DNA of 64,000 bases from Phycisphaerales bacterium (GTDB taxonomy: Bacteria; Planctomycetota; Phycisphaerae; Phycisphaerales; SM1A02), in contig SIAD01000009.1 of NCBI GenBank assembly GCA_009691915.1, positions 1 through 64,000 on the forward strand. Reading direction: 5' to 3'. The notes under the pieces are model-generated. The model made no database searches and was not told where the DNA came from. It saw only the letters and a program-made list of their open reading frames with translations. This document shows, piece by piece, positions 1 through 64,000 of this stretch (position 1 is its first letter; each line of letters starts with the position of its first letter). The position numbers and the translations under genes are program-made.

Positions 1-176
1 CCGAGGCACAACAGCACAATGACGACAATCGTCAGCGCCCGGCATGTGCACGATGCTTTCTTCTCAAGATGGCAGATCCGGCTCGCCATCCAGGCGTGCG
101 CCTCGCTGTGGCCGCTGGTGCAGCCCGATGATGTCTTGCAGCACTCCGCCTTGGATTCGTCTTTGCAATCGCCCAT
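1..176 (-). CDS. Partial small Cys-rich membrane protein (hypothetical)
   Basis: This reading frame starts with ATG at 176 and runs off the left edge after about 58 codons. A Shine-Dalgarno-like AAAGGAA lies about seven bases upstream, and the start is 28 bases after the stop of the HtrA-like gene, so it may be the last gene of that series. The visible part is rich in cysteine (eight Cys, including paired CC and CxC patterns) and ends in a hydrophobic stretch (LTIVVIVLLCL) that looks like the start of a membrane helix. I do not recognise the family. The evidence is the start site, the spacing and the composition only. Confidence 0.45.
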   Translation of the reverse strand, partial: MGDCKDESKAECCKTSSGCTSGHSEAHAWMASRICHLEKKASCTCRALTIVVIVLLCL

Positions 177-204
177 GGTTGGTTCCTTTCGTGAGTCCCT
201 GATC

Positions 205-1680
205 CTACTGTCCTTCCCAGACTTTCTGGATGTCCTTCGAGCACTGCCGCCTGATTCCATTGGACTCCATCACGCGCTCGGACGCCGCCTCGATGTCCGC
301 CCGCCTGAGCACGATGCGCTCGCAGCGCTCCTCGTTGAACTCAAAGACCACATACTCGTCCTTCAGATTCCGCAGAAACGCCACAAACTCCGCGAAGTTA
401 TTGAACTGCTTTCCGTTGACGCTCTTCACGGTCTGGCCTGGGATCACCTCATAGCCTCGCGCCACAGGATTAGAAAGGAGCGGGCTGGCAACCGCGACGA
501 ACTCCTTGCCACCACTGGGGCGGTCATCGTTAAGGAACGCGGTCATCGGACTCTGTCGGACAACCATCCATCCCTGAACGGCATCTATGAGATCCATCGA
601 GAGAGGGCTGAAGGCCAGCGGCCCATAGAGGAGGTATGGGTATTCGCCATCGACTGGGTTGCCGATCACCCGACCGGCGCGCGTGTATGCGGGAAGTTCG
701 AGTGACATGGGTTTGCCTTGTCGCAGGATTTCGATCGGATAGTTCTTCTTCGTGTCAGAGATCACGAACCGCCCGACGGCACAGTCGAGTGAAACCTTGC
801 GATCCCCTTCGATGGTGATCTGCCCCTTGTTGTCGACCGCGGATCCGTTGAGGCGCGTAACGATGTCCCACGGCTGCAACGGTCCCCCTTTCTGATCGAT
901 GACGACAACACCGGACACATCGCTCCCCGCGCCCAGTTTCGCGCGCAGCGCGGGGTTCTCAAGCGTTTGCACGTAGATGTTCTTGACCGTATTGCCCTCA
1001 ACCGCGCCCACCGCGACCTGATCCAGAAACCGCTGAATCTCCTCGGTGGCGATGAGGTACGAGATATTGTCAGCATGCGCCTGGTCTAGTCCGCTGAAGG
1101 CGAGACCAACGATTTTCCCTTCGCCAAACGCCGGCCCTCCGCTGTTTCCGCTATTGACCGCGGCATCAACCTGGATGCGCATTCCGTTCTCGCCACGATT
1201 GCCGACCGGCGCCCATTCGGTACGCGAGATGACACCACTGGTCGTTGACATCGCGTCGCCACCCATCGGAAAGCCCATGACCGTCACCCGAGAACCATCC
1301 TTGGGCAGACCCTCGAGAAGCCCGACGGCCGGATGCTTCGCGATGAAGTCCGCGTCATCGGTCCCAAGAAGCGCGAGATCCCGCGTCGGGTCGATCCCCA
1401 GCAGCTGCGCCTGAATCGGAAGAGGTGTCTGCGGAGTCTCGATCATGATCTCGCTCGCCTCGGTCACGACATGCGCATTGGTGAGGATCCTTCCCGGCGC
1501 GATCACAACACCAGAGCCGCCGATGCCTTGGGGACTCTCGCGCTTCCAGGGGGTCGTCGGACTGCGCAATTCCTGCTTCACCGAAATGTTGACAACCGAC
1601 TTTCGCAGGTCCGCGTCGGGGGCCGTCCCCTGCGCGATGATGGCGGCGAGAAGCGGCAACGATAGGAGGATCCCAGGCAT
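205..1680 (-). CDS. HtrA-like trypsin-fold serine protease with PDZ-type region
   Basis: This is a 491-residue exported serine protease of the S1C/DegP type. A short hydrophobic N-terminus (about residues 1-17) looks like a signal peptide. The catalytic triad is visible: His70 in TNAHVV, Asp101 in TRDLALL and Ser180 in GNSGGPAF. The region after about 240 holds one or two PDZ-like modules, with GGPLQPWDIVTRLNG and a later GQTVKSVNGK typical of ligand-binding loops. DegP-family proteins act on damaged proteins in the cell envelope; that role is inferred here. The gene starts 36 bases after the molybdoenzyme gene on the same strand. It could be co-transcribed, though nothing ties it to purine metabolism. 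Confidence 0.85.
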   Translation of the reverse strand: MPGILLSLPLLAAIIAQGTAPDADLRKSVVNISVKQELRSPTTPWKRESPQGIGGSGVVIAPGRILTNAHVVTEASEIMIETPQTPLPIQAQLLGIDPTRDLALLGTDDADFIAKHPAVGLLEGLPKDGSRVTVMGFPMGGDAMSTTSGVISRTEWAPVGNRGENGMRIQVDAAVNSGNSGGPAFGEGKIVGLAFSGLDQAHADNISYLIATEEIQRFLDQVAVGAVEGNTVKNIYVQTLENPALRAKLGAGSDVSGVVVIDQKGGPLQPWDIVTRLNGSAVDNKGQITIEGDRKVSLDCAVGRFVISDTKKNYPIEILRQGKPMSLELPAYTRAGRVIGNPVDGEYPYLLYGPLAFSPLSMDLIDAVQGWMVVRQSPMTAFLNDDRPSGGKEFVAVASPLLSNPVARGYEVIPGQTVKSVNGKQFNNFAEFVAFLRNLKDEYVVFEFNEERCERIVLRRADIEAASERVMESNGIRRQCSKDIQKVWEGQ

Positions 1681-1716
1681 TCACTCCATTTGACCACGCC
1701 CTGACGCTCTGTGTAC

Positions 1717-4017
1717 TCAGGGCTTCTCGATGCGGACGACCACCGACTTTGATGCTGGAGTGAGGCTCCCCGCAGCGAACTCCGAAATCGGCACGAGCAC
1801 ATTGGTCTCAGGGAAGTACGCCGCACAGCAGCCACGCGGGATCTCGTAGGGAACGACGCGGAAGTTTCGCGCTCGGCGCAGCGGGCTTGCGCCCGCTTCC
1901 GTTGTGCGGCTCGCCTTACCCGAGGACACGATGTCGACGACATCGCGCGCCGCGAGCGAGCGTTCACGCAGGTCATCGACATTCATGAAGATGACGCGGC
2001 GCCCGCCACGGACCCCTCGGTACCGGTCGTCGAGCCCATAGATCGTCGTGTTGAATTGATCGTGAGAGCGGATGGTGGTAAGCAGGAGTTCCCCCGCGCC
2101 CACGAGTTCGTCAGGAATCGGATGGGTCATGAACTGCGCCCTGCCGCTGGAAGTCTCGAATTTCAGATGATCGCGAACGGGATGCGGCAGCGTGAACGCG
2201 GCATCTCGATGAATCCGCGCGTTGAATCCCTCAAACCCCGGGACGACTCGGGCGATTCTGTCGCGAATAAGGTCGTAGTTGCTGGCGAAGTGACCCCAGT
2301 CGATGCCAAGCACCGCCTTCGCTAGACCCCCGACGATGGCTACCTCGCTACGCAGGTCGGCGGAGCCTGGCTCCAGCCGCCCCCGCGAAGCGTGTACGAC
2401 CCCCATGGAGTTTTCTACGGTGACGATCTGCTCAATTCCGTGCTGGCTGTCGCGTTCCGTGCGTCCGAGGCAGGGAAGAATGAGTGCCTCCTCCCCCGTG
2501 ACGAGATGCGACCGGTTGAGTTTGGTCGAGATGTGCGCCGTCAAGGTGCATCGATCAAGCGCAGTGGCCGTGTAGTTCGTGTCGGGTGTCGCGGAGAGAA
2601 AGTTTCCGCCCATCGCGAGGAAGACGCGCGCGTGTCCCGAGTACATCGCCTCGATCGCCTCGATAGTGCTCAGCCCGTGATCGCGTGGCGGAGAGAAGGT
2701 GAACTCAGCCGCAAGGGCATCGAGGAATTCGCGCGACGGCCGCTCCCAGATTCCCATCGTGCGATCCCCCTGCACATTGCTGTGGCCACGCACCGGGCAC
2801 GCGCCCGCTCCCCTGCGACCGAAATGGCCCCCCAGCAGCAGGAGATTCGTAATCTGCTGGATGTTCGCGACGGCGTTGCGATGCTGCGTCACCCCCATCG
2901 CCCAACAGCAGATCATCGCCTTCGACTGAGCGATCTCCGCGGCCGCAGTTCGAATCGTCGCCTCATCGATCCCCGACGAAGCCTCGATGCGATCCCATCG
3001 CTCCCCGGCGAGGTCGGCGCAGTGCGCCTCGAATCCATCGGTGCGCTCGGCAATGAATCGACGGTCAATGCACTCCCCGTGGCTCTCGATAATCACCTTC
3101 TGGATCCCTTTGAGAAGCGCGACATCCCCGTTGATGCGCACTCCAAGGTGCCGCGACGCAATCTTCGTTCCGCGCCCGAAGAGGCCGACAATGTCCTGCG
3201 GGTGTTTGAACCGCCGAAGCCCCGCCTCGTGAAGCGGGTTGATGCTGATGATGCGGCACCCACGACGCGCCGCGGCTTGCAGCGCGCTGAGCATTCGCGG
3301 ATGATTGGTCCCGGGATTCTGGCCGATCACCAGGATGCAGTCGGCGTGATCGAAGTCCTCGAGAAGCACGGTTCCCTTGCCGCTCCCGATCGACTCCTTC
3401 ATCGCGACACCGCTCGACTCGTGACACATGTTGGAACAGTCGGGCAGGTTGTTGGTCCCGAACATGCGCACGAACAGCTGGTAGAGGAACGCCGCCTCGT
3501 TGCTCGTCCGCCCGGAGGTGTAGAAGATCGCCTCGTTCGGCGACGAGAGACCCCGAAGGTGGCGCGCGACCAGTTGGAAGGCGCCATCCCAGGAAATGGG
3601 TGTGTAGTGCGTCGCGTCTTTCGCGCGATGCATCGGCGTTGTCAGGCGGCCCTGCTGCGAGAGCCAGTAGTCGCTTTCGCGTGAGAGCTCACCAATCGAT
3701 CGCGCAGCGAAGAACTCGGGGCCGATGCGCCGTGAAGTCGCCTCTTCTGCGATCGCCTTGGCACCGTTCTCGCAGAACTCGACCATCGAACGACGCGTCG
3801 GTTCGGGCCACGCGCACCCCGGGCAATCGAATCCGTCGGCCTTGTTGACATCAAGGAGGGTCGATGCCGAGCGGGCGATCCCCATCTGACCAACTGCAAT
3901 CGTCAGCGCGACCTTGACCGCGTCGAGCCCACCGGCCGACTCTGCTGGCGGCGAGATCGTGAGCGCGTCGTCGGGGTGTTCCGGCGGGAGTCGCTGGGGC
4001 GTCCCGCCATCGTTCAT
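1717..4017 (-). CDS. FdhF/YdeP-family molybdopterin oxidoreductase alpha subunit
   Basis: The product is 766 residues. The ATG at 4017 is chosen because it overlaps the fdhD stop in an ATGA junction. It belongs to the bis-MGD molybdenum enzymes of the formate dehydrogenase H alpha / YdeP type. An N-terminal CPGC motif (residues 65-68) begins a short CPGCAWPEP segment typical of YdeP. NLPDCSNMCHESSG includes Cys198, the likely metal ligand in place of selenocysteine. GQNPGTNHPR and the C-terminal molydopterin dinucleotide domain fit the family. YdeP-like enzymes have no firmly known substrate, so calling it a formate dehydrogenase would be too specific. Placement after fdhD suggests that FdhD sulfurates its cofactor. 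Why it sits in a purine operon is unknown. Confidence 0.85.
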   Translation of the reverse strand: MNDGGTPQRLPPEHPDDALTISPPAESAGGLDAVKVALTIAVGQMGIARSASTLLDVNKADGFDCPGCAWPEPTRRSMVEFCENGAKAIAEEATSRRIGPEFFAARSIGELSRESDYWLSQQGRLTTPMHRAKDATHYTPISWDGAFQLVARHLRGLSSPNEAIFYTSGRTSNEAAFLYQLFVRMFGTNNLPDCSNMCHESSGVAMKESIGSGKGTVLLEDFDHADCILVIGQNPGTNHPRMLSALQAAARRGCRIISINPLHEAGLRRFKHPQDIVGLFGRGTKIASRHLGVRINGDVALLKGIQKVIIESHGECIDRRFIAERTDGFEAHCADLAGERWDRIEASSGIDEATIRTAAAEIAQSKAMICCWAMGVTQHRNAVANIQQITNLLLLGGHFGRRGAGACPVRGHSNVQGDRTMGIWERPSREFLDALAAEFTFSPPRDHGLSTIEAIEAMYSGHARVFLAMGGNFLSATPDTNYTATALDRCTLTAHISTKLNRSHLVTGEEALILPCLGRTERDSQHGIEQIVTVENSMGVVHASRGRLEPGSADLRSEVAIVGGLAKAVLGIDWGHFASNYDLIRDRIARVVPGFEGFNARIHRDAAFTLPHPVRDHLKFETSSGRAQFMTHPIPDELVGAGELLLTTIRSHDQFNTTIYGLDDRYRGVRGGRRVIFMNVDDLRERSLAARDVVDIVSSGKASRTTEAGASPLRRARNFRVVPYEIPRGCCAAYFPETNVLVPISEFAAGSLTPASKSVVVRIEKP

Positions 4018-4901
4018 AGGATCACTCGCTGAGGTGTCGAGTAGACATTGCACCTACCGTCACGCACAAAGCCAACCAGGGTCATGTCGAACCTCTGAGC
4101 GAGATCGATCGCGAGACTGGACGGCGCGCCGACGGACGCCACCAGTGGAATCCGCGCCGCCAGCGCCTTCTGGACAAGCTCAAAGCTTGCGCGACCGCTG
4201 AGGATGAGCGCCATCGCCGAGAGGTCGGTCTCGCCGGCTATGAACCTGGCGCCCAGCACCTTGTCCACTGCGTTGTGGCGGCCGACATCTTCTCGCACGG
4301 CGACGATCTCGCCGACCGCATTCGCAAGTGCAGCAGCATGCAGCCCACCGGTCCTGTCGAATGTCCGCTGCATCGCACGCACGCGCTCGGGGAGCGCAAC
4401 GAGGGTGGATGCGGCCATCACGAAGCCGTCGGGGTTGGGCCTCTCCCGCCCATCCACATCCAGCGCCTCTATCGAGGCGCGTCCGCAGATCCCGCAGCTG
4501 GACGACGCGTACACATGCCGTTCAAAGCGCGGCCAATCATGAGCCAGACTTCGTGCGAGTGTCACGCGGACGGCGTTCTGCCCTCGGTGTCGCCCACCGA
4601 TGGCTCCGCAACTGACGATCGCGACGACATCCGAGCGCTCGCGCACGATCCCCTCTCCGAAGAGGAATCCTGCCGCGAGTTCTTCGTCATGGCCCGGGGT
4701 GCGCATGGTGATCGACAGCGTGCGGCGAGTTCGCACATCACCATCGAACCACTCCATGATGATCTCCAGAGGCTCTTCGATCACGACTTCGTCGCGCATC
4801 GCCCCAACGCACTCCGCCCCGACGCGCATAGCGCCAACTTCGACACTCTGGGGCACCTCGCGCTGGGAACCAACCAAGCCTGACGCGTCCGTTGCGCTCA
4901 T
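4014..4901 (-). CDS. fdhD: FdhD sulfurtransferase for molybdenum cofactor
   Basis: The product is 295 residues. The ATG at 4901 overlaps the xdhC stop (ATGA) and has a strong GGAGG just upstream. FdhD carries sulfur from a cysteine desulfurase to the Mo-bisMGD cofactor of formate dehydrogenase-like enzymes. The CGICG motif (Cys136 and Cys139) holds the conserved sulfur-carrier cysteines. GRASFELVQKAL and ASVGAPSSLA are family signatures of the C-terminal domain. It also overlaps the following fdhF-like gene by four bases, so the two are translationally coupled. Its position between an xdhC and an fdhF-type gene suggests a shared Moco maturation module. Confidence 0.93.
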   Translation of the reverse strand: MSATDASGLVGSQREVPQSVEVGAMRVGAECVGAMRDEVVIEEPLEIIMEWFDGDVRTRRTLSITMRTPGHDEELAAGFLFGEGIVRERSDVVAIVSCGAIGGRHRGQNAVRVTLARSLAHDWPRFERHVYASSSCGICGRASIEALDVDGRERPNPDGFVMAASTLVALPERVRAMQRTFDRTGGLHAAALANAVGEIVAVREDVGRHNAVDKVLGARFIAGETDLSAMALILSGRASFELVQKALAARIPLVASVGAPSSLAIDLAQRFDMTLVGFVRDGRCNVYSTPQRVIL

Positions 4902-5740
4902 GATGCCTCCACGCCGGCCTCGTGCTCGGCCAGGAGGTGATGCCATCTCGTACTTCCTCCTAGTTCGTCCCGTACCTGCAGGAGTTGCGCCGCGATGCTG
5001 ACGGCAATCTCGGCGGGATCATTTCGTCCGATGGGCAAACCGAGTGGGCACCGAATCGCGGCGACCGCCTCGCGGGAAAATCCCTCTTGCAGCAGTGCCG
5101 CGCGCAGCGCCCTCGACTTCGGCTCGCTTCCGATGACCCCGATGAACGCCGCCTCTCCCCACGCCAATAGTTCGCGCACGACTGGCAGGTCGGTCGCGTG
5201 TCCCTGGGTGATCGAGAGGCAGAACGATCCGGACGCGAGCCTCCGCACGGCCGCAGCAGGGTCAGCGACGACCTCAGCGTGCACATTCTTCTTCGCGGGG
5301 AGACGCGAGATCCACTCTGGGCGCGGATCAATGCAGGTCACATCGCAGTCGAAGGATGCGACCAGTGGGAGCAGTGTCTGCACGACATGCCCCGCGCCGA
5401 AGACGGCGACCTTCCATCGCGCCGCCTCGGCGACTTCGTAGTACAGCGTCGCTGCCCCGCCACACACCATGCCTAGATCGCGCAGTAGTTCGTATCGGAC
5501 GGACTCGGGCCGGGGATCCGCGCGCGCGAGCATCTCTCTGGCGTGGTCGATGGCCCTTGCCTCCAACCTGCCTCCGCCGACCGTTCCCCAGACGAGTCCC
5601 TCAATGCTCACGATCGCCTTGGCCCCGACATCCTGCGGCACATGCCCCTGCGCCTCGACGAGTGAGACCGACACGAACGCGACCCCGGCACTCCTGAGTT
5701 CCCGTGCCCTCGCGAGATAATCCCCAAGCACGCGGCTCAT
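4898..5740 (-). CDS. xdhC: XdhC-type molybdenum cofactor maturation protein
   Basis: The product is 280 residues. XdhC binds molybdenum cofactor, promotes its sulfuration and inserts it into xanthine dehydrogenase. The N-terminal XdhC/CoxI domain has SIEGLVWGTVGGGRLE and MVCGG (residues 91-95), the latter typical of cofactor-binding XdhC. The C-terminal half is a Rossmann domain with VFGAGHV (residues 113-119) and an acidic strand end at CIDPR. It starts nine bases after the xdhB stop and overlaps fdhD by four bases, so it is clearly part of the same transcription unit. Confidence 0.92.
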   Translation of the reverse strand: MSRVLGDYLARARELRSAGVAFVSVSLVEAQGHVPQDVGAKAIVSIEGLVWGTVGGGRLEARAIDHAREMLARADPRPESVRYELLRDLGMVCGGAATLYYEVAEAARWKVAVFGAGHVVQTLLPLVASFDCDVTCIDPRPEWISRLPAKKNVHAEVVADPAAAVRRLASGSFCLSITQGHATDLPVVRELLAWGEAAFIGVIGSEPKSRALRAALLQEGFSREAVAAIRCPLGLPIGRNDPAEIAVSIAAQLLQVRDELGGSTRWHHLLAEHEAGVEAS

Positions 5741-5749
5741 GCGGACACT

Positions 5750-8131
5750 CTATCTGCGCGCGGCCACCGACTCGAACAGCTCAGGGGAGAGCGCGCGAAG
5801 GACCCGCTCGCCCGTGGCCGGAATTGCCAGCGAGACCACCTCGCCCGCCGGCGCTGCGCCAGGCCGTGTGCGGGCGGCCTGAATCGCATCGCGGATTGCC
5901 GTCCACACGGATATGGCGAGAAGAAGCGGCGGTTCGCCTGTCGCCTTGCTTGCGCGGATGTTCTGCGTGTTGCCATCATTCACGATCACATCCGCGTTGA
6001 ACACGCGCGGCGTGTCTTGGATGCTCGGAATCTTGTAGGTGCTGGGCGAGTGCGAGACCAGTTTCCTGTTGTCGTCATAGACAAGGTGTTCGGTCGTCAT
6101 CCATCCCATGCCCTGCACGAATCCGCCGTAGATCTGACCAAGATCAAGCGACTTGTTGATGGGCCTACCGATGTCCATCAGAATGTCCACGCGACACACC
6201 TTGACGGCGCCCGACATGGGGTCGATCTCGACCTCACTGCATGCGACCCCCTGCGTGAAGTACCGGAACGCTCTGCCTGATCCCTCCACCTTGTTGTAGG
6301 AGAGGTCCGGTGTGCGGAACCGCCCATGCTCACAGATCGAGATGCGACTGCGAACGCACTCGAAGGCCAACTGGGCGAAGGGAATGCCCAGAGCCGTGAG
6401 GTCGACCGGTCCATCCATTCCCTCGCCCACCTCGATCTCGGGAACTGTGCCGAGTCCGGCAGTCTTGCTGGGCCACCGCTCGGGTGGCGTCTTGCTCAGC
6501 ACCGCTGCGAGTGCCGCCATGCGGGCCTTGATCCGGCGACACGCGTCCACTGCCGCGGCGCCGTTCATATCCGTCCCCACGGATGCCGCGGTCGGCGATG
6601 TGTTCGCGTTCTTCTCTGTGGAAGTTGGCGCAAGTCTGACGGACGACACGGGGATTCCGAACTCCTCCGCAACCAACGCGGCGATTCGCGCGTTGACGCC
6701 CTGCCCCATCTCGACAGCGCCCGTCGACACCTGCACCGTCCCGTCGGTATGCACATTCACGAGCGCGCTCGCTTGATTCATGGCCCGTGTAGTGAACGAA
6801 ATGCCGAACTTTACCGCGGTCAACGAGAGGCCGCGCGGGCTACCGTCGCCAGTGGCGTTCCACTGGCGAATCGCTTCGCGCCGCGCCCGGTAGTCGCAAG
6901 ACGCCTCAAGTTTCTCGAAGAGTTCTGGAAGACAGTTGTTGTCGACACGCTGCCCGTAATGTGTGACCTCGTGACCTGGTCGATAGCAGTTGGCCTTGCG
7001 CACATCGAGCGCATCGCGGCCAGTCGCATCGGCGACCGCCTCGATGACCGACTCGATCATCGCCACGCCTTTGGGACCGCCGAATCCGCGGAACGCTGTG
7101 TGGGGATGGACATTCGTCCGGCACACCCGTCCGCGAACGCGCATGTTCGGGATGGAGTAGGCGTTGTCGCAATGGGCGAGTGCGCGCTCCATGATCGCCG
7201 TCGAGAGATCGGCGTAGGCACCGCCGTCCGAGCGCAGCGTGGCATCGAGTGCGAGAATCATCCCGGCGTCGTCGAATCCACATCGCCACGCGATCACGAA
7301 GGGGTTCCGCTTCCCGGTGATAATCATGTCTTCATCCTTGGTGAGTACCAGCCGCGCGGCGCGGCCAGTCTTCTGCGCAACGAGCGCGGCCCACGCCGCG
7401 ATCGGCGTCGCCTGCGACTCCTTGCCGCCGAACGCGCCCCCAAGCCGTCGCGCGATGCAGACCACCTCATGGGAATGGAGGCCGCAGGCGCGCGCGACGA
7501 CATGCTGCGCCTCGGTCGGGTGCTGCGTCGATGAGTGCACTTCCAACTGAGCGCCATCACGCGGGTACACCACCGCCGCCTGACTCTCCAGATAGAAGTG
7601 GTCCGCGCCATCGATGATGAGTGTGCCCTCTAGCGTGCGTGGAGCACTCCCGAGCGCCGCCTCTACATCACCGGTGGCAATCGTGCGCTCTACACCGATG
7701 AACCGTTCGGCCGCAATCGCTTCTTCGATCGACATGATGGCGTCGAGCCTCTCGTACTCGACGACAACGGCCGCAATTCCTCGGCGGAGTGCATCCTGAG
7801 TCTGCGCGCCGACCACTGCTACCGCCTCACCCACGAAGTTGACTTCGGTCTCGGCCAAAAGCGGTTGATCCTCAAAGATCGGTCCCCAGAGGTTGTGTCG
7901 AACATCGCGCGCGGTGATCACGCACGCAACACCGTCGATGGCGAGCGCCGCGCTCGTGTCGAGGCGAACAATCCGCGCGTGCGCCCACGGGCTGAAGACG
8001 ATGCCGCAGTGGAGTTCTCCCTTGACCATTGGGCGGTCATCGACAAACTCCGATTGGCCGGTGACATGGGTCAACGCCGAATCGTGCAGTTCGTCAACAC
8101 TGGCGGAGTCGGCTGGCCTCGGGTCACCCAT
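5750..8131 (-). CDS. xdhB: Xanthine dehydrogenase molybdopterin-binding subunit XdhB
   Basis: The product is 793 residues from the ATG at 8131, which overlaps the xdhA stop by eight bases (ATGGGTGA). An earlier in-frame start at 8206 would lengthen the overlap to 83 bases and adds residues unlike the family. This subunit carries the Mo site where xanthine is hydroxylated to urate. Family features include VTGQSEFVDD near the N-terminus, GGAFGGKES in the first Mo-binding region, FRGFGGPKG (Moco-contacting Arg), and a C-terminal KATGEPPLLL that contains the likely catalytic Glu. The length matches other two-subunit XdhAB enzymes. Confidence 0.95.
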   Translation of the reverse strand: MGDPRPADSASVDELHDSALTHVTGQSEFVDDRPMVKGELHCGIVFSPWAHARIVRLDTSAALAIDGVACVITARDVRHNLWGPIFEDQPLLAETEVNFVGEAVAVVGAQTQDALRRGIAAVVVEYERLDAIMSIEEAIAAERFIGVERTIATGDVEAALGSAPRTLEGTLIIDGADHFYLESQAAVVYPRDGAQLEVHSSTQHPTEAQHVVARACGLHSHEVVCIARRLGGAFGGKESQATPIAAWAALVAQKTGRAARLVLTKDEDMIITGKRNPFVIAWRCGFDDAGMILALDATLRSDGGAYADLSTAIMERALAHCDNAYSIPNMRVRGRVCRTNVHPHTAFRGFGGPKGVAMIESVIEAVADATGRDALDVRKANCYRPGHEVTHYGQRVDNNCLPELFEKLEASCDYRARREAIRQWNATGDGSPRGLSLTAVKFGISFTTRAMNQASALVNVHTDGTVQVSTGAVEMGQGVNARIAALVAEEFGIPVSSVRLAPTSTEKNANTSPTAASVGTDMNGAAAVDACRRIKARMAALAAVLSKTPPERWPSKTAGLGTVPEIEVGEGMDGPVDLTALGIPFAQLAFECVRSRISICEHGRFRTPDLSYNKVEGSGRAFRYFTQGVACSEVEIDPMSGAVKVCRVDILMDIGRPINKSLDLGQIYGGFVQGMGWMTTEHLVYDDNRKLVSHSPSTYKIPSIQDTPRVFNADVIVNDGNTQNIRASKATGEPPLLLAISVWTAIRDAIQAARTRPGAAPAGEVVSLAIPATGERVLRALSPELFESVAARR

Positions 8132-9593
8132 CGGCAAGCTCCCGGGCGAAACGGCGGAACATGTTTGCGGCGACCACTCGTCGGTAGTCCGCACTCCCGC
8201 GGACATCGGAAATCGGCGCGATCGACCCCGCGATCTGCGCGGCGATCGACTCGACCTTGTGTGGCGTGAGTTCGCCGACGAGCATCTCTTCGATCGCCCC
8301 CAACCTCAGGGGCGTGGCCGCAATGCCCCCGTAGGCAACTCGCGCCGACGCGATCATCGGGAAGGCGCAAGCGTCGGCGACACTGCGGCGGCGTGAGAGC
8401 GGACGATCGCTTCGTGTCACCGCGAACGCTGCATTCACTGCGCTGATATCGAGGTCTCGGCGTTGTGAGACCTTGAAAAGGCGCAGCGTCTCCCCGGCTA
8501 CCGTCTGGTCAAAGGAGATGTGGGTGATGATCTCCCCGTGCGAGACCGCAAGTGTCCTGTAGCCGGCGAACAACTCCGTCAGTGGAATCACGCGTCGCGC
8601 GATCGGTCCGCGACCGAGGGCGCGACTCGCCACATGAATCGCGCCGCCCGCCACCAGCAGAAACGGGAGCGTGTCTCCGATCGGCGACGCGTTGGCGACA
8701 TTGCCTGCGAGCGTCGCGACATTCTTGATCTGCGGCGACGCGAAGAGATCAAGGAAGCGTGCGAACTCGGGAGCAGCCTTCCCGCAGGCACGACGAAGTT
8801 GTGCGAGGGTGGCGCATGCGCCGACCTCGATGTGTCGCCGAGCCGAGCGGATGAAGTTGAGTTCGCGCACAAGGTGGAGGCTGAGCAGTATCTGTGGCCA
8901 CGGAGCACCCTTGTTGATCTGAACTCCGAGATCTGTGGCCCCTGCAATCACGCGGCAGGGTGCCGGACTGCCGGCGAGAGCGAGCGCGGATCGGAGGGTT
9001 GTCGGCGCGTACACCGAGGTGCTTCCCGCCGCGATCTGAAACGGTTCTTCGGCCGCCTTGGCAACCGCGACCACGGCGGCCGGCTCGAGAAACCGCCCAC
9101 TCACCGAGTGTGCCGTCGACGCGCGCGCCGCGCATCCGGCATCGATGATCTGCGAATAGCCGGTGCATCGGCAGAGGTTCCCCGTGAGGTAGTTGGCGAC
9201 AGTCTTTGCAGGCGCCGACTCGTGCCGCTCGAGCATTGCGCTGAGTGCCATCACGAAGCCCGGCGTGCAGTAGCCGCACTGGGAGCCGTGGCACTCAGCC
9301 ATGGCACGCTGCGCGGGTGCGAGTTCCCCATTGCGGGCCATCGCCTCGACCGAGACGATGTGTGAGCAGTCCATTTGCGCGACGGTCGTGATGCAGGCGT
9401 TGACGGCTTCGAACTCACTGCCCCCGAAACTCCGCAGCACCGTGCACGCGCCGCAATCCCCCTCGGCGCAGACAATCTTCGTGCCCGGCAGTCCCTCCTC
9501 GCGCCTCAGCCAGTCGGCGAGCATCAATAGCGCGTCCCGACCACGGACCTCCCGGCGAACGCCGTTGAGGTAGATCAATGAGTAGTCACGCAT
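8124..9593 (-). CDS. xdhA: Xanthine dehydrogenase FeS/FAD subunit XdhA
   Basis: The product is 489 residues. The N-terminal plant-ferredoxin-like [2Fe-2S] site has Cys42, Cys47 and Cys50 (CAEGDCGAC). The second [2Fe-2S] domain has Cys106 and Cys109 (CGYCTPG) and Cys141 and Cys143 (CRCTG). The FAD-binding domain follows from about residue 180, with ATLAGNVANASPIGD as its flavin signature. It passes electrons from the Mo site in XdhB to NAD+. The gene starts 32 bases after the stop of the giant fusion gene, which places xanthine oxidation and the later purine steps in one operon. Confidence 0.95.
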   Translation of the reverse strand: MRDYSLIYLNGVRREVRGRDALLMLADWLRREEGLPGTKIVCAEGDCGACTVLRSFGGSEFEAVNACITTVAQMDCSHIVSVEAMARNGELAPAQRAMAECHGSQCGYCTPGFVMALSAMLERHESAPAKTVANYLTGNLCRCTGYSQIIDAGCAARASTAHSVSGRFLEPAAVVAVAKAAEEPFQIAAGSTSVYAPTTLRSALALAGSPAPCRVIAGATDLGVQINKGAPWPQILLSLHLVRELNFIRSARRHIEVGACATLAQLRRACGKAAPEFARFLDLFASPQIKNVATLAGNVANASPIGDTLPFLLVAGGAIHVASRALGRGPIARRVIPLTELFAGYRTLAVSHGEIITHISFDQTVAGETLRLFKVSQRRDLDISAVNAAFAVTRSDRPLSRRRSVADACAFPMIASARVAYGGIAATPLRLGAIEEMLVGELTPHKVESIAAQIAGSIAPISDVRGSADYRRVVAANMFRRFARELADG

Positions 9594-9625
9594 GGGCGTG
9601 CGCTCTCTGTGCCACGGTCCCGATG

Positions 9626-12600
9626 CTACGGCGATGCGTAGGCGCGGATGCGGTTGATCCCGCCGTCGGGAAATGCTGTCACTCGGATCTGGCTGACTTC
9701 GTCACGCGCCGTGACCACAAATGATGCGACATTCCCCGCATACGGCTTGACAAGAGTGCGGGGTAGCAGTTCGATCCACTTGGAGAGCGCGAGACCCTCG
9801 ACCATCGCCTCGCGCGGCGCGTTGTTGACAAAGTGAGTGAAGTCGAACTCGATTCGTCCGAGGCGCGCCGGACGCGCGAGCGCGATGACGACTTGTTCGG
9901 AATGGCCAGGCTCGCGGCTCCTCGCCGACTCGAGCCCGTCGTACATGTGGAGTGGTGGGTAGGGTGAGATCACTTGCACCGCGGGGCCGAAGTGTTCGTT
10001 CGACACCGATACGACCCGCCCACCGAACGCTGCGCATGCGAGATCATCGTTCGCGCTCGGCGTACGCTGAGCGCGGTCACAGTGGGGCACCAATGGTCGT
10101 GGAGTCGAGGCTGAGAACGGCGGCCACCTGGTCCGTCGTGTTGCGACGAGGAGCGCGCGCTCCGCCGCAGGCAGGTCGGCTCCGAAGAATCCAAGCCGAG
10201 ACACTCCACCGTCTGGCTCGATGGAGATTCGGAAGCGCGCCCACTCTCTGGTGCCCGAGACGGCATCAAAGACATGGATAGTGTGGCCGTCGAGCGCACT
10301 TCGCGGGAGCACTTGGTGCCAGGTCTTGGTCGCCACACACCAGCCATCAAGCATGATCCAGGGGGCGTGATTCCCCAAGTGAAACTGCGTTGACACCGTG
10401 ATGAGATCGATTGCCGTCGGCTGAGTGATGTCGATCACGAGCCACTCCCGACCGCGCTCGCTATGTCGTGATGTTTCCCAACTGTCCATCACCTTGCCTT
10501 GGGATCCGAACAGTCCGGGATCGAAGATGGGGAGATAGGGCGAAACCAGGTTGTCGGCCCGCGCGAATCGCTGGTTAGTGACTTCGACGATCGACGCACC
10601 AACCGCCCGGTTCCATGGTGACAGTGGATCGACGGCGCCGCGCGCCAGGATTACCTCGGGAAAATCCGGCGAAAACGCCCCGAAGAGACGGTCGCGGTAC
10701 TCCGCGTTGACCCGCTCGTGCTCTGGAACCATCGCAGATCCGGCCGCCACCTCAGCACCGTCGAGGCGCGCGAAGTCCACTCCCTTGATAGCGAGATGCC
10801 CGAGCGCCGCACGCGCCGATTCGGTGACAAACTCAACCGCCGCAGCATCGCCGTTACACAGAACAACAACACCCTTGCCCGCATCCGGACCTCGGTAGCA
10901 GTGGACGAAGAGTGAACGGAATCCATCGTTGGCTCCGTGATGGACACAGAGACGGTTGGGTCCTGCCTCGATCGTGAAGATCCCCAGTCCCATCATGCAC
11001 CCCATGAATGCACCGCTGCCGTTCTCGATGCCGTGAAGCATTCGCACTGCGGTGTCGTGGGAGATCCCGGCGGCTCCCTCGACGCGCGCATGCGCGCACG
11101 CAAGCCGCGCGAGAAACCGCGCGACACACCCGGCACTCGTCAGGATCCCGGCGGCGAAGAGCGGGAACTCCTTGCGAGTCCCCTCGACCATCTCCCCGTC
11201 ATCACGGAACCCCCACGCGCACTCATGTGACTCGCATGGACCCAGCATTGCATCGATGAGATCGCGCGAAGACCTTTCTGTCAGTCGCGTGAGGATGTGC
11301 TCGAGGACTAGGAACCCTCCGCCCGAGTACCGAAAGCCGCAGCCCGGTTCCGCGATGACGCCGATGGCCGCCCGCCCCTCGGTATCCCGCGCGCTTAGCC
11401 GAGCGTCAACACTGATGGACTCGCCGTTGGCCGGTGTCCCCTCGATGTAATGCATCGAGAGCGCTTCGTGCCGAAGGAGATGTTCGATGGTGACGAGATC
11501 GGCCCACTCGGGATGTGCATCAACACGCGACTCGATCCGGTGCGCTGACCCGATGCGCGCGAGCAGCTCGTTGACTCTCGTCGAGAGCATGATGCCCCGC
11601 GACGCGAGTGCTTCCATCGCGATGCACGACGCGATGGGCTTGCTCAGCGAGGCGATCTCGAAGTTGGTTGATGCCGTCACGGGTCTTCCCGGCGCACCGA
11701 CCCCGAACGCAAGTTCCTGAATCCCTCCCCCAGCGCAAAGAATGGCGACCGACGCCCCGCGCACTTTGAAACGCACCCGCGCCTCCTCTATAGACGCCAC
11801 GAGCGCGCTCCTCCCCCCGGAAGTCAGGCGCGCGAGGGCAATAGTCGCCAACGCCGTCCGCGCCGAGGCGAGTTCGGTCTCAGGCGAGTTTTCGAGCCGT
11901 TCGCGCAAGAAACTGAGTAGTGCGATGGCCGAAAAACCCTTCGCCGCCGCGAGAAACTTGAACCCAAACCGCTTCTTGTACTTCTCGCCCAAGGAGTGCA
12001 ACTGCTCGCGCACTGCGGTGTCTGCGCCGACCACACCCGCCTGCTCCGCCGCGGCGAGTGGGTCGAGTGTCGCGCTCGCTTGGCCGATGTCCCCGTGAAA
12101 CTCACCGGCCTCAGACACCTCGGCGGCGGTGAAAGCGAGGATCACTCGCGCGACATCCCTCGGGTCGATCACGGCCCACTCCTCGGACCTCTCGGCGAGC
12201 ACCCGGGCGCAGCACGCGGACAACACTTCGTGACAGAGACCAACCCGAGCGCCTAGCGCAAACTTCTGTTCATCGAGCGCCGTCGCCGCCGCCAACGGAT
12301 CAGCCGCAGCACGGATCGATTCAATCGTGAACGGCATCAGGAGCTCCGAGGCGAACTCCACCGGACGCGCGTCCGACATCAGCTTGAGCGTCAGATGCGC
12401 CGCGACCGGGTACCAGCGCCGCGTTCGCTCGTCGAAGGCGACCTGCACGCGCTTACCCGGCGCGCTGTCGCCTCGCTGAATGAACCGCAACTCCTCGTGG
12501 ATGATGCGCACGAAGTCTGCGGTGCTGAGTCGCCCGTGATGCACCTCGTGCCAGACCTCCCACCGAGACCGCTCGCAGGTGGCGAGATCATCCATCACAC

Positions 12601-14299
12601 GGACATCGATCCCGTCGATCGTCGCAGGCAGCGCAACGCATCCGTTTCCTGAGAGCCAGTCAGCGAGGTACTGGAGCGTTTGGAAGATGTTGTAACGCAC
12701 CTCGCTCTCGTCGCTGGTGAGTTCGTGAACGCGCGCCCGGCCGTCAGCAGCAAGGATCGCTCGCGGGTACCTGGCATCATTGCGATCGAGCCCAGCGACA
12801 TCGGGTCCCTCGATGAACGCGCGCAGCGCGACCAGTCGACTGGGCACGACTAGTCCGTCGATCAGCGCATCGAACGCCGCACCCTCGCCGCGCTCGCGTC
12901 GTCGCCATCCCTCAACGAGCGCGATCCCGAGCCGCACGAAATCCGGATGGGCTACCCAGAACCCCATGAGACCACGCTTCATCTGCGCGACGACATCTCT
13001 TATGAATCCAGTGATGGCCACCTGAAACGACTCGCTGTCGCTGCGCGCCTCGGATGGCAGCACGCCGTACATCCCCCCGATGGCGATCCCGCCTCGCGCC
13101 TTCACCGTCCGGGCCAGAAGGTCGTGCGACTCCCGAATGTTGTTGATGACAATGTCGGGATCGGCTTTCAGAGGGATCCGGTAGTTGGGATCCTCTTTCA
13201 TTACACGCGCGGTCGAGGCGAGGAAATCGTGCCATCCCAGCGAGGCGCCGGCGAAATGCGGATGAAGCGCATCAATGATCTCGTTGATGCGGAACACAGC
13301 GCGCGCACTCTCAAGGACGACGAGTACGCGAACCGATCCGAGGCGATATCTCGAGTGCTGCTTCGCAATCATTCCCTCGGCTCGCGCGATCACATCGTGT
13401 ACATACTGGGCTTCCTCCTCGTTCTCAAGCTTGGGGATGTAGAACGCGAGTGCTTGTGGATCAGCCCAGTGCTGGTACAGGTGCAGGGCCAAGTCGTAGA
13501 GATGGAGCGGCACAGGATCGCCGTCACATAGGAGGAACGAACAGGGAAGCGCGAGGCCGGGGATCCGCTTGATCGGAAGGGCGAGTCCGTCATCGGCGAG
13601 CTGGTACACGCGCCCCGAAGTGGGGTCGACATGCCTGAGGGATCCAGAGAGACACCCGGCGAGATTCTCTCCTGCGCGCACGAGGTCCTCCGAGAGAGGT
13701 GTTTTTGAGTCCTCGTCATCCGCGCCCCACTTCGGCCCACGCGCGGTGCGAAGAAGTTCCTCAACGACACTCGGTTCGCCGTCTAGCTTCCGATGAAGCG
13801 AGTTCATCGCATTGATGCAGACCTTCGCATCGCCCGGAGGCCCGAACAGCGTCACATGATCGCCTGAGAGGAACTCTGGAATTGCCGCGACCATTTCGCC
13901 GCATCCCATCGTCCACTGGGCACCGGACTTTGGCCCGATCACCACGCGACCCGACGCATCCTCGTGGCTGATGACCGTCTCGTAGGTGCCGTCGGCCACC
14001 GCGGCGCCAATCGTCCTGTTGAAGCCCACGCATGCGCGCGTGTGCAGGTCGATGAACTCACGATCCTCTCGCCGCCGTCGAAGCAGTGCGCCGAGTTCTC
14101 CTCGAGTCTGACGGGTCAACTGGGCAAGGAAACTGAGACTCGCCACGCTCTCGAGGCCGCCACCCTCCCCGAGGCGTGCAACTCCAGGGACTCCCGGAAC
14201 TGCCATCGCGCTCGAACGGATCCTCTCTAGAATTCCCGCAGAGAAATACTCCGTAAACTCGGGAAATCCGGCGCCATGCGCGCCTTCGCATCGACCCAT
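9626..14299 (-). CDS. Four-domain purine-degradation fusion: malate synthase / OHCU decarboxylase / serine hydrolase / allantoicase
   Basis: The product is 1557 residues from ATG 14299. An upstream in-frame start at 14455 would overrun the divergent uraH. Residues about 10-620 are malate synthase A-like: GADDEDSKTP matches the MADFEDS motif, and PKLENEEEA, VVLESARAVF, LGWHDF and AIGGMYG follow. SGNGC and MDDLATCERSR carry the likely catalytic Asp. Residues about 650-828 match OHCU decarboxylase, with HGDIG (His735, equivalent to HPDLG), AAEQ and KRFGFKF. Residues about 833-1173 are a beta-lactamase-fold hydrolase with SLSK (Ser884, Lys887), YSGGG and HHGAND. Residues about 1225-1557 are allantoicase with two repeats (KVMDSWETSR, then MYDGLES and a third GH-rich segment). 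The enzymes bracket the route from OHCU to malate. The serine hydrolase has no assigned step. Confidence 0.9.
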   Translation of the reverse strand: MGRCEGAHGAGFPEFTEYFSAGILERIRSSAMAVPGVPGVARLGEGGGLESVASLSFLAQLTRQTRGELGALLRRRREDREFIDLHTRACVGFNRTIGAAVADGTYETVISHEDASGRVVIGPKSGAQWTMGCGEMVAAIPEFLSGDHVTLFGPPGDAKVCINAMNSLHRKLDGEPSVVEELLRTARGPKWGADDEDSKTPLSEDLVRAGENLAGCLSGSLRHVDPTSGRVYQLADDGLALPIKRIPGLALPCSFLLCDGDPVPLHLYDLALHLYQHWADPQALAFYIPKLENEEEAQYVHDVIARAEGMIAKQHSRYRLGSVRVLVVLESARAVFRINEIIDALHPHFAGASLGWHDFLASTARVMKEDPNYRIPLKADPDIVINNIRESHDLLARTVKARGGIAIGGMYGVLPSEARSDSESFQVAITGFIRDVVAQMKRGLMGFWVAHPDFVRLGIALVEGWRRRERGEGAAFDALIDGLVVPSRLVALRAFIEGPDVAGLDRNDARYPRAILAADGRARVHELTSDESEVRYNIFQTLQYLADWLSGNGCVALPATIDGIDVRVMDDLATCERSRWEVWHEVHHGRLSTADFVRIIHEELRFIQRGDSAPGKRVQVAFDERTRRWYPVAAHLTLKLMSDARPVEFASELLMPFTIESIRAAADPLAAATALDEQKFALGARVGLCHEVLSACCARVLAERSEEWAVIDPRDVARVILAFTAAEVSEAGEFHGDIGQASATLDPLAAAEQAGVVGADTAVREQLHSLGEKYKKRFGFKFLAAAKGFSAIALLSFLRERLENSPETELASARTALATIALARLTSGGRSALVASIEEARVRFKVRGASVAILCAGGGIQELAFGVGAPGRPVTASTNFEIASLSKPIASCIAMEALASRGIMLSTRVNELLARIGSAHRIESRVDAHPEWADLVTIEHLLRHEALSMHYIEGTPANGESISVDARLSARDTEGRAAIGVIAEPGCGFRYSGGGFLVLEHILTRLTERSSRDLIDAMLGPCESHECAWGFRDDGEMVEGTRKEFPLFAAGILTSAGCVARFLARLACAHARVEGAAGISHDTAVRMLHGIENGSGAFMGCMMGLGIFTIEAGPNRLCVHHGANDGFRSLFVHCYRGPDAGKGVVVLCNGDAAAVEFVTESARAALGHLAIKGVDFARLDGAEVAAGSAMVPEHERVNAEYRDRLFGAFSPDFPEVILARGAVDPLSPWNRAVGASIVEVTNQRFARADNLVSPYLPIFDPGLFGSQGKVMDSWETSRHSERGREWLVIDITQPTAIDLITVSTQFHLGNHAPWIMLDGWCVATKTWHQVLPRSALDGHTIHVFDAVSGTREWARFRISIEPDGGVSRLGFFGADLPAAERALLVATRRTRWPPFSASTPRPLVPHCDRAQRTPSANDDLACAAFGGRVVSVSNEHFGPAVQVISPYPPLHMYDGLESARSREPGHSEQVVIALARPARLGRIEFDFTHFVNNAPREAMVEGLALSKWIELLPRTLVKPYAGNVASFVVTARDEVSQIRVTAFPDGGINRIRAYASP

Positions 14300-14330
14300 T
14301 GCCGAAAGATACTCCGGACTACGGAGATCT

Positions 14331-14359
14331 TTGACCCGCGGGGGTGGGTGACCTAGGCT
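14331..14359 (+). promoter_or_regulatory. Predicted sigma70-type promoter for uraH-uox
   Basis: TTGACC at 14331-14336 is followed after 17 bases by TAGGCT at 14354-14359, close to the consensus -35 and -10 elements. Transcription would begin near 14366, which is the GTG start codon of uraH, so the message may be leaderless. It lies in the 66-base gap between the divergent fusion gene and uraH. Confidence 0.4.
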
Positions 14360-14365
14360 CCCTGC

Positions 14366-14719
14366 GTGGCCAACGCGACTGAACCAGGCCTCTCGACGCA
14401 TGTGCTCGACACGACAACGGGCATGCCTGCGGTCGACATGCTCATCGAATGCCATCGACTGGAGACCTCAGGATGGGTCCTCCTCTCCGCCGCACGCACC
14501 GACGCCGACGGTCGCATCAATTCGATGCTCAGCGGGACGCAACTGACGACGGGCGATCATCGCGTCAACTTCATGACCGGCGCGTGGTACGCGCGGCGGC
14601 GCATGGATTGCTTCTTCCCCACGGTCACCATCGAGTTCCGAGTCTCCGACGCGGCTAGACACCATCACATTCCGCTGCTTGTGAGTCCATTCTCGTACTC
14701 CACCTACCGAGGGTCCTGA
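14366..14719 (+). CDS. uraH: 5-hydroxyisourate hydrolase (transthyretin-like)
   Basis: The product is 117 residues with a GTG start. It hydrolyses 5-hydroxyisourate, the product of urate oxidase, to OHCU. Both ends carry the family signatures: LSTHVLDTTTG near the N-terminus with catalytic His12, and the C-terminal YRGS tetrapeptide. It lies one base before urate oxidase on the same strand and diverges from the fusion gene whose second domain should decarboxylate OHCU. An uncatalysed route exists for this step, so the enzyme gives speed and stereochemistry. Confidence 0.95.
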   Translation: MANATEPGLSTHVLDTTTGMPAVDMLIECHRLETSGWVLLSAARTDADGRINSMLSGTQLTTGDHRVNFMTGAWYARRRMDCFFPTVTIEFRVSDAARHHHIPLLVSPFSYSTYRGS

Positions 14720-14720
14720 C

Positions 14721-15632
14721 ATGGCGATCATCCTGGGCGCGAATCGCTACGGCAAAGCCGAAGTGCGAGTCGTGCGTCTCACCCGCCATGGCGACACGCA
14801 CGAACTCCTCGACCTCAGCGTCACGACGCAGCTCTCCGGAGACTTCGCGGCAACTCATCTGACCGGCGCCAACGCGCATGTCATCCCGACCGACACCCAG
14901 AAGAACACGGTCTTTGCACTGTCCAAACTCCACGGCGCCATGGAACCGGAGGCGTTCGGCCTGGTGCTGGCGCGGCACTTTCTCGCCAGCTTCTCCCATG
15001 TGTCCTGCGCGGAAGTCCGCCTCGAACAGTTCCCATGGCAGCGGATCATGTGCGCGGGCCGCCCGCATCCCCGCGCCTTCCAGCGCGACGGGTCGAGTGT
15101 CCGCACCGCGCTCGTCCGCGTCACACGCGCTGGCTCGGGGTTCACTGCGGAGGTGAGTTCGGGTCTTGAGGGGCTCGTCGTCCTCAAGACCAGCGATAGC
15201 GAGTTCACCGGATTCTCGAAAGACCAGTTCACGACGCTTGCGGAGGCGCGTGATCGGATCATGGCGACGGAAGTTTCCGCTCGCTGGAGGCACGGCGCCA
15301 CCGACGCAGCGTCGCTCGATGCGACCGACTGGGCGACAAGTCACGCGACCGCGCTCGACTCCCTGCTCTCCACCTATGCGGAGCACTACAGCCTCTCACT
15401 CCAGCAGACTCTTCATGAGATGGGCCGCGCGACACTTGAACGACTACCTGGCCTCACCGCAATCAAACTGAGCCTTCCCAACAAACACCACTTCGTTGTG
15501 GATCTCTCGCCCTTCGGGATGCCCAATGACAACGAGGTCTTCTTCGCCGGGGATCGCCCCTACGGACTTATCGAGGCGGTCATCGCTCGCGATGATGTCA
15601 GCGCGGTGCCTGATCCTTGGCCGGCGTGGTGA
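14721..15632 (+). CDS. Urate oxidase (cofactor-free uricase)
   Basis: The product is 303 residues, the usual length for uricase. It oxidises urate with O2 to 5-hydroxyisourate and H2O2. The N-terminal YGKAEVRVVRL contains the catalytic Lys, and PTDTQKNTVF contains the Thr that completes the charge relay. FSHVSCAEV, SEFTGF and the C-terminal NKHHFVVDLSPFG are further family signatures. ATG lies one base after the uraH stop, so the two are co-translated. With XdhAB it supplies the substrate for the fusion protein. Confidence 0.95.
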   Translation: MAIILGANRYGKAEVRVVRLTRHGDTHELLDLSVTTQLSGDFAATHLTGANAHVIPTDTQKNTVFALSKLHGAMEPEAFGLVLARHFLASFSHVSCAEVRLEQFPWQRIMCAGRPHPRAFQRDGSSVRTALVRVTRAGSGFTAEVSSGLEGLVVLKTSDSEFTGFSKDQFTTLAEARDRIMATEVSARWRHGATDAASLDATDWATSHATALDSLLSTYAEHYSLSLQQTLHEMGRATLERLPGLTAIKLSLPNKHHFVVDLSPFGMPNDNEVFFAGDRPYGLIEAVIARDDVSAVPDPWPAW

Positions 15633-15807
15633 CCGCAGGCGCGCCCCTTCCGTGGCGATGCGCTGAATGTTTGGCGTCTGAATGTCGGGGCTTGCCCACC
15701 CTACATCGGCGTATCCATGGTCGTCGGAAACGATGATGCTGACATTCGGATGCGACTGCGCAACGGCAAGGAGGACGGCAAGGAGGATTGCGAGGAGCGC
15801 AATCACG
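15633..15807 (-). pseudogene. N-terminal remnant of a sulfatase
   Basis: Read from a GTG at 15807, the frame encodes a hydrophobic signal-like stretch (IALLAILLAVLLAVA) followed by HPNVSIIVSDDHGYADVG and TPNIQRIATEGARL. This is the start of a type I sulfatase: the DDHGY metal-binding Asp pair and the TPNIxRxAxEG helix are diagnostic. Homology stops at about 15640, before the CxPSR active-site motif, where the frame runs into the antisense of the uricase 3' end. Only about 50 residues remain of a protein that is normally near 500. It is best read as a deletion relic. Confidence 0.65.
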
Positions 15808-15836
15808 ACTCCACGATTTTTGGGGCGCTGGATTGA

Positions 15837-15874
15837 AAAAGGGACGCGGGATCCATGGTGAATCCCGCGTCCCA
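15837..15874 (-). terminator. Rho-independent terminator after the DUF1579 gene
   Basis: A perfect 12-bp stem (15842-15853 with 15863-15874, nine-base loop) is followed on the minus strand by five T at 15841-15837. It lies 24 bases after the stop of the DUF1579 gene, the expected place for an intrinsic terminator. Confidence 0.8.
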
Positions 15875-15897
15875 TACTGCAGTCCCCGGAGAAATCG

Positions 15898-16584
15898 TCA
15901 GTTGCCAGCCGCGGCGGTTGACAGGGTTGGCGCCGCGCCCGTTCGCTTGAAGTCAATGTGCATGCACTTGTGCTCCTTGCCTGTGGTCGGGTCGTTGGCC
16001 CACATGTCCATCGCGGTCCATCCGGCCGCGTCGCGGGTGACTACCTCGCGCATCTTGCGCTGCTTGCGCGTCATCGGGCAGAAGTATGAGAACTCGAAAG
16101 TGAGGGTTTTCTCGTCGGACGAGAGCTGGCCAGTGCCATTCATCATGCCGGTTCCCATGTTGTCGATCCAGGTCGACTGGAACTGCTTGGCGGCGTTGTC
16201 GTAGCCGATGATGGCAAACCCTTCCATCGCTCCGGCGCCGGGCATCTCACCATTCATCTCCTGCTTGAGGTAGCGGCCGCCCATGATGGCGGTATTGACG
16301 AAAGTGCATTCGGTTTCAATCGGTGCTGCGTCCGGTGTCATCCAGTTCAAGCACTTGCCACTCCAGGTGCCCGCGTCCTGGCAGAGAAGCGCGTTGAACT
16401 TGCTCGGTGTGGCAGCTTCCATCCACGCCTTCATCATGGGATCATTCGGATCGTTGGGATTGAATGCTGGAGTCTTCGTATCGGTCTTGGTAGCGGTCTG
16501 GGTCTTGGAGTCCTGCGAAGCGGCCAGGCCGATGCAACAGGCGGTTCCGACAGCGAGCGTGATCGCGAGGGTGGTGACTTTCAT
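15898..16584 (-). CDS. Exported DUF1579 family protein
   Basis: The product is 228 residues from ATG 16584, which has AAAGGA upstream. Earlier in-frame starts add about 70 residues that do not look coding. Residues 1-22 form a signal peptide ending near GLAAS. The body matches DUF1579: GTWSGKCLNW, ETECTFVNTAIMGGRYLKQE, GFAIIGYDNAAKQF and a final stretch ending near KCMHIDFKR. The family is common in planctomycetes and has no assigned reaction; the fold resembles lipid- or ligand-binding barrels. A strong terminator follows the gene and there are no same-strand partners close by, so it is probably transcribed alone. Confidence 0.8.
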   Translation of the reverse strand: MKVTTLAITLAVGTACCIGLAASQDSKTQTATKTDTKTPAFNPNDPNDPMMKAWMEAATPSKFNALLCQDAGTWSGKCLNWMTPDAAPIETECTFVNTAIMGGRYLKQEMNGEMPGAGAMEGFAIIGYDNAAKQFQSTWIDNMGTGMMNGTGQLSSDEKTLTFEFSYFCPMTRKQRKMREVVTRDAAGWTAMDMWANDPTTGKEHKCMHIDFKRTGAAPTLSTAAAGN

Positions 16585-16642
16585 TGGGGGTCCTTTGGGA
16601 AAGCGCTGGTGATCGGACGAACCGCATATTACGCCAGTTATG

Positions 16643-16996
16643 TCAGGAATTCGCATCAGAGCGTTGGTGGGTTTTCGACGCTGGCTTCGCGACTCCCCCG
16701 CCATCCGTACGCCGCTTCCTGGAATTTCCTGACTGTTCCAGCGCCATCTTGCGCTTTCTCTCAGGCGTGAACTTCCACCACGGACACCCGTCGGCACCAT
16801 TGGCCTGTGCGATCACGGACATGAACACATCAATGCAGCAGGGATCGTGGCGCTGATTTGTCCTTCGGCACAGCTCGCGCCAAAGTTCGATCGCCTCACG
16901 CCTCTTGAGGTCGCTGACCTCCGCAATTCCCAGCACCTCGAAATCTCGAAGGGTCGCCGGCCCGACATTCGCGAGATCGGCGAGGCGGCGCACCAC
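16643..16996 (-). CDS. Cdd1-type helix-hairpin-helix protein
   Basis: The product is 117 residues with a GTG start that shares one base with the stop of the EF-hand gene. The N-terminal part (LANVGPATLRDFEVLGIAEV) is a helix-hairpin-helix, followed by the WRELCRRTNQRHDPCCIDVF segment typical of the 'pathogenicity locus' Cdd1 family. WWKFTPERKRK closes the family region, and a short basic tail rich in Lys and Arg follows. The HhH motif suggests DNA binding. The biological role of the family is not established. Confidence 0.75.
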   Translation of the reverse strand: MVRRLADLANVGPATLRDFEVLGIAEVSDLKRREAIELWRELCRRTNQRHDPCCIDVFMSVIAQANGADGCPWWKFTPERKRKMALEQSGNSRKRRTDGGGVAKPASKTHQRSDANS

Positions 16997-17712
16997 TACG
17001 GCGCCGCATTCGGTGCCGGGGCGTCGGCCGTCTTGTCCTCTGGTTCCCTGAACGAGTCATGACTGGCATGCTCAAGGTCGTCGAGTTTCTTCACCGCCGC
17101 CTTTGCTGCCGTGGTGTCACCCGCGATGATTGCCTGCTCCAGCGATAGTGCGACGACAATCGTCTTGAGTAGGTCCGCACGCATGTCCGCCTGATACTTG
17201 GCGACATCCTCGCCGTACTTCGCCTTGGCCTGCGGAGCCATCCGCTGCGATGCGATCATCCCCTTGGCGGCGATCAGGCCAGCCTGAACCAACTGGACAC
17301 GCTCCAGATCCTGCGACTTCGATGAGGCATCCAGCGGGGACTCTTCGAGCCGCTCGAACCCACGATTGACTCGTTTCATGGCACCTTCAAAATTCTGTGG
17401 CTGACCAGCTCGTCCACCCTGCGGACCACGCCCCTGTGCGGCGGATCGTGCAATCGCCGACAGTTCCGCGACCTCAAGGAAACCGTCCTTGTTCGTGTCC
17501 AGTACGGCAAGCTGCTCCTTGATCTCGGGCGGAAGCTCGTCGGCACTGAGCTTTCCATTCCCGTCCTTGTCGTTCTGCATGAGCCGCTGGGCAAGCTGCG
17601 CGGCGGGACGCTCTGGCTGCGGCGTGGGTGCGTCGGCGGGTGTCGGCGCCTGGGCACCGGCGAACGAGGCGAGGGCGAGCGCTGAAAGCGTGGCGATGGA
17701 TGATCTCTTCAT
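16996..17712 (-). CDS. Exported EF-hand protein with helical tail
   Basis: The product is 238 residues from ATG 17712. The signal peptide (MKRSSIATLSALALASFAGA) decides the start; the longer frame from 17775 would bury it. Two EF-hand loops are visible: NDKDGNGKLSADE and DTNKDGFLEVAE. After about residue 105 comes a helical region with the pattern MKRVNRGFERLEE and a C-terminal LEHASHDSF. This is reminiscent of cytochrome b562-like four-helix bundles, where a Met near the start and a His near the end bind heme; that link is only a suggestion. Calcium binding is likely. The next gene overlaps by one base. Confidence 0.7.
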   Translation of the reverse strand: MKRSSIATLSALALASFAGAQAPTPADAPTPQPERPAAQLAQRLMQNDKDGNGKLSADELPPEIKEQLAVLDTNKDGFLEVAELSAIARSAAQGRGPQGGRAGQPQNFEGAMKRVNRGFERLEESPLDASSKSQDLERVQLVQAGLIAAKGMIASQRMAPQAKAKYGEDVAKYQADMRADLLKTIVVALSLEQAIIAGDTTAAKAAVKKLDDLEHASHDSFREPEDKTADAPAPNAAP

Positions 17713-17792
17713 AGGAGCGTCATCGTAACGGCGGGATAGGATTGACACTACCTGATCCCGTTTCCACGCCTCCACACCAACGAGGAGTCCAC

Positions 17793-18098
17793 ATGTACGG
17801 AATGGTCAACAAAGCGATCGAGGACCTTGTCACCATCAAGTTCGGTCCCGACCAACGGAAGGCGGTCAAGAAGAAGGCTGGCGTAACCATCGACACCTTC
17901 ATCAGCAACGACGCCTACGACGACTCGATCACCTATGGTCTGGTCGGTGCCGCGTCGGTGCGCGCCGCGCAGTTGCATCTGGACATCGTGCTCACCTCCG
18001 GGTTCTGGTCACCGCCGTATGCCCATCGCATGCTCGCCGATGTTCATCTCCTGGCTGGACGGCCCGACCTGGCGCTGGCACGGGCGACGCCGCGGTGA
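17793..18098 (+). pseudogene. Truncated H-NOX (heme-NO-binding) protein
   Basis: ATG 17793 follows an AGGAG site. The first 50 residues match the H-NOX N-terminus closely (MYGMVNKAIEDLV, FGPDQR, AGV, ITYGLVGAAS). After AAS the sequence changes to a segment that does not match H-NOX in any frame. It looks like the end of a TPR-type repeat (AHRMLADVHLLAGRPDLALARA) and stops at residue 101, whereas H-NOX domains are about 180 residues. The proximal heme His region is therefore missing and NO sensing is unlikely. It may be a fusion relic left by a deletion, or a small chimeric protein that is still made. Confidence 0.6.
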
Positions 18099-18115
18099 GC
18101 GCCCCCCCCCTCGAA

Positions 18116-18158
18116 TTCGGGAAACAATGTGCCCTAATCGGGCGCTTTGTTTCCCGAA
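18116..18158. repeat. Long hairpin repeat, copy 1
   Basis: A 19-bp stem (18116-18134 with 18140-18158) has one mismatch, one possible G-U pair and a five-base loop. Its arms share GTGCCC / GGGC and TTTGTTTCCCGAA with the hairpin at 19472-19522. It lies just after the H-NOX fragment and before the alpha/beta hydrolase gene. It could act as a terminator or be a REP-like mobile palindrome. Confidence 0.7.
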
Positions 18159-18223
18159 GTCGCGAAGCCGGCGCTCGTGGAATCTGGTGTCCCCGCTGGC
18201 TTCTGGCTGGCCAAGGTTCATAT

Positions 18224-19453
18224 GTGACTGGCACTGCGTGCGCCCTCTCGATTTCGCTCTCGATATCGCTCGTGGCCTCATTGGCGTGGGGGCAGGTCGA
18301 TCTCTCGGAAGTATTCGCACCACCAAGCGAGGCTGAACGGGCGGCAGTGCGCGCGGAGTGGGCGGCGAGGTTCCCCACGGGTGCGAACTGGCAGGTTGTC
18401 GCCCAGGGGATGGACAGCGCGGGGCGAACAGTGCAGGTTGTCCGTCATAACATCCAGCCGTCTGGGATCCACTATGTCGCAGTCCGGTATCCGACATCAT
18501 TCGATCCCCAATCGACCTATCCCGTCGTCCTCTGTCTTCACGGCGGCAACGACGGAGTGAGCCCCGCGATCTTCACGAGTTACGACTCGATGGCTGGAAC
18601 AGGGAGTGACCCGTGCTCGGGCCGCGACGCAATCCTTGTCGCGCCGAGTTACCGATGCGAGCCTGTCATCACCGGACAACAGGGGAGCTTTGTTTCTACC
18701 GGCGACTGCACGATCGAGGACTACGAGGTCGACGATGTGATCGGGACGGTGTCTGGTGTGCTCGCCAACATTCCCGCCGCCGACGAGGAGCATGTCCTTG
18801 GGTGGGGGATGAGCCACGGCGGCGGCGTTCTGCTTGGGGTGCTGGCGCGCGACCATCGCGTACGAGCGGGGGTCAATTTCTATGGGCCAGCCGATGTCTT
18901 CCAGAGTTCTTCGCAGACGGAGGCGGAGGGGCTCGCCGCTGCGGGCGGGTGCGATCTCCCCGGGTCTGGGTCGTGGCGGCGGTCGATCTGCGACTATCTC
19001 GACGGATCCCTCTCGCTCGAGAACACGCGTCGCGATCTCCTGCGGCACAGCCGAGGTCACTTCGTCGACCAGGTCACGCGCCTCGATGTCCATCACGGAA
19101 CTGTCGATCCAACCGTTGATGTCGTGCAGAGTCGGCTTCTCGCTGAGCACGCTGCGGCTGCGTCTCCTCCGCTCGCAACTTTTCACTACTTCGAGTACCC
19201 CACTGGAGTCCACTCGATCGCTTCACTGACGGGATACCAGCCTCGGTTCCGCGCCTTCATGTGCGCCGCATTCTCAATGCCTGCGACGAGACCTGGGGAC
19301 ATCAACGAGGATGGCTCGACCGACTCGCTCGACATGACGGTCCTGTTGACCGCCTGGGGAACCATCACGGCGACTCATCGCGCCGATCTCGACGGCAATC
19401 ACACCGTCGATGCGACAGACCTCGCGATCCTGCTCGGCGGATGGGGGATGTGA
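18224..19453 (+). CDS. Secreted alpha/beta hydrolase with C-terminal dockerin-like repeat
   Basis: The product is 409 residues from GTG 18224, placed just ahead of a signal peptide (ALSISLSISLVASLAWGQ). The catalytic part resembles dienelactone/prolyl oligopeptidase-type hydrolases: YPVVLCLHGGNDG is the oxyanion strand, GWGMSHGGG holds the nucleophile Ser, and HHGTVDPTVDV and PTGVHSI supply the Asp and His. The last 60 residues form a dockerin type I-like pair (DINEDGSTDSLDMTVLLTAW, DLDGNHTVDATDLAILLGGW). In these bacteria such tails are used without known cellulosomes and are probably surface or calcium-binding modules. A likely esterase or peptidase. Two related hairpins bracket the gene. 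Confidence 0.75.
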   Translation: MTGTACALSISLSISLVASLAWGQVDLSEVFAPPSEAERAAVRAEWAARFPTGANWQVVAQGMDSAGRTVQVVRHNIQPSGIHYVAVRYPTSFDPQSTYPVVLCLHGGNDGVSPAIFTSYDSMAGTGSDPCSGRDAILVAPSYRCEPVITGQQGSFVSTGDCTIEDYEVDDVIGTVSGVLANIPAADEEHVLGWGMSHGGGVLLGVLARDHRVRAGVNFYGPADVFQSSSQTEAEGLAAAGGCDLPGSGSWRRSICDYLDGSLSLENTRRDLLRHSRGHFVDQVTRLDVHHGTVDPTVDVVQSRLLAEHAAAASPPLATFHYFEYPTGVHSIASLTGYQPRFRAFMCAAFSMPATRPGDINEDGSTDSLDMTVLLTAWGTITATHRADLDGNHTVDATDLAILLGGWGM

Positions 19454-19471
19454 CGCCGCACGCGAGACTCG

Positions 19472-19522
19472 CGAATTCGGGATGAAATGTGCCCTGGGAG
19501 GGCACTTTGTTTCCCGAATTCG
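19472..19522. repeat. Long hairpin repeat, copy 2
   Basis: A 23-base arm (19472-19494) pairs with 19500-19522 across a five-base loop, with a few mismatches in the middle. It is clearly related to the hairpin at 18116-18158. It lies 18 bases after the hydrolase-dockerin stop and may also end its transcript. Confidence 0.7.
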
Positions 19523-19531
19523 TGTTGAGCC

Positions 19532-19559
19532 TTGCGGGGGCGGCGATTTGTGGTAGGCT
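19532..19559 (+). promoter_or_regulatory. Possible promoter of the DEAD-box helicase gene
   Basis: TTGCGG at 19532-19537 and TAGGCT at 19554-19559 are separated by 16 bases. The -10 hexamer equals that proposed upstream of uraH. If used, the transcript would have a leader of about 180 bases before the TTG start at 19748, long enough for cold-responsive structure; nothing specific is recognised in it. Confidence 0.3.
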
Positions 19560-19747
19560 GCTCCGTCCCGCCGGAAGGGCCTCAGGCCGTGCGCGTTGCG
19601 CGCGGCACTACTCTGGGATTCAGCCGGCACTTGCAGGGCGCATCGGAAGTTTTCTGCAAGTCCCATAGGCCTGATTCCACACACGAATTAGTCCAACACA
19701 TTGGCTCGCCTCTCCGAACAGAGCGCGAGCTGGAAGGTTTTACTGTC

Positions 19748-21223
19748 TTGTCGACTGCTGTCTCATCGTCTACTTCTCACCCGTCCGCATTTTCATGCCT
19801 GAATCTGGCGAAGCCGATCCTCGATGCTCTGGCATCGGAGGGTTACTCCACGCCGACTCCGATCCAGTCGAAGGCGATTCCGCCAGCTCTTGAAGGGCGC
19901 GACATCCTCGGGATCGCCCAGACCGGCACTGGAAAGACCGCCGCCTTCGCGCTGCCCATTCTCCAACGCCTTGATCAACACACCGCCGATCGTGGCCGAG
20001 CGCCGCGTGCACTCGTGCTGGCACCAACCCGCGAGCTGGCCGCGCAGATCGGCGCGAGCTTTGCGACCTACGGCCGAAATACTCGTCTTCGCCACACGGT
20101 GATCTTCGGCGGGGTCAGTCAGTATTCGCAGGTCAACGCGCTGCGCCAGGGTGTTGACATCATCGTTGCTACCCCAGGGCGACTCACCGACCTCATGCAG
20201 CAGCGCGTGGTTGATCTTCGATCAATCTCGTTCGCGGTCCTCGACGAGGCCGACCGGATGCTCGACATGGGATTCATCGAGCCTATTCGCCGCATCATGT
20301 CGGCGATCCCCAAGAACCGCCAGACAATGCTCTTCTCCGCGACTATGCCCGACGAGATCCGCGGGCTTGCCAATTCCTTCCTGCGCGATCCAATCCGCGT
20401 GGCGGTGACCCCGGTGGCATCCACAGTCGACCGCGTCGACCAGCGGATCTACTCCATTGCGGCGCAGGACAAGATCCGGCTTCTTCTCCATGTCCTTGAG
20501 CAGGATGGCGTCGAGCGCACCCTTGTCTTCACCAAGACCAAGCACGGCGCGGACAAGGTCGTCAAGCGACTCCACGCTGCAGGAGTGGAAGCGGGCGCAA
20601 TTCACGGCAATAAGGCGCAGAACCATCGCACCCGCGCCCTCGAAGCGTTCCGCTCCGGCGACGCGCCGGTGCTCGTTGCCACCGACATTGCCGCACGAGG
20701 CATCGATGTCGATGGCATCACCCATGTCATCAACTACGACCTCCCGATGGAACCAGAGTCGTATGTCCACCGCATTGGCCGCACCGCGCGCGCCGGTGCG
20801 GACGGAATTGCGATCTCCTTCTGCTCGCCCGAGGAGCGGCAGCTCCTGCGGCAAATCGAACGACTGACTCGCGCCGATATCACATCTATGCCCAGACCGG
20901 AGTCTCTGCCGGAAGCACCACAGCCGGTGCAATCGCACGCATCAGACTCTTCGCGCGGACCCGAGCGCCCGCATCAGACCAGGCGCGCTGGTAGTGGCGG
21001 TGGCGGCGGTGGCGGTGGCGGTGGCGGCGGTGGCGGCCGACGACGACGAGGAGGCAACTCGAGCGGATCGAGTTCGCCGCGTGCATCCACGCACGCACCG
21101 TCGCACTCGTCGGCGCACGCATCCGCGCATCCGTCGGCGCACTCGTCATCCCAGCCACACCCCCGCGCGGCCCGCATCGCCAGCTTTGCGCGAAGGTCGG
21201 GGCGGTCGACCAGTCAACGCTGA
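19748..21223 (+). CDS. DEAD-box RNA helicase (RhlE-like) with Gly/His/Ser-rich tail
   Basis: The product is 491 residues from TTG 19748, which has GGAAGG ten bases upstream. The frame is open for another 72 codons upstream, but those residues are not helicase-like. All core motifs are present: Q motif TPTPIQ, Walker [32 protein letters not shown] and HRIGRTAR. It unwinds structured RNA in ribosome assembly or decay, as RhlE does. The C-terminal tail after about residue 385 is low complexity: about 14 glycines, an Arg cluster, then Ser-Ala-His repeats. This is probably a disordered RNA-binding tail. Confidence 0.93.
20991..21036 (+). repeat. GGT/GGC triplet tract in the helicase gene
   Basis: An almost pure run of GGT and GGC codons encodes the polyglycine tract of the DEAD-box helicase. 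Such a tract is prone to slippage, so its length may vary between strains without shifting the frame if whole codons are gained or lost. Confidence 0.8.
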
Positions 21224-21407
21224 TCGGGCGGACCGATAGGCGGTGGACATCGCTCTTGACTCCGAGGGGGTCTTGAGTGGTTACATCGGACTAGCCAAGA
21301 ACACTGACATTTCTTGACCCGGAGTATGCAAGAAACTCAGATAATGATATCGTAAATCATCTGGAGAGTCCACCACTCGCCCATCCTTGAACCCCTGGAG
21401 ACAGATC

Positions 21408-21926
21408 ATGTATGGAAAGTAGACACAGCGGGCTATCGGAGCCATGAGCCGACTTGCGGAAGTCTGGGACGGCGGTACCACCCGTCTGTCGGCTGTCGGA
21501 ATCGCTTAACAGCGCAATCTCCCCGGCCCGATGCTGGCGAAGATCCTGGCCTCGCTCTCGCAGGCGCAACTGATCGTCTGCTCTCCCGGACCTGGAGGCG
21601 GATACGCCCTGTCGCGTGCGCCACATGCGATCACCTTCCAACAGGTCGCTGATGTCTTCGAACGGGAGGATCCCTCTCCACTCTGCCCATTCGGTGGCGG
21701 AATCTGCGGCGTCGGGAAGAACTGCGCGCTGCACGACAAGCTCGTGGAAGTGAAGCAGCAGGTGAGCACCTTCCTCGAGGAGACGACCTTTGAGATCTTC
21801 CGGGCTGCTGCGCAAGAGGGGGCACTTGCTGAGAATGCGACAGTCAGGCCACCGAAGGTCGACCCAACGATCGTTCCGACCGAGCCCCGCGAGAGCTTTC
21901 GCGTGAGGAAGCGCCGACCTGTCTAG
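21408..21926 (+). pseudogene. Rrf2-family regulator with internal stop codons
   Basis: ATG 21408 follows a GGAG site and begins MYGK, as in the intact paralogue 600 bases downstream. TAG then replaces the fifth codon (CAG, Gln in the paralogue), and a TAA interrupts the recognition-helix region. The remainder stays in frame to 21926 and keeps the PGPGGGYAL wing and the three cysteines of CPFGGGICGVGKNC. An internal ATG at 21531 could give a 131-residue product without the N-terminal half of the helix-turn-helix. The pattern fits recent decay of one member of a tandem duplication, though a DNA-binding-defective remnant could still be expressed. Confidence 0.75.
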
Positions 21927-22016
21927 ATCGGGGCACAGGTCCCGTCACCACCCGCGAGCGGGTAAAGGCCGCATCTATTTCTCTGCCCCTGTACATTTTC
22001 GGCAAAGGAGATCCAC

Positions 22017-22517
22017 TTGTACGGAAAGCAGACTGAATGCGCCATCGCCGCCGTGAGCCGACTGGCAGAGGTGTACGACGGGGGGAAGACCAGGCTCAAT
22101 GCTCAGGAGATCGCCGATGCGCGCGGGCTTCAAGCACCATTCGTCGCGAAGATCCTCACCTCGCTCTCGCTGGCCGGGATCGTGCGCGGATCACGGGGCC
22201 CAGGTGGTGGCTACACCCTCGCCACGCCCCCCAAGTCGATCAAGCTTCGTGCCGTCTTTGACATTTTCGAGCGGCCGGACGAGAGCGAGAACTGCCCGTT
22301 CGGCGGCGGCATCTGCGGCGCAGGCAACCCCTGCCCGCTCCACGACTCTCTGGTGACGATCCAGCATGGTCTTGACCAGTTCCTCGACTCGACCAGCCTC
22401 GAGTCCTTCCGAGTCGCCTTTCAGGAGAAGGGCTTCCGCCCATGCCCGTCAGGGACGCGACACAAGGTCTCGAAACGCGAGATCTACCGCGCCCGAAAGC
22501 CAAGCGGCAAGCGGTAG
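22017..22517 (+). CDS. Rrf2-family transcription regulator with three-Cys cluster site
   Basis: The product is 166 residues from TTG 22017, which has AAAGGAG six bases upstream. Rrf2 proteins (IscR, NsrR, RsrR) are winged-helix repressors that sense iron-sulfur status, NO or redox state through a bound FeS cluster. The helix-turn-helix covers about residues 25-55 and the wing is RGPGGGYTL. Cys93, Cys100 and Cys106 lie in CPFGGGICGAGNPC, the normal cluster-ligand arrangement. The C-terminal tail after about 135 is basic. The target genes cannot be named from the sequence. A broken paralogue lies directly upstream. Confidence 0.88.
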   Translation: MYGKQTECAIAAVSRLAEVYDGGKTRLNAQEIADARGLQAPFVAKILTSLSLAGIVRGSRGPGGGYTLATPPKSIKLRAVFDIFERPDESENCPFGGGICGAGNPCPLHDSLVTIQHGLDQFLDSTSLESFRVAFQEKGFRPCPSGTRHKVSKREIYRARKPSGKR

Positions 22518-22552
22518 GCGGCCGGCCCGGCGAGTGTGGTCGCCGTGTCTTT

Positions 22553-22678
22553 GCGCTAGACCTCTCGCTGCGCTAGACCTCTCGCTGCGCTAGACCTCTC
22601 GCTGCGCTAGACCTCTCGCTGCGCTAGACCTCTCGCTGCGCTAGACCTCTCGCTGCGCTAGACCTCTCGCTGCGCTAG
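22553..22678. repeat. 17-bp tandem repeat, seven full copies plus part of an eighth
   Basis: The unit GCGCTAGACCTCTCGCT repeats with exact 17-base spacing from 22553, and the last copy is cut at 22678. No variation is visible between the full copies. The array fills the gap between the convergent rrf2 and hmgA genes, and the hmgA stop codon (CTA on the plus strand at 22675-22677) lies inside the final partial unit. There are no spacers, so it is not a CRISPR array. Confidence 0.95.
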
Positions 22679-23874
22679 GCGTGAGCGAGCTGCCCAGTGC
22701 GCTTCACCTTCCAGCTGTACGCGTAGTCTGGATCTTCGATCCCCAGCGCGTACTGAGTCGGGTACAGAGGCCGGAAGGTGTCACACATGACGGCGAGTTC
22801 GTCGGTGGACCGCTGGTCCGTCGTCGCCTCGATCGTGCCAGGGTGGGGGCCATGTGGGATTCCAAGGGGGTGCAGCGTGATTGAGCACTCCTCGATCCCA
22901 CGCCGCGCGGTGTAGTTGCCCTCGGCGTAGAACATCACTGCGTCGCTGTCGATGTTGGAGTGGGCGTACGGGACACGGACAGCGTTGGGATGGAAGTCGA
23001 GCGGCCTCGGGCAGAACGCGCAGATGACAACATTGTGCCCCTCGAAGACCTGATGGACCGGCGGCGGAAGATGCACCTGGCCGACGATCGGGGCGAAGTC
23101 CATGGCATTGAAGGCATAGGGCCAGCAGACTCCGTCGTATCCGACGATGTCCATCGGATCGTGGGTGTAGGTGTAGCGATGCATCGCACCGCGCGCCTTG
23201 ACGCAGACCTCGTATTCGCCATTGACCCTGGCATCGTCGGGCGTGCCGAACGGCCCATCTGGTGCGCGGATGTCCCGTTCGCAGTAGGGACTGTTCTCTA
23301 GGAACTGGCCGACCCCACCCTGCCGATACCGCTTGGGAGGCTGCACATGCGACCCGTTGACGAACTCCATCGTGAGATAGCGAACTCCCGGCATCTCACT
23401 ATCGAGCCGGTAGATCGTCCCCTTCGGAATGACCACGAAATCGCGAGCCTCAAACGCCAACCGTCCGAAGAGTGTGGTCAGCGTGCCCGAGCCACGCTGG
23501 ATGTACAGGCACTCGTCAGCCTGACCGTTCTTGTAGAGCGTCGGCATTCGCTGTGCCGGAACGCAGAGCGAGATCTCGACATCGCTGTTGCCTAGGAGAA
23601 CCTTGCGGCCTGTGATCGGGTCACCTTCGGGCTGGATGAGCCCGGCGCGCAGGTGGCGCATGCGAAGCGCACGCTGCTCGACATAGGTTGGCTCGACCAC
23701 TTCCCCAATCTCCACGCGCTCGACGGCCGTGGGCGGATTCCGGTAGTAGATCGTGCTCATCGTGCCCGAGAACCCCTCGGTGCCGAACACTTCTTCGTAG
23801 GCGAGGCGACCGTAAACGATGTGACGGGTGTGACGCTTGTGCGGGATCGACCCGCGAGCGATGTAGTAGCACAT
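22675..23874 (-). CDS. hmgA: Homogentisate 1,2-dioxygenase family protein
   Basis: The product is 399 residues. It opens the ring of homogentisate to maleylacetoacetate in tyrosine catabolism. Family marks are the cupin strand GSGTLTTLFGRL, ARDFVVIPKGTIY, the central YDGVCWPYAFN segment, and the C-terminal iron-binding HPLGIPHGPHPG with nearby TDELAVMCDT. The length is at the short end but covers both halves of the bicupin. It follows the HPPD-like fragment on the same strand (32 bases), the usual pathway order. Its stop lies in a 17-bp tandem repeat. If HPPD is truly broken, the source of homogentisate in this organism is unclear. Confidence 0.88.
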   Translation of the reverse strand: MCYYIARGSIPHKRHTRHIVYGRLAYEEVFGTEGFSGTMSTIYYRNPPTAVERVEIGEVVEPTYVEQRALRMRHLRAGLIQPEGDPITGRKVLLGNSDVEISLCVPAQRMPTLYKNGQADECLYIQRGSGTLTTLFGRLAFEARDFVVIPKGTIYRLDSEMPGVRYLTMEFVNGSHVQPPKRYRQGGVGQFLENSPYCERDIRAPDGPFGTPDDARVNGEYEVCVKARGAMHRYTYTHDPMDIVGYDGVCWPYAFNAMDFAPIVGQVHLPPPVHQVFEGHNVVICAFCPRPLDFHPNAVRVPYAHSNIDSDAVMFYAEGNYTARRGIEECSITLHPLGIPHGPHPGTIEATTDQRSTDELAVMCDTFRPLYPTQYALGIEDPDYAYSWKVKRTGQLAHA

Positions 23875-23906
23875 GATCTGTCTCCTGATGGGTGAGTCGT
23901 GCCAAA

Positions 23907-24560
23907 CTAGAGATTGCCTCGGCGCTCCTGCTCGAGTTCAGGCGCCTCGAACAGCGCCCTGAAATTGCCCTTGCCGAACCCCTTCGCCCACTTGCGGCCG
24001 ATGATCTCGATGAAGAGCGTCGGACGATCCTGCAGCGGCTTCGTGAATACCTGAAGGAGGTACCCCTCGTCGTCAGAGTCGAGAAGCAGTCCAAGTTGCT
24101 GGACCAATTCGTGTGGTTCCTCGATGGGATGACCCAGCGCCCCCTCGACCCGCGCCCAGACCGCTTCGTAGTAGGCGGCGGGGAGACCGAGGAACGCGAC
24201 GCCGCGCCGACGCAACTCGCGGACGGTTGTGAGCGCGTCGGCGGTGCGGAAGGCGAGATGCTGCACGCCCGGGGTGTTGTCATGCCAGTCGAGATATTCC
24301 TGAACCTGGCTCTTTCGCAATCCGGGCGCCGGTTCGTTGATTGGGATCTTGATCATGTTGCGCCCACCGTCCATGACCTTGGACATGAGGGCGGAGTATC
24401 TGGTCGAGATGTCCTTGTCATTAAAGTGCTTGAAGAGGCGGAAGCCGAGGACTTCGCTGTACCACTGAACCATCGTGTTCATCTGGCCCAGCGCGACATT
24501 GGCGACGGCGTGATCGAAGGCGCAGAGACCGCAGGGATGGGCGCGATTCAGTTCGTTCAC
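23907..24560 (-). CDS. C-terminal half of 4-hydroxyphenylpyruvate dioxygenase
   Basis: The product is 217 residues from GTG 24560. It aligns with only the second (catalytic) vicinal-oxygen-chelate domain of HPPD: FDHAVANV (first iron His), DISTRYSALMSKVM, VQHLAF (second His), DDEGYLLQVFTKP and FIEIIGRKWAKGFGKGNF (Glu ligand) through the usual end at EQERRGNL. HPPD is normally about 350-380 residues, so the first domain, about 150 residues, is missing. All three metal ligands survive, but known HPPDs need both domains. The start overlaps the stop of a short phenylalanine hydroxylase-like fragment. It may be a deletion product or an assembly artefact. Confidence 0.75.
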   Translation of the reverse strand: MNELNRAHPCGLCAFDHAVANVALGQMNTMVQWYSEVLGFRLFKHFNDKDISTRYSALMSKVMDGGRNMIKIPINEPAPGLRKSQVQEYLDWHDNTPGVQHLAFRTADALTTVRELRRRGVAFLGLPAAYYEAVWARVEGALGHPIEEPHELVQQLGLLLDSDDEGYLLQVFTKPLQDRPTLFIEIIGRKWAKGFGKGNFRALFEAPELEQERRGNL

Positions 24561-24733
24561 CGGATCGCGTGCGCTGGCAGATACACGCGCTGCTGCTCGG
24601 TCAGTCTCCGCCAGATCGCGTGATCGCGCGGCTCATACCCGTCGGGATGCTGGGTGACGAAGATCTCGTCGAGGTTTCCCGTTTCGGTTGACGCGTCGTC
24701 GAAGTTGGCGAGCGCGCGGCGAGCCCGTTCCAC
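24557..24733 (-). pseudogene. N-terminal fragment resembling phenylalanine 4-hydroxylase
   Basis: A GTG at 24733 opens a 58-codon frame. Its second half (FVTQHPDGYEPRDHAIW, then RRLTEQQRVYLP) resembles the start of bacterial aromatic amino acid hydroxylases. The match ends at PAHA and the frame stops at 24557 in a GTGA overlap with the HPPD-like start. None of the catalytic iron-site region is present. In tyrosine catabolic operons phhA, hppD and hmgA are natural neighbours, so a single deletion from early phhA to mid hppD would give this arrangement. The fragment is short, so the assignment is tentative. Confidence 0.5.
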
Positions 24734-24769
24734 ATCAGCTGGGACGAGCGCGCGCCCCCCCTCCCCTCC

Positions 24770-26509
24770 TCACTCGCGCGGCTGCTGCCAGGCGTGGCGG
24801 ATCGCCTTCGCGAAGGCACTGGCGTACTTCGGCTGGTCGCACAGTGCACTCGCGGCGAGGGATCCCGGGAGCGACCCGCGCAGCGATCCCAGTCGCGTGC
24901 GGTCACTGGCGAGGGCGGCGGCGATTGTGGTGAATTCCGCTGGTGTTGCGGCGACCCACTCGGGATGCCCTGCCGCGGCCAGAAGACTTGCTCCGACACG
25001 CGCGCTGTGGCGATCGCCCATAAGCGCGATGACTGGCACTCCCATCCACAGTGCTTCGCAGGTCGTTGTCGTTCCGTTGTATGGAACCGTGTCGAGCGCG
25101 ATGTGCACGCGCGAGTAGCAGGCGAGATGCTCCCCAAGCGTCGCCATCGTTGGGATCACATCGACCCTCTCGCGAGCAATCCCGGCGGTCTCGAGCATTA
25201 CGAGGAGCCGTTCGCGGGCGCCGGGGTCGGCGATCGCCTGACTCTTGATAAGGAGCCGCGACCCAGGCACGGCGCGCACGACATCGGCCCACATCCGCGC
25301 GCATCGTGGGCTGATCTTCGTCGCAAGATTGAACGAACCGAAGATGATCGGCCCATCGAACGGGGGCATCACCCGCTCCGGTGTGTTGGCAGGCGGGGCG
25401 TAGCAAAGGAAGCACGGGTCGATCCTGAGGAGCTGTTCCGTGCACTGTGCCGGCTCGCTCAACGGGTCAGTGATCGCGTCCACGATTCGCCACCCGACCG
25501 CGCGATGCCCGGAAGTGTTCGGGTACCCGATCGCGGAGATGATCACGGGAGCGGGAGCACTGTCAAGCGCGCTCAGCCGTCCACCAGCAGTGTGACCACC
25601 GAGCTCGATGAGGACATCAATGTTGCGCCGTCGGATCTCCCGATCGATCGCCGAGTCGACCGCCCCCGAGAGCTCGACCCACTCGTCGGCGAGCGACCGG
25701 ATACGCGCGCGCATGGGATCTGCCTCTTTGGCCACGCCAATCGAGAAAATCGTCAGCGATGAACCTGGTTCGCGCCGCTCAATGAATGGCAGCGCGAAGT
25801 ATGCGACCGAGTGGGTCCGCATGTCCCCCGAGAGGATGCCGATGCTCAACGGCCGATCCCGGTTGGAATCCGTGCGCGCGTGCTCACACGAGCCCGTCGC
25901 GCACGCGAGGAACTCCCGGTGCGCCGCGACGCTCTCCTTGAGAGGCACATCGACATAGTTGAGTGCCTGCATGGTGCGCGAGCGAAGCCACCCTTCCTTG
26001 GGGTGGTGCGCAAGCGTCGACTTGAGCAGCGTTACAGACTCGTCAACACGCATCGCCGCCTCAAGCGCGTTGGCCATATTGTGGGCCAGTCGCGGCCAGT
26101 CTGGGTGCAGGGCAAGGCCGCGCTCCCCATCCCTGACCGCGGCATCCGCATCGCCGCACTCAATGAGCGCGCGCGTCAGCCCGAGGTAAGCCATCCGGTA
26201 GGTGGGATCGGCTCTGAGTGCGGCGCGCCACTCATCAACGGCGTCACGGGCGCGCCCCGCAGCCAGCAGCGCATTGGCGTAGTTGTTGCGCAGCGGCGCG
26301 GCATCGGGAACGACCGTCACCACTCGCGCGAAGTGATGAATTGCCTGCGTGAATTGCCCCGCGTCGCACAGAAGCATCGCGTACACCTGCACCGCCGACC
26401 AGTCCTTCGGATCGCGCTGCACCATGATCCGCACCGAAGCCAGCGCGGCGTCGAGCCGTCCCTCGCGCGCGTCCTTCAGTGCCTTCTGCAGCGCTGCGTC
26501 GGAGGCCAT
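24770..26509 (-). CDS. TPR protein with GT41 (O-GlcNAc transferase-like) domain
   Basis: The product is 579 residues from ATG 26509; the frame extends upstream but would cover the divergent gene. Residues about 1-190 are TPR repeats (for example PDAAPLRNNYANALLAAGRARDA). The rest is the SPINDLY/OGT-type catalytic region: GDMRTHSVAYFALPF has the conserved His, ELGGHTAGGRL and IGYPNTSG follow, and DTVPYNGTTTTCEAL with GVPVIALMGDRHSARVGASLL forms the UDP-sugar site. Bacterial members glycosylate proteins such as adhesins or flagellins; the target here is unknown. A fucosyltransferase-like protein is encoded 2.8 kb away. Confidence 0.88.
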   Translation of the reverse strand: MASDAALQKALKDAREGRLDAALASVRIMVQRDPKDWSAVQVYAMLLCDAGQFTQAIHHFARVVTVVPDAAPLRNNYANALLAAGRARDAVDEWRAALRADPTYRMAYLGLTRALIECGDADAAVRDGERGLALHPDWPRLAHNMANALEAAMRVDESVTLLKSTLAHHPKEGWLRSRTMQALNYVDVPLKESVAAHREFLACATGSCEHARTDSNRDRPLSIGILSGDMRTHSVAYFALPFIERREPGSSLTIFSIGVAKEADPMRARIRSLADEWVELSGAVDSAIDREIRRRNIDVLIELGGHTAGGRLSALDSAPAPVIISAIGYPNTSGHRAVGWRIVDAITDPLSEPAQCTEQLLRIDPCFLCYAPPANTPERVMPPFDGPIIFGSFNLATKISPRCARMWADVVRAVPGSRLLIKSQAIADPGARERLLVMLETAGIARERVDVIPTMATLGEHLACYSRVHIALDTVPYNGTTTTCEALWMGVPVIALMGDRHSARVGASLLAAAGHPEWVAATPAEFTTIAAALASDRTRLGSLRGSLPGSLAASALCDQPKYASAFAKAIRHAWQQPRE

Positions 26510-26560
26510 GGGAACATCGTAGGAGTCCCGCCGCGACGCACGCTGAAGTACCTTGGCTCC

Positions 26561-29315
<2,755 letters not shown>

Positions 29316-29346
29316 CGCGCAGCGCAACCTGCGGGCGAGCCTCTCG

Positions 29347-30768
29347 ATGAGCCCATCGCGCAACGACGACTGCCCGTGCGGGAGCGGCCGGAAGTTCAAG
29401 AAGTGCTGCGGCAAGCCAGCGGAGCCGACGGCACGGTCGTCACCTGCCCCGCCGCCGATCCCACTCTCTGGAATCCTCGGGCTCGAGCGGTTCGGTGATT
29501 CAGGATCGGACGATCCGTTCGAAGTGGCGATGGTGGATCTCGCCCGGCGCGGAAATATTGCGCTCGCCGAGGTGCGAATCCGCGAGCGGCTGGCACGGGA
29601 GTCTTCGCGCATGAACAGCGAGACGATCGCCCGCAGCTTCAACATGCTCGGGTGGATCGCCTCCGCGGCCAACCTTCTGGAGCACGCATCACGACACTTC
29701 GATGAGTCGATCGCCGCCTATCCGGCGTGGCAGCTACCTCGAGGAAGCCTTGAACGCATTCAGCGGCACGCGGCGACGGCACACACCGAGACCACGCCAG
29801 ACGCTCGAGAGAACAAGTTCCTCCTCATCAAGGCGTGGGGATTCGGTTTCTGGTCGGATGTCTCCCATGTGATCGGACAGCTGCTCGTCGCGCGCCTGAC
29901 GAACCGAACACCGATCGTGCATTGGGGTGCCAACTCGCTGTTCAGCAGCGACCCGAGCGCGAATGCCTGGACAGAATTCTTTGAGCCGGTCTCCGGTGTC
30001 ACCGTTGCCGACCTCGTTGGCGGCGGGTTCGACTGCTGGCCTCCCAAGTGGACTGCAGCCACGCTGACAACTCCGGAGGTGTCCAAGTGGAAGGGCCCAT
30101 ACTCGCGCGTCGCGGGTCTCTGGGGACTCGCCCGAGGTGAGCGCGTCCTCGTCACTGACTTCTTCGCTGGCATCAACGATCTTCTGCCGTGGATCCCGCC
30201 AGAGAATCCACTCCATGGCCAGACAGTCCACGAGATCGCCCGTTGTCTCGTCCGCGACCATCTGCGCCCGCAGCGGGCGATCCTCAACGAAGTCGATGCG
30301 TTCTGCGCCGCGAGGTTCTCGCGCGACGGCTACCTCGCGGTGCACGCACGCGGATCGGACAAGGCGCTTGAGCTTGCCGACCTCGACGGCGTCAACCGGG
30401 AGTACCACGCGCGCATCGCGAAGCATCTCGAAGGCCATCCCGCCCACGCACTCTTCCTGATGACCGACGACGAGCGGATCCTCGCCCACTACCGCGCCAC
30501 CTACGGCGACCGAGTCGTGACGACTGAGTGCGCACGCACGGCCACAGACACCGGGACTCATTACCTGCACTCGTCGCAGCGGAGGCGCCTCGGCGTGGAG
30601 GTGCTCATCGACACACTCGTCGCCTCCCGTGCGAACGCCTTCATCGGCAACGGTTTCTCCAACGCCTCCGTGGTCGTGCGCTACCTCAAGGACTGGAAAT
30701 CATCGGAGTGCACGCTCATCGGCCCGAACCTGTTCGAGACGGCCAATCCTGTGCTGCACGCCTGGTAG
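29347..30768 (+). CDS. SEC-C zinc motif fused to fucosyltransferase-like (NodZ/GT23) domain
   Basis: The product is 473 residues from ATG 29347. Residues 7-22 are a SEC-C zinc-binding motif (CPCGSGRKFKKCC, Cys9, Cys11, Cys20, Cys21), as at the end of SecA. A linker and a helical segment with a TPR-like look follow. From about residue 150 the sequence resembles alpha-1,6-fucosyltransferase/NodZ proteins: FGFWSDVSHVIGQLLVA, YLAVHARGSDKA (the HxRxxDK-type donor site) and AFIGNGFSNAS. The acceptor is unknown. Joining SEC-C to a sugar transferase suggests docking to another protein, which is inference. Confidence 0.65.
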   Translation: MSPSRNDDCPCGSGRKFKKCCGKPAEPTARSSPAPPPIPLSGILGLERFGDSGSDDPFEVAMVDLARRGNIALAEVRIRERLARESSRMNSETIARSFNMLGWIASAANLLEHASRHFDESIAAYPAWQLPRGSLERIQRHAATAHTETTPDARENKFLLIKAWGFGFWSDVSHVIGQLLVARLTNRTPIVHWGANSLFSSDPSANAWTEFFEPVSGVTVADLVGGGFDCWPPKWTAATLTTPEVSKWKGPYSRVAGLWGLARGERVLVTDFFAGINDLLPWIPPENPLHGQTVHEIARCLVRDHLRPQRAILNEVDAFCAARFSRDGYLAVHARGSDKALELADLDGVNREYHARIAKHLEGHPAHALFLMTDDERILAHYRATYGDRVVTTECARTATDTGTHYLHSSQRRRLGVEVLIDTLVASRANAFIGNGFSNASVVVRYLKDWKSSECTLIGPNLFETANPVLHAW

Positions 30769-30776
30769 CGGACTAT

Positions 30777-32369
30777 CTAGGACGATCCAGCGGCGGGCGC
30801 GTCATCCTGCAGGTACTCGCGCGGCTTGTAGAGCGCGACGACCGCGATGAACAGCACCGTCGTGCAGATCATCATCTTCGTGAAGAACCAGTAGTAGTCC
30901 GCGCCCACAAGCGTTGAGTTTCCGGCCGCATCCATCGTGAAACGGTTGACAAGCGCAGTGAACAGATTGCCCAGCGAGACGGACAGGAGGCAGAAGCTCA
31001 TGATGAGCGACTTCATCTGCTGCGGCGCCTGCGTGTAACTGAATTCCAGGCATGTGATCGACACGAAGACCTCCGCGGCAGTGATGACGAGATACGCCAG
31101 GAGTTGCCACGCGACACTCGGCCAGTTCGCCTTCGACACCGTGCCATCCTTGGCGACCAAGATTCCCGCGCGGGCAATGACGGCCGAGACCGTCGCATGA
31201 TCCGTCCCCGCCGCTTCGAGATCGATTGCCTGCGCGTTGAGTTCGAGATGCCGCATGGCCGCAGCCGTGGCCACAGTGTCGAGCGCACCTGAAGCGACCA
31301 TGGGCGCGATCTGCTCTCGGAATCGGACTTCCTCGTGGTCGATGAGCCCTTGGGCGTAGGTGGCAACTCCGAAGGACGCCACGCAGAGCGCGAAACCGAT
31401 CAGGATTTTCCGCGGCGGTGTGAGGCGAATCACCTTGCCCATCGCCGGATAGATCAGGTACGCGAAGAGCGGGATGTAGATGAGGATCAGGAGCGGGTTG
31501 ATCGCCTGCACCTGACTCTCCAGCCAGGTGATCCCCATGAAGTCGAGATCCATCTGCTTGGCCTGCTGCACCCACGCGCCCCCACCCTGGTCGTACAGCG
31601 ACCAGAACATGGCGACAAAGAGGTAGAGCGGAATCAGCTTCAGAATGGCCTTCAGCCCCTGTCCTGTGAATGTCTCGCGGAAGTACCTGACACCGCGCGG
31701 CTGAATGTGGGTGAATCGGTACCGCCCCATCCAGAAGACGAGCGTCGCGATCGCCATCAGGATGCCCGGAACTCCGAAGGCCCATCCCGGCCCGTGATTC
31801 TTGAGCAGCCAAGGCGTGAGCAGCGTCGAGAAGAACGATCCAAAGTTGATGGAGAAGTAGAACCATCCGAAGACCTTCTCGATGAGATGGCGGTTGGCCT
31901 TACCGAACTGGTCACCGACATTGGCGCTGACGCATGGCTTGATCCCGCCGGAACCCATCGCGATCAGCACTAGCCCGGCGATGAGCCAACCCTGTGGCTT
32001 CATCGTCGCCGTGAGCATCGCGGTCGGCATGTCGATGAGCGCGAGGCTCAGATGGCCGAGGCAATAGACCACCGACAGCGACATGATCGTCACATACTTA
32101 CCGAGGAACGCATCTGCGAGGACCGCGCCGATCACCGGGAAGAAGTAGGCACTGGCGACAAAGAGGTGCATCCACTCGCGCGCCTTGGTGTCGGTCATGT
32201 ACTCCGCGCCTCCGGAGGCCGTCAGCAGATACTGCGTCATGAAGACGACAAGGATCGTCTTCATTCCATAGAACGAGAACCGCTCCGCCGCCTCGTTGCC
32301 GACGATGTACCGAACTCCCGAAGGCATCCCCGTGGTCGCCTGCGGAACAGTGCGGTACTTGGTGGACAT
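30777..32369 (-). CDS. POT-family proton-coupled oligopeptide transporter
   Basis: The product is 530 residues from ATG 32369. It is a major-facilitator peptide importer with about 12-14 membrane helices. The ExxER(F/Y) proton-coupling motif is visible as NEAAERFSFYGMK near the N-terminus. The PTR2 signature appears as GSGGIKPCVSANVGDQF, and FYFSINFGSFFS follows. An unusually long soluble loop lies between helices in the last third (about residues 350-420, rich in Ala and charged residues). It is encoded alone on this strand. Di- or tripeptide uptake is the expected role; the exact substrates cannot be read from sequence. Confidence 0.9.
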   Translation of the reverse strand: MSTKYRTVPQATTGMPSGVRYIVGNEAAERFSFYGMKTILVVFMTQYLLTASGGAEYMTDTKAREWMHLFVASAYFFPVIGAVLADAFLGKYVTIMSLSVVYCLGHLSLALIDMPTAMLTATMKPQGWLIAGLVLIAMGSGGIKPCVSANVGDQFGKANRHLIEKVFGWFYFSINFGSFFSTLLTPWLLKNHGPGWAFGVPGILMAIATLVFWMGRYRFTHIQPRGVRYFRETFTGQGLKAILKLIPLYLFVAMFWSLYDQGGGAWVQQAKQMDLDFMGITWLESQVQAINPLLILIYIPLFAYLIYPAMGKVIRLTPPRKILIGFALCVASFGVATYAQGLIDHEEVRFREQIAPMVASGALDTVATAAAMRHLELNAQAIDLEAAGTDHATVSAVIARAGILVAKDGTVSKANWPSVAWQLLAYLVITAAEVFVSITCLEFSYTQAPQQMKSLIMSFCLLSVSLGNLFTALVNRFTMDAAGNSTLVGADYYWFFTKMMICTTVLFIAVVALYKPREYLQDDAPAAGSS

Positions 32370-32433
32370 TGGTTGGCTCAGTGTATAGCGTGACCACACG
32401 CACTTGCCCCGACCTCGCCGCCCACTTTCGAGG

Positions 32434-32589
32434 CTAGCCCCAGTCGGCAAACAGTTGCGTCAAGTCAACTCCACCGACGATCCCGTCGCCATCAAAGTCC
32501 GCGCTCGAGTGTGTGCTTCCCCATGCGGAGAGAAGAGCCGATAGATCGAGCCCGTCGATCATGCCATGCCACCGTCGCGCAGCCGCCAT
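32434..32589 (-). pseudogene. Orphan dockerin-like tail (minus strand)
   Basis: From an ATG at 32589 the frame has 51 residues; the last 42, from ATG 32562, form a two-segment dockerin-like repeat (IDGLDLSALLSAWG, then DFDGDGIVGGVDLTQLFADWG) ending at 32434. No signal peptide or catalytic domain precedes it. Dockerin-like modules in this genome sit at the C-terminus of large exported proteins, so this looks like the end of a gene whose body is gone. Confidence 0.65.
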
Positions 32590-32603
32590 TGGCCGCGACC
32601 GCG

Positions 32604-32774
32604 GCGGTCAATCAGGTGCTAGGCGACTTCAACGACGACCTTGTGGTCGACGGGCTCGACATCACCGAACTCTTCTCGATGTGGGGCCTCGTGAATCCAG
32701 TCCTCGACTATGACGGAGACGGTTCGATGGGCGCGGGCGACCTCACCGCGATCCTCTCAAGCTGGGCCAACTGA
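32604..32774 (+). pseudogene. Orphan dockerin-like tail (plus strand)
   Basis: The frame, open from 32511, encodes a dockerin-like repeat from about 32620 (GDFNDDLVVDGLDITELFSMWG, then DYDGDGSMGAGDLTAILSSWAN). No exported domain precedes it: the upstream residues are basic and unlike a signal peptide. A good terminator follows its stop, as for a genuine 3' end. It diverges from another orphan dockerin only some 15-50 bases away. Confidence 0.65.
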
Positions 32775-32795
32775 GAATTGCTTCAGCCTTCACAT

Positions 32796-32842
32796 TCGGG
32801 CGAAGCGTCGCGTCTGCGGCGCTTCGCCCGATTTCATTTCTT
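32796..32842 (+). terminator. Intrinsic terminator after the plus-strand dockerin tail
   Basis: A perfect 12-bp stem (32796-32807 with 32820-32831) with a 12-base loop is followed by a T-rich stretch (TTTCATTTCTT). It lies 22 bases after the dockerin stop. Confidence 0.75.
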
Positions 32843-32871
32843 GGGGCGCTGACTCTCCATGTCACACGCCG

Positions 32872-34458
32872 TCATGCCCGCGCCGCCTCGATGATCCGCT
32901 CGCGCAGCCCGCTCGCGCGCGAGACTCGCTGCTCGACCGCAGCCTTGAGAGATACCTCACTGGCGATGATTGAGACGCGCCCCCGAGTTCTCGTGATCGC
33001 GGTGTAGAGAAGTTCGCGCGTCAGAACCGGCGATGGCCTCGCGGGAAGCGCGACTACGACCGCGTCGTATTCGGAGCCTTGTGACTTGTGGATCGTGAGT
33101 GCGTACGCCGCTTCATGCTCGGGGAGACGGTCTATCGGAACCGGTTCGGGCCGATCAGGAAAGCGGGCGACGTGGACGCCGCCGGGTCCATCCTCGACGA
33201 TCCCCGTGTCGCCGTTGACGAGGCGAGTGGCGCGGTCATTCGCAGTGACGATGATCGGGCGACCGATGAAGTCCTCCCCATTCATCCGGTCGGAATACGC
33301 GGCGACACCGAGGGACCGTGTAACGGCGCGGTTGATGGCGACCGATCCGTCATGGCCAACGCGATGACCGCAGAGGATGCACACGCCTGCGCCTAGCTCC
33401 TGACGAAGGGCCAGCGCTCGACCGACAACTTCTCGCGAACTGCTGACCGGGTACCAGACAACGGCGCCTGGATCCGACGAGGTCGCAGCGAGACACCGCT
33501 GCGTTGCTTCCCAGTCTCCAAGGTTCACTGCCGCAGCGAGCCGCGCGATCGCGCCGTCCTCGGGGAACCGCCAGTTCTTTGTGAGAGTCGTCGTGCAGTT
33601 CCACAGCGGGTGTTGGGGGCCGTCGGGAAGAATGTCCCCGAGGACCGTCCCGGCCTCGATGCTGACCAGTTGGTGCGGATCGCCGAGGAGCGCGAGCTTG
33701 ACCGTTGGCGCGAGTCCACACAGAAGCCGCCGCATCTTGTGGGAGTCGATCATCGAACACTCATCGACGACAACCAAGGCCGCCTGCGCCAGCGCGAGAC
33801 CTTTGCGTTCCATGAGCGCGAGGTCGATCGTGATCGCGGTGATCGCGCCGAGCATCGTTCGTGCCACGGCTGGAAGATCGGACGATTCCGCCGCGCGACG
33901 CATCGACTCGGTCAGGCGCGCTGCTGCCTTCCCAGTCGGGGCGAGCAGCATAACTGCGGCGTCGGGATCATCGCGCACCCGGTCTCCCACGAGTGCGCTC
34001 GCGGTTGTCGTCTTCCCCGTGCCCGGTCCACCTGTGATGATCGTGAGCGACCCCGTTCGACTGAGCTCGACGAGTCGCCGTGCGATCACAACTTCGTTGG
34101 AGTGGCTCGCCGCGAAATAGAGGCGGCTTCCTTCGAGCACGAGTACCCGATCGCTCTCGTGCATCGATCCGATGTCGCGCTGCGCTACTTCCCCGCACTC
34201 CCGCAAGCGGCCTAGCCACTCTTGCGGTGGCAATGCGGCCGACTCCGCCCACCCGTCCGCGTCGCTCTGACCCAGCCGCGCAATGACCGGAACATTGAAG
34301 TCGAGACATGTGTGACCGCTTGACAGCTGATGTTCGCACCACGCGACGGTGTCAGCGATGATCGGATCGTCCGACGCGATGATCTTGGCGAGCCGATCCC
34401 CGAACCACCGCGCATCGGCGCGTGGTGTGAGGTCGGTGATTGGCACGAGGGTGCTCAT
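32872..34458 (-). CDS. recD: RecD: exodeoxyribonuclease V alpha subunit
   Basis: The product is 528 residues from ATG 34458, which overlaps the recB stop (ATGA). RecD is the 5'-3' helicase motor of RecBCD, the double-strand break repair nuclease. Walker A is GGPGTGKTT from residue 143, Walker B is VVVDECSMID, and LLGDPHQL, TLTKNWRF and the C-terminal TIHKSQGSEYD with LLYTAITRTR are superfamily 1 motifs. The length is a little below the E. coli protein. It is the third gene of recC-recB-recD, all joined by four-base overlaps. Confidence 0.95.
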   Translation of the reverse strand: MSTLVPITDLTPRADARWFGDRLAKIIASDDPIIADTVAWCEHQLSSGHTCLDFNVPVIARLGQSDADGWAESAALPPQEWLGRLRECGEVAQRDIGSMHESDRVLVLEGSRLYFAASHSNEVVIARRLVELSRTGSLTIITGGPGTGKTTTASALVGDRVRDDPDAAVMLLAPTGKAAARLTESMRRAAESSDLPAVARTMLGAITAITIDLALMERKGLALAQAALVVVDECSMIDSHKMRRLLCGLAPTVKLALLGDPHQLVSIEAGTVLGDILPDGPQHPLWNCTTTLTKNWRFPEDGAIARLAAAVNLGDWEATQRCLAATSSDPGAVVWYPVSSSREVVGRALALRQELGAGVCILCGHRVGHDGSVAINRAVTRSLGVAAYSDRMNGEDFIGRPIIVTANDRATRLVNGDTGIVEDGPGGVHVARFPDRPEPVPIDRLPEHEAAYALTIHKSQGSEYDAVVVALPARPSPVLTRELLYTAITRTRGRVSIIASEVSLKAAVEQRVSRASGLRERIIEAARA

Positions 34459-37400
34459 TGTGCTTCCTCGTCGCCGAGGTTCGAGACACACTCCCCAAGC
34501 GCATCGAGCAGCGCCAGCGATGGGTTCCATGTCCAGATTCCCTGTCCCGGTCGAAGAGGATCCATTCCGCGGAGGAAGAGATAGGAAATCCCGCCGATCG
34601 GACTTGTCCCGCTGGCCTCCATTCCTCTGCGCGAGGCAATCCATTGCCTCACCGCGACGGCGTAGAGGGCGGCCTGCAGCGGATAGCGGCTGGCGATCAT
34701 CGCTTGATCGAGAGCGGACAGCCCACCAACCGACCGTATCTGCGAGTACTGCTCTGGCTCGGTGCCGAGGTCATTTGTCTTGTAATCCGCGATGAACCAT
34801 CGATCATCGCGCATGCAGACGAGATCGAGCGTCCCGACGAACATACCGCGCAGCCCAGCGCCCCCGAGCTTGCGCACTTCGAGCGCGAGCGCCCCGGACC
34901 ACGGCGCGTCTTCGCGCTCGAACGCGTCAGCTACATCCGCCGCGCTCGCCCTCCAAGAAGTGGCAAGCTTGAGTTCCCGGAACACGCCACGTGTCATGCT
35001 CGCGCACTGCACCGTAGTGGGCCAGTCGAGGCTTTCTGGCGAAATCGAAAGCGCCTCGGCGAGCGCTTCCGCAAGAGGCGTAAGGTCAGGGCGCGGCGAG
35101 CCCGTGGCGCGGCTGCACAGCCGTGACTCGAGCGCCTCGACCAGCGGCTTTCGGTCAGCCCCCGGGGCAATCGCCGCGAACGCGCTGATTTCCTCGAGCG
35201 TTTCGTGGATCGCGGTTCCGAGGCGTGTTCCAGTCACGCCGAGTTTCCTGAGTTCGCGGTCGCACGGCGACGCCGCGTCGCTTTCGTAGGCGACGACACG
35301 GCGTGCGGCTGACTCGTCACGGTCGAGTCCTGCGATGTCGGGCACTTCGTGCGCGCTGCGGGAACACAAGCTCGTGAAGCTCACATGGTCGATGGGTGGT
35401 GGAACGATCGGGGCCGCTCGTGCGGGATGGAGCACTGTCGCCACTTCAGCCGCGAACTGGCCCGCCGATGCCGTGGGAAGAGCCACAACCGAAATCGTTC
35501 CCCGGGAACTCCCCGCAAGTGCGTCGAGCTGAGCCCGTGCTGCCACGGGATCTTTGAGTGCTGCCGACGCTGCTATTGCCGCGCAATCGTGATCCGACTC
35601 ACTGCGCGCGTGCAGGAGTGTCGCCAGCGGGGAGATTCCAGCCGCCTTGTCCGGCGCCCACACGAGATTCGATTGCCAGCGCGAGCGGGTGAGCCCGACA
35701 TACAGGAGTCGCCGCTCCTCCGCACACTGCTGCAGTCGTGCTGTCGGGTCATCCTCCCGATTCTTCCTCGGCTTCATGAATGACGGCAGCCAGGTGATCC
35801 CGTAGGTGAGTCCCTTGCTCGAGTGCAGCGTCTGAATCTTCACGGCATCAGCGCCACCGACAAGGCGCGACCTCTGGTCGTCCGATTCCTCGACGACGCC
35901 ATCGATCTGCCCGGCCAGCCACAGAGAGATCGCCTGCGCTCCACAGATGCCGCTTGCCTCGGCGGCATCGATCAACTCCAGGAGATGCACAAGATCCGCC
36001 TCGTCGCGTTCCCCATCGGGCTCGACGACGAGATCCGCTAGGCGATCGCCCACCACTGTGCGCACTGCGTTAGCGACGCCATGCTTGTCCGCCACGACGG
36101 CGCCGTCCCGGATCTTCTGGGTCCACGCCTCTGGCTCTGTTCGCGCTTCACGCGCCGACATCCCGATGAGAGACCCTGCACACGCCGCAAGCGCGCGATC
36201 GCGTCGATTGGGAGCGGCAAGCGCCGCCACCAGTCGCACGATTTCCTGCGCTGCGTCCGACTCAAACACGCTTCCACGGCCGAGCGCAACGGCAGGCACA
36301 TTGAGTTCACGCAGAGCCGTCAACATCTGGCGCACCTGCCGGTTGTCGCGGCACAACACCGCGAGATCTTCGGGCCGCAGAGGCCGAAGTGAGTCATTCG
36401 CACCAGATATCCCGTCAGTCACGCGGATCCCCCGCTGCAACTGCTCTTGAATGGCCCATGCGACTAAGGAGAAGAGCGTGTCCCAAGTCGGCGCTGTAGG
36501 CGCGCACAGGATTCGGACACCTGATTCATCTTCGTCCTCTGGGCCCCTCATGCGCGTCTCATTGAAGGCGCTGCGCACCGGATCCATTCCGATCTCGGCA
36601 TGAAAGAATGGTGCTGTCACAGCAAAGAGGTGCGTGACACCATCGACGAGCTTCGGATCGGATCGGTAACTGACTTTGAGTGCGCGAATCTGCTTCCTCG
36701 CGAGCGCTCGCAGTGCAATGTATCCCTCAAACTCAACTCCTCGGAATCCATAGATGCTCTGTTTGGGGTCACCGACGAGGTAGGCGGCGGTTTGGTCGCT
36801 GGCTTTGCGCGGTTCGATAAACAGCCGCTTGATGATCGCGGTCTGTCGGCGATCCGTGTCCTGGACTTCGTCGACGACGACGAGGTCGAACCGATCCGAC
36901 ACGGCCGTGGCGAAGTCTGGTCTCGTATGAACAGCCTTGTGCATGCGGATGATGATGTCGTCGTAGTGAAAGAGCCTCAGGCGTGCGCGACGGTCTAGAA
37001 GGCGAGACCTCGCGGCGGCCCCGATCGTTTCGAGCGCAACGATCTGTGCGCGATCCCACAGATCCACAACTTCCGAGATCCGCTTCGAACGCGCTCGCCA
37101 GTCGGGTGTTGCCATGAGTGCCTGCGAGCTCGCGGTCTGGTCCTTCTTTGATGCCCGCGCGGCCGAATCCGGATCGACAAGGATCCCGCCGGCTACACCA
37201 GGGCCGCGGGCAAGTTCCTTCGTTGCACTCACGAGGGCGCTCTCGCGGCGTGATGGGTCTGCGCCGTCGACCCTGGCGAGGGCATCCGCGCAGGCTTCGA
37301 GGATGCGCCTTGATTCCGCGAGCAATCCTTCCGCCAGCGCCAAGATCGCCGACACAAGATTCCTGTCCGCGACCATCGCGTCCGCAGCGTGGCGCCACAG

Positions 37401-37967
37401 CGCGACCGCTGCAGCGAAGTCAGCGATGGGATGACCATCTTGGTCACGATTGAGGATCTTGCTGATCGTGCCACGCGACTCCTTCAGCGATCCCGCAAGG
37501 TGCGCGAGTTGGGGATCGATGAGTGCCGTCGCGCTCCAGGCGTCCTCGATGGCCAGATCGACGCTGCGCTTTGGCGCCGGATCGAGCGACCATCCCTCGA
37601 GCGAGTACTCCCCCGCCTCGGTCGCGTGCTCTGAAAGCATTCGCTGACAGAACCCGTGGATCGTCGTGATACACGCGGCGTCGAAGTCGAGGAGTGCGTG
37701 TTCGAGTTTTCCTCGCGCCTCGGGCGCGATCCCGCCGCCGTCATCATCGAGCCTCCGTTGGATCGCCCCCCGCGAACGCTCGGCAAGCTCCTCGGCTGCG
37801 GTCCGTGTGAAGGTGATCAGGAGCACTCGGTCGATCGCCATTCCCGCGAGCACACGCCGAACGACGATCTGCTCGACCGACCAAGTCTTGCCCGTTCCTG
37901 CGCTCGCCTCAATCGCGGTAGTACCCGCCAGAGCCGCATCGCGGTCAAGGTCGAAGGGTTCCGTCAT
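34455..37967 (-). CDS. recB: RecB: exodeoxyribonuclease V beta subunit
   Basis: The product is 1170 residues from ATG 37967 in an ATGA overlap with recC. RecB supplies the 3'-5' helicase and the only nuclease site of RecBCD. Walker A is ASAGTGKTW (residues 21-29); VVDEVQDTD, VGDPKQSIYGFRG and LHSSKGLTYGITWLP are UvrD-type helicase motifs. The C-terminal RecB nuclease domain shows GTLDLVCM followed by FIADYKTN, the Asp and Asp-Tyr-Lys metal-binding motif, so the nuclease looks active. Confidence 0.95.
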   Translation of the reverse strand: MTEPFDLDRDAALAGTTAIEASAGTGKTWSVEQIVVRRVLAGMAIDRVLLITFTRTAAEELAERSRGAIQRRLDDDGGGIAPEARGKLEHALLDFDAACITTIHGFCQRMLSEHATEAGEYSLEGWSLDPAPKRSVDLAIEDAWSATALIDPQLAHLAGSLKESRGTISKILNRDQDGHPIADFAAAVALWRHAADAMVADRNLVSAILALAEGLLAESRRILEACADALARVDGADPSRRESALVSATKELARGPGVAGGILVDPDSAARASKKDQTASSQALMATPDWRARSKRISEVVDLWDRAQIVALETIGAAARSRLLDRRARLRLFHYDDIIIRMHKAVHTRPDFATAVSDRFDLVVVDEVQDTDRRQTAIIKRLFIEPRKASDQTAAYLVGDPKQSIYGFRGVEFEGYIALRALARKQIRALKVSYRSDPKLVDGVTHLFAVTAPFFHAEIGMDPVRSAFNETRMRGPEDEDESGVRILCAPTAPTWDTLFSLVAWAIQEQLQRGIRVTDGISGANDSLRPLRPEDLAVLCRDNRQVRQMLTALRELNVPAVALGRGSVFESDAAQEIVRLVAALAAPNRRDRALAACAGSLIGMSAREARTEPEAWTQKIRDGAVVADKHGVANAVRTVVGDRLADLVVEPDGERDEADLVHLLELIDAAEASGICGAQAISLWLAGQIDGVVEESDDQRSRLVGGADAVKIQTLHSSKGLTYGITWLPSFMKPRKNREDDPTARLQQCAEERRLLYVGLTRSRWQSNLVWAPDKAAGISPLATLLHARSESDHDCAAIAASAALKDPVAARAQLDALAGSSRGTISVVALPTASAGQFAAEVATVLHPARAAPIVPPPIDHVSFTSLCSRSAHEVPDIAGLDRDESAARRVVAYESDAASPCDRELRKLGVTGTRLGTAIHETLEEISAFAAIAPGADRKPLVEALESRLCSRATGSPRPDLTPLAEALAEALSISPESLDWPTTVQCASMTRGVFRELKLATSWRASAADVADAFEREDAPWSGALALEVRKLGGAGLRGMFVGTLDLVCMRDDRWFIADYKTNDLGTEPEQYSQIRSVGGLSALDQAMIASRYPLQAALYAVAVRQWIASRRGMEASGTSPIGGISYLFLRGMDPLRPGQGIWTWNPSLALLDALGECVSNLGDEEAQ

Positions 37968-40900
37968 GGAGACTCTCCCCATCGCGTCGCCGCCATCCGA
38001 CTGTCGATCCACTCAAGAAAGTGCACGAGCGCGCGAGGTGTCTCCGACGAACTTGTGCCAAGTCCGAACGAGAAGAAATCTGCGCCTCGAAACGCGAGTT
38101 GGATGTTGGCATCGGACTCAACATCATCATCGAACACCTTGCGCACTCTGGCGAGCCGCGCGTCGACCGGATCGGTTGACTTCACGCGCCATGGCTTTAG
38201 AAGCTTGCCGTGGAATGGAAGGAGCGTCGTTCGGGCAGTTGCGGCCAGCGCGCGTAACTCAGCCAACACGGTCTGCGCCTGAGTTGGGTCGATCGGATCC
38301 ATCCAGCTCGCCTTCGCGGCCGACGATGTGTCATAGACCACAACCAGCGCGCGGCCTTCGGCCGGGCTCGCCGAGTGTTCTAGAAAGTGGAGCCACGGTT
38401 CAAGGTCGAGATCGGGGCGCTTCTTCCTCCGCAGCAGAGTGAGCGCCGGCGTCTCTCCGTTCTCCCTTGTCTTCTGCTCAATCGCCGCCAAGACGGCCTC
38501 GGCCACCACCAACTCGCTGTCCCACTCGCTAACTCCCCCGAGCCCGTGGGGAAGCATCCCCTCGCGCACGACGCGCTCTCGCACCGCGACCGCAGGTTCT
38601 CGCCGCACCACGGCGTCAAGCGCCTGTGCGCGCACTTTCCAGGAGTCCAGCGCCTCGGGATCAATCACTTCGCAGGTCGGTGCGAGCAACCCCTCTGACT
38701 TGGTGGCCACGATGCCACAGCCACTGAGGTACTCGCGCGCGGGGTTCTTGAGAATCGTCGCCAGCCGCGAAACTGGCACATCGAGGTCGCTCGCGGGAGT
38801 CGATGAACCCGTATCTCCCGACGCGAACACTCGTGGCATGCGCCTGGAACCATCCACGATCGCCGCCGCGCGCGCCTGCGCCGCCGAATCGAAGCCGACT
38901 AGGTGATTGTCGATCCATGCCTCAGGCGAGTCCGACAGGATTGCGTGGCTGTGCACGATCGCGCTGAGCGCATCCTTCACGGAGCATCCCATCTCCCGCG
39001 ATGCCGCCGCGATGATCTCCGCCACGATGGCCGACTGCGCTATTGGTTCACCGGTGCAGGCGTCCCGGTCGTTGACAATGAACGCCAATCGATCGCGCGC
39101 CGCATGAATCGTCTCGAGCACCAGCAACTGATCCTCGCTGCGCTGGTTGCGGTCGCACTGCCTCGGCGTGTACGCCGCCAGATCCAGTGCCTCCCTCATA
39201 CCGTTTCGCGGGAACACCCCGTGCTCAATGCCAACAACGATCATCACCCGGAATGGAACGCTGCGGCACGGTGCCATGCGCGCCAGCATCACTCCGCCTG
39301 ATGCATAGGCACCGCCCTCGATCAGCAACCCGAGCTCCCTTGAGAACTCTGTTTGCGCGACCACCCATGCAACGGGAGGAAGACACGCAGCGGCCGCGTC
39401 CTCAGCGATAGCCGCGAGTCTCTGCTCGACGGCCGCCCGCGCATTACCAAACTGGTCGTTGTCGATCGATGGAAGGATCTGGTCGGCGAGGCGGCCCACT
39501 GCATCTACCCACCCAGCGAATGGCTCTTCCGGACCCTGCGTACACCGCACGAACTCACCGAGAGCGTCGATCACCCTCGCGATCGCCAGCAGTGACTCGC
39601 GCTTGTGGGAAGTCGATGGAGACGCTGCGAGCACCAGCCCGATGGCTGTCTCGCGTGCGGGCGACTCCCCTACGGCGATCCCCAGCGTCAGTCGATCAAT
39701 CGCCCATGCAATCGTGTGAATCGCATCGTCTGATCCCGACACGCCCAGCCAGCGCACACGGTTCTCGGCATCGAGGAAGCGACGCGCGCCAGCACCGTCA
39801 AGCGCGTCTAGGACCCGGGAGGCATCACCAGCATCGACCTCGAGAGCGCGAAGGACGGCCGGGTGCTCGATGATCGACCGAACCGCCGCAAAGGGTTGAT
39901 CTTCCATCGCCAACTGCATCGCCATCAACAAGACCGCCGCCACCGAGTCGTGATCTCCCGCTGACGAATCCGCGACTCGAAGAATCACTCTCGGAGTTCG
40001 CTTGCGGAACACGGCACGCATCGTGGGGGCATGCGCCCCGACATCCGGCGTGAGGATCACGACATCCTCCTGTCTGAGCCCAGGGATTTCGACAAACGCA
40101 CGGAGCACTTGATCGTGCGCGACCTCCGCACAGCGAGTGAGGGTGGTGACCCCGTGGATCGTGAACGAGCCGTCAGCCTTGGAGTGTGTGAAATCTCCAC
40201 TGCATGGCTCATGTTGTTCCATCGCGCGCTGCACAGAACCCAGGAGTGTCGGTGCGCGCTCCGATGCGCCCATTTCGTCGATGCCGCCGCTGACATCCAC
40301 GATCTCAGCGTTTTCGAAGCTCTCGACTACCTGCGCTGCCTCAACGGCCAGGCGCCCGAGATTCGCGACGAGTGGGTTGGGTTCGTGGCGGTAGTCGCGC
40401 GCGCGCAACTCGTCACTGCTCGTGCCCTCGCGCGCAGCCAGCCGTGCGACCTCTCGCTGCGACACTCCGCGTTCCTGCAACTCCAGAGTCGGAACGAGCA
40501 TGTGCACGGTGATGCTCCGGAATCTCCCCAGCGCGGCAAGCAGCCGCATCGCCAACGGCGGAACTGCCGAGACTCCGAACAGGCTCACGAACCCTATGTT
40601 TTCTAGTGTGCCCGGGAAGTCGCCTGATTCCAGCCGCTGAACGAGCCGCCTCAGATCGCGCCATTGCGCGTGACCATCCCAGTGCCCTGGAACGACCTCC
40701 CGCCAAACCGCCCGCTGCCACTGCTCGACCTTGCGTGCGGACTCTGGGAGTTCACCATCGCGCGCCTTCCACGGTTCGTCGCGCGCTTCCCATGCCTCGA
40801 TGAGATCGGGGCGATCCATCTCGTAGCGATCGAAGCACTCCGCCAGCGTGCGGCTGCGCACCAGCAGGCTCTCTACGCTCAGAGCGCCGTGCTCGGTCGT

Positions 40901-41296
40901 ACACATGTCGAGAAACGGCGCGATCCGAGTGCGCATCGCCGTCGGCCCCGACTCAGCACGCAGAACAAACCCCGCGATCCTGTAAGCCAATTCGCGCGGC
41001 CCTCCACGACCATGCGCGGGCGCTTCTGCTATGGCAGCGCGCGCGGCGAGCGAGAGCATGAAATCCCGCAGGAGTGGTGACTCGACCCCGCCCCACGCCC
41101 CCACGGTGCGCACCATCTCCTGGCGGATCCAGCTCCCCATCCCTCTTCCCTCCACGACGACAAAGCACTCATCAAGAATGTCGGTCGACCGCAGCACTTC
41201 GCGCGCGAGATCCTCGGCAAGCTTGTCAGCACGGGTCGCGCGGACGACTCGAACGGCGCGTGCTGTCTGCTGTCTCGTCTCACTGTCGATCGGCAT
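37964..41296 (-). CDS. recC: RecC: exodeoxyribonuclease V gamma subunit
   Basis: The product is 1110 residues from ATG 41296 (MPIDSETR); ATG 41368 is an alternative. RecC holds the RecBCD complex together and, in E. coli, reads the Chi sequence through an inactive helicase/nuclease fold. Matching segments include FVVVEGRGMGSWI, QRAVWREV, SLFGVSAVPPLAMRLL, EIPGLRQEDVVILTPD, VGIEHGVFPRNG and QCDRNQRSEDQLLVLETI. It is the first gene of the recCBD set and diverges from the DUF3095 gene. Whether it recognises a Chi-like site, and which, cannot be told. Confidence 0.93.
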   Translation of the reverse strand: MPIDSETRQQTARAVRVVRATRADKLAEDLAREVLRSTDILDECFVVVEGRGMGSWIRQEMVRTVGAWGGVESPLLRDFMLSLAARAAIAEAPAHGRGGPRELAYRIAGFVLRAESGPTAMRTRIAPFLDMCTTEHGALSVESLLVRSRTLAECFDRYEMDRPDLIEAWEARDEPWKARDGELPESARKVEQWQRAVWREVVPGHWDGHAQWRDLRRLVQRLESGDFPGTLENIGFVSLFGVSAVPPLAMRLLAALGRFRSITVHMLVPTLELQERGVSQREVARLAAREGTSSDELRARDYRHEPNPLVANLGRLAVEAAQVVESFENAEIVDVSGGIDEMGASERAPTLLGSVQRAMEQHEPCSGDFTHSKADGSFTIHGVTTLTRCAEVAHDQVLRAFVEIPGLRQEDVVILTPDVGAHAPTMRAVFRKRTPRVILRVADSSAGDHDSVAAVLLMAMQLAMEDQPFAAVRSIIEHPAVLRALEVDAGDASRVLDALDGAGARRFLDAENRVRWLGVSGSDDAIHTIAWAIDRLTLGIAVGESPARETAIGLVLAASPSTSHKRESLLAIARVIDALGEFVRCTQGPEEPFAGWVDAVGRLADQILPSIDNDQFGNARAAVEQRLAAIAEDAAAACLPPVAWVVAQTEFSRELGLLIEGGAYASGGVMLARMAPCRSVPFRVMIVVGIEHGVFPRNGMREALDLAAYTPRQCDRNQRSEDQLLVLETIHAARDRLAFIVNDRDACTGEPIAQSAIVAEIIAAASREMGCSVKDALSAIVHSHAILSDSPEAWIDNHLVGFDSAAQARAAAIVDGSRRMPRVFASGDTGSSTPASDLDVPVSRLATILKNPAREYLSGCGIVATKSEGLLAPTCEVIDPEALDSWKVRAQALDAVVRREPAVAVRERVVREGMLPHGLGGVSEWDSELVVAEAVLAAIEQKTRENGETPALTLLRRKKRPDLDLEPWLHFLEHSASPAEGRALVVVYDTSSAAKASWMDPIDPTQAQTVLAELRALAATARTTLLPFHGKLLKPWRVKSTDPVDARLARVRKVFDDDVESDANIQLAFRGADFFSFGLGTSSSETPRALVHFLEWIDSRMAATRWGESP

Positions 41297-41380
41297 GTTG
41301 GGACCACTCGATGCGCTTCGCGAGCCCAACGGAGAGCGCGCCTCGCTCTGAGGCGAAGTTCGGCTCATCCTATCGGAGCG

Positions 41381-41408
41381 TTGGACGCGCCCGGTGCCGC
41401 GGTAGCCT
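41381..41408 (+). promoter_or_regulatory. Predicted promoter of the DUF3095 gene
   Basis: TTGGAC at 41381-41386 and TAGCCT at 41403-41408 have a 16-base spacer. A start near 41416 would leave a short leader before ATG 41434. Confidence 0.35.
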
Positions 41409-41433
41409 CGGCGCGAGTAATGCGGTGGAATCC

Positions 41434-42633
41434 ATGAGTGATCTCGCGTGGTACCGGGCAATCGCTCCCTTCAGTTCCTTTTCCGCGCTCACCGCCCACG
41501 GACATTTCCACCGCGTCCCCAATGACTGGACCGTAGTTGCGACCGACATCGCTGGTTCGACCGACGCCATCGAACGCGGGCACTACAAGGATGTCAACAC
41601 GCTGGGCGCGGCGTCAATCGTCGCGGTGCGCAACGCTCTGTCGGGAGCGGAGTTTCCATTCTCGTTCGGCGGTGATGGCGCCACGATCGCGATCCCATCC
41701 GCGCTGGCGCCGCGGGCCCTGACCGCGCTAGACCGACTCGGTCATCTTGCGCGCGCTAACTTCTCGTTGGCGCTGCGCGTCGGCTCGGTCACGACCGCCG
41801 AACTCGCATCACTCGGCTGCGATCTCGAGGTCGGCAAGTTCACGATCAACGGACAGCGCTCTCTCGCGGTGTTTCGGGGCGGGGCGCTCGCCAAGGCCGA
41901 GGAGATTCTGAAGTCCAGACGGTTCGCCGAACCTGCCGATCCGCACGATGCCGCGACCGACGATCCCAGTGCGCTAAATGGCCTCAGCTGCCGATGGCAG
42001 GCAGTACCGTCAACACGGGGGCGAATGGTGACCCTGATGGTGACCGCCACTGGCCGTCCCGATGATGCGATGCCCACCTACGCGCGCATTATCTCGCGCC
42101 TTGAAGCGATCATCGGCGGGGATCTCTTCAATGCCACGCCGATTCATCACGAGAACATGACCTATCGCCCGCTTCTAGAGATGCTCCGAGACGAGTGGCG
42201 GTACTCGCGGAAACGGCTGAGCCTCTCGTTCGTTCGGCGGATGCTGGAGATCGTCGCGGCGTGGCTGGTGTTCCGCTGTCACATCCCCCCGCTGTTCTTT
42301 GACCATCGCCACTATGCGCGCGCACTCTGCGCGCACTCCGACTTCCGCAAGTTCGATGACATGCTGCGGCTTGTCCTTGATGTCACGCTCGCCCAACGGG
42401 ACGCAATCAGGTCGATGCTCGAAGAGCTACATGCCGCCGGAGAGATCCGCTTCGGGCTTCATGAATCCGACAACGCGCTCATGACTTGCTATGTGGACAC
42501 CCTCGAAGACGGTGGTCACATCCACTTCGTCGATGGCGGTGATGGCGGCTACGCGCTCGCCGCGCGCTCGATGAAGTCGCAGGCCGCGCCCCCTAGTAGG
42601 CGACCCGGTCAGCCTTCTCTCGCCACTTCCTGA
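41434..42633 (+). CDS. DUF3095 family protein (nucleotide cyclase-like)
   Basis: The product is 399 residues from ATG 41434. The family is DUF3095: NDWTVVATDIAGSTDAIERGHYKDVN resembles the start of class III nucleotide cyclase domains (the D-x-x-x-ST metal-binding strand), and FSFGGDGATI resembles their second Asp motif. The C-terminal half includes HHENMTYRPLL and FFDHRHYARALCAHSDFRKFDD, which are family-specific. No product has been shown for DUF3095, so cyclase activity is only suggested. It overlaps guanine deaminase tail to tail by 41 bases. Confidence 0.8.
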   Translation: MSDLAWYRAIAPFSSFSALTAHGHFHRVPNDWTVVATDIAGSTDAIERGHYKDVNTLGAASIVAVRNALSGAEFPFSFGGDGATIAIPSALAPRALTALDRLGHLARANFSLALRVGSVTTAELASLGCDLEVGKFTINGQRSLAVFRGGALAKAEEILKSRRFAEPADPHDAATDDPSALNGLSCRWQAVPSTRGRMVTLMVTATGRPDDAMPTYARIISRLEAIIGGDLFNATPIHHENMTYRPLLEMLRDEWRYSRKRLSLSFVRRMLEIVAAWLVFRCHIPPLFFDHRHYARALCAHSDFRKFDDMLRLVLDVTLAQRDAIRSMLEELHAAGEIRFGLHESDNALMTCYVDTLEDGGHIHFVDGGDGGYALAARSMKSQAAPPSRRPGQPSLATS

Positions 42634-43078
42634 ACGCCGTGATGGCTTCGTCCCGCAAGAGCTGTGTGGCGGGGATGGCTCGCTCGACCGCGGGCAGCGC
42701 GAGCTCCCGGTAAATGAAGTCATCATCGAAGTCGATCGCGGCCGCGTCGGCTCGTGTGCCGCCGAACACGATCCGATCGATCCGTGCCCAGTAGATCGCT
42801 GAGAGGCACATCGGACAGGGCTCACAACTGGCGTAGATCGTCGCCCCTGCGAGTGTGAACTTCGACGCTGCTCGGCACGCGGCGCGGATGGCCTCGACCT
42901 CTGCGTGGGCGGTCGGATCGTTGCTGCTGGTCACCCGGTTGGATCCCTCGCCGATCACCGCTGCGTCGCGCACGATCACTGCACCAAATGGCCCACCACC
43001 GGCGGCGACATTGGCGACCGAGAGCTCGATGGCCCTCCTCAGAAACGCCGCGTCGAGTTCACTTTGCGACGCGGACAT
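42593..43078 (-). CDS. guaD: Guanine deaminase (cytidine deaminase fold)
   Basis: The product is 161 residues from ATG 43078; GTG/ATG starts further upstream lie deeper inside the preceding gene. It closely resembles the B. subtilis GuaD type: GGGPFGAVIV, TSSNDPTAHAEVEAI with zinc-binding His58 and catalytic Glu60, SCEPCPMC with Cys88 and Cys91, and FDDDFIYRE near the C-terminus. It converts guanine to xanthine and ammonia. That product is the substrate of XdhAB encoded 33 kb away. The start overlaps the stop of the upstream membrane protein gene by 20 bases. Confidence 0.88.
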   Translation of the reverse strand: MSASQSELDAAFLRRAIELSVANVAAGGGPFGAVIVRDAAVIGEGSNRVTSSNDPTAHAEVEAIRAACRAASKFTLAGATIYASCEPCPMCLSAIYWARIDRIVFGGTRADAAAIDFDDDFIYRELALPAVERAIPATQLLRDEAITAFRKWREKADRVAY

Positions 43079-43481
43079 CGGCCCTCTTCGCGACCAGTAC
43101 GACAACGCCGATGACCGTCACCATCGAGAGTGCGGCGAACCACATCGGATGGGGGAACATGATCAGCATCGAGACGACTTCCGCGAGGAACAGACCGCCA
43201 AAGATCCCACAGGCCGTGCGAGGACTGACCTTGGAAATCTTGCACGCGGTCTTGCAGCCGACGAACACTCCCGCGAGCCATCCCACGAGAACCCCGAGGA
43301 TCGCCCCTGGCGGAAGAGCGGCCATGTACGCCTTGACCTGCTCGGCATCGTGGAGATCCAGATCCCTCCCGGGCGGATAGATCATGTGCCCTAGGGTCTC
43401 AATGCACCACACGACAACCGAGGCCGAGGCAATGACGAGCGCGATCACAACGGCAAGAGCGATGCGGAACTTGGCAGCCAT
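43059..43481 (-). CDS. Small membrane protein, unknown family
   Basis: The product is 140 residues with about four membrane helices: residues about 7-25 (ALAVVIALVIASASVVVW), 57-75 (PPGAILGVLVGWLAGVFVG), 88-108 and 113-131. The first helix is followed by IETLGHMIYPPG, and the pattern EQVKAYMAALPPGAILGVLVGW is seen in uncharacterised small membrane proteins. It overlaps guaD on the same strand. I cannot assign a role. A xanthine or guanine transporter is unlikely given the size. Confidence 0.7.
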   Translation of the reverse strand: MAAKFRIALAVVIALVIASASVVVWCIETLGHMIYPPGRDLDLHDAEQVKAYMAALPPGAILGVLVGWLAGVFVGCKTACKISKVSPRTACGIFGGLFLAEVVSMLIMFPHPMWFAALSMVTVIGVVVLVAKRADVRVAK

Positions 43482-43487
43482 GCCATC

Positions 43488-43797
43488 ATGCTAGTGAGGC
43501 GGAAACGCTGCACTCGGGCGCAGGCGCGTCTGCCATTCATGATTGTCGCGCACCTGATGATCGCGGGGGCGTTCACCTGGACCTACGCGCGGAATCGGGC
43601 ACGGGCCATGGCTCGGACAGGGGCTGCGATTCGGAGCGGCGGTCGCGCTGCTCTCGGAGATCCCCACTTACACGATCTACTTCGTCGTCGAACCGATTCC
43701 CGGTGACATTGTCATCAGGCAGATCGTTCTCGAAACAGCGCACTATCTGGTGATGGGCATCGTGGTCGCGTTCCTCTATAGACCGCGCCGCGCCTGA
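43488..43797 (+). pseudogene. Frameshifted remnant of a small membrane protein
   Basis: The first frame gives LPFMIVAHLMIAGAFTWTYAR. Coding then appears to continue in the next frame from about 43590: GPWLGQGLRFGAAVALLSEIP, then IPGDIVIRQIVLETAHYLVMGIVVAFLYRPRRA, ending at TGA 43795-43797. Together they resemble the last three helices of a family of about 145-residue four-helix proteins (the pattern AFTYxYA, GxGxxxGLRYG, IVxAxIY). A one-base frameshift and the loss of the first helix indicate a broken gene; a sequencing error could explain only the shift. Confidence 0.5.
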
Positions 43798-45356
43798 CTC
43801 GACCCGGCGGCAACTCCAAGGTCGCGCATCACGCGCTCGGCGCAGTTGTGACCCGACGCACCGATCACGCTGCCCGCGGGATGGCATCCAGCGCTGCATG
43901 AGTAGAGCCCGGCGACCCCCGTCGAATAGGGCATGCGCCGATCGAACCCGAATGTGTTGTCGACATGATGGATGTGGCCGAAGCGAATCCCAAACTCTGA
44001 CTCGATCTTTGGCGGCGTGAGTATGTGGGTGTCGACGACGAGATCACGAAGGCCCGGACAGAACTGCTCCGCGATGCCGAAAATGTGCTCGACATAACGC
44101 GACTCTTCCGCCGCCCACGAAGTCCCCGTGAGCTCGTACGGAACCCACTGAATGAAGAACGCGCCGTTGTGATTCCCCTCGGGATCGCGCAGCGACGGAT
44201 CGACCCGCGTGTGGATGTACCACTCGATCGTTGGACAGTCCGCGAGCTCTCCGCGCACAACCTTGTCGTACCCCGCCTTGATCTCGGCGATCGGGTGCGC
44301 CCCCTGCGGCAGGAGATGCATCGTGCCGTTGAACTGACCGCGGTCCTCAGGGAGACACTTGAACACGGGGAGACCGCGCAGTGCCATATTGATCTTCATC
44401 GTCGTCCCAGTGCGTTTGAAGCCGTCGATCCGCGTGTTGAGCTCCGCCGGAAGTTCCGCCCGCCCCACCATCTCGCGCAGTCGGAACGGATCGGCGTTGA
44501 CGATGACCGCCCGAGCGTGCAGCTCGCGGCCGTCGGCGAGCGCGACCCCAGTCGCCACACCGCCTGTCGTGATGATCCTCGCGACTCCCGTCCCGGCCTC
44601 GATCTCCGCGCCGTGGCGTTTCGCCGCCTCCGCGAACGCCACTGCAACCGCGCCCATCCCCCCCTTGGCCACCATCCATGTTCCATCCGCTCCTGGAAGG
44701 CGGCACATGTTGTGAACAAGAAAGTTCATCCCGGTTCCTGGCGTTCCGAACGACGCGGATAATCCCGAGAATCCGTCGGTCACCGCGTACATCGCCACAA
44801 GGAGCTCGCTCTGAAAGCCGAAACGAGCGAGGTAGTCCTCCACCGTCCCGGTCACGAGATTGATGAACGGCTCGCGCAGTGCGCCGCGGATGTACCGGTC
44901 TGCCGTCCCCTCGACTCCCATGGGTTCCTCGAGCCAGCTCGGGGCGAGGTCATCGCGGATCTCTCCGATCTCCTTCGAGAGCCGACCGTTCGCCCGCCAG
45001 TCCTCTTCACTGAACATTGCGAGAAACTGATCTCGCATCGCCGCCTGATCGGTCCCCAGAAGAAGCGAGCGACCATCGAGCAGCGGCAGGAAGTAGTGCG
45101 GATTGCGGCGGACGACTTCAATCTCAACCCCCGTCCGCGCCATGATCTCCGGTGGCATGACGCCGAGGAGATAGGACGCCGTAGAAGTCCCCAGCCGCGG
45201 CGCCTTGGGAAACGGGTGCTCGGTCTTGGTCGCGCCGCCGATTCGCGCGCGCTCCTCAATCACCTTCACCGTGAGGCCGCTGCGCGCCAGCATCGCCGCA
45301 GCGACGAGCCCGTTATGCCCCGCGCCTACGATTAGCACATCGCTGCTCGCGGACAT
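43776..45356 (-). CDS. PYROXD2/CrtI-like FAD-dependent oxidoreductase
   Basis: The product is 526 residues from ATG 45356 (a TTG lies one codon earlier). The N-terminal FAD-binding fold is VLIVGAGHNGLVAAAMLARSG with an acidic strand end at VIEERARIGG. The C-terminal GLYSCSAGCHPAGSVIGASGHN is typical of the PYROXD2/phytoene desaturase-like family. These enzymes oxidise or isomerise lipid-like substrates, and many are uncharacterised. No carotenoid genes lie nearby, so phytoene desaturase should not be assumed. It is convergent with the frameshifted membrane gene and divergent from the amidotransferase gene. Confidence 0.85.
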   Translation of the reverse strand: MSASSDVLIVGAGHNGLVAAAMLARSGLTVKVIEERARIGGATKTEHPFPKAPRLGTSTASYLLGVMPPEIMARTGVEIEVVRRNPHYFLPLLDGRSLLLGTDQAAMRDQFLAMFSEEDWRANGRLSKEIGEIRDDLAPSWLEEPMGVEGTADRYIRGALREPFINLVTGTVEDYLARFGFQSELLVAMYAVTDGFSGLSASFGTPGTGMNFLVHNMCRLPGADGTWMVAKGGMGAVAVAFAEAAKRHGAEIEAGTGVARIITTGGVATGVALADGRELHARAVIVNADPFRLREMVGRAELPAELNTRIDGFKRTGTTMKINMALRGLPVFKCLPEDRGQFNGTMHLLPQGAHPIAEIKAGYDKVVRGELADCPTIEWYIHTRVDPSLRDPEGNHNGAFFIQWVPYELTGTSWAAEESRYVEHIFGIAEQFCPGLRDLVVDTHILTPPKIESEFGIRFGHIHHVDNTFGFDRRMPYSTGVAGLYSCSAGCHPAGSVIGASGHNCAERVMRDLGVAAGSSQARRGL

Positions 45357-45395
45357 CAATGCACTCTACATGGGGCGACCTGCAATAATGCCGGC

Positions 45396-46082
45396 ATGAC
45401 CGCAGCAGTCATCGGCTTGACCGCCAATCTCGTAAGGGATGCCAAGGGCCGCCTGCGCCATGAGGTGAAGGACACCTATGTCAACGCAGTCCTTCGTGCC
45501 GGTGGTGTGCCGCTCATCATGCCGGCCATCGCGAGCGAGCGAGCGGCACTGCTAGATCTCGTCGATGGAGTCATTCTGACCGGTGGAGAGGACATCGACA
45601 CGCGTCCGTTCGGCGTGCCGCTCCATCCCGAGGCGAAGGTGATGCTGCCCGAACGACAGGACGCGGAGTTCGCGCTGCTCGATGCGCTCTCCGCGCGCCA
45701 GGATATTCCCGTCCTCGGGATCTGCCTCGGAATGCAGCTCATGGGAGTCCACGGAGGGTGCCCGCTCATCCAGCATCTTCATGACAAGTGGCCCGACGGC
45801 GACCGGCACTCTTTCGACAATCTGCACCATGTGAAGAGCGAGATCGGCTCCGGCCCCGTGGCTAGTTGGCATCATCAGGCTCTTGAGTCGCATGGACCCT
45901 TCGATGCGGTCGGTTACTCAGATGACGGCATCCTCGAAGCCATCCGCGATCCCCGCCGACACTTCTATCTCGGTGTGCAGTGGCATCCGGAGCGCACTGT
46001 CGATGCGACGATGGGCGATGGCGTCATTGTCCTTGTCGTCGAGGCGGCACGCGCCTTGAAGGCCGCCGCGACGAGAGCGTGA
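45396..46082 (+). CDS. Class I glutamine amidotransferase-like hydrolase (peptidase C26, PuuD-like)
   Basis: The product is 228 residues. Gamma-glutamyl hydrolases of this family cut gamma-glutamyl amides such as gamma-glutamyl-GABA. The oxyanion and substrate region is LTGGEDIDTRPFG, the nucleophile is Cys110 in LGICLGMQ, and the His/Glu pair is His197 and Glu199 in GVQWHPE. The substrate is not identified. Its stop shares one base with the eboE start, so it is translated with the ebo genes. That suggests an associated hydrolytic step, though it is not a usual ebo member. Confidence 0.82.
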   Translation: MTAAVIGLTANLVRDAKGRLRHEVKDTYVNAVLRAGGVPLIMPAIASERAALLDLVDGVILTGGEDIDTRPFGVPLHPEAKVMLPERQDAEFALLDALSARQDIPVLGICLGMQLMGVHGGCPLIQHLHDKWPDGDRHSFDNLHHVKSEIGSGPVASWHHQALESHGPFDAVGYSDDGILEAIRDPRRHFYLGVQWHPERTVDATMGDGVIVLVVEAARALKAAATRA

Positions 46083-47257
46083 TGTCTGCGGTTCTCGGGT
46101 ACTGCACCAATGTGCATGCGGGGGCGACGCTCAGCGCGACGCTTGCGGCGCTCGACCGCCACGCCACCGCAGTGCGTGCGATCGTCGCACCCAACGGACT
46201 CCTGCCCATCGGTCTCTGGCTCAGTTCGCGCGCCGCCAATGAAGTGCGCAACGACGCCGATGGAACGAAGCGCCTGCGCGACTGGCTCGCAAGTCGTGGG
46301 CTCGTCGTCTTCACTATGAATGGTTTTCCGTATGGAGACTTCCATGCGGGCTCGGTCAAGAAGGCGGTGTATGAGCCGCACTGGGGGGATGTCCGCCGCG
46401 CCCTTTACACGATGGCACTCGCCGACATCCTTGCGGAGATTCTTCCCGACGCGACCGTCGCCCCCGATATCGCACTCGAGGGATCGATCTCCACGCTGCC
46501 TCTGGGATGGCGACCATCATTCGCGCAGCATGGATACGGCTCGAGCCTAGGTGTGGCGGCGTCGCAACTTCTGCAGGTCGCACGACACCTTCGGCAGATC
46601 GAAGATCGCACAGGCGCATGCATCCATCTCGACCTCGAACCGGAGCCTGGATGCGCGCTTGACCGCGCGAGCCAGGTCGTCGAGTTCTTCGACCGATGCG
46701 TCAAGCCCGGCCCGGGGCTCGTCGACCCACGCCGCTACCTGCGAGTCTGCCACGACATCTGCCACAGCGCGGTGATGTTCGAACCGCAGCGCGAGACCAT
46801 CGAGGCATACCGTGCCGGCGGCGTGCGCGTCGGCAAGGTGCAGATCTCCAGCGCCATCGTGTGCGATGGTTCCGACCGCGCCTTCCGCGAGCTTCGCAAC
46901 TTCGACGAACCGAAGTTTCTCCACCAGACTTCGGTGCTCGATGGCCATGGTGTGGTCCATGCCTTCGAGGATCTCGATCGCGCCTTCGATGACGCCCCCG
47001 ATGGCATTTGGCGCGTGCACTTCCATGTGCCCATCGACCTCGACTCGCTCGGAGCGCTCGGAACTTCGCAGCGGGAGATCGACGAGTTGCTGACGGCGAT
47101 CAGCCCGGCCGATGGCATCCACCACTTTGAGGTCGAGACCTACGCCTGGAACGCCATGCCGATGGACTTCCGCCGCGACAGTTTGGCCCGCGGAATAGCC
47201 GATGAATTGCTCTGGATCCGACCCAGAATGGCCAAGATCGGCCTGCTCGACGCCTAA
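46082..47257 (+). CDS. eboE: EboE, metabolite traffic protein
   Basis: The product is 391 residues. It matches EboE: LGYCTNVHAG at the start, LPIGLWLSSRAA, TMNGFPYGDFH, EGSISTLPLGW, HLDLEPEPGC and VCHDICHSAVMFE, then HFHVPID and EVETYAWN. The fold is a xylose-isomerase-like TIM barrel. In cyanobacteria the ebo (EDB) genes are needed to move a scytonemin precursor to the periplasm. In most bacteria the cargo is unknown. Here it is followed after eight bases by eboC, and eboF lies 2.9 kb further on. Confidence 0.88.
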   Translation: MSAVLGYCTNVHAGATLSATLAALDRHATAVRAIVAPNGLLPIGLWLSSRAANEVRNDADGTKRLRDWLASRGLVVFTMNGFPYGDFHAGSVKKAVYEPHWGDVRRALYTMALADILAEILPDATVAPDIALEGSISTLPLGWRPSFAQHGYGSSLGVAASQLLQVARHLRQIEDRTGACIHLDLEPEPGCALDRASQVVEFFDRCVKPGPGLVDPRRYLRVCHDICHSAVMFEPQRETIEAYRAGGVRVGKVQISSAIVCDGSDRAFRELRNFDEPKFLHQTSVLDGHGVVHAFEDLDRAFDDAPDGIWRVHFHVPIDLDSLGALGTSQREIDELLTAISPADGIHHFEVETYAWNAMPMDFRRDSLARGIADELLWIRPRMAKIGLLDA

Positions 47258-47265
47258 CTGAAGTA

Positions 47266-48705
47266 TTGGCATTGGAACTCGTAAAGAAAAACTCTCCCAT
47301 AGCGGACTGGCTCGCGCTGACCCGCGCCTCAAATCTTCCGACGATTGTGACGGACTCGCTGATGGGGCTCGCGATCGGCCTCTTCGCCTCTAGATTCCCG
47401 CAGTATCAGATCGCCGACTACGGCGTCTTCGCCGCGACCGTCGCCGGACTCTGCTCCTTCTATCTCGCGGGGATGGTCCTCAACGCGATCGTCGATCGTC
47501 GGATCGATGCACGGGAGCGGCCGCTAAGGCAAATCGCCTCGGGCCGCATCCGGCTGCCGTCGGCGTGGACCGCGTTCGTCATCCTGATGTTCCTTGGGTT
47601 TTTCATGCGACCCAGTTACTCCAGCGCGCCGTTGTCGATCGCCGTCGCCGCGCTCATCGGCATCTGGACGCTTGCCTCCGCCAACGCAATGCGCTCGATC
47701 GTCCTCAAGCGGCTCGCGCGCGGCTGGTGCGTGATCGCGATCGGCGCGGCCATCTGGTGGGCGATCGACTCGATCGTGCGCGATCCCTTCGATCTCTCGG
47801 CGTTTCCTATCGATGCATACCCCGGCGCGCGTTCGATCCGTGTCGGCAGCGTATTGCTCAACGGCACTTCCGTTCTGCTCGCGGTCTCGCTGGTCGCCTA
47901 CAACCTGCTGCACACGAAGACGGCATGGGCGATCGCGTTCCTCGCGCTCTGTCGATTCCTTGTGCCGATTTCGGTCGCGCTCGAGATCGTTGTGTCCAAC
48001 GGCACGCTGGGTGGCTTCCTCAACATGATTGACTCGGTCGATTCGAGCACTGCGACGGCCTTCATCACGTGGGCAGTCGCCGTCATCACTGTGGCGCCGC
48101 TGTCGATCGCGATCCACACCGTCGTGCTGTCGATGGTGGCGAGGCGTGAAGTACCGACAGATGCGCCGCTCTACCGATGTGCGCGCTGCGGCTATCTCGT
48201 GTCGCCTTCGTCAACCCTTCAATGCAGCGAATGCGGATGCCTCTTCGCCGCCACGCCACCGCTCGGCGAACGACAGCTCGAACCGAGAGCCCGGCGCGCA
48301 TCGATCTTCATCGCTCCGCTCGCGCTCGTGCCGCTCCTTGCGCTGGCAGCAGTCGGTGTGACAGTTGTCTTCCAGACGCTCATATCGGGTGCTGGCGTCG
48401 GGGCGGTCGGTCCCATGTCGGCCCGCTTTCTGGTACTGCGCATTCCGCTCTGGGTGGAATTCACTATCCTCGCCGCGCTGTTCGTCATCGCCGTGGTTTG
48501 GTTCGCAATCGCATCAATCAGGGGATTTCGGGCGGCGATCTCCCACGCTTCTCGTCGCCCGCAGGGGGTCGGCGCAATGATTGCCGCATTCGCGCTCCTT
48601 GACGCAATTGGCGCGACCATCTACGGCTCTCCCTTCATCGCCCTAGTGTGCATCGCTCTCTGGTTTGTGACACGAATGCTTCAAAGACGGATTCCCGCTA
48701 GCTGA
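47266..48705 (+). CDS. eboC: EboC, UbiA-family prenyltransferase with inserted zinc ribbon
   Basis: The product is 479 residues from TTG 47266. The UbiA part covers about residues 10-290 with eight or nine membrane helices and the metal-binding motif NAIVDRRIDARERPLR (Asn73, Asp77, Asp81). UbiA enzymes attach prenyl chains to small aromatic or polar acceptors. Uniquely, a zinc ribbon follows (Cys305, Cys308, Cys320, Cys323: CARCG and CSECG). Three to four more helices come after it, making the protein about 180 residues longer than ordinary EboC. The neighbouring eboE and eboF support the assignment. Confidence 0.8.
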   Translation: MALELVKKNSPIADWLALTRASNLPTIVTDSLMGLAIGLFASRFPQYQIADYGVFAATVAGLCSFYLAGMVLNAIVDRRIDARERPLRQIASGRIRLPSAWTAFVILMFLGFFMRPSYSSAPLSIAVAALIGIWTLASANAMRSIVLKRLARGWCVIAIGAAIWWAIDSIVRDPFDLSAFPIDAYPGARSIRVGSVLLNGTSVLLAVSLVAYNLLHTKTAWAIAFLALCRFLVPISVALEIVVSNGTLGGFLNMIDSVDSSTATAFITWAVAVITVAPLSIAIHTVVLSMVARREVPTDAPLYRCARCGYLVSPSSTLQCSECGCLFAATPPLGERQLEPRARRASIFIAPLALVPLLALAAVGVTVVFQTLISGAGVGAVGPMSARFLVLRIPLWVEFTILAALFVIAVVWFAIASIRGFRAAISHASRRPQGVGAMIAAFALLDAIGATIYGSPFIALVCIALWFVTRMLQRRIPAS

Positions 48706-48738
48706 ATTCCCGCCGCGTGCGGGTATAACGGAGTCGCC

Positions 48739-50160
48739 ATGAAACGCGCATCTACCGTCACCGCTGTGATCATCCTCGGTTCCTGCGCGATCGCGCTGGG
48801 CGTCACCTCGGCCAGTCTCGACCCAAAGGCCCACGCCGGCCGCACCGGCGACAGTGATGGTGGCGTCGCGATGGTCGTAGGCCCGGATGTGATCGTCGGC
48901 GCGATCCCCAATGTCTCCAAGTATGGCAGCGTCGTCGTCGCTGGACAGACAATCATGGCGTACGCGATCGGGACGACGAGCTGCAACATCGGAACATCGC
49001 TGCTGGACTGGTTCGCGTCACCAGACAATCGTCATCCATTCATTCCCCAGAATCTCTACCGGATCAAGAATGGTCGGTGCGAGCAGATCGGCATGGGCTG
49101 GGGAAAGCACGGCTACACCGCCCTTCAAGGATCACTCTGCGGCGCGTGCACTCCGGCGCCGAGCGGCACATGGCTCGGCGTCGGCTGTTCCGACCCATAC
49201 AGTTCGGGGCTCAACGGGAGCCAGTCCGCACTTGGATGCCGCTCCGAGATCAATGCGGCCACCGGCGTTTTCCCCGGCACTCCTAACGCGGGGATGCCAG
49301 GCGCGGCCGCGACCATCGGCCGCCGCATTCAGGTCAACGCCAACGACCTCGACCCCGCGCTCAATCCTGGTGCGACCTACTTTGCCGAGGCGCAGTACAT
49401 CCATCCCGGTGATGCCGCGGCCGGCAACGACAACAACAACACTTCGTGGAGGCCTTTCACGGTCGGCGCGCTGGCGAGTGGTGCGTACACGATCACGCTC
49501 AGTGGATCAACCATCATGCAGAAGTCCGCGATGGACGCTTGGAAAGCGACAAATCCCGCGGTCACGCTGGTGAATGTCGACATCGCCAGCGACGGCCGGT
49601 TCACGCTCGCCTACACCGCGTCCGACAACGGCAACGGCACCTGGCGCTACGAGTTCGCCATGCAGAACATCAACAGCGACCGCAGCGGATCGTCGTTCAG
49701 CGTTCCTGTCCCTAGTGGCGTGACGATCACAAGTGCCGGGTTCAAGGACATCAACTATCACTCGGGTGATCCCTTCTCCCCCGCCGATTGGACAGTCTCG
49801 ACCACCTCTGGCGCGGTCACATGGAGCGGCGGGATCTACTCACAGGGAGTCAATGGCAACGCGCTCCGCTTCGGGACGACCTACAACTTCTGGTTTGATG
49901 CGAGCAGCGCGCCCGCCGCCGCGACGGCGACGCTCGGACTCTTCAAGCCCGGTGCGTCGCCGACGACAACCGTCGCCGTCGTTGGACCAAGCGCGCCGCC
50001 GAGCGATCCTGCGGATCTCAATCATGACGGCTATGTCAACGGCATGGATCTAACCGAACTCGTCGGTCAGTGGGGTTCTACTGGTGGCAGCGCGGACATC
50101 AACGGCGATGGGATCGTCAACGGCTCGGACCTTGGCTCGCTTCTGGCTGCGTGGGACTGA
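48739..50160 (+). CDS. Secreted dockerin-like protein of a planctomycete family
   Basis: The product is 473 residues. Residues 1-25 form a signal peptide. The body belongs to an exported family that I recognise from planctomycetes by GPDVIVGAIPNV, AIGTTSCNIGT, NRHPFIPQNLYRI, CEQIGMGWGKHGY and GVGCSDPYSSGLNGS. Its function is unknown. Paired cysteines suggest disulfides and export. Residues about 423-473 are a dockerin-like pair (DLNHDGYVNGMDLTELVGQWG, DINGDGIVNGSDLGSLLAAWD). A TATAAC box at 48724-48729 suggests its own promoter inside the ebo gene set, which it separates into eboE-eboC and eboF. Confidence 0.82.
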   Translation: MKRASTVTAVIILGSCAIALGVTSASLDPKAHAGRTGDSDGGVAMVVGPDVIVGAIPNVSKYGSVVVAGQTIMAYAIGTTSCNIGTSLLDWFASPDNRHPFIPQNLYRIKNGRCEQIGMGWGKHGYTALQGSLCGACTPAPSGTWLGVGCSDPYSSGLNGSQSALGCRSEINAATGVFPGTPNAGMPGAAATIGRRIQVNANDLDPALNPGATYFAEAQYIHPGDAAAGNDNNNTSWRPFTVGALASGAYTITLSGSTIMQKSAMDAWKATNPAVTLVNVDIASDGRFTLAYTASDNGNGTWRYEFAMQNINSDRSGSSFSVPVPSGVTITSAGFKDINYHSGDPFSPADWTVSTTSGAVTWSGGIYSQGVNGNALRFGTTYNFWFDASSAPAAATATLGLFKPGASPTTTVAVVGPSAPPSDPADLNHDGYVNGMDLTELVGQWGSTGGSADINGDGIVNGSDLGSLLAAWD

Positions 50161-50190
50161 GTCAGCTCGCCCACCGCCTACCCTCTCGGC

Positions 50191-51588
50191 GTGCCTCGGC
50201 CGATCGCGATTCTCAATGTTGTCGGCTTGACGCCGAGTCTCCTGGGGACGGCGACACCGAGTCTCGTCTCCTTCGCGCGCCGTTGTGGTGGGATCCGCTC
50301 GATCGTCCCCGATCTCCCTGCGGTCACTTCCTCTGTGCAGGCGAGCATGTTGACGGGGACGCGCCCCAACGAGCACGGCATAGTCGGCAACGGCTGGTTT
50401 GATCGCAGTCTTGGCGAAGTGCAGTTCTGGAAGCAGTCGGGGAAACTCGTCGAGCGGCCACGACTGTGGGATCTCGCCCGCGCGCGCGACCCGGGCGTGA
50501 CTTGTGCGAATCTTTTCTGGTGGCACGCGATGGGTTCGGGCGCCGCTGTGACCGTCACACCTAGGCCGATCTACTGCGCCGATGGACGAAAACTGCCCGA
50601 TGTGTGGACCGACCCAGCCGACTGGCGTGACGCCCTGCAGGGGGAACTTGGTCCCTTTCCCCTCTTCCACTTCTGGGGACCGCTCGCCGACATCCGTTCG
50701 ACTGACTGGATCGCACGCGCGACGATGATGACAGTCGCCAAGTTCGAGCCGACGATTTCTCTCGTTTACCTCCCGCACCTTGACTACGCGCTGCAGAGAT
50801 CGGGGCCCAACGATCCATCGCTGCAACGCGAGCTCAAGGCGATCGACGGCGTGTTTGATGCGCTCCTCAAGTTCTTCGACAACCGCGGCATTCAGGTGAT
50901 GGTCGTCAGCGAGTACGGGATCACCGAAGTCAGTCGCCCAGTCCATCTCAACCGAGTGCTGCGTGCCGCCGGGTTCCTCAGCGTGCGCCGCGAGCTCGGG
51001 CGGGAGATCCTCGACCCGATCGCCTCACGGGCGTTTGCGGTGTGCGATCACCAGGTGGCGCATGTGTACGCCGCGCGCAACGAGGATCGCGCTCCAGTGC
51101 GCGCGGTCATCGAAGCAATCGACGGCGTCGAAATGGTTCTTGGTGATCACGGCAAGGCCGCCGAGAAACTCGATCACGCGCGGTCGGGTGACCTTGTCGC
51201 CGTCGCCGCGCCCGGGAGTTGGTTCGCGTACCCATGGTGGCAGGACGACTCGCGTGCGCCCGACTTTGCGCGCACGGTCGACATCCATCGCAAGCCCGGG
51301 TACGACCCATGCGAACTATTCCTTGATCCCGCGATCGCATTCCCGGGAGCGCGCGCGCGCATCGCCTGGCGGCTTCTTCAGCGCAAGCTTGGACTGCGTG
51401 CGCTGCTCGATGTGATTCCGCTGGACGAGTCGCTCGTTCGTGGGAGCCATGGTCGAGTCGAGAAGGCACATGCGATCCGCCCTCTCATGATGGTCGATGA
51501 CCCCGACCACGACGACCTTGAGATCCACTCGTCCGATGTCGCGGCGTTCGCGCTCAGGCTCGTGTCGGACCAGCGAAACGCTCACTGA
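50191..51588 (+). CDS. eboF: EboF, nucleotide pyrophosphatase/alkaline phosphatase-like protein
   Basis: The product is 465 residues from GTG 50191. It belongs to the type I phosphodiesterase/nucleotide pyrophosphatase superfamily: LPAVTSSVQASMLTG places the catalytic Thr/Ser, SEHG appears as NEHGIVGNGWF, and LPHLDYALQRSGP and VSEYGITEV carry further metal ligands. Segments FWKQSGKLV, TPRPIYCADGRK and FPLFHFWGPLADIRS are typical of EboF. The substrate of EboF is unknown. It is 30 bases after the inserted dockerin protein gene and ends at a palindromic terminator. Confidence 0.82.
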   Translation: MPRPIAILNVVGLTPSLLGTATPSLVSFARRCGGIRSIVPDLPAVTSSVQASMLTGTRPNEHGIVGNGWFDRSLGEVQFWKQSGKLVERPRLWDLARARDPGVTCANLFWWHAMGSGAAVTVTPRPIYCADGRKLPDVWTDPADWRDALQGELGPFPLFHFWGPLADIRSTDWIARATMMTVAKFEPTISLVYLPHLDYALQRSGPNDPSLQRELKAIDGVFDALLKFFDNRGIQVMVVSEYGITEVSRPVHLNRVLRAAGFLSVRRELGREILDPIASRAFAVCDHQVAHVYAARNEDRAPVRAVIEAIDGVEMVLGDHGKAAEKLDHARSGDLVAVAAPGSWFAYPWWQDDSRAPDFARTVDIHRKPGYDPCELFLDPAIAFPGARARIAWRLLQRKLGLRALLDVIPLDESLVRGSHGRVEKAHAIRPLMMVDDPDHDDLEIHSSDVAAFALRLVSDQRNAH

Positions 51589-51598
51589 GACGGCGACC

Positions 51599-51624
51599 AA
51601 GCGCCGCAGGCGCCTGCGGCGCTT
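51599..51624. terminator. Perfect 26-base palindrome between convergent genes
   Basis: The 26 bases from 51599 to 51624 read the same on both strands, without a spacer. They lie 10 bases after the eboF stop and 84 bases before the end of the FGE-like gene, and could terminate transcription from both sides. No T-run follows closely on the plus strand. Confidence 0.55.
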
Positions 51625-51708
51625 GCGAGAACAGCAGCAGCGAAGGAGACTGATCCGGAACTCAGAACAATCGAAGAGAAAATGGAAGAGGAAAAAGAGA
51701 AAAGGAAA

Positions 51709-53028
51709 TCAAGGAGTCCTGGCGACACGGAGCCCGATGCTGCGGTTGGCGCTGAGCGGGGGGTAGAGGTGATTGCGCTGCGACGCGCGGCAGACGCTGG
51801 GGCCGCTGCTCCACGCGCCGCCGCGCAGGAGCCGATACGAACCACTCGCGGGGCCCGTGGGGTTGGTGACTGCCGCAGCGCTGTACGAGCCGTACCAGTC
51901 CTGGTTCCACTCCCAGACGTTGCCAAGAGTGTCATAGAGACCGAAGGCGTTTGGAAACTTTGTGGCGACCGGCTTGGTTCCGTAGGGGTTGTTGTTGCCG
52001 CCGTTCCACGCAATGTCGTTGAGTACGCCGTATCGCGGTGTCGTCGTCCCTGCTCGGCAGGCGTACTCCCACTCTGCTTCTGTCGGCAGCCTCAGGCCGT
52101 TCTGAGTCAGGAATGGCTGAATCGTGTTCCAAGGCACCGATTCGACTGGGCGATCCATACTGCCGGGGTAGCCATTCGCTGCGACGAAGGAACTCGGGTT
52201 ACTCCCCATCTCCGCGAGCCACTGGGCCTGAGTCACTTCGGTTCGGCCCATGTAGAACGCACTCGTCAAGGTGACTTGATGCTGGGGTGACTCGTCTGAC
52301 TGCGCCGCTGGGTCGCCTGGGCTCTTGCCCATCATGAATGTGCCAGGCGGCACAAGCCGCATCTCGATATTGCTGGCGTTGTCGCGAACGTGCCATGGCA
52401 GACCCATGGCAGAGATCGCTGCGCGAAGTGTGGCGTTAGTGACTACTGCGGGGTCTGGGCACCACTCCAGAACGGTCGCCCATGCTGGACCGGGGGGACT
52501 TGAGTATGTGACCGGGCCCCACGCGCCAAGCATCGTCGCGAGGTCCATCCCGTTGACCATACCGTCATGGTTGATGTCCCCAAAGGGTGGGTTTACCTGG
52601 TCCCACTGGGTCAACAGGAACCCAAGGTCAAACCCATCGACATCGCCATCGAGGTCGAAGTTTCCGACGGCGAACTCGCAGGAGTCGAGGTAGCCGTCGC
52701 CATCTTCGTCTTCTGCAGCAGCGCAGATCTGACAAGCATCCGGCACGGAGTTCCCATCGCAGTCTGTGGCATACCCAGAAGCGATGTCGCAGGAATCGGG
52801 AATGCCGTTGAGATTGCAGTCGTTGCCGGGTGTGCAGGCATCGCCGACCCCATCTCCATTGCAGTCGGCCTGCGACGGATTCGCTACCAGCGGGCAGTTG
52901 TCGCTTACATCGGGAAACCCGTCGCCATCGGTATCTGTGCCTTGGGCAAGCGCGACGCTGGCGCCACCCCAAAGACACGCCGTTGCCAAGAGAAACGAAA
53001 GAACCCGTGCCGAAAAGTGAACCGTCAT
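51709..53028 (-). CDS. Exported FGE-fold protein with internal dockerin-like repeat
   Basis: The product is 439 residues from ATG 53028. Residues 1-29 are a signal peptide. Residues 30-118 hold calcium-binding thrombospondin type 3-like repeats (DTDGDGFPDVSDNCP, DCNGDGVGDAC). Residues 122-171 are a dockerin-like pair, here internal rather than terminal. Residues about 205-438 are a formylglycine-generating enzyme-like fold (VPPGTFMMG, LPTEAEWEYACRAG, GNVWEWNQDW, LLRGGAWSS). Of the two catalytic cysteines of true FGE, only one is visible in GGAWSSGPSVC, so it probably does not activate sulfatases. A role in binding or another surface process is more likely. Confidence 0.85.
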   Translation of the reverse strand: MTVHFSARVLSFLLATACLWGGASVALAQGTDTDGDGFPDVSDNCPLVANPSQADCNGDGVGDACTPGNDCNLNGIPDSCDIASGYATDCDGNSVPDACQICAAAEDEDGDGYLDSCEFAVGNFDLDGDVDGFDLGFLLTQWDQVNPPFGDINHDGMVNGMDLATMLGAWGPVTYSSPPGPAWATVLEWCPDPAVVTNATLRAAISAMGLPWHVRDNASNIEMRLVPPGTFMMGKSPGDPAAQSDESPQHQVTLTSAFYMGRTEVTQAQWLAEMGSNPSSFVAANGYPGSMDRPVESVPWNTIQPFLTQNGLRLPTEAEWEYACRAGTTTPRYGVLNDIAWNGGNNNPYGTKPVATKFPNAFGLYDTLGNVWEWNQDWYGSYSAAAVTNPTGPASGSYRLLRGGAWSSGPSVCRASQRNHLYPPLSANRSIGLRVARTP

Positions 53029-53389
53029 GAGAAAACTCCGAAACCGACAACCGGACCCCATACGACTACAGCCCCAACTTCCCCACTCTAACAGCGCAAT
53101 TGCGACAATCAAGCCCCGGATGGGCGTTTCTTGCGCAAATGGGCCTCGATCCCTCACAGAACCGAACCCTGCGCTTGCGTTTCGCCGCGGGACAAGTTCG
53201 CCCGCGGCGAGTTTGCAAGCCGAGCAAGTCTGCGCAGGTTGTCTTGGCGCGCGCCAAATGGCGCGCTGGAGTACAGGCGCAGCATGTCTGAGTCCGCGGG
53301 CAACTTGGCCTGCGGCGTTCACAATTCCGATTGCAGCATGTCTGAGTCCGCGGGCAACTTGGACCGCGGCGACTTGGTCGCGCGCACCA
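53029..53389. other. Intergenic region rich in hairpins, no gene seen
   Basis: This 361-base gap lies between the FGE-like gene (start at 53028) and the cysNC stop. It contains perfect hairpins at 53183-53191/53201-53209 (9-bp stem, nine-base loop) and 53249-53255/53260-53266 (7-bp stem, AAAT loop), then a 30-base direct repeat. The hairpins may end the cysDNC message. No supported coding frame or clear promoter was found. Confidence 0.7.
53279..53362. repeat. Direct repeat, two 30-base copies 54 bases apart
   Basis: Copies at 53279-53308 and 53333-53362 are identical over 30 bases, beginning GCAGCATGTCTGAG and ending CAACTTGG. Each contains CCGCGGGCAACTTGG, which resembles in inverse form the loop and stem of the hairpin at 53183-53209. 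The 54-base period is too irregular in its spacer for CRISPR. Confidence 0.85.
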
Positions 53390-55204
53390 CTACCCGTGAA
53401 GCGACGCCATAACCGCCGCGACCACGGCCGCCGCTGCGACCTTCCCGCAGTCGAACTCGAGATATCGCGCTTCCCCCACAAGCTGCCGCGTTCTCTCGCG
53501 CGCGATGGGGTCAGGTGCCACAAGGCTCATGATGACGACGACTCCATGCTCATTGAGCACCTTCGCGATCTCGGCGGCGCGCCTTAGATTCTCACTGCGA
53601 TCCTCATCGGTGAATGAAAGGTCGCGGCTCAGTCCCGCGCGCAACATCTGACCATCGAGAACGATCGCGGCGTGCCCCAGATCCCACAACGCCCGCTCGA
53701 GCGCGAACGCGGCTGTGGTCTTGCCGCTTCCGGGCTTACCAAACAGCAGCACACTCAACGGCCGTTGACGCCACCTTGCCTCGCGCTCCTTCCCCGACAC
53801 CAGACTCCTTCCATGTGGCGCGTCGAGAGTCGCGACAGGCATCGTCTCCCAGTGCGCGCGTTTCGTGTGCGGGTCGAGGGCGTCGCCGGTGCGGATCATC
53901 CCCGCCCCAGCGGTCGCGTTCGTAAGTCGATCGATCACGATGATCGCTCCGGTCCCCTGCACGCTCGCATACGGATCGAACGCCAGCGGCACCTCCGCCT
54001 CGATCTCGACGCGGCCGATGTCGTTGAGCGCGAGCGTGTCGGCGACATGACTCTCAAGGGTGTCGACATCGACGCGGTGCTTGACCCGCACAACCCGTGC
54101 GTTCGTCGTGCGCGTCCCCTGCCGAAGCAGTACTTCGGCACCTGACATGAGCGGTGCCTCGACCATCCACACGAGATCCGCCTCAAAGCTATGGGCAACG
54201 ATCGCCTCGGCCGCCTTGGCGCCGCCACCGCCACCGACGATCAGATCCCCACGACTGCAATCGACCTCGTCTTCGAGCATCACAAGCACGCTCGATGGCG
54301 CGTGCGCGATCACGAGATCCCCGCCATCTTCCTCCGATCGAGCGAGGCGCCGGACCCGCGTCTCGACACCCCGTGGCAGCACCCGCACGCGATCGCCGAC
54401 CTTCACGCTTCCTGAGACAATTGACCCCGCGAAGCCACGGAAGTCCGGGGTCGGACGGATCACATACTGCACCGGCAGTCGAAACGGCGACTCCGCCGAC
54501 TGACCTTCGACCGGAATCGATTCGAGGAGTTCGAGAAGCGGCGACCCGCTGTACCACGGCGTGTTCGCGCCGCGCGTGACGACATTCTCCCCCGTCAGCG
54601 CGCTCACCGGAATCGCCGCAGGATCGCCGACCCCGATCTTTCTACAGACCTCGAGGAAGTCGCGCTCGATCTCCCGGAACCGCTCCTGACTCCACCCCAC
54701 AAGATCCATCTTGTTGACCGCCGCAACTACATGTCTGATTCCAAGAAGGCTGGCGATCGTCGCGTGCCTTCGCGTCTGACGCGACACGCCGTGGCGCGCA
54801 TCGATGAGCGTGATCGCCAGCTGGCAGTGGCTCGCCCCAGTAGCCATGTTGCGCGTGTACTGCTCGTGGCCCGGACAGTCGGCGATTATGAAACTGCGCT
54901 TGGCGGTGGCGAAGTACCGCCACGCAACATCGATCGTGATCCCCTGCTCCTGCTCGGCCTTGAGTCCGTCGACGACCAGCGCGAGATCGATCTCTCCACC
55001 GCGCGTCCCGTGCACCCGACTGGCCGCCTCGATCGCCCTGAGGTGGTCCTCGTAGATTCGACCCGAGTCATGAAGCAATCGGCCGATCAGCGTGCTCTTG
55101 CCGTCGTCGACCGATCCGCAAGTGAGAAACCTGAGCAAGTCGTTGCTTTCGTACCGCTCGAGGTACTCGCTCACCGACTGACCCTTGGAGAACGGCGCAG
55201 ACAC
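53390..55204 (-). CDS. cysNC: CysN sulfate adenylyltransferase GTPase subunit fused to degenerate APS kinase
   Basis: The product is 604 residues from GTG 55204 (TAGTG overlap with cysD). Residues about 20-440 are CysN: Walker A GSVDDGKS (30-37), DCPGH (109-113) and NKMD (164-167). With CysD it makes adenosine 5'-phosphosulfate from sulfate and ATP. Residues about 480-604 resemble APS kinase: P-loop GKPGSGKTT (489-497) and DEDRSENLRR. However, the usual LDGD is LDGQ (516-519), and the segment with DPKGLY and FTG(I/V)(S/D), about 40-45 residues, is missing after YLEF. The kinase half is therefore probably inactive; a separate complete cysC lies at 57938. Confidence 0.9.
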   Translation of the reverse strand: MSAPFSKGQSVSEYLERYESNDLLRFLTCGSVDDGKSTLIGRLLHDSGRIYEDHLRAIEAASRVHGTRGGEIDLALVVDGLKAEQEQGITIDVAWRYFATAKRSFIIADCPGHEQYTRNMATGASHCQLAITLIDARHGVSRQTRRHATIASLLGIRHVVAAVNKMDLVGWSQERFREIERDFLEVCRKIGVGDPAAIPVSALTGENVVTRGANTPWYSGSPLLELLESIPVEGQSAESPFRLPVQYVIRPTPDFRGFAGSIVSGSVKVGDRVRVLPRGVETRVRRLARSEEDGGDLVIAHAPSSVLVMLEDEVDCSRGDLIVGGGGGAKAAEAIVAHSFEADLVWMVEAPLMSGAEVLLRQGTRTTNARVVRVKHRVDVDTLESHVADTLALNDIGRVEIEAEVPLAFDPYASVQGTGAIIVIDRLTNATAGAGMIRTGDALDPHTKRAHWETMPVATLDAPHGRSLVSGKEREARWRQRPLSVLLFGKPGSGKTTAAFALERALWDLGHAAIVLDGQMLRAGLSRDLSFTDEDRSENLRRAAEIAKVLNEHGVVVIMSLVAPDPIARERTRQLVGEARYLEFDCGKVAAAAVVAAVMASLHG

Positions 55205-56103
55205 TAGAAGTAACCCTCGCGCTTCTTCTCTTCCATGCTCCCCGACTGATCATGATCGATGAGGCGTCCCTGCCGTTCGCTGGTCCTCGCGAGCAGCATC
55301 TCCTCGATCACCTTCTCCAACGTGTCTGCGTCACTCTCGATGGCACCGCTGAGCGGATAGCACCCGAGCGTCCGGAATCTCACGCGGCGCGTCTCGACCT
55401 TTTCCCCAGCCGCCAGAACCAACCGGTCGTCATCCTTCATGATGAGCATTCCGCCGCGCTCGACTACCGGCCGATCCTTCGCCAGGTAGAGCGGCACCAC
55501 CGGGAGCTGATGCCTATGGATGTAGATCCAGACATCGAGTTCGGTCCAGTTGGACAGCGGAAAGACCCGGATGGACTCGCGCTCGCCGAGCCTCGTGTTG
55601 TAGAGATTCCATAACTCCGGCCGCTGCGATTTTGGATCCCAGCGATGATTGCGATCCCGGAATGAGAAAATCCGCTCTTTCGCGCGACTCTTCTCTTCGT
55701 CGCGCCGTGCGCCGCCGATCGCGGCGTCGTGGTGTCCCGCCTCCAGCGCCTGCCGCAGCGCCTGCGTCTTCATGATGTCCGTGTGCACCTTGCTTCCATG
55801 CGTGATTGGTGAGATTCCCTGCCTCACGCCTTCCTGGTTGATGTGCACCGAAATAGTGAGACCGAGTCTCCGCATCGTCTCGTCACGGAAGGCGATCATC
55901 TCGCGGAACTTCCAGGTCGTGTCTACATGCAGCAAGCGGAACGGCGGCTTCGCGGGCCAGAATGCCTTCATCGCCAGATGAAGCAGCACCGTCGAGTCCT
56001 TACCAATCGAGTACATGAGGACGGGCCGTTCAAAACTGGCCGCCGTCTCGCGAAGGATGTGAATCGCCTCCGCCTCGAGTTCGTCCAGGTGCGTCAAGTG
56101 CAT
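55204..56103 (-). CDS. cysD: CysD sulfate adenylyltransferase small subunit
   Basis: The product is 299 residues. CysD is the ATP pyrophosphatase-fold subunit that adenylates sulfate while CysN hydrolyses GTP. The PP-loop is [13 protein letters not shown] (about residues 32-44). [51 protein letters not shown] and the C-terminal [27 protein letters not shown] (in pieces) match CysD throughout. It shares one base with cysNC and diverges from the SLC13 permease, with 47 bases between the starts. Confidence 0.96.
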
Positions 56104-56150
56104 GGTCCGCTCGCCGAGGAAGCGTAGCGGTTTTGGCTACTCTGCCGTCG

Positions 56151-57941
56151 ATGGATCCCGCGTGGTGGCAGCCGTGGATGGTCGGAGGCGCACTCGTCTG
56201 TGCCATCGTGCTGCTGGTGCGAGGTCGCGCACCGGACATGGTGCTGATGGCGGCGGTCGTGGGGCTCGTGCTCTTCGGAGTCCTCGACCCCGGCGTCGCG
56301 GTCGCGGGATTCGGAAATGTGGGACTGCTCACCGTAGCCGCGCTCTTTATCGTGGCCGCAGGAATGCAGACGACCGGCACGATCCGGTGGGTCGCGGCGA
56401 TCATCCTGCGCCCGGGTGCCTCGCTGCGCGCCGCGCTCACCAACATGTGCGTGACTACCGCCGGGGCGAGCGCCTTTGTCAACAACACGCCGCTGGTCGC
56501 GGTGCTGACACCGGCCTCGATCGAGTACGCGCGCCGGGAGCGGTTCTCCCCCTCGAAACTTCTCATCCCGATGTGCTTCGCGACGACGCTCGGCGGGACA
56601 ATCACACTCATCGGCACGAGCACGAACCTCGTCGTCGCCGGACTCGTTGAGTCGGATGCGAAGTCCGCCGCAGCTGGGCTCAAGCCCATCGGGTTCTTCG
56701 ACTTCTCGATCATCGGCCTCGTCGTCGCTGCGGTCGGGGTCGCCTACATAGTCCTGGCTGCACCAAAGCTCCTTCCAGACCGAGTTCCTGTCCTCGAACC
56801 TGGTGCCGATTCCCGTCAGTACACCGCGCGCCTCGCGGTTGTCCCCGGCGGCGCAATCGATGGAAGGTCCATCGTCGACGCTGGACTTCGCAGGCTGTCG
56901 GGGCTGTTCCTCGTAGAGATCGAGCGCGAGGGCGAGTCGATCGCTGCGCCAGCACCCGAACAGAGACTCCGCGGCAATGATCATCTCGTCTTTGCTGGCG
57001 CCGTCGTGGAGATCGCGTCGCTGCGCGCGATCCCTGGGCTTCGCGCTGTCGATGACGGTAGTGCCCCTGCGGCGAAGCGGGGAACGCGACTTGTCGAGGC
57101 GGTTGTCTCCAACTCCTTTCCCGGACTCAACCAGTCGATCCGCGAGTTTGGATTTCGCGCGCGCTACGACGCTGCGGTCATCGCCGTCGCGCGCAACGGT
57201 GAGCGGGTCCTCGGCCGCATCGGCGACATCACTTTGCAGACCGGGGACACGCTCCTCGTCGAAACGAGCGATGCATTCCTCGAGCGAAACCGCACGAGCC
57301 GCGACTTCTATCTCGTCAGTCAACTCGCTGGAGGCGAGATTCGTCCCGAACGCGCCGGCATCGCGCTGACCATCGTGGTCCTCATGATCGCCGCCGCGAC
57401 CTACACGGGCGACATGCTTGGACCCGCGCTCGTGGCGGCGATTGCGATGGTCGTCACGGGGTGCCTGCGTGCCTCAGAGGCTCGTGCCTCGATCGATCTC
57501 TCGATTCTGCTGGTCATCGGCGCGGGACTCGGCCTCTCAAGGGCGGTCGAGTCAAGCGGACTCGGCTCGACGCTTGGACAACTCATCGTCGACCTCGGGT
57601 CGGGATCAGTGATCGCAAGCCTCGTCTGCGTCTACCTCGCCACCACAGTCCTGACGAACTTCATCTCCAATGCCGCCGCGGCGGCCATCATCTATCCGCT
57701 CGCGCTCGGCACGGCAATCCAGGCGCACACAGATCCGATGCCATTCGTCTTCGCGGTGCTCTTCGCCGCAAGTGCGGCGTTCTCCACTCCGATCGGCTAC
57801 CAGACGAATCTCATGGTCTACGGTCCCGGTGGCTACCGCTTCTCCGACTTCGTGCGATTCGGACTTCCTCTCAATCTGATTGCACTTGTCGTCACTATCG
57901 CCATGCTCGTGTGGAAGTATCCGCTGACGGTAGCGCCATGA
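56151..57941 (+). CDS. SLC13-family anion permease with RCK_C domains (probable sulfate uptake)
   Basis: The product is 596 residues from ATG 56151; TTG 56133 is also possible. Two membrane halves of about five or six helices flank a soluble part. The halves carry the characteristic repeated hairpins: SAFVNNTPLVAVLTP and GTSTNLV in the first, and LTNFISNAAAAAIIYPLA and PIGYQTNLMVYGPGGY in the second. Residues about 215-395 hold two TrkA-C/RCK_C modules (for example GGAIDGRSIVD and TLQTGDTLLVE). SLC13-type carriers with RCK_C are commonly sulfate transporters, and the adjacent cysD, cysNC and cysC support this. It overlaps cysC by four bases. Confidence 0.88.
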   Translation: MDPAWWQPWMVGGALVCAIVLLVRGRAPDMVLMAAVVGLVLFGVLDPGVAVAGFGNVGLLTVAALFIVAAGMQTTGTIRWVAAIILRPGASLRAALTNMCVTTAGASAFVNNTPLVAVLTPASIEYARRERFSPSKLLIPMCFATTLGGTITLIGTSTNLVVAGLVESDAKSAAAGLKPIGFFDFSIIGLVVAAVGVAYIVLAAPKLLPDRVPVLEPGADSRQYTARLAVVPGGAIDGRSIVDAGLRRLSGLFLVEIEREGESIAAPAPEQRLRGNDHLVFAGAVVEIASLRAIPGLRAVDDGSAPAAKRGTRLVEAVVSNSFPGLNQSIREFGFRARYDAAVIAVARNGERVLGRIGDITLQTGDTLLVETSDAFLERNRTSRDFYLVSQLAGGEIRPERAGIALTIVVLMIAAATYTGDMLGPALVAAIAMVVTGCLRASEARASIDLSILLVIGAGLGLSRAVESSGLGSTLGQLIVDLGSGSVIASLVCVYLATTVLTNFISNAAAAAIIYPLALGTAIQAHTDPMPFVFAVLFAASAAFSTPIGYQTNLMVYGPGGYRFSDFVRFGLPLNLIALVVTIAMLVWKYPLTVAP

Positions 57942-58555
57942 CCGAGCAGAGCCCAGCGCCCACGACCGGGACCGTTCCCCACGAGGCAATTGCTTTCGCT
58001 CGTCGCGCCGAACTCCTCGGCCACCGTGGCTTGACGGTCTGGCTCACGGGGCTCCCCGCTTCTGGCAAGTCGACTATCGCGCTCGCGCTCGAAGAATCTC
58101 TCCTGGAGTCGCGCCGCGCTGCAGTCACTCTCGATGGGGACACGCTGCGACATGCCCTCAATGCCGGCCTCACCTTCGACGCTGCGGGTCGTGCGGAAGC
58201 GGTCCGTCGCGCAGGTGAGGCCGCGCTCCTCATCGCGCAGTCGGGGTCGATCGCCATCGCCAGTCTCGTCAGTCCCTACCGAAGCGACCGCGACCTGGTC
58301 CGTGCGCGCCACGCGACTCTCGGCATCGGGTTCCTCGAAGTCTTCGTCGATGCACCCATTGAAGTGGTAAAGGCCCGTGACCCCAAGGGCCACTACAAGA
58401 TGGCGTTAAAGGGCGAGCTTCCCGCCTTCACCGGCGTCAGCGATCCGTACGAACCGCCGCTATCGCCGGAAGTGCATCTGCGTACTTCCGACACGACGCC
58501 CGCGGAGTGCGTGGCCACCCTTATGAGCGCGATCGCCGCGCGAACGGCCTCGTAG
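57938..58555 (+). CDS. cysC: APS kinase CysC, stand-alone
   Basis: The product is 205 residues from ATG 57938 (ATGA overlap with the permease). It phosphorylates adenosine 5'-phosphosulfate to PAPS. The P-loop is GLPASGKST, LDGDTLRHAL has the conserved Asp, and FLEVFVDAP, ARDPKGHY and FTGVSDPYEPP form the substrate and lid regions that are lost from the kinase half of CysNC. DAAGRAEAVRR replaces the usual DRxENxRR, a modest change. It is probably the working APS kinase of this organism. Confidence 0.93.
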   Translation: MTEQSPAPTTGTVPHEAIAFARRAELLGHRGLTVWLTGLPASGKSTIALALEESLLESRRAAVTLDGDTLRHALNAGLTFDAAGRAEAVRRAGEAALLIAQSGSIAIASLVSPYRSDRDLVRARHATLGIGFLEVFVDAPIEVVKARDPKGHYKMALKGELPAFTGVSDPYEPPLSPEVHLRTSDTTPAECVATLMSAIAARTAS

Positions 58556-58565
58556 CATCGATTAG

Positions 58566-59159
58566 TTGCGCTGGTTCTGGATCATCATCGCACTCGTGGG
58601 TGCCGCCACGACGGCAGTCCTGCTTCGACCCACGATCGATGCGCCCGCGCCTGCCGCTCCACAGGCGCCATCGGCTCCACCGACGCCACCCGCACCGATC
58701 ACCCGCCTTGACTCACGAACTATCCGACTCGACGACACCTTCGATATCACCGGTGCCGGGTCGCCGATCGACCCCTTCCTCATCAACTGGCCGCTGCTCA
58801 TATCGCCCCAGGTGAAGGACGCACCAATGGACGCGGTCGAGATACCGGCATCGATCAGGCAACTCGATGGCGCGAGCGTCCAGATCAGCGGGTACCTCGC
58901 CCCTCCCGTCGCCGTCGACGAAACCGGCGAACTCCTCGTGATGCGCAATCGCTGGGATGGATGCTGCATCGGCACACCGCCGACGCCATACGACTGCATC
59001 GAGGTCACACTCACCGAGAAGGTGCCAGTGCGCGGGAAGCACCTCATCCAGTTCGGCACCGTGCGCGGACGCCTGCGCGTGGAGCCGTTCATGGCCGGCA
59101 AGTTTCTCCTCGGCCTGTACCGAATCGAAGACGGCGAGGTTGAGGGATTCGGAAACTAG
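58566..59159 (+). CDS. Membrane-anchored DUF3299-like protein
   Basis: The product is 197 residues with a TTG start ten bases after cysC. A single N-terminal helix (RWFWIIIALVGAATTAVLL) is followed by a Pro/Ala-rich linker, so the domain is outside the membrane. QISGYLAPP, LLVMRNRWDGCCIGTPPTPYDCIEVTL and a closing GKFLLGLYRIE fit DUF3299, small exported domains of unknown role with a CC-G-PP segment. The assignment to that family is from memory of its signature. Confidence 0.6.
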   Translation: MRWFWIIIALVGAATTAVLLRPTIDAPAPAAPQAPSAPPTPPAPITRLDSRTIRLDDTFDITGAGSPIDPFLINWPLLISPQVKDAPMDAVEIPASIRQLDGASVQISGYLAPPVAVDETGELLVMRNRWDGCCIGTPPTPYDCIEVTLTEKVPVRGKHLIQFGTVRGRLRVEPFMAGKFLLGLYRIEDGEVEGFGN

Positions 59160-59203
59160 CGCCCAGTGGTGTAGTTTCGCGCCAGAAGCAACCACACACA
59201 CCA

Positions 59204-60232
59204 ATGACCGAGACTCCCAGGACCCTCTTCGCACGACCCAACGACACTCTCCCAGCGAGCGACCTCGGCACCTTCGAGATCGTGCGTCGCCTCCCCGTGA
59301 CAACCTGGGCGCTCAGACCACACACCGCTGTTCCTTCGGTGCCACCATCAAGAGAGGCTGCGACCGCCGCCGAATCGGTCGGCCGTCTCGCGGGCTGGAT
59401 CGAAGCGACACCGTGGTGCGCTCCCGTACTCGCGCAACTCTCATCCAAGTACACGCTGCCGCGCGAACGACGCTCCCTGCGGACCACCTCGGCATGGCTC
59501 GGGATAGCCTCTGACTCACAAGATCGCCTGGCGACTGTCCCGCCGCCACCCCAGTGGCTCGGTGCGATCCTCACGGGATGGGACGCTGCGGTCACCCACA
59601 ATGAGCGTGACGGCTCGTCAGATACACCCAACGCCTTCGAGCGCGCTTCGTGGACACTCTGGCTCTTCGGAATCACCCAGCCGTTCTCAAACGCCAGCGA
59701 CTCGATCGCTGGCGCTCACGCCGCGCAGATGATCGCCCGCTCGATGCACCTACCAGCGCCACTGATCGCTGGGTGGCCAGCGCGCGACCCAGAGCGCATC
59801 ACCCTGCAGCGCCTGCGCGCCAACGCTCTCGATCTCGTCCGCTACGAGCGGTGGCATCGCGCGTGGCTCACGGAAGTTGCGCACGAAGCGGATCGCCTGC
59901 TTGACACGCTGCGCGCGCTTGGTGCCGAGCGCGCGAGGATCATCGGCATCGCCTCGGCCATGCGAGCTCCCAGACACTGCGTCGCGCTCGCGGAGTCACT
60001 GGTCGCGCAGCCGCGAATGACGGTCGCCGACAGTGCCGCCCGCATGGAACTCACCTTCCGCGCCGCGCAGGCGATCGTCGACAAGTTCGTCAGCGATGGG
60101 ATTCTCCGCGAGACGACGGGGCGAAAGCGGGATCGTGTCTACCAGTGCGATGCGACAGCAAACCTTGTAATCCCAGCTGCCGCTCTCACCGAACCGGGGC
60201 CTGCTGTGACGCCGCTTGCTCGTCGTCCTTGA
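59204..60232 (+). CDS. Winged-helix protein resembling the C-terminal part of Fic/DUF1612-type proteins
   Basis: The product is 342 residues. Residues about 270-325 form a helix-turn-helix of the type found after Fic domains (LVAQPRMTVADSAARMELTFRAAQAIVDKFVSDGILRE in pieces, then TGRKRDRVYQ). The middle (FERASWTLWLFG, AHAAQMIARSMHLP) is helical. No HPFxxGNGR Fic motif is present, so AMP transfer is not predicted. It is likely a DNA-binding regulator or the antidote-like part of a system, but no partner gene is seen. The 3' end overlaps the lipoprotein gene on the other strand by 47 bases. Confidence 0.5.
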   Translation: MTETPRTLFARPNDTLPASDLGTFEIVRRLPVTTWALRPHTAVPSVPPSREAATAAESVGRLAGWIEATPWCAPVLAQLSSKYTLPRERRSLRTTSAWLGIASDSQDRLATVPPPPQWLGAILTGWDAAVTHNERDGSSDTPNAFERASWTLWLFGITQPFSNASDSIAGAHAAQMIARSMHLPAPLIAGWPARDPERITLQRLRANALDLVRYERWHRAWLTEVAHEADRLLDTLRALGAERARIIGIASAMRAPRHCVALAESLVAQPRMTVADSAARMELTFRAAQAIVDKFVSDGILRETTGRKRDRVYQCDATANLVIPAAALTEPGPAVTPLARRP

Positions 60233-60686
60233 GCTGCTCCGCGTCGGCCTCAGGAACTGCGGGAAGTTCAACCGCTTCCGCCGAGTCCTTCGCGCCCGTC
60301 TTGTAGAAGCGCGCGACATACCGATAGAGGAACTGCCCTGGCTGCACGGGGGCCCACGATGACACCGGCCCCGTGGGCGAGAGACTCGCCTTCACAACTC
60401 CCGCGCCTGCGGGTCCCTCGGCGGCATCGAGTCCCTTGGACCACTGGACATAGTCGGCACCGACGGCGTCGGCTGCCTTAATCGCCTCGGGGCCGCCGAA
60501 GCTCCCCGCGCTCACGAATGTCGAAGTTCCGATCAGCCCGACACCGGCGGGCCTCGCGGAGACGGCTGTCGCGCTCGCACCGGCATCAAACCTCGCCCCC
60601 TGGTAACTGGCCAGGAACTGATTAGTGCATCCCCCAAGAGCGATAATGCCCACGAACAGGGCGAGGATCTCACGCATTCCCTTCAT
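60186..60686 (-). CDS. Hypothetical lipoprotein
   Basis: The product is 166 residues from ATG 60686. Residues 1-19 are a lipoprotein signal with the lipobox LGGC (Cys about residue 20, followed by TNQF). The mature part contains [12 protein letters not shown] and [15 protein letters not shown], features of small bacterial lipoproteins in which a conserved Gly-x-Ser follows a strand, and ends in a charged tail ([12 protein letters not shown]). No function can be assigned. It is divergent from the dusB-like gene by 31 bases. Confidence 0.7.
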
Positions 60687-60717
60687 AGGATCGATCCTAC
60701 GCCAACACGGTAACTGC

Positions 60718-61776
60718 ATGCTCACAATCGGATCGGTCCAACTTCAGACTCCCTTGCTTCTGGCACCGATCGCTGGCCACTGCGATCTGTCGTTCCGAAT
60801 CCTCTGCCGTGAGCAGGGTGGAGTGGGGCTGGCGAGCACTGATCTTCTCAACAGCCGCGCCATCCTCAAGAGTGCGCCGCGCACGCTGGAACTCGCGGCC
60901 ACCAACGAGTTCGACAACCCGTGCGGCATGCAACTCTACGGCAATTCAGAGGACCCGCTGCCCGAGGCCGCCTGCTGGGCCGTCGATCACGGGGCGAAGC
61001 TCATCGACATCAACATGGGATGCCCCGTAGACAAGGTCGCAAAGAAACACGGTGGCTCTCTTCTTCTTCGCGACTGCATCTCGACCATGAAACTCACTGA
61101 GCGCATTGTCGATGCCGTGCGCGCGCACTCCGGCGGCCGCGTTCCGGTGACTGCGAAGATGCGACTGGGGTGGGACGCACAGCACTTCGTCGCGCCGCAG
61201 CTGGCGCGCGACCTCGAATCCATCGGCGTCGAAGCGATCACCGTCCACGGTCGCTGGACCGTGCAGTTCTTCTCGGGCAAGGCCGACTGGGATCGCATCG
61301 GCGAAGTGGTGCGCGCGGTCAATCGCATCCCCGTCATTGGCAACGGCGATGTCACCGAGCCTGAACATGTCACCGCCCTGATGCGTCACACTGGATGTGC
61401 CGGTGTCATGATTGGTCGTGGCGCGCTGCGCACCCCGTGGATCTTCCGCCGAGCTGAGGCACTTCTCACTACCGGAACCGCCAGCGGCGAACCAACTCTT
61501 CTCGAGAAGTGCCGGGTCATTGCCCGCCACATCGAACTCCTCCAGACCTACGCCCCCTGCGAGCGCCTCGCGCAACACGCCATGCGCGGGAGGATCGCGT
61601 GGTACGGCAAGACGATGGGTCCGATAAAGCCGCTGAAGGAGGCGATTAGGACAGCCAATTCGCTTTCAGCCATGGCGGAAGCTGCCGATGACTGGATCTA
61701 TCGCCTCGAAAGCGGAGACATTGCTACTCCTGAAGATTCTGAGACTAATTCGCGCGGAATCTTCCGCACCGCTTGA
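60718..61776 (+). CDS. tRNA-dihydrouridine synthase (DusB type)
   Basis: The product is 352 residues from ATG 60718. Dus enzymes reduce uridine to dihydrouridine in the tRNA D-loop with FMN and [20 protein letters not shown] is the flavin-binding start, [16 protein letters not shown] has the catalytic Cys102, TAKMRLGW and ITVHGRW follow, and VIGNGDV and [13 protein letters not shown] bind the FMN phosphate. HYGK-type residues in the last domain ([11 protein letters not shown]) contact tRNA. It is encoded alone on this strand. Confidence 0.93.
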
Positions 61777-61885
61777 CTTTCAAAAAACTCGCTCCAGAAT
61801 CCACCTATGTGATGCCTCCAGAAAAGGAGGTTGTCGTATAGGTTTGGATGGGGATCGGAATGGATGGTTGAAAGGGAAAAGGGAT

Positions 61886-62632
61886 ATGACAAACAAGTTG
61901 AGATCTGCTTTCTCGTTGCTGCTCGCGGTGGCGTGCATCGGCCCTGCGTCTGCTGCAGTCGCCGATGTTTCGGCACCCGGCTTCTCGTTCACTCTGTCGA
62001 CGCTCGGAAACACCGGGTCGACCAACTATGCCTCTGACTTCGGCACGGCCACGCAAGTGCCCGCCTACGGGTGGTTATTCGCCGGGGCGATGAACAATCC
62101 TGGTGTCGGCAACCTGACTTGGGCCTACCTCGTAGATCCTGATCCATTCATCACCGGCAACCTGTCTCTGACAAACACCACCGGACAGACGCAGGACTAC
62201 ATCATCGACTTCATGCTCAACATCGACCCAGTCTTGGGCGCGGGGAGCCATATCGCGGGTCAGGCCAGCGGATCCTTGACCGACGCCAATGGAAGTGGAG
62301 CGGCGTTGCTCACCTCGATATTGGGTGGCCCGGTTTACACGGCCCTCGGAGACGGAAACACAATTCAGGGGCTGATGTCAGGCGCGTCACAGAGCGTCTC
62401 CAGCTCATTTGGCACGGCATCATTCAGCGGCGGATCATTCGGGTACCCGATCGGGTCTCTCGTCGGTCCGGCTATACAGTCAACGATTGGGATTCGCTTC
62501 GCGTTCTCACTATCTGCGGGCGACTCGGTTTCGTTCTCAAGCATCTTCGTCGCCAATCCAATTCCTGGGCCGGGCGCCTTGGCGCTGGTCCTTGGTGTGG
62601 GATTGGCAGGGTCTAGGCGTCGGCGGCAGTAA
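61886..62632 (+). CDS. Exported PEP-CTERM-like protein 1
   Basis: The product is 248 residues from ATG 61886 after a purine-rich leader. Residues 1-24 form a signal peptide. The body is rich in Gly, Ser, Thr and Asn, with beta-strand-like repeats and no catalytic motif. The end (PGPGALALVLGVGLAGSRRRRQ, in parts: PGPGA, a hydrophobic helix, SRRRRQ) is the PEP-CTERM-like sorting signal of planctomycetes, which directs cleavage and surface or matrix display by an exosortase. An exosortase is not in this window. It is followed by a second such gene, 95 bases downstream. Confidence 0.78.
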   Translation: MTNKLRSAFSLLLAVACIGPASAAVADVSAPGFSFTLSTLGNTGSTNYASDFGTATQVPAYGWLFAGAMNNPGVGNLTWAYLVDPDPFITGNLSLTNTTGQTQDYIIDFMLNIDPVLGAGSHIAGQASGSLTDANGSGAALLTSILGGPVYTALGDGNTIQGLMSGASQSVSSSFGTASFSGGSFGYPIGSLVGPAIQSTIGIRFAFSLSAGDSVSFSSIFVANPIPGPGALALVLGVGLAGSRRRRQ

Positions 62633-62727
62633 CACAGTGCGCCTCTGAATTGCGAGGCACTCTGGATCGATCGCCGAAGGAATGGGAATAGGGATAGGGA
62701 TTCTTTAGGTTTGGGAAAGGGAAACAC

Positions 62728-63462
62728 ATGCGACAAATATGGCAATTAGGTTTTCGGACCGTGACGGCACGGACACTGATGTCTTTGGCTGCACTCGCGG
62801 CGTCTGGGCAGGCGTTGGGTTCCTTCCAGCCAGCGACACCGTTGTTCTCTGTCGTCTCGACTGCAGGGAGCGCATCTACGAGCAACTCGGCGACGCAACT
62901 CGCGCCAGGGGTCTACGCCCACACCGGTGGATGGCTGGTCAGCGGGGCGTCTGTCTCTTGGACCAGCAATGTCCTCGGATGGAGCGACTCAACGAACTCT
63001 GGGTTCCTCAACTCAAACATCGTGGTCAAGAACAACACCGCCACCTCACAGACCTTCCTCTTCACGGTCACGATGATGGGTACTACCGCTGGCTCTGCCA
63101 CGTTCGGAGGATCGCTCGGCGGCCAGTTTGTCAATGCAGGCCCATCGCTGGGAAGCCTGACAAGCAGTGGTCCGCTGTGGAGCGCCTCGATCGACGGCGC
63201 GGCGGTCAACACGCAACTCAACAATGCACTCTTCTTCGCGCTGCCATTCAGTGTCGAATCGATTGGGTCGTCCAACTTCAGCAATCAGGCGTATGCCTCG
63301 TCGATTGCGTCGAGCATCTCCGTTAAGTACTCACTGACCCTTAGCGCAGGTGGCGAAGCAACATTCAACAGTTCATTCAGCCTGCAGGTGGTCCCCAGTC
63401 CTGCCGCGCTCGCGCTGTTCGGGTTCACCCCGCTGATGGGTTCCCGCCGACGGCGGCGCTGA
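62728..63462 (+). CDS. Exported PEP-CTERM-like protein 2
   Basis: The product is 244 residues from ATG 62728. The N-terminal helix (TLMSLAALAASGQALG) acts as a signal peptide. Like the gene before it, the body is Ser/Thr/Asn-rich (STAGSASTSNSATQ, GTTAGSATFGGSLGG) and the C-terminus is a PEP-CTERM-like tail (PSPAALALFGFTPLMGSRRRRR, in parts). The two proteins share layout (LSAG(D/G)xxxF just before the tail) and probably arose by duplication, but the sequences are not closely similar. Function unknown; a matrix or surface role is likely. Confidence 0.78.
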   Translation: MRQIWQLGFRTVTARTLMSLAALAASGQALGSFQPATPLFSVVSTAGSASTSNSATQLAPGVYAHTGGWLVSGASVSWTSNVLGWSDSTNSGFLNSNIVVKNNTATSQTFLFTVTMMGTTAGSATFGGSLGGQFVNAGPSLGSLTSSGPLWSASIDGAAVNTQLNNALFFALPFSVESIGSSNFSNQAYASSIASSISVKYSLTLSAGGEATFNSSFSLQVVPSPAALALFGFTPLMGSRRRRR

Positions 63463-63477
63463 CTCAGCCTCGCTGAA

Positions 63478-63996
63478 TCATCCGCGCTGGCCCTTGGTCT
63501 GCGGCAAGTCGGTCAGACTCGCCAATCCAAACACCTTGAGGAATTCTCCGGTCGTGCCATAGAGCATCGGGCGACCGAGTTCCTCGGCCCGTCCGACGAT
63601 CCGCGCGAGCCGCCGTTCAAGCAAACCTCGCAGAACTTCGCCGCAGGCCACCCCCCGAATCACCTCGATCTCCGCGCGCTGGATCGGCTGCCGATAGGCA
63701 ATGATGGCGATAGTTTCGATCGCCGCCTGAGTAAGCCTCGTCTGCTGCTTTTCGCCTCGAAGGCGCGACACGACCGGGGCGAATGCTGGCAGCGTCAGCA
63801 CTTGACGGCCACCTGCGACCTGCTCGATTCGGAAGGCGCGGCCGCCAGCCGTGTAAGCCTCGTTCAACCGCTCGATCGCGTGGCGGACTTGGGTCGCGGG
63901 TTTCCCCTGCTCGGGGAGGCCAAGAAGTTCGACAATCCTGCCCTCGGCAATCGGCCGATCGGCTGCGAAGAGAAGCGCCTCGATCCGTGTCTGCAA
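63478..63996 (-). CDS. scpB: ScpB, chromosome segregation and condensation protein
   Basis: The product is 172 residues if the TTG at 63996 is the start; the gene may begin beyond the right edge. ScpB pairs with kleisin ScpA on SMC for chromosome condensation. IEALLFAADRPIAE, RAFRIEQVAGGRQVLT, TRLTQAAIETIAIIAYRQPIQRAEIEVIRG and LLERRLARIVGRAEELGRPMLYGTTGEFLKVFGL (in parts) are two winged-helix domains typical of the family. The start looks natural (ETRIEALLFA is the usual first helix), so little or nothing is missing. ScpA is expected upstream, outside the window. Confidence 0.92.
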   Translation of the reverse strand: MQTRIEALLFAADRPIAEGRIVELLGLPEQGKPATQVRHAIERLNEAYTAGGRAFRIEQVAGGRQVLTLPAFAPVVSRLRGEKQQTRLTQAAIETIAIIAYRQPIQRAEIEVIRGVACGEVLRGLLERRLARIVGRAEELGRPMLYGTTGEFLKVFGLASLTDLPQTKGQRG

Positions 63997-64000
63997 CGAG

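Follow-up and report, generated by a model that had tools for sequence, protein, structure and literature searches.

A single gene in the window, by which we mean the whole stretch of 64,000 nucleotides analysed here, appears to join a malate synthase, an OHCU decarboxylase, a serine hydrolase and an allantoicase in one chain. This raises the question of whether such a protein is genuine and, if so, what the serine hydrolase would do in the company of the other three enzymes. The initial annotation had reported the four modules as one uninterrupted frame, with a start that gives 9626..14299 and 1557 residues. The frame is borne out both by Pfam and by its recurrence in relatives; it lies on the minus strand of the window, the plus strand across 9626-14299 being broken by many stops.

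Architecture of the fusion protein

The longest version of the frame begins at its first ATG and spans 9626..14455 on the minus strand (1609 residues, referred to as P0001), and the residue numbers of the modules given below refer to this form. The actual start is more likely to be 14299, or an in-frame ATG near 14206, than the ATG at 14455, because from about 14366 upstream the frame shares its sequence with the divergent HIU hydrolase gene (14366..14719, plus strand), which covers the first ~30 codons of the 1609-residue form, and because the conservation seen among relatives begins only around residue 77-85.

From the N- to the C-terminus, Pfam recognises a malate synthase barrel with its C-terminal domain, an OHCU decarboxylase, a PF00144 serine hydrolase and two allantoicase repeats, all of them above the gathering scores and all on the minus strand. 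The malate synthase module (12341..14203, residues ~85-705) comprises the TIM barrel at 12929-13567 (PF01274, residues 297-509, 85 bits) and the MS_C domain (PF20659, residues 583-657, 36.8 bits). It is followed by the OHCU decarboxylase module (11816..12310, residues ~716-880), which matches PF09349 over residues 768-877 with 73.5 bits against a cut-off of 24, and by the serine hydrolase module (10748..11806, residues 884-1236), our candidate allantoinase, which matches the Beta-lactamase family PF00144 over residues 896-1217 with 62.4 bits against a cut-off of 27. The allantoicase module (9632..10600) is matched in two stretches with a total of 182.7 bits; its repeats lie at 10178-10600 and 9632-10024, and the two PF03561 repeats scored singly give 105.7 and 87.1 bits (cut-off 27).

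The more stringent NCBIfam models gave scores below their cut-offs, namely 139.5 bits for malate_syn_A (TIGR01344, equivalog cut-off 594.5), 66.8 bits for UraD_2 (TIGR03180, cut-off 139.4) and 189.8 bits for allantoicase (TIGR02961, equivalog cut-off 277.9), and the fusions of two relatives likewise remained under the NCBIfam equivalog cut-offs. These three modules are therefore divergent members of the malate synthase A, OHCU decarboxylase and allantoicase families.

Occurrence across bacterial genomes

Among 392 genomes of Planctomycetota, PF03561 exceeded its cut-off in 12; two of these, the window genome and G360 from another genus, have the giant frame, and in the other ten the open frames span 337-1075 residues. 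Within the window's own family, allantoicase is found in 21 of 181 genomes (four of 45 genera), always inside a giant frame of 1337-1724 residues, three of the 21 frames running off a contig end. A domain scan of family members gave the same Pfam families in 16 out of 16. Two more genomes of the family (G495 and G496) have the malate synthase part, in frames of 742 and 670 residues, and at locus L172 a frame of 742 residues is stopped by the contig end.

Two peptide patterns run against genome_contigs, across many phyla, returned 125 relatives, of which 80 loci were retained for analysis, the planctomycete loci among them overlapping with the 21 family genomes. An open frame of at least 1490 residues is present in 69 of the 80; nine loci hit contig ends and two are interrupted. 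The interruptions, a frame shift within the serine hydrolase in L158 and a broken open frame in L136, which aligns in a single frame, are read as sequencing error or decay rather than domain fission. Going by titles and, where placed, by tree position, 19 of the loci are planctomycete and 61 lie outside Planctomycetota. Bdellovibrionota group names (Bacteriovorax, Halobacteriovorax, Bdellovibrionales, Oligoflexia, Pseudobdellovibrio and others) are borne by 56 of these 61, and the remaining five (L114, L123, L138, L139 and L144) are titled just Proteobacteria or Deltaproteobacteria. Some titles of metagenome-assembled genomes are unreliable as species names; L109, titled Chitinophaga, sits on the planctomycete branch.

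An artefact of assembly or annotation might be suspected in a genome assembled into 34 contigs, however, with the giant frame repeated in 21 family genomes and frames of at least 1490 residues in 69 of 80 loci, this reading retains next to no probability, and an assembly artefact is ruled out by the recurrence itself. A search of protein databases for the same four-domain order had been proposed; in the genomes scanned, the order recurs in the 21 family members and in most of the 80 loci. The four-enzyme fusion is real and widespread, and it is probably old. Fusions within the urate pathway are known already; what is new is the union of four enzymes in one chain with malate synthase and a serine hydrolase among them, and no description of it was found in the open-licence PMC literature, among the matches listed.

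Catalytic residues and structural models

Active-site positions were followed in an alignment of 74 proteins, consisting of the window protein and those of 73 of the 80 loci, with L111, whose sequence contains X, and six short frames excluded. Wherever a letter is present, R297, E382, D410, D622 and D623 of the malate synthase, H787, E804, Q805 and R853 of the OHCU decarboxylase, and S936, K939, Y1043, H1172, G1174 and N1176 of the serine hydrolase are invariant, in keeping with the earlier statement that the active-site motifs are intact. The allantoicase has W1326, E1327, R1330, H1359, D1415, E1509 and R1512 invariant, and D1597 and H1541 vary. Short motif patterns missed some loci (YSGG in 15 rows, including L172, which ends before it, and, besides the shortened rows, M[DE]DxAT in L130 and W[GA]ADDED in L150 and L166), yet the catalytic positions as such are conserved throughout the 74-protein alignment.

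R297, E382 and D410 align with Arg166, Glu250 and Asp278 of E. coli malate synthase A (3cuz), and VMDDLAT of the fusion pairs with LMEDAAT, the motif that contains the base Asp; these three residues and the base Asp are the catalytic residues of the E. coli enzyme. H787 and E804 are presumably the catalytic His and Glu of the OHCU decarboxylase. H787 sits in HGDIG, the usual motif of such enzymes being HPxIG. The third module has SxxK, Tyr and HxG, the motifs of class C β-lactamase/S12 serine hydrolases.

The AlphaFold model of modules 1-2 (pLDDT 86.5) has E. coli malate synthase A 3cv2_B as its nearest structural match (Z 34.8, rmsd 2.4, 495 residues, 26% identity), in a fold comparison that barely covered the OHCU decarboxylase part. 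The model of the serine hydrolase (pLDDT 94.9) has a clear class C β-lactamase/S12 fold, and its structural neighbours (VIA) are a Pyrococcus PBP homologue (Z 33.5), the esterase IS11 (33.4) and LACTB (32.0), followed by D-amino acid amidase (31.8) and the R61 DD-peptidase (30.7). The solved neighbours thus include enzymes that cut amides, D-amino acid amidase and DD-peptidase.

We think it very improbable that the first module works on a different substrate as a related C-C lyase or synthase, a role that DUF6986 may have in ordinary clusters. The low malate_syn_A score and a weak Pfam match of the fusion protein to HpcH/HpaI would agree with such a role, as would the planctomycete G134, where DUF6986 comes after allantoicase and HIU hydrolase; however, the best fold match, with 495 residues aligned, is E. 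coli malate synthase A, the catalytic Arg, Glu and Asp and the base Asp are retained, and the fused module is the sole PF01274 match in all 21 fusion genomes of the family. Malate synthase is the reading that we keep, and its placement at the glyoxylate end of the urate pathway, as first suggested, is a sensible one.

Descent and selection

In a FastTree phylogeny of the 74 proteins, rooted at the midpoint only, the 19 planctomycete rows form a single group with a support of 100, nested among the other rows. Under this midpoint root, the tree is consistent with the entire unit having entered the window's planctomycete family in one transfer. Distances computed module by module correlate with r of 0.77-0.84 (69 proteins). 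In ten close pairs dN/dS is 0.02-0.20 across all four modules and 0.03-0.20 for the serine hydrolase, according to a simple Nei-Gojobori-type estimate in which dS is saturated in some pairs. The four modules have therefore moved largely as one, with selection maintaining all of them.

Gene neighbourhood

The fusion gene was initially placed at the head of a xanthine dehydrogenase operon, and the gap of 32 bases between its stop and the XdhA start agrees with this. Downstream on the minus strand follow the FeS/FAD subunit XdhA (8124..9593; Pfam FAD_binding_5, Fer2_2 and CO_deh_flav_C), the molybdopterin subunit XdhB (5750..8206; TIGR02965 with 841.3 bits, just under the cut-off of 849.5) and the accessory protein XdhC (4898..5740; PF13478 and PF02625). 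Divergent from the fusion, on the plus strand, lie the 5-hydroxyisourate (HIU) hydrolase gene (TIGR02962, 127 bits, above cut-off) and a uricase (14721..15632; TIGR03383 with 320 bits, above cut-off, and PF01014). After XdhC, molybdopterin oxidoreductase and FdhD-like genes are found at 1717-4946 on the minus strand, and the same pair occurs in G399 (L066) and G411 (L103).

HIU hydrolase adjoins the fusion in 19 of the 21 family loci, the window counted among them; in the two others, L072 and L076, the contig ends within the fusion on that flank. Uricase and XdhA are each present in 12 of the 21. A guanine-deaminase-like gene directly follows the fusion in nine of the 21 family loci, with XdhA next in four of those, and in L069, L071, L073 and L074 xanthine dehydrogenase was not found in the several kilobases flanking the fusion. 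The window itself has, at 42596-43048 on the minus strand, a PF00383 deaminase with 65% identity to the guanine-deaminase-like gene found after the G360 fusion.

PF01014 uricase occurs in 13 of the 181 family genomes, all 13 of which have the fusion. Eight of the 21 family fusion genomes are without it (G485, G486, G487, G490, G491, G494, G497 and G498). HIU hydrolase is kept in seven of these eight uricase-less loci; the eighth is L076, whose fusion extends past the contig end. A scan of 10 ORFs close to the fusion in L069, L073 and L078, nine of which had Pfam matches, found no substitute urate oxidase.

In the loci outside Planctomycetota, an upstream HIU hydrolase is seen in 51 of the 57 with room for it (on the same strand in 50), a PF06181 urate oxidase relative, identified by a Pfam scan of four loci, is upstream in 40 of 49 and uricase in none of the 49, and XdhB is present in 20 of 61. 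Applied to the 19 planctomycete loci, the same script placed HIU hydrolase upstream in 16 of 18, with counts of 10 of 16 for uricase and 11 of 19 for XdhB; L098 and L100 also have HIU hydrolase. With uricase in planctomycete loci and the PF06181 relative elsewhere, the fusion thus accompanies two unrelated urate oxidases. All four PF06181 urate oxidases of Bdellovibrionota that were scanned (L118:7919-9592, L143:7864-9567, L155:7912-9564 and L125:7670-9592) are without a CxxCH heme motif and have a weak CarboxypepD_reg match at the C-terminus; PuuD, by contrast, is described as a cytochrome c fusion (PMC4562309).

Proposed pathway and the allantoinase question

The window locus encodes enzymes for nearly all steps from xanthine to malate; the gaps are allantoinase and ureidoglycolate cleavage, and one hydrolase is left without a job. 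Judged from its sequence, the fusion is very probably a multi-enzyme protein of the lower urate pathway. OHCU would come from the enzymes of the flanking genes, xanthine dehydrogenase, urate oxidase and HIU hydrolase, and module 2 would decarboxylate it to allantoin. Module 3 would convert allantoin to allantoate, in place of the missing metal-dependent allantoinase, and module 4 would split allantoate into urea and ureidoglycolate. The latter would give glyoxylate and urea, spontaneously or via some enzyme, and module 1 would join glyoxylate and acetyl-CoA to form malate. Modules 2, 3 and 4 stand in pathway order along the chain. The acetyl-CoA needed by malate synthase is described as not being co-produced during allantoin breakdown (PMC12694930); we infer that prey lipids could supply it in predators.

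Two allantoinases are known, AllB and PuuE. AllB (TIGR03178) exceeded its cut-off in none of 71 fusion genomes (0 of 21 in the family and 0 of 50 others), and the same holds for PuuE (TIGR03212), with a best score of 31 bits; this search covered 50 of the 61 loci outside Planctomycetota, in genomes of unstated completeness. By comparison, AllB is above cut-off in nine of ten ordinary planctomycetes with allantoicase, adjoining the allantoicase gene in all nine, and the tenth (G006) has a short AllB match at a contig end beside allantoicase. Among 14 control genomes, AllB exceeded the cut-off in two and PuuE in one.

Two places where an AllB could have been overlooked were considered and rejected. 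The best TIGR03178 match of the window genome, with 205 bits against a cut-off of 358, is its single full-length match to the AllB profile and is a dihydroorotase (TIGR00857, 404.5 bits, cut-off 279). Second amidohydrolases of fusion genomes, scoring 211-291 bits with the AllB profile, proved to be dihydropyrimidinase or dihydroorotase in 21 of 21 cases checked. Nine higher-scoring matches from other planctomycete fusion genomes are all dihydropyrimidinases, and all 12 matches of the 50 non-planctomycete genomes, found at E<=1e-75, a threshold that would miss weaker dihydropyrimidinases, are six dihydroorotases and six dihydropyrimidinases. In planctomycete fusion genomes the check covered, besides the window genome's match, these nine out of a larger set of matches, many of which lie near 180-210 bits. 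Dihydropyrimidinase is present in many fusion genomes of the family and in at least six of the 50 others, and could help to open allantoin in some of them.

Both the genes present and the order of the modules therefore speak for allantoin as the substrate of the serine hydrolase. Given its position between OHCU decarboxylase and allantoicase, and AllB and PuuE scores under the cut-offs, we consider it an even question whether this module is the allantoinase. No serine-type allantoinase was found described in the open-licence PMC literature, among the matches listed.

It is fairly unlikely that the serine hydrolase is structural or acts on another substrate, as an esterase or D-aminopeptidase type enzyme, with the other three modules forming the pathway enzyme. 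PF00144 is functionally broad, a point that also weighs against the full explanation, and the best solved relatives include esterases and peptidases. However, the Ser, Lys, Tyr and His/Gly/Asn positions are invariant in the 74 proteins, omega is in the same low range as in the other modules, and no match to the serine hydrolase was found (E<=1) in the six tested among the ten ordinary planctomycete allantoicase loci.

We regard it as decidedly unlikely that the same lower-pathway protein uses its serine hydrolase on ureidoglycolate (or allantoate), with allantoin opened by a host dihydropyrimidinase or spontaneously. Dihydropyrimidinases are indeed present in many fusion genomes, and AllA (PF04115) was detected in none of 31 genomes tested, fusion-bearing or otherwise, so that the ureidoglycolate step is also without an enzyme. 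The 31 include the 10 ordinary planctomycetes, however, and their six tested loci are without such a serine hydrolase; AllA is thus missing with or without the fusion, unlike AllB, whose absence goes with it. Moreover, in the window genome neither AllB nor PuuE is above cut-off and the only full-length amidohydrolase match is the dihydroorotase, and ureidoglycolate is described as decaying spontaneously to glyoxylate and urea (PMC3793230).

On balance we narrowly favour the explanation as a whole, that of a lower-urate multi-enzyme protein with the serine hydrolase as allantoinase, all its activities being predicted from sequence. Weighing against it are the NCBIfam scores below cut-off, the dihydropyrimidinases, the eight family fusion genomes without PF01014 uricase, the loci with no xanthine dehydrogenase nearby and the acetyl-CoA demand of malate synthase. 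The initial annotation was right about the fusion, the motifs, the operon and the place of malate synthase, and missed the strand, the conservation across two phyla and the AllB and PuuE scores under the cut-offs. More tentatively, and as an account somewhat more apt to fail than to hold, module 3 may represent a third, unrelated class of allantoinase, acting on a cyclic ureide with an active-site serine in a β-lactamase fold, within a protein that would lead from OHCU to malate save for the self-decaying ureidoglycolate; the fusion would then be an old purine-breakdown unit of Bdellovibrionota, passed once into the window's planctomycete family.

Implications and comparison with known systems

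The fusion offers a testable prospect of a third allantoinase class. Should module 3 open allantoin, it would be a non-homologous substitute for the two known allantoinases, and annotation based on AllB and PuuE would overlook allantoin use in these bacteria. A conserved protein of ~1550 residues with four enzymes also provides a natural test case for the channelling of unstable OHCU and toxic glyoxylate. Many carriers of the fusion belong to groups known as predators, which points to a possible route by which predatory carriers obtain carbon and nitrogen from prey purines.

AllB is a metal-dependent amidohydrolase and PuuE is polysaccharide-deacetylase-like. The reaction proposed for module 3 is the same as theirs, however, module 3 is an S12-type hydrolase with an active-site serine, whereas AllB is described with a metal centre (PMC9863593).

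Joined enzymes of this pathway are described in eukaryotes. Cryptococcus neoformans has a fusion of allantoicase and ureidoglycolate hydrolase (PMC3646786), which similarly unites consecutive lower-urate enzymes, allantoicase included, but is eukaryotic, comprises two enzyme types without malate synthase, OHCU decarboxylase or serine hydrolase, and is accompanied by a separate DAL1 allantoinase. The yeast allantoin (DAL) cluster includes the malate synthase DAL7, which disposes of glyoxylate (PMC3646786), and so likewise ties malate synthase to allantoin breakdown, but through separate genes and with the DAL1 allantoinase. In plants OHCU decarboxylase is fused to HIU hydrolase (PMC3646786); the decarboxylase is joined to a pathway neighbour as here, but the partner differs, HIU hydrolase being separate at our loci. 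In none of these three systems are four enzymes united, and none includes a serine hydrolase or has malate synthase within the fused chain.

Closer at hand, the planctomycete G134 has a true fusion of allantoicase and OHCU decarboxylase (L031:10366-11946), with two of the same modules as the window protein but in reverse order, and with AllB and DUF6986 as separate genes. For DUF6986, no paper under the family name was found in the open-licence PMC literature, among the matches listed. At L031:12353-13783, a DUF6986 protein (581 bits) occupies the place expected of malate synthase in an ordinary planctomycete allantoin cluster.
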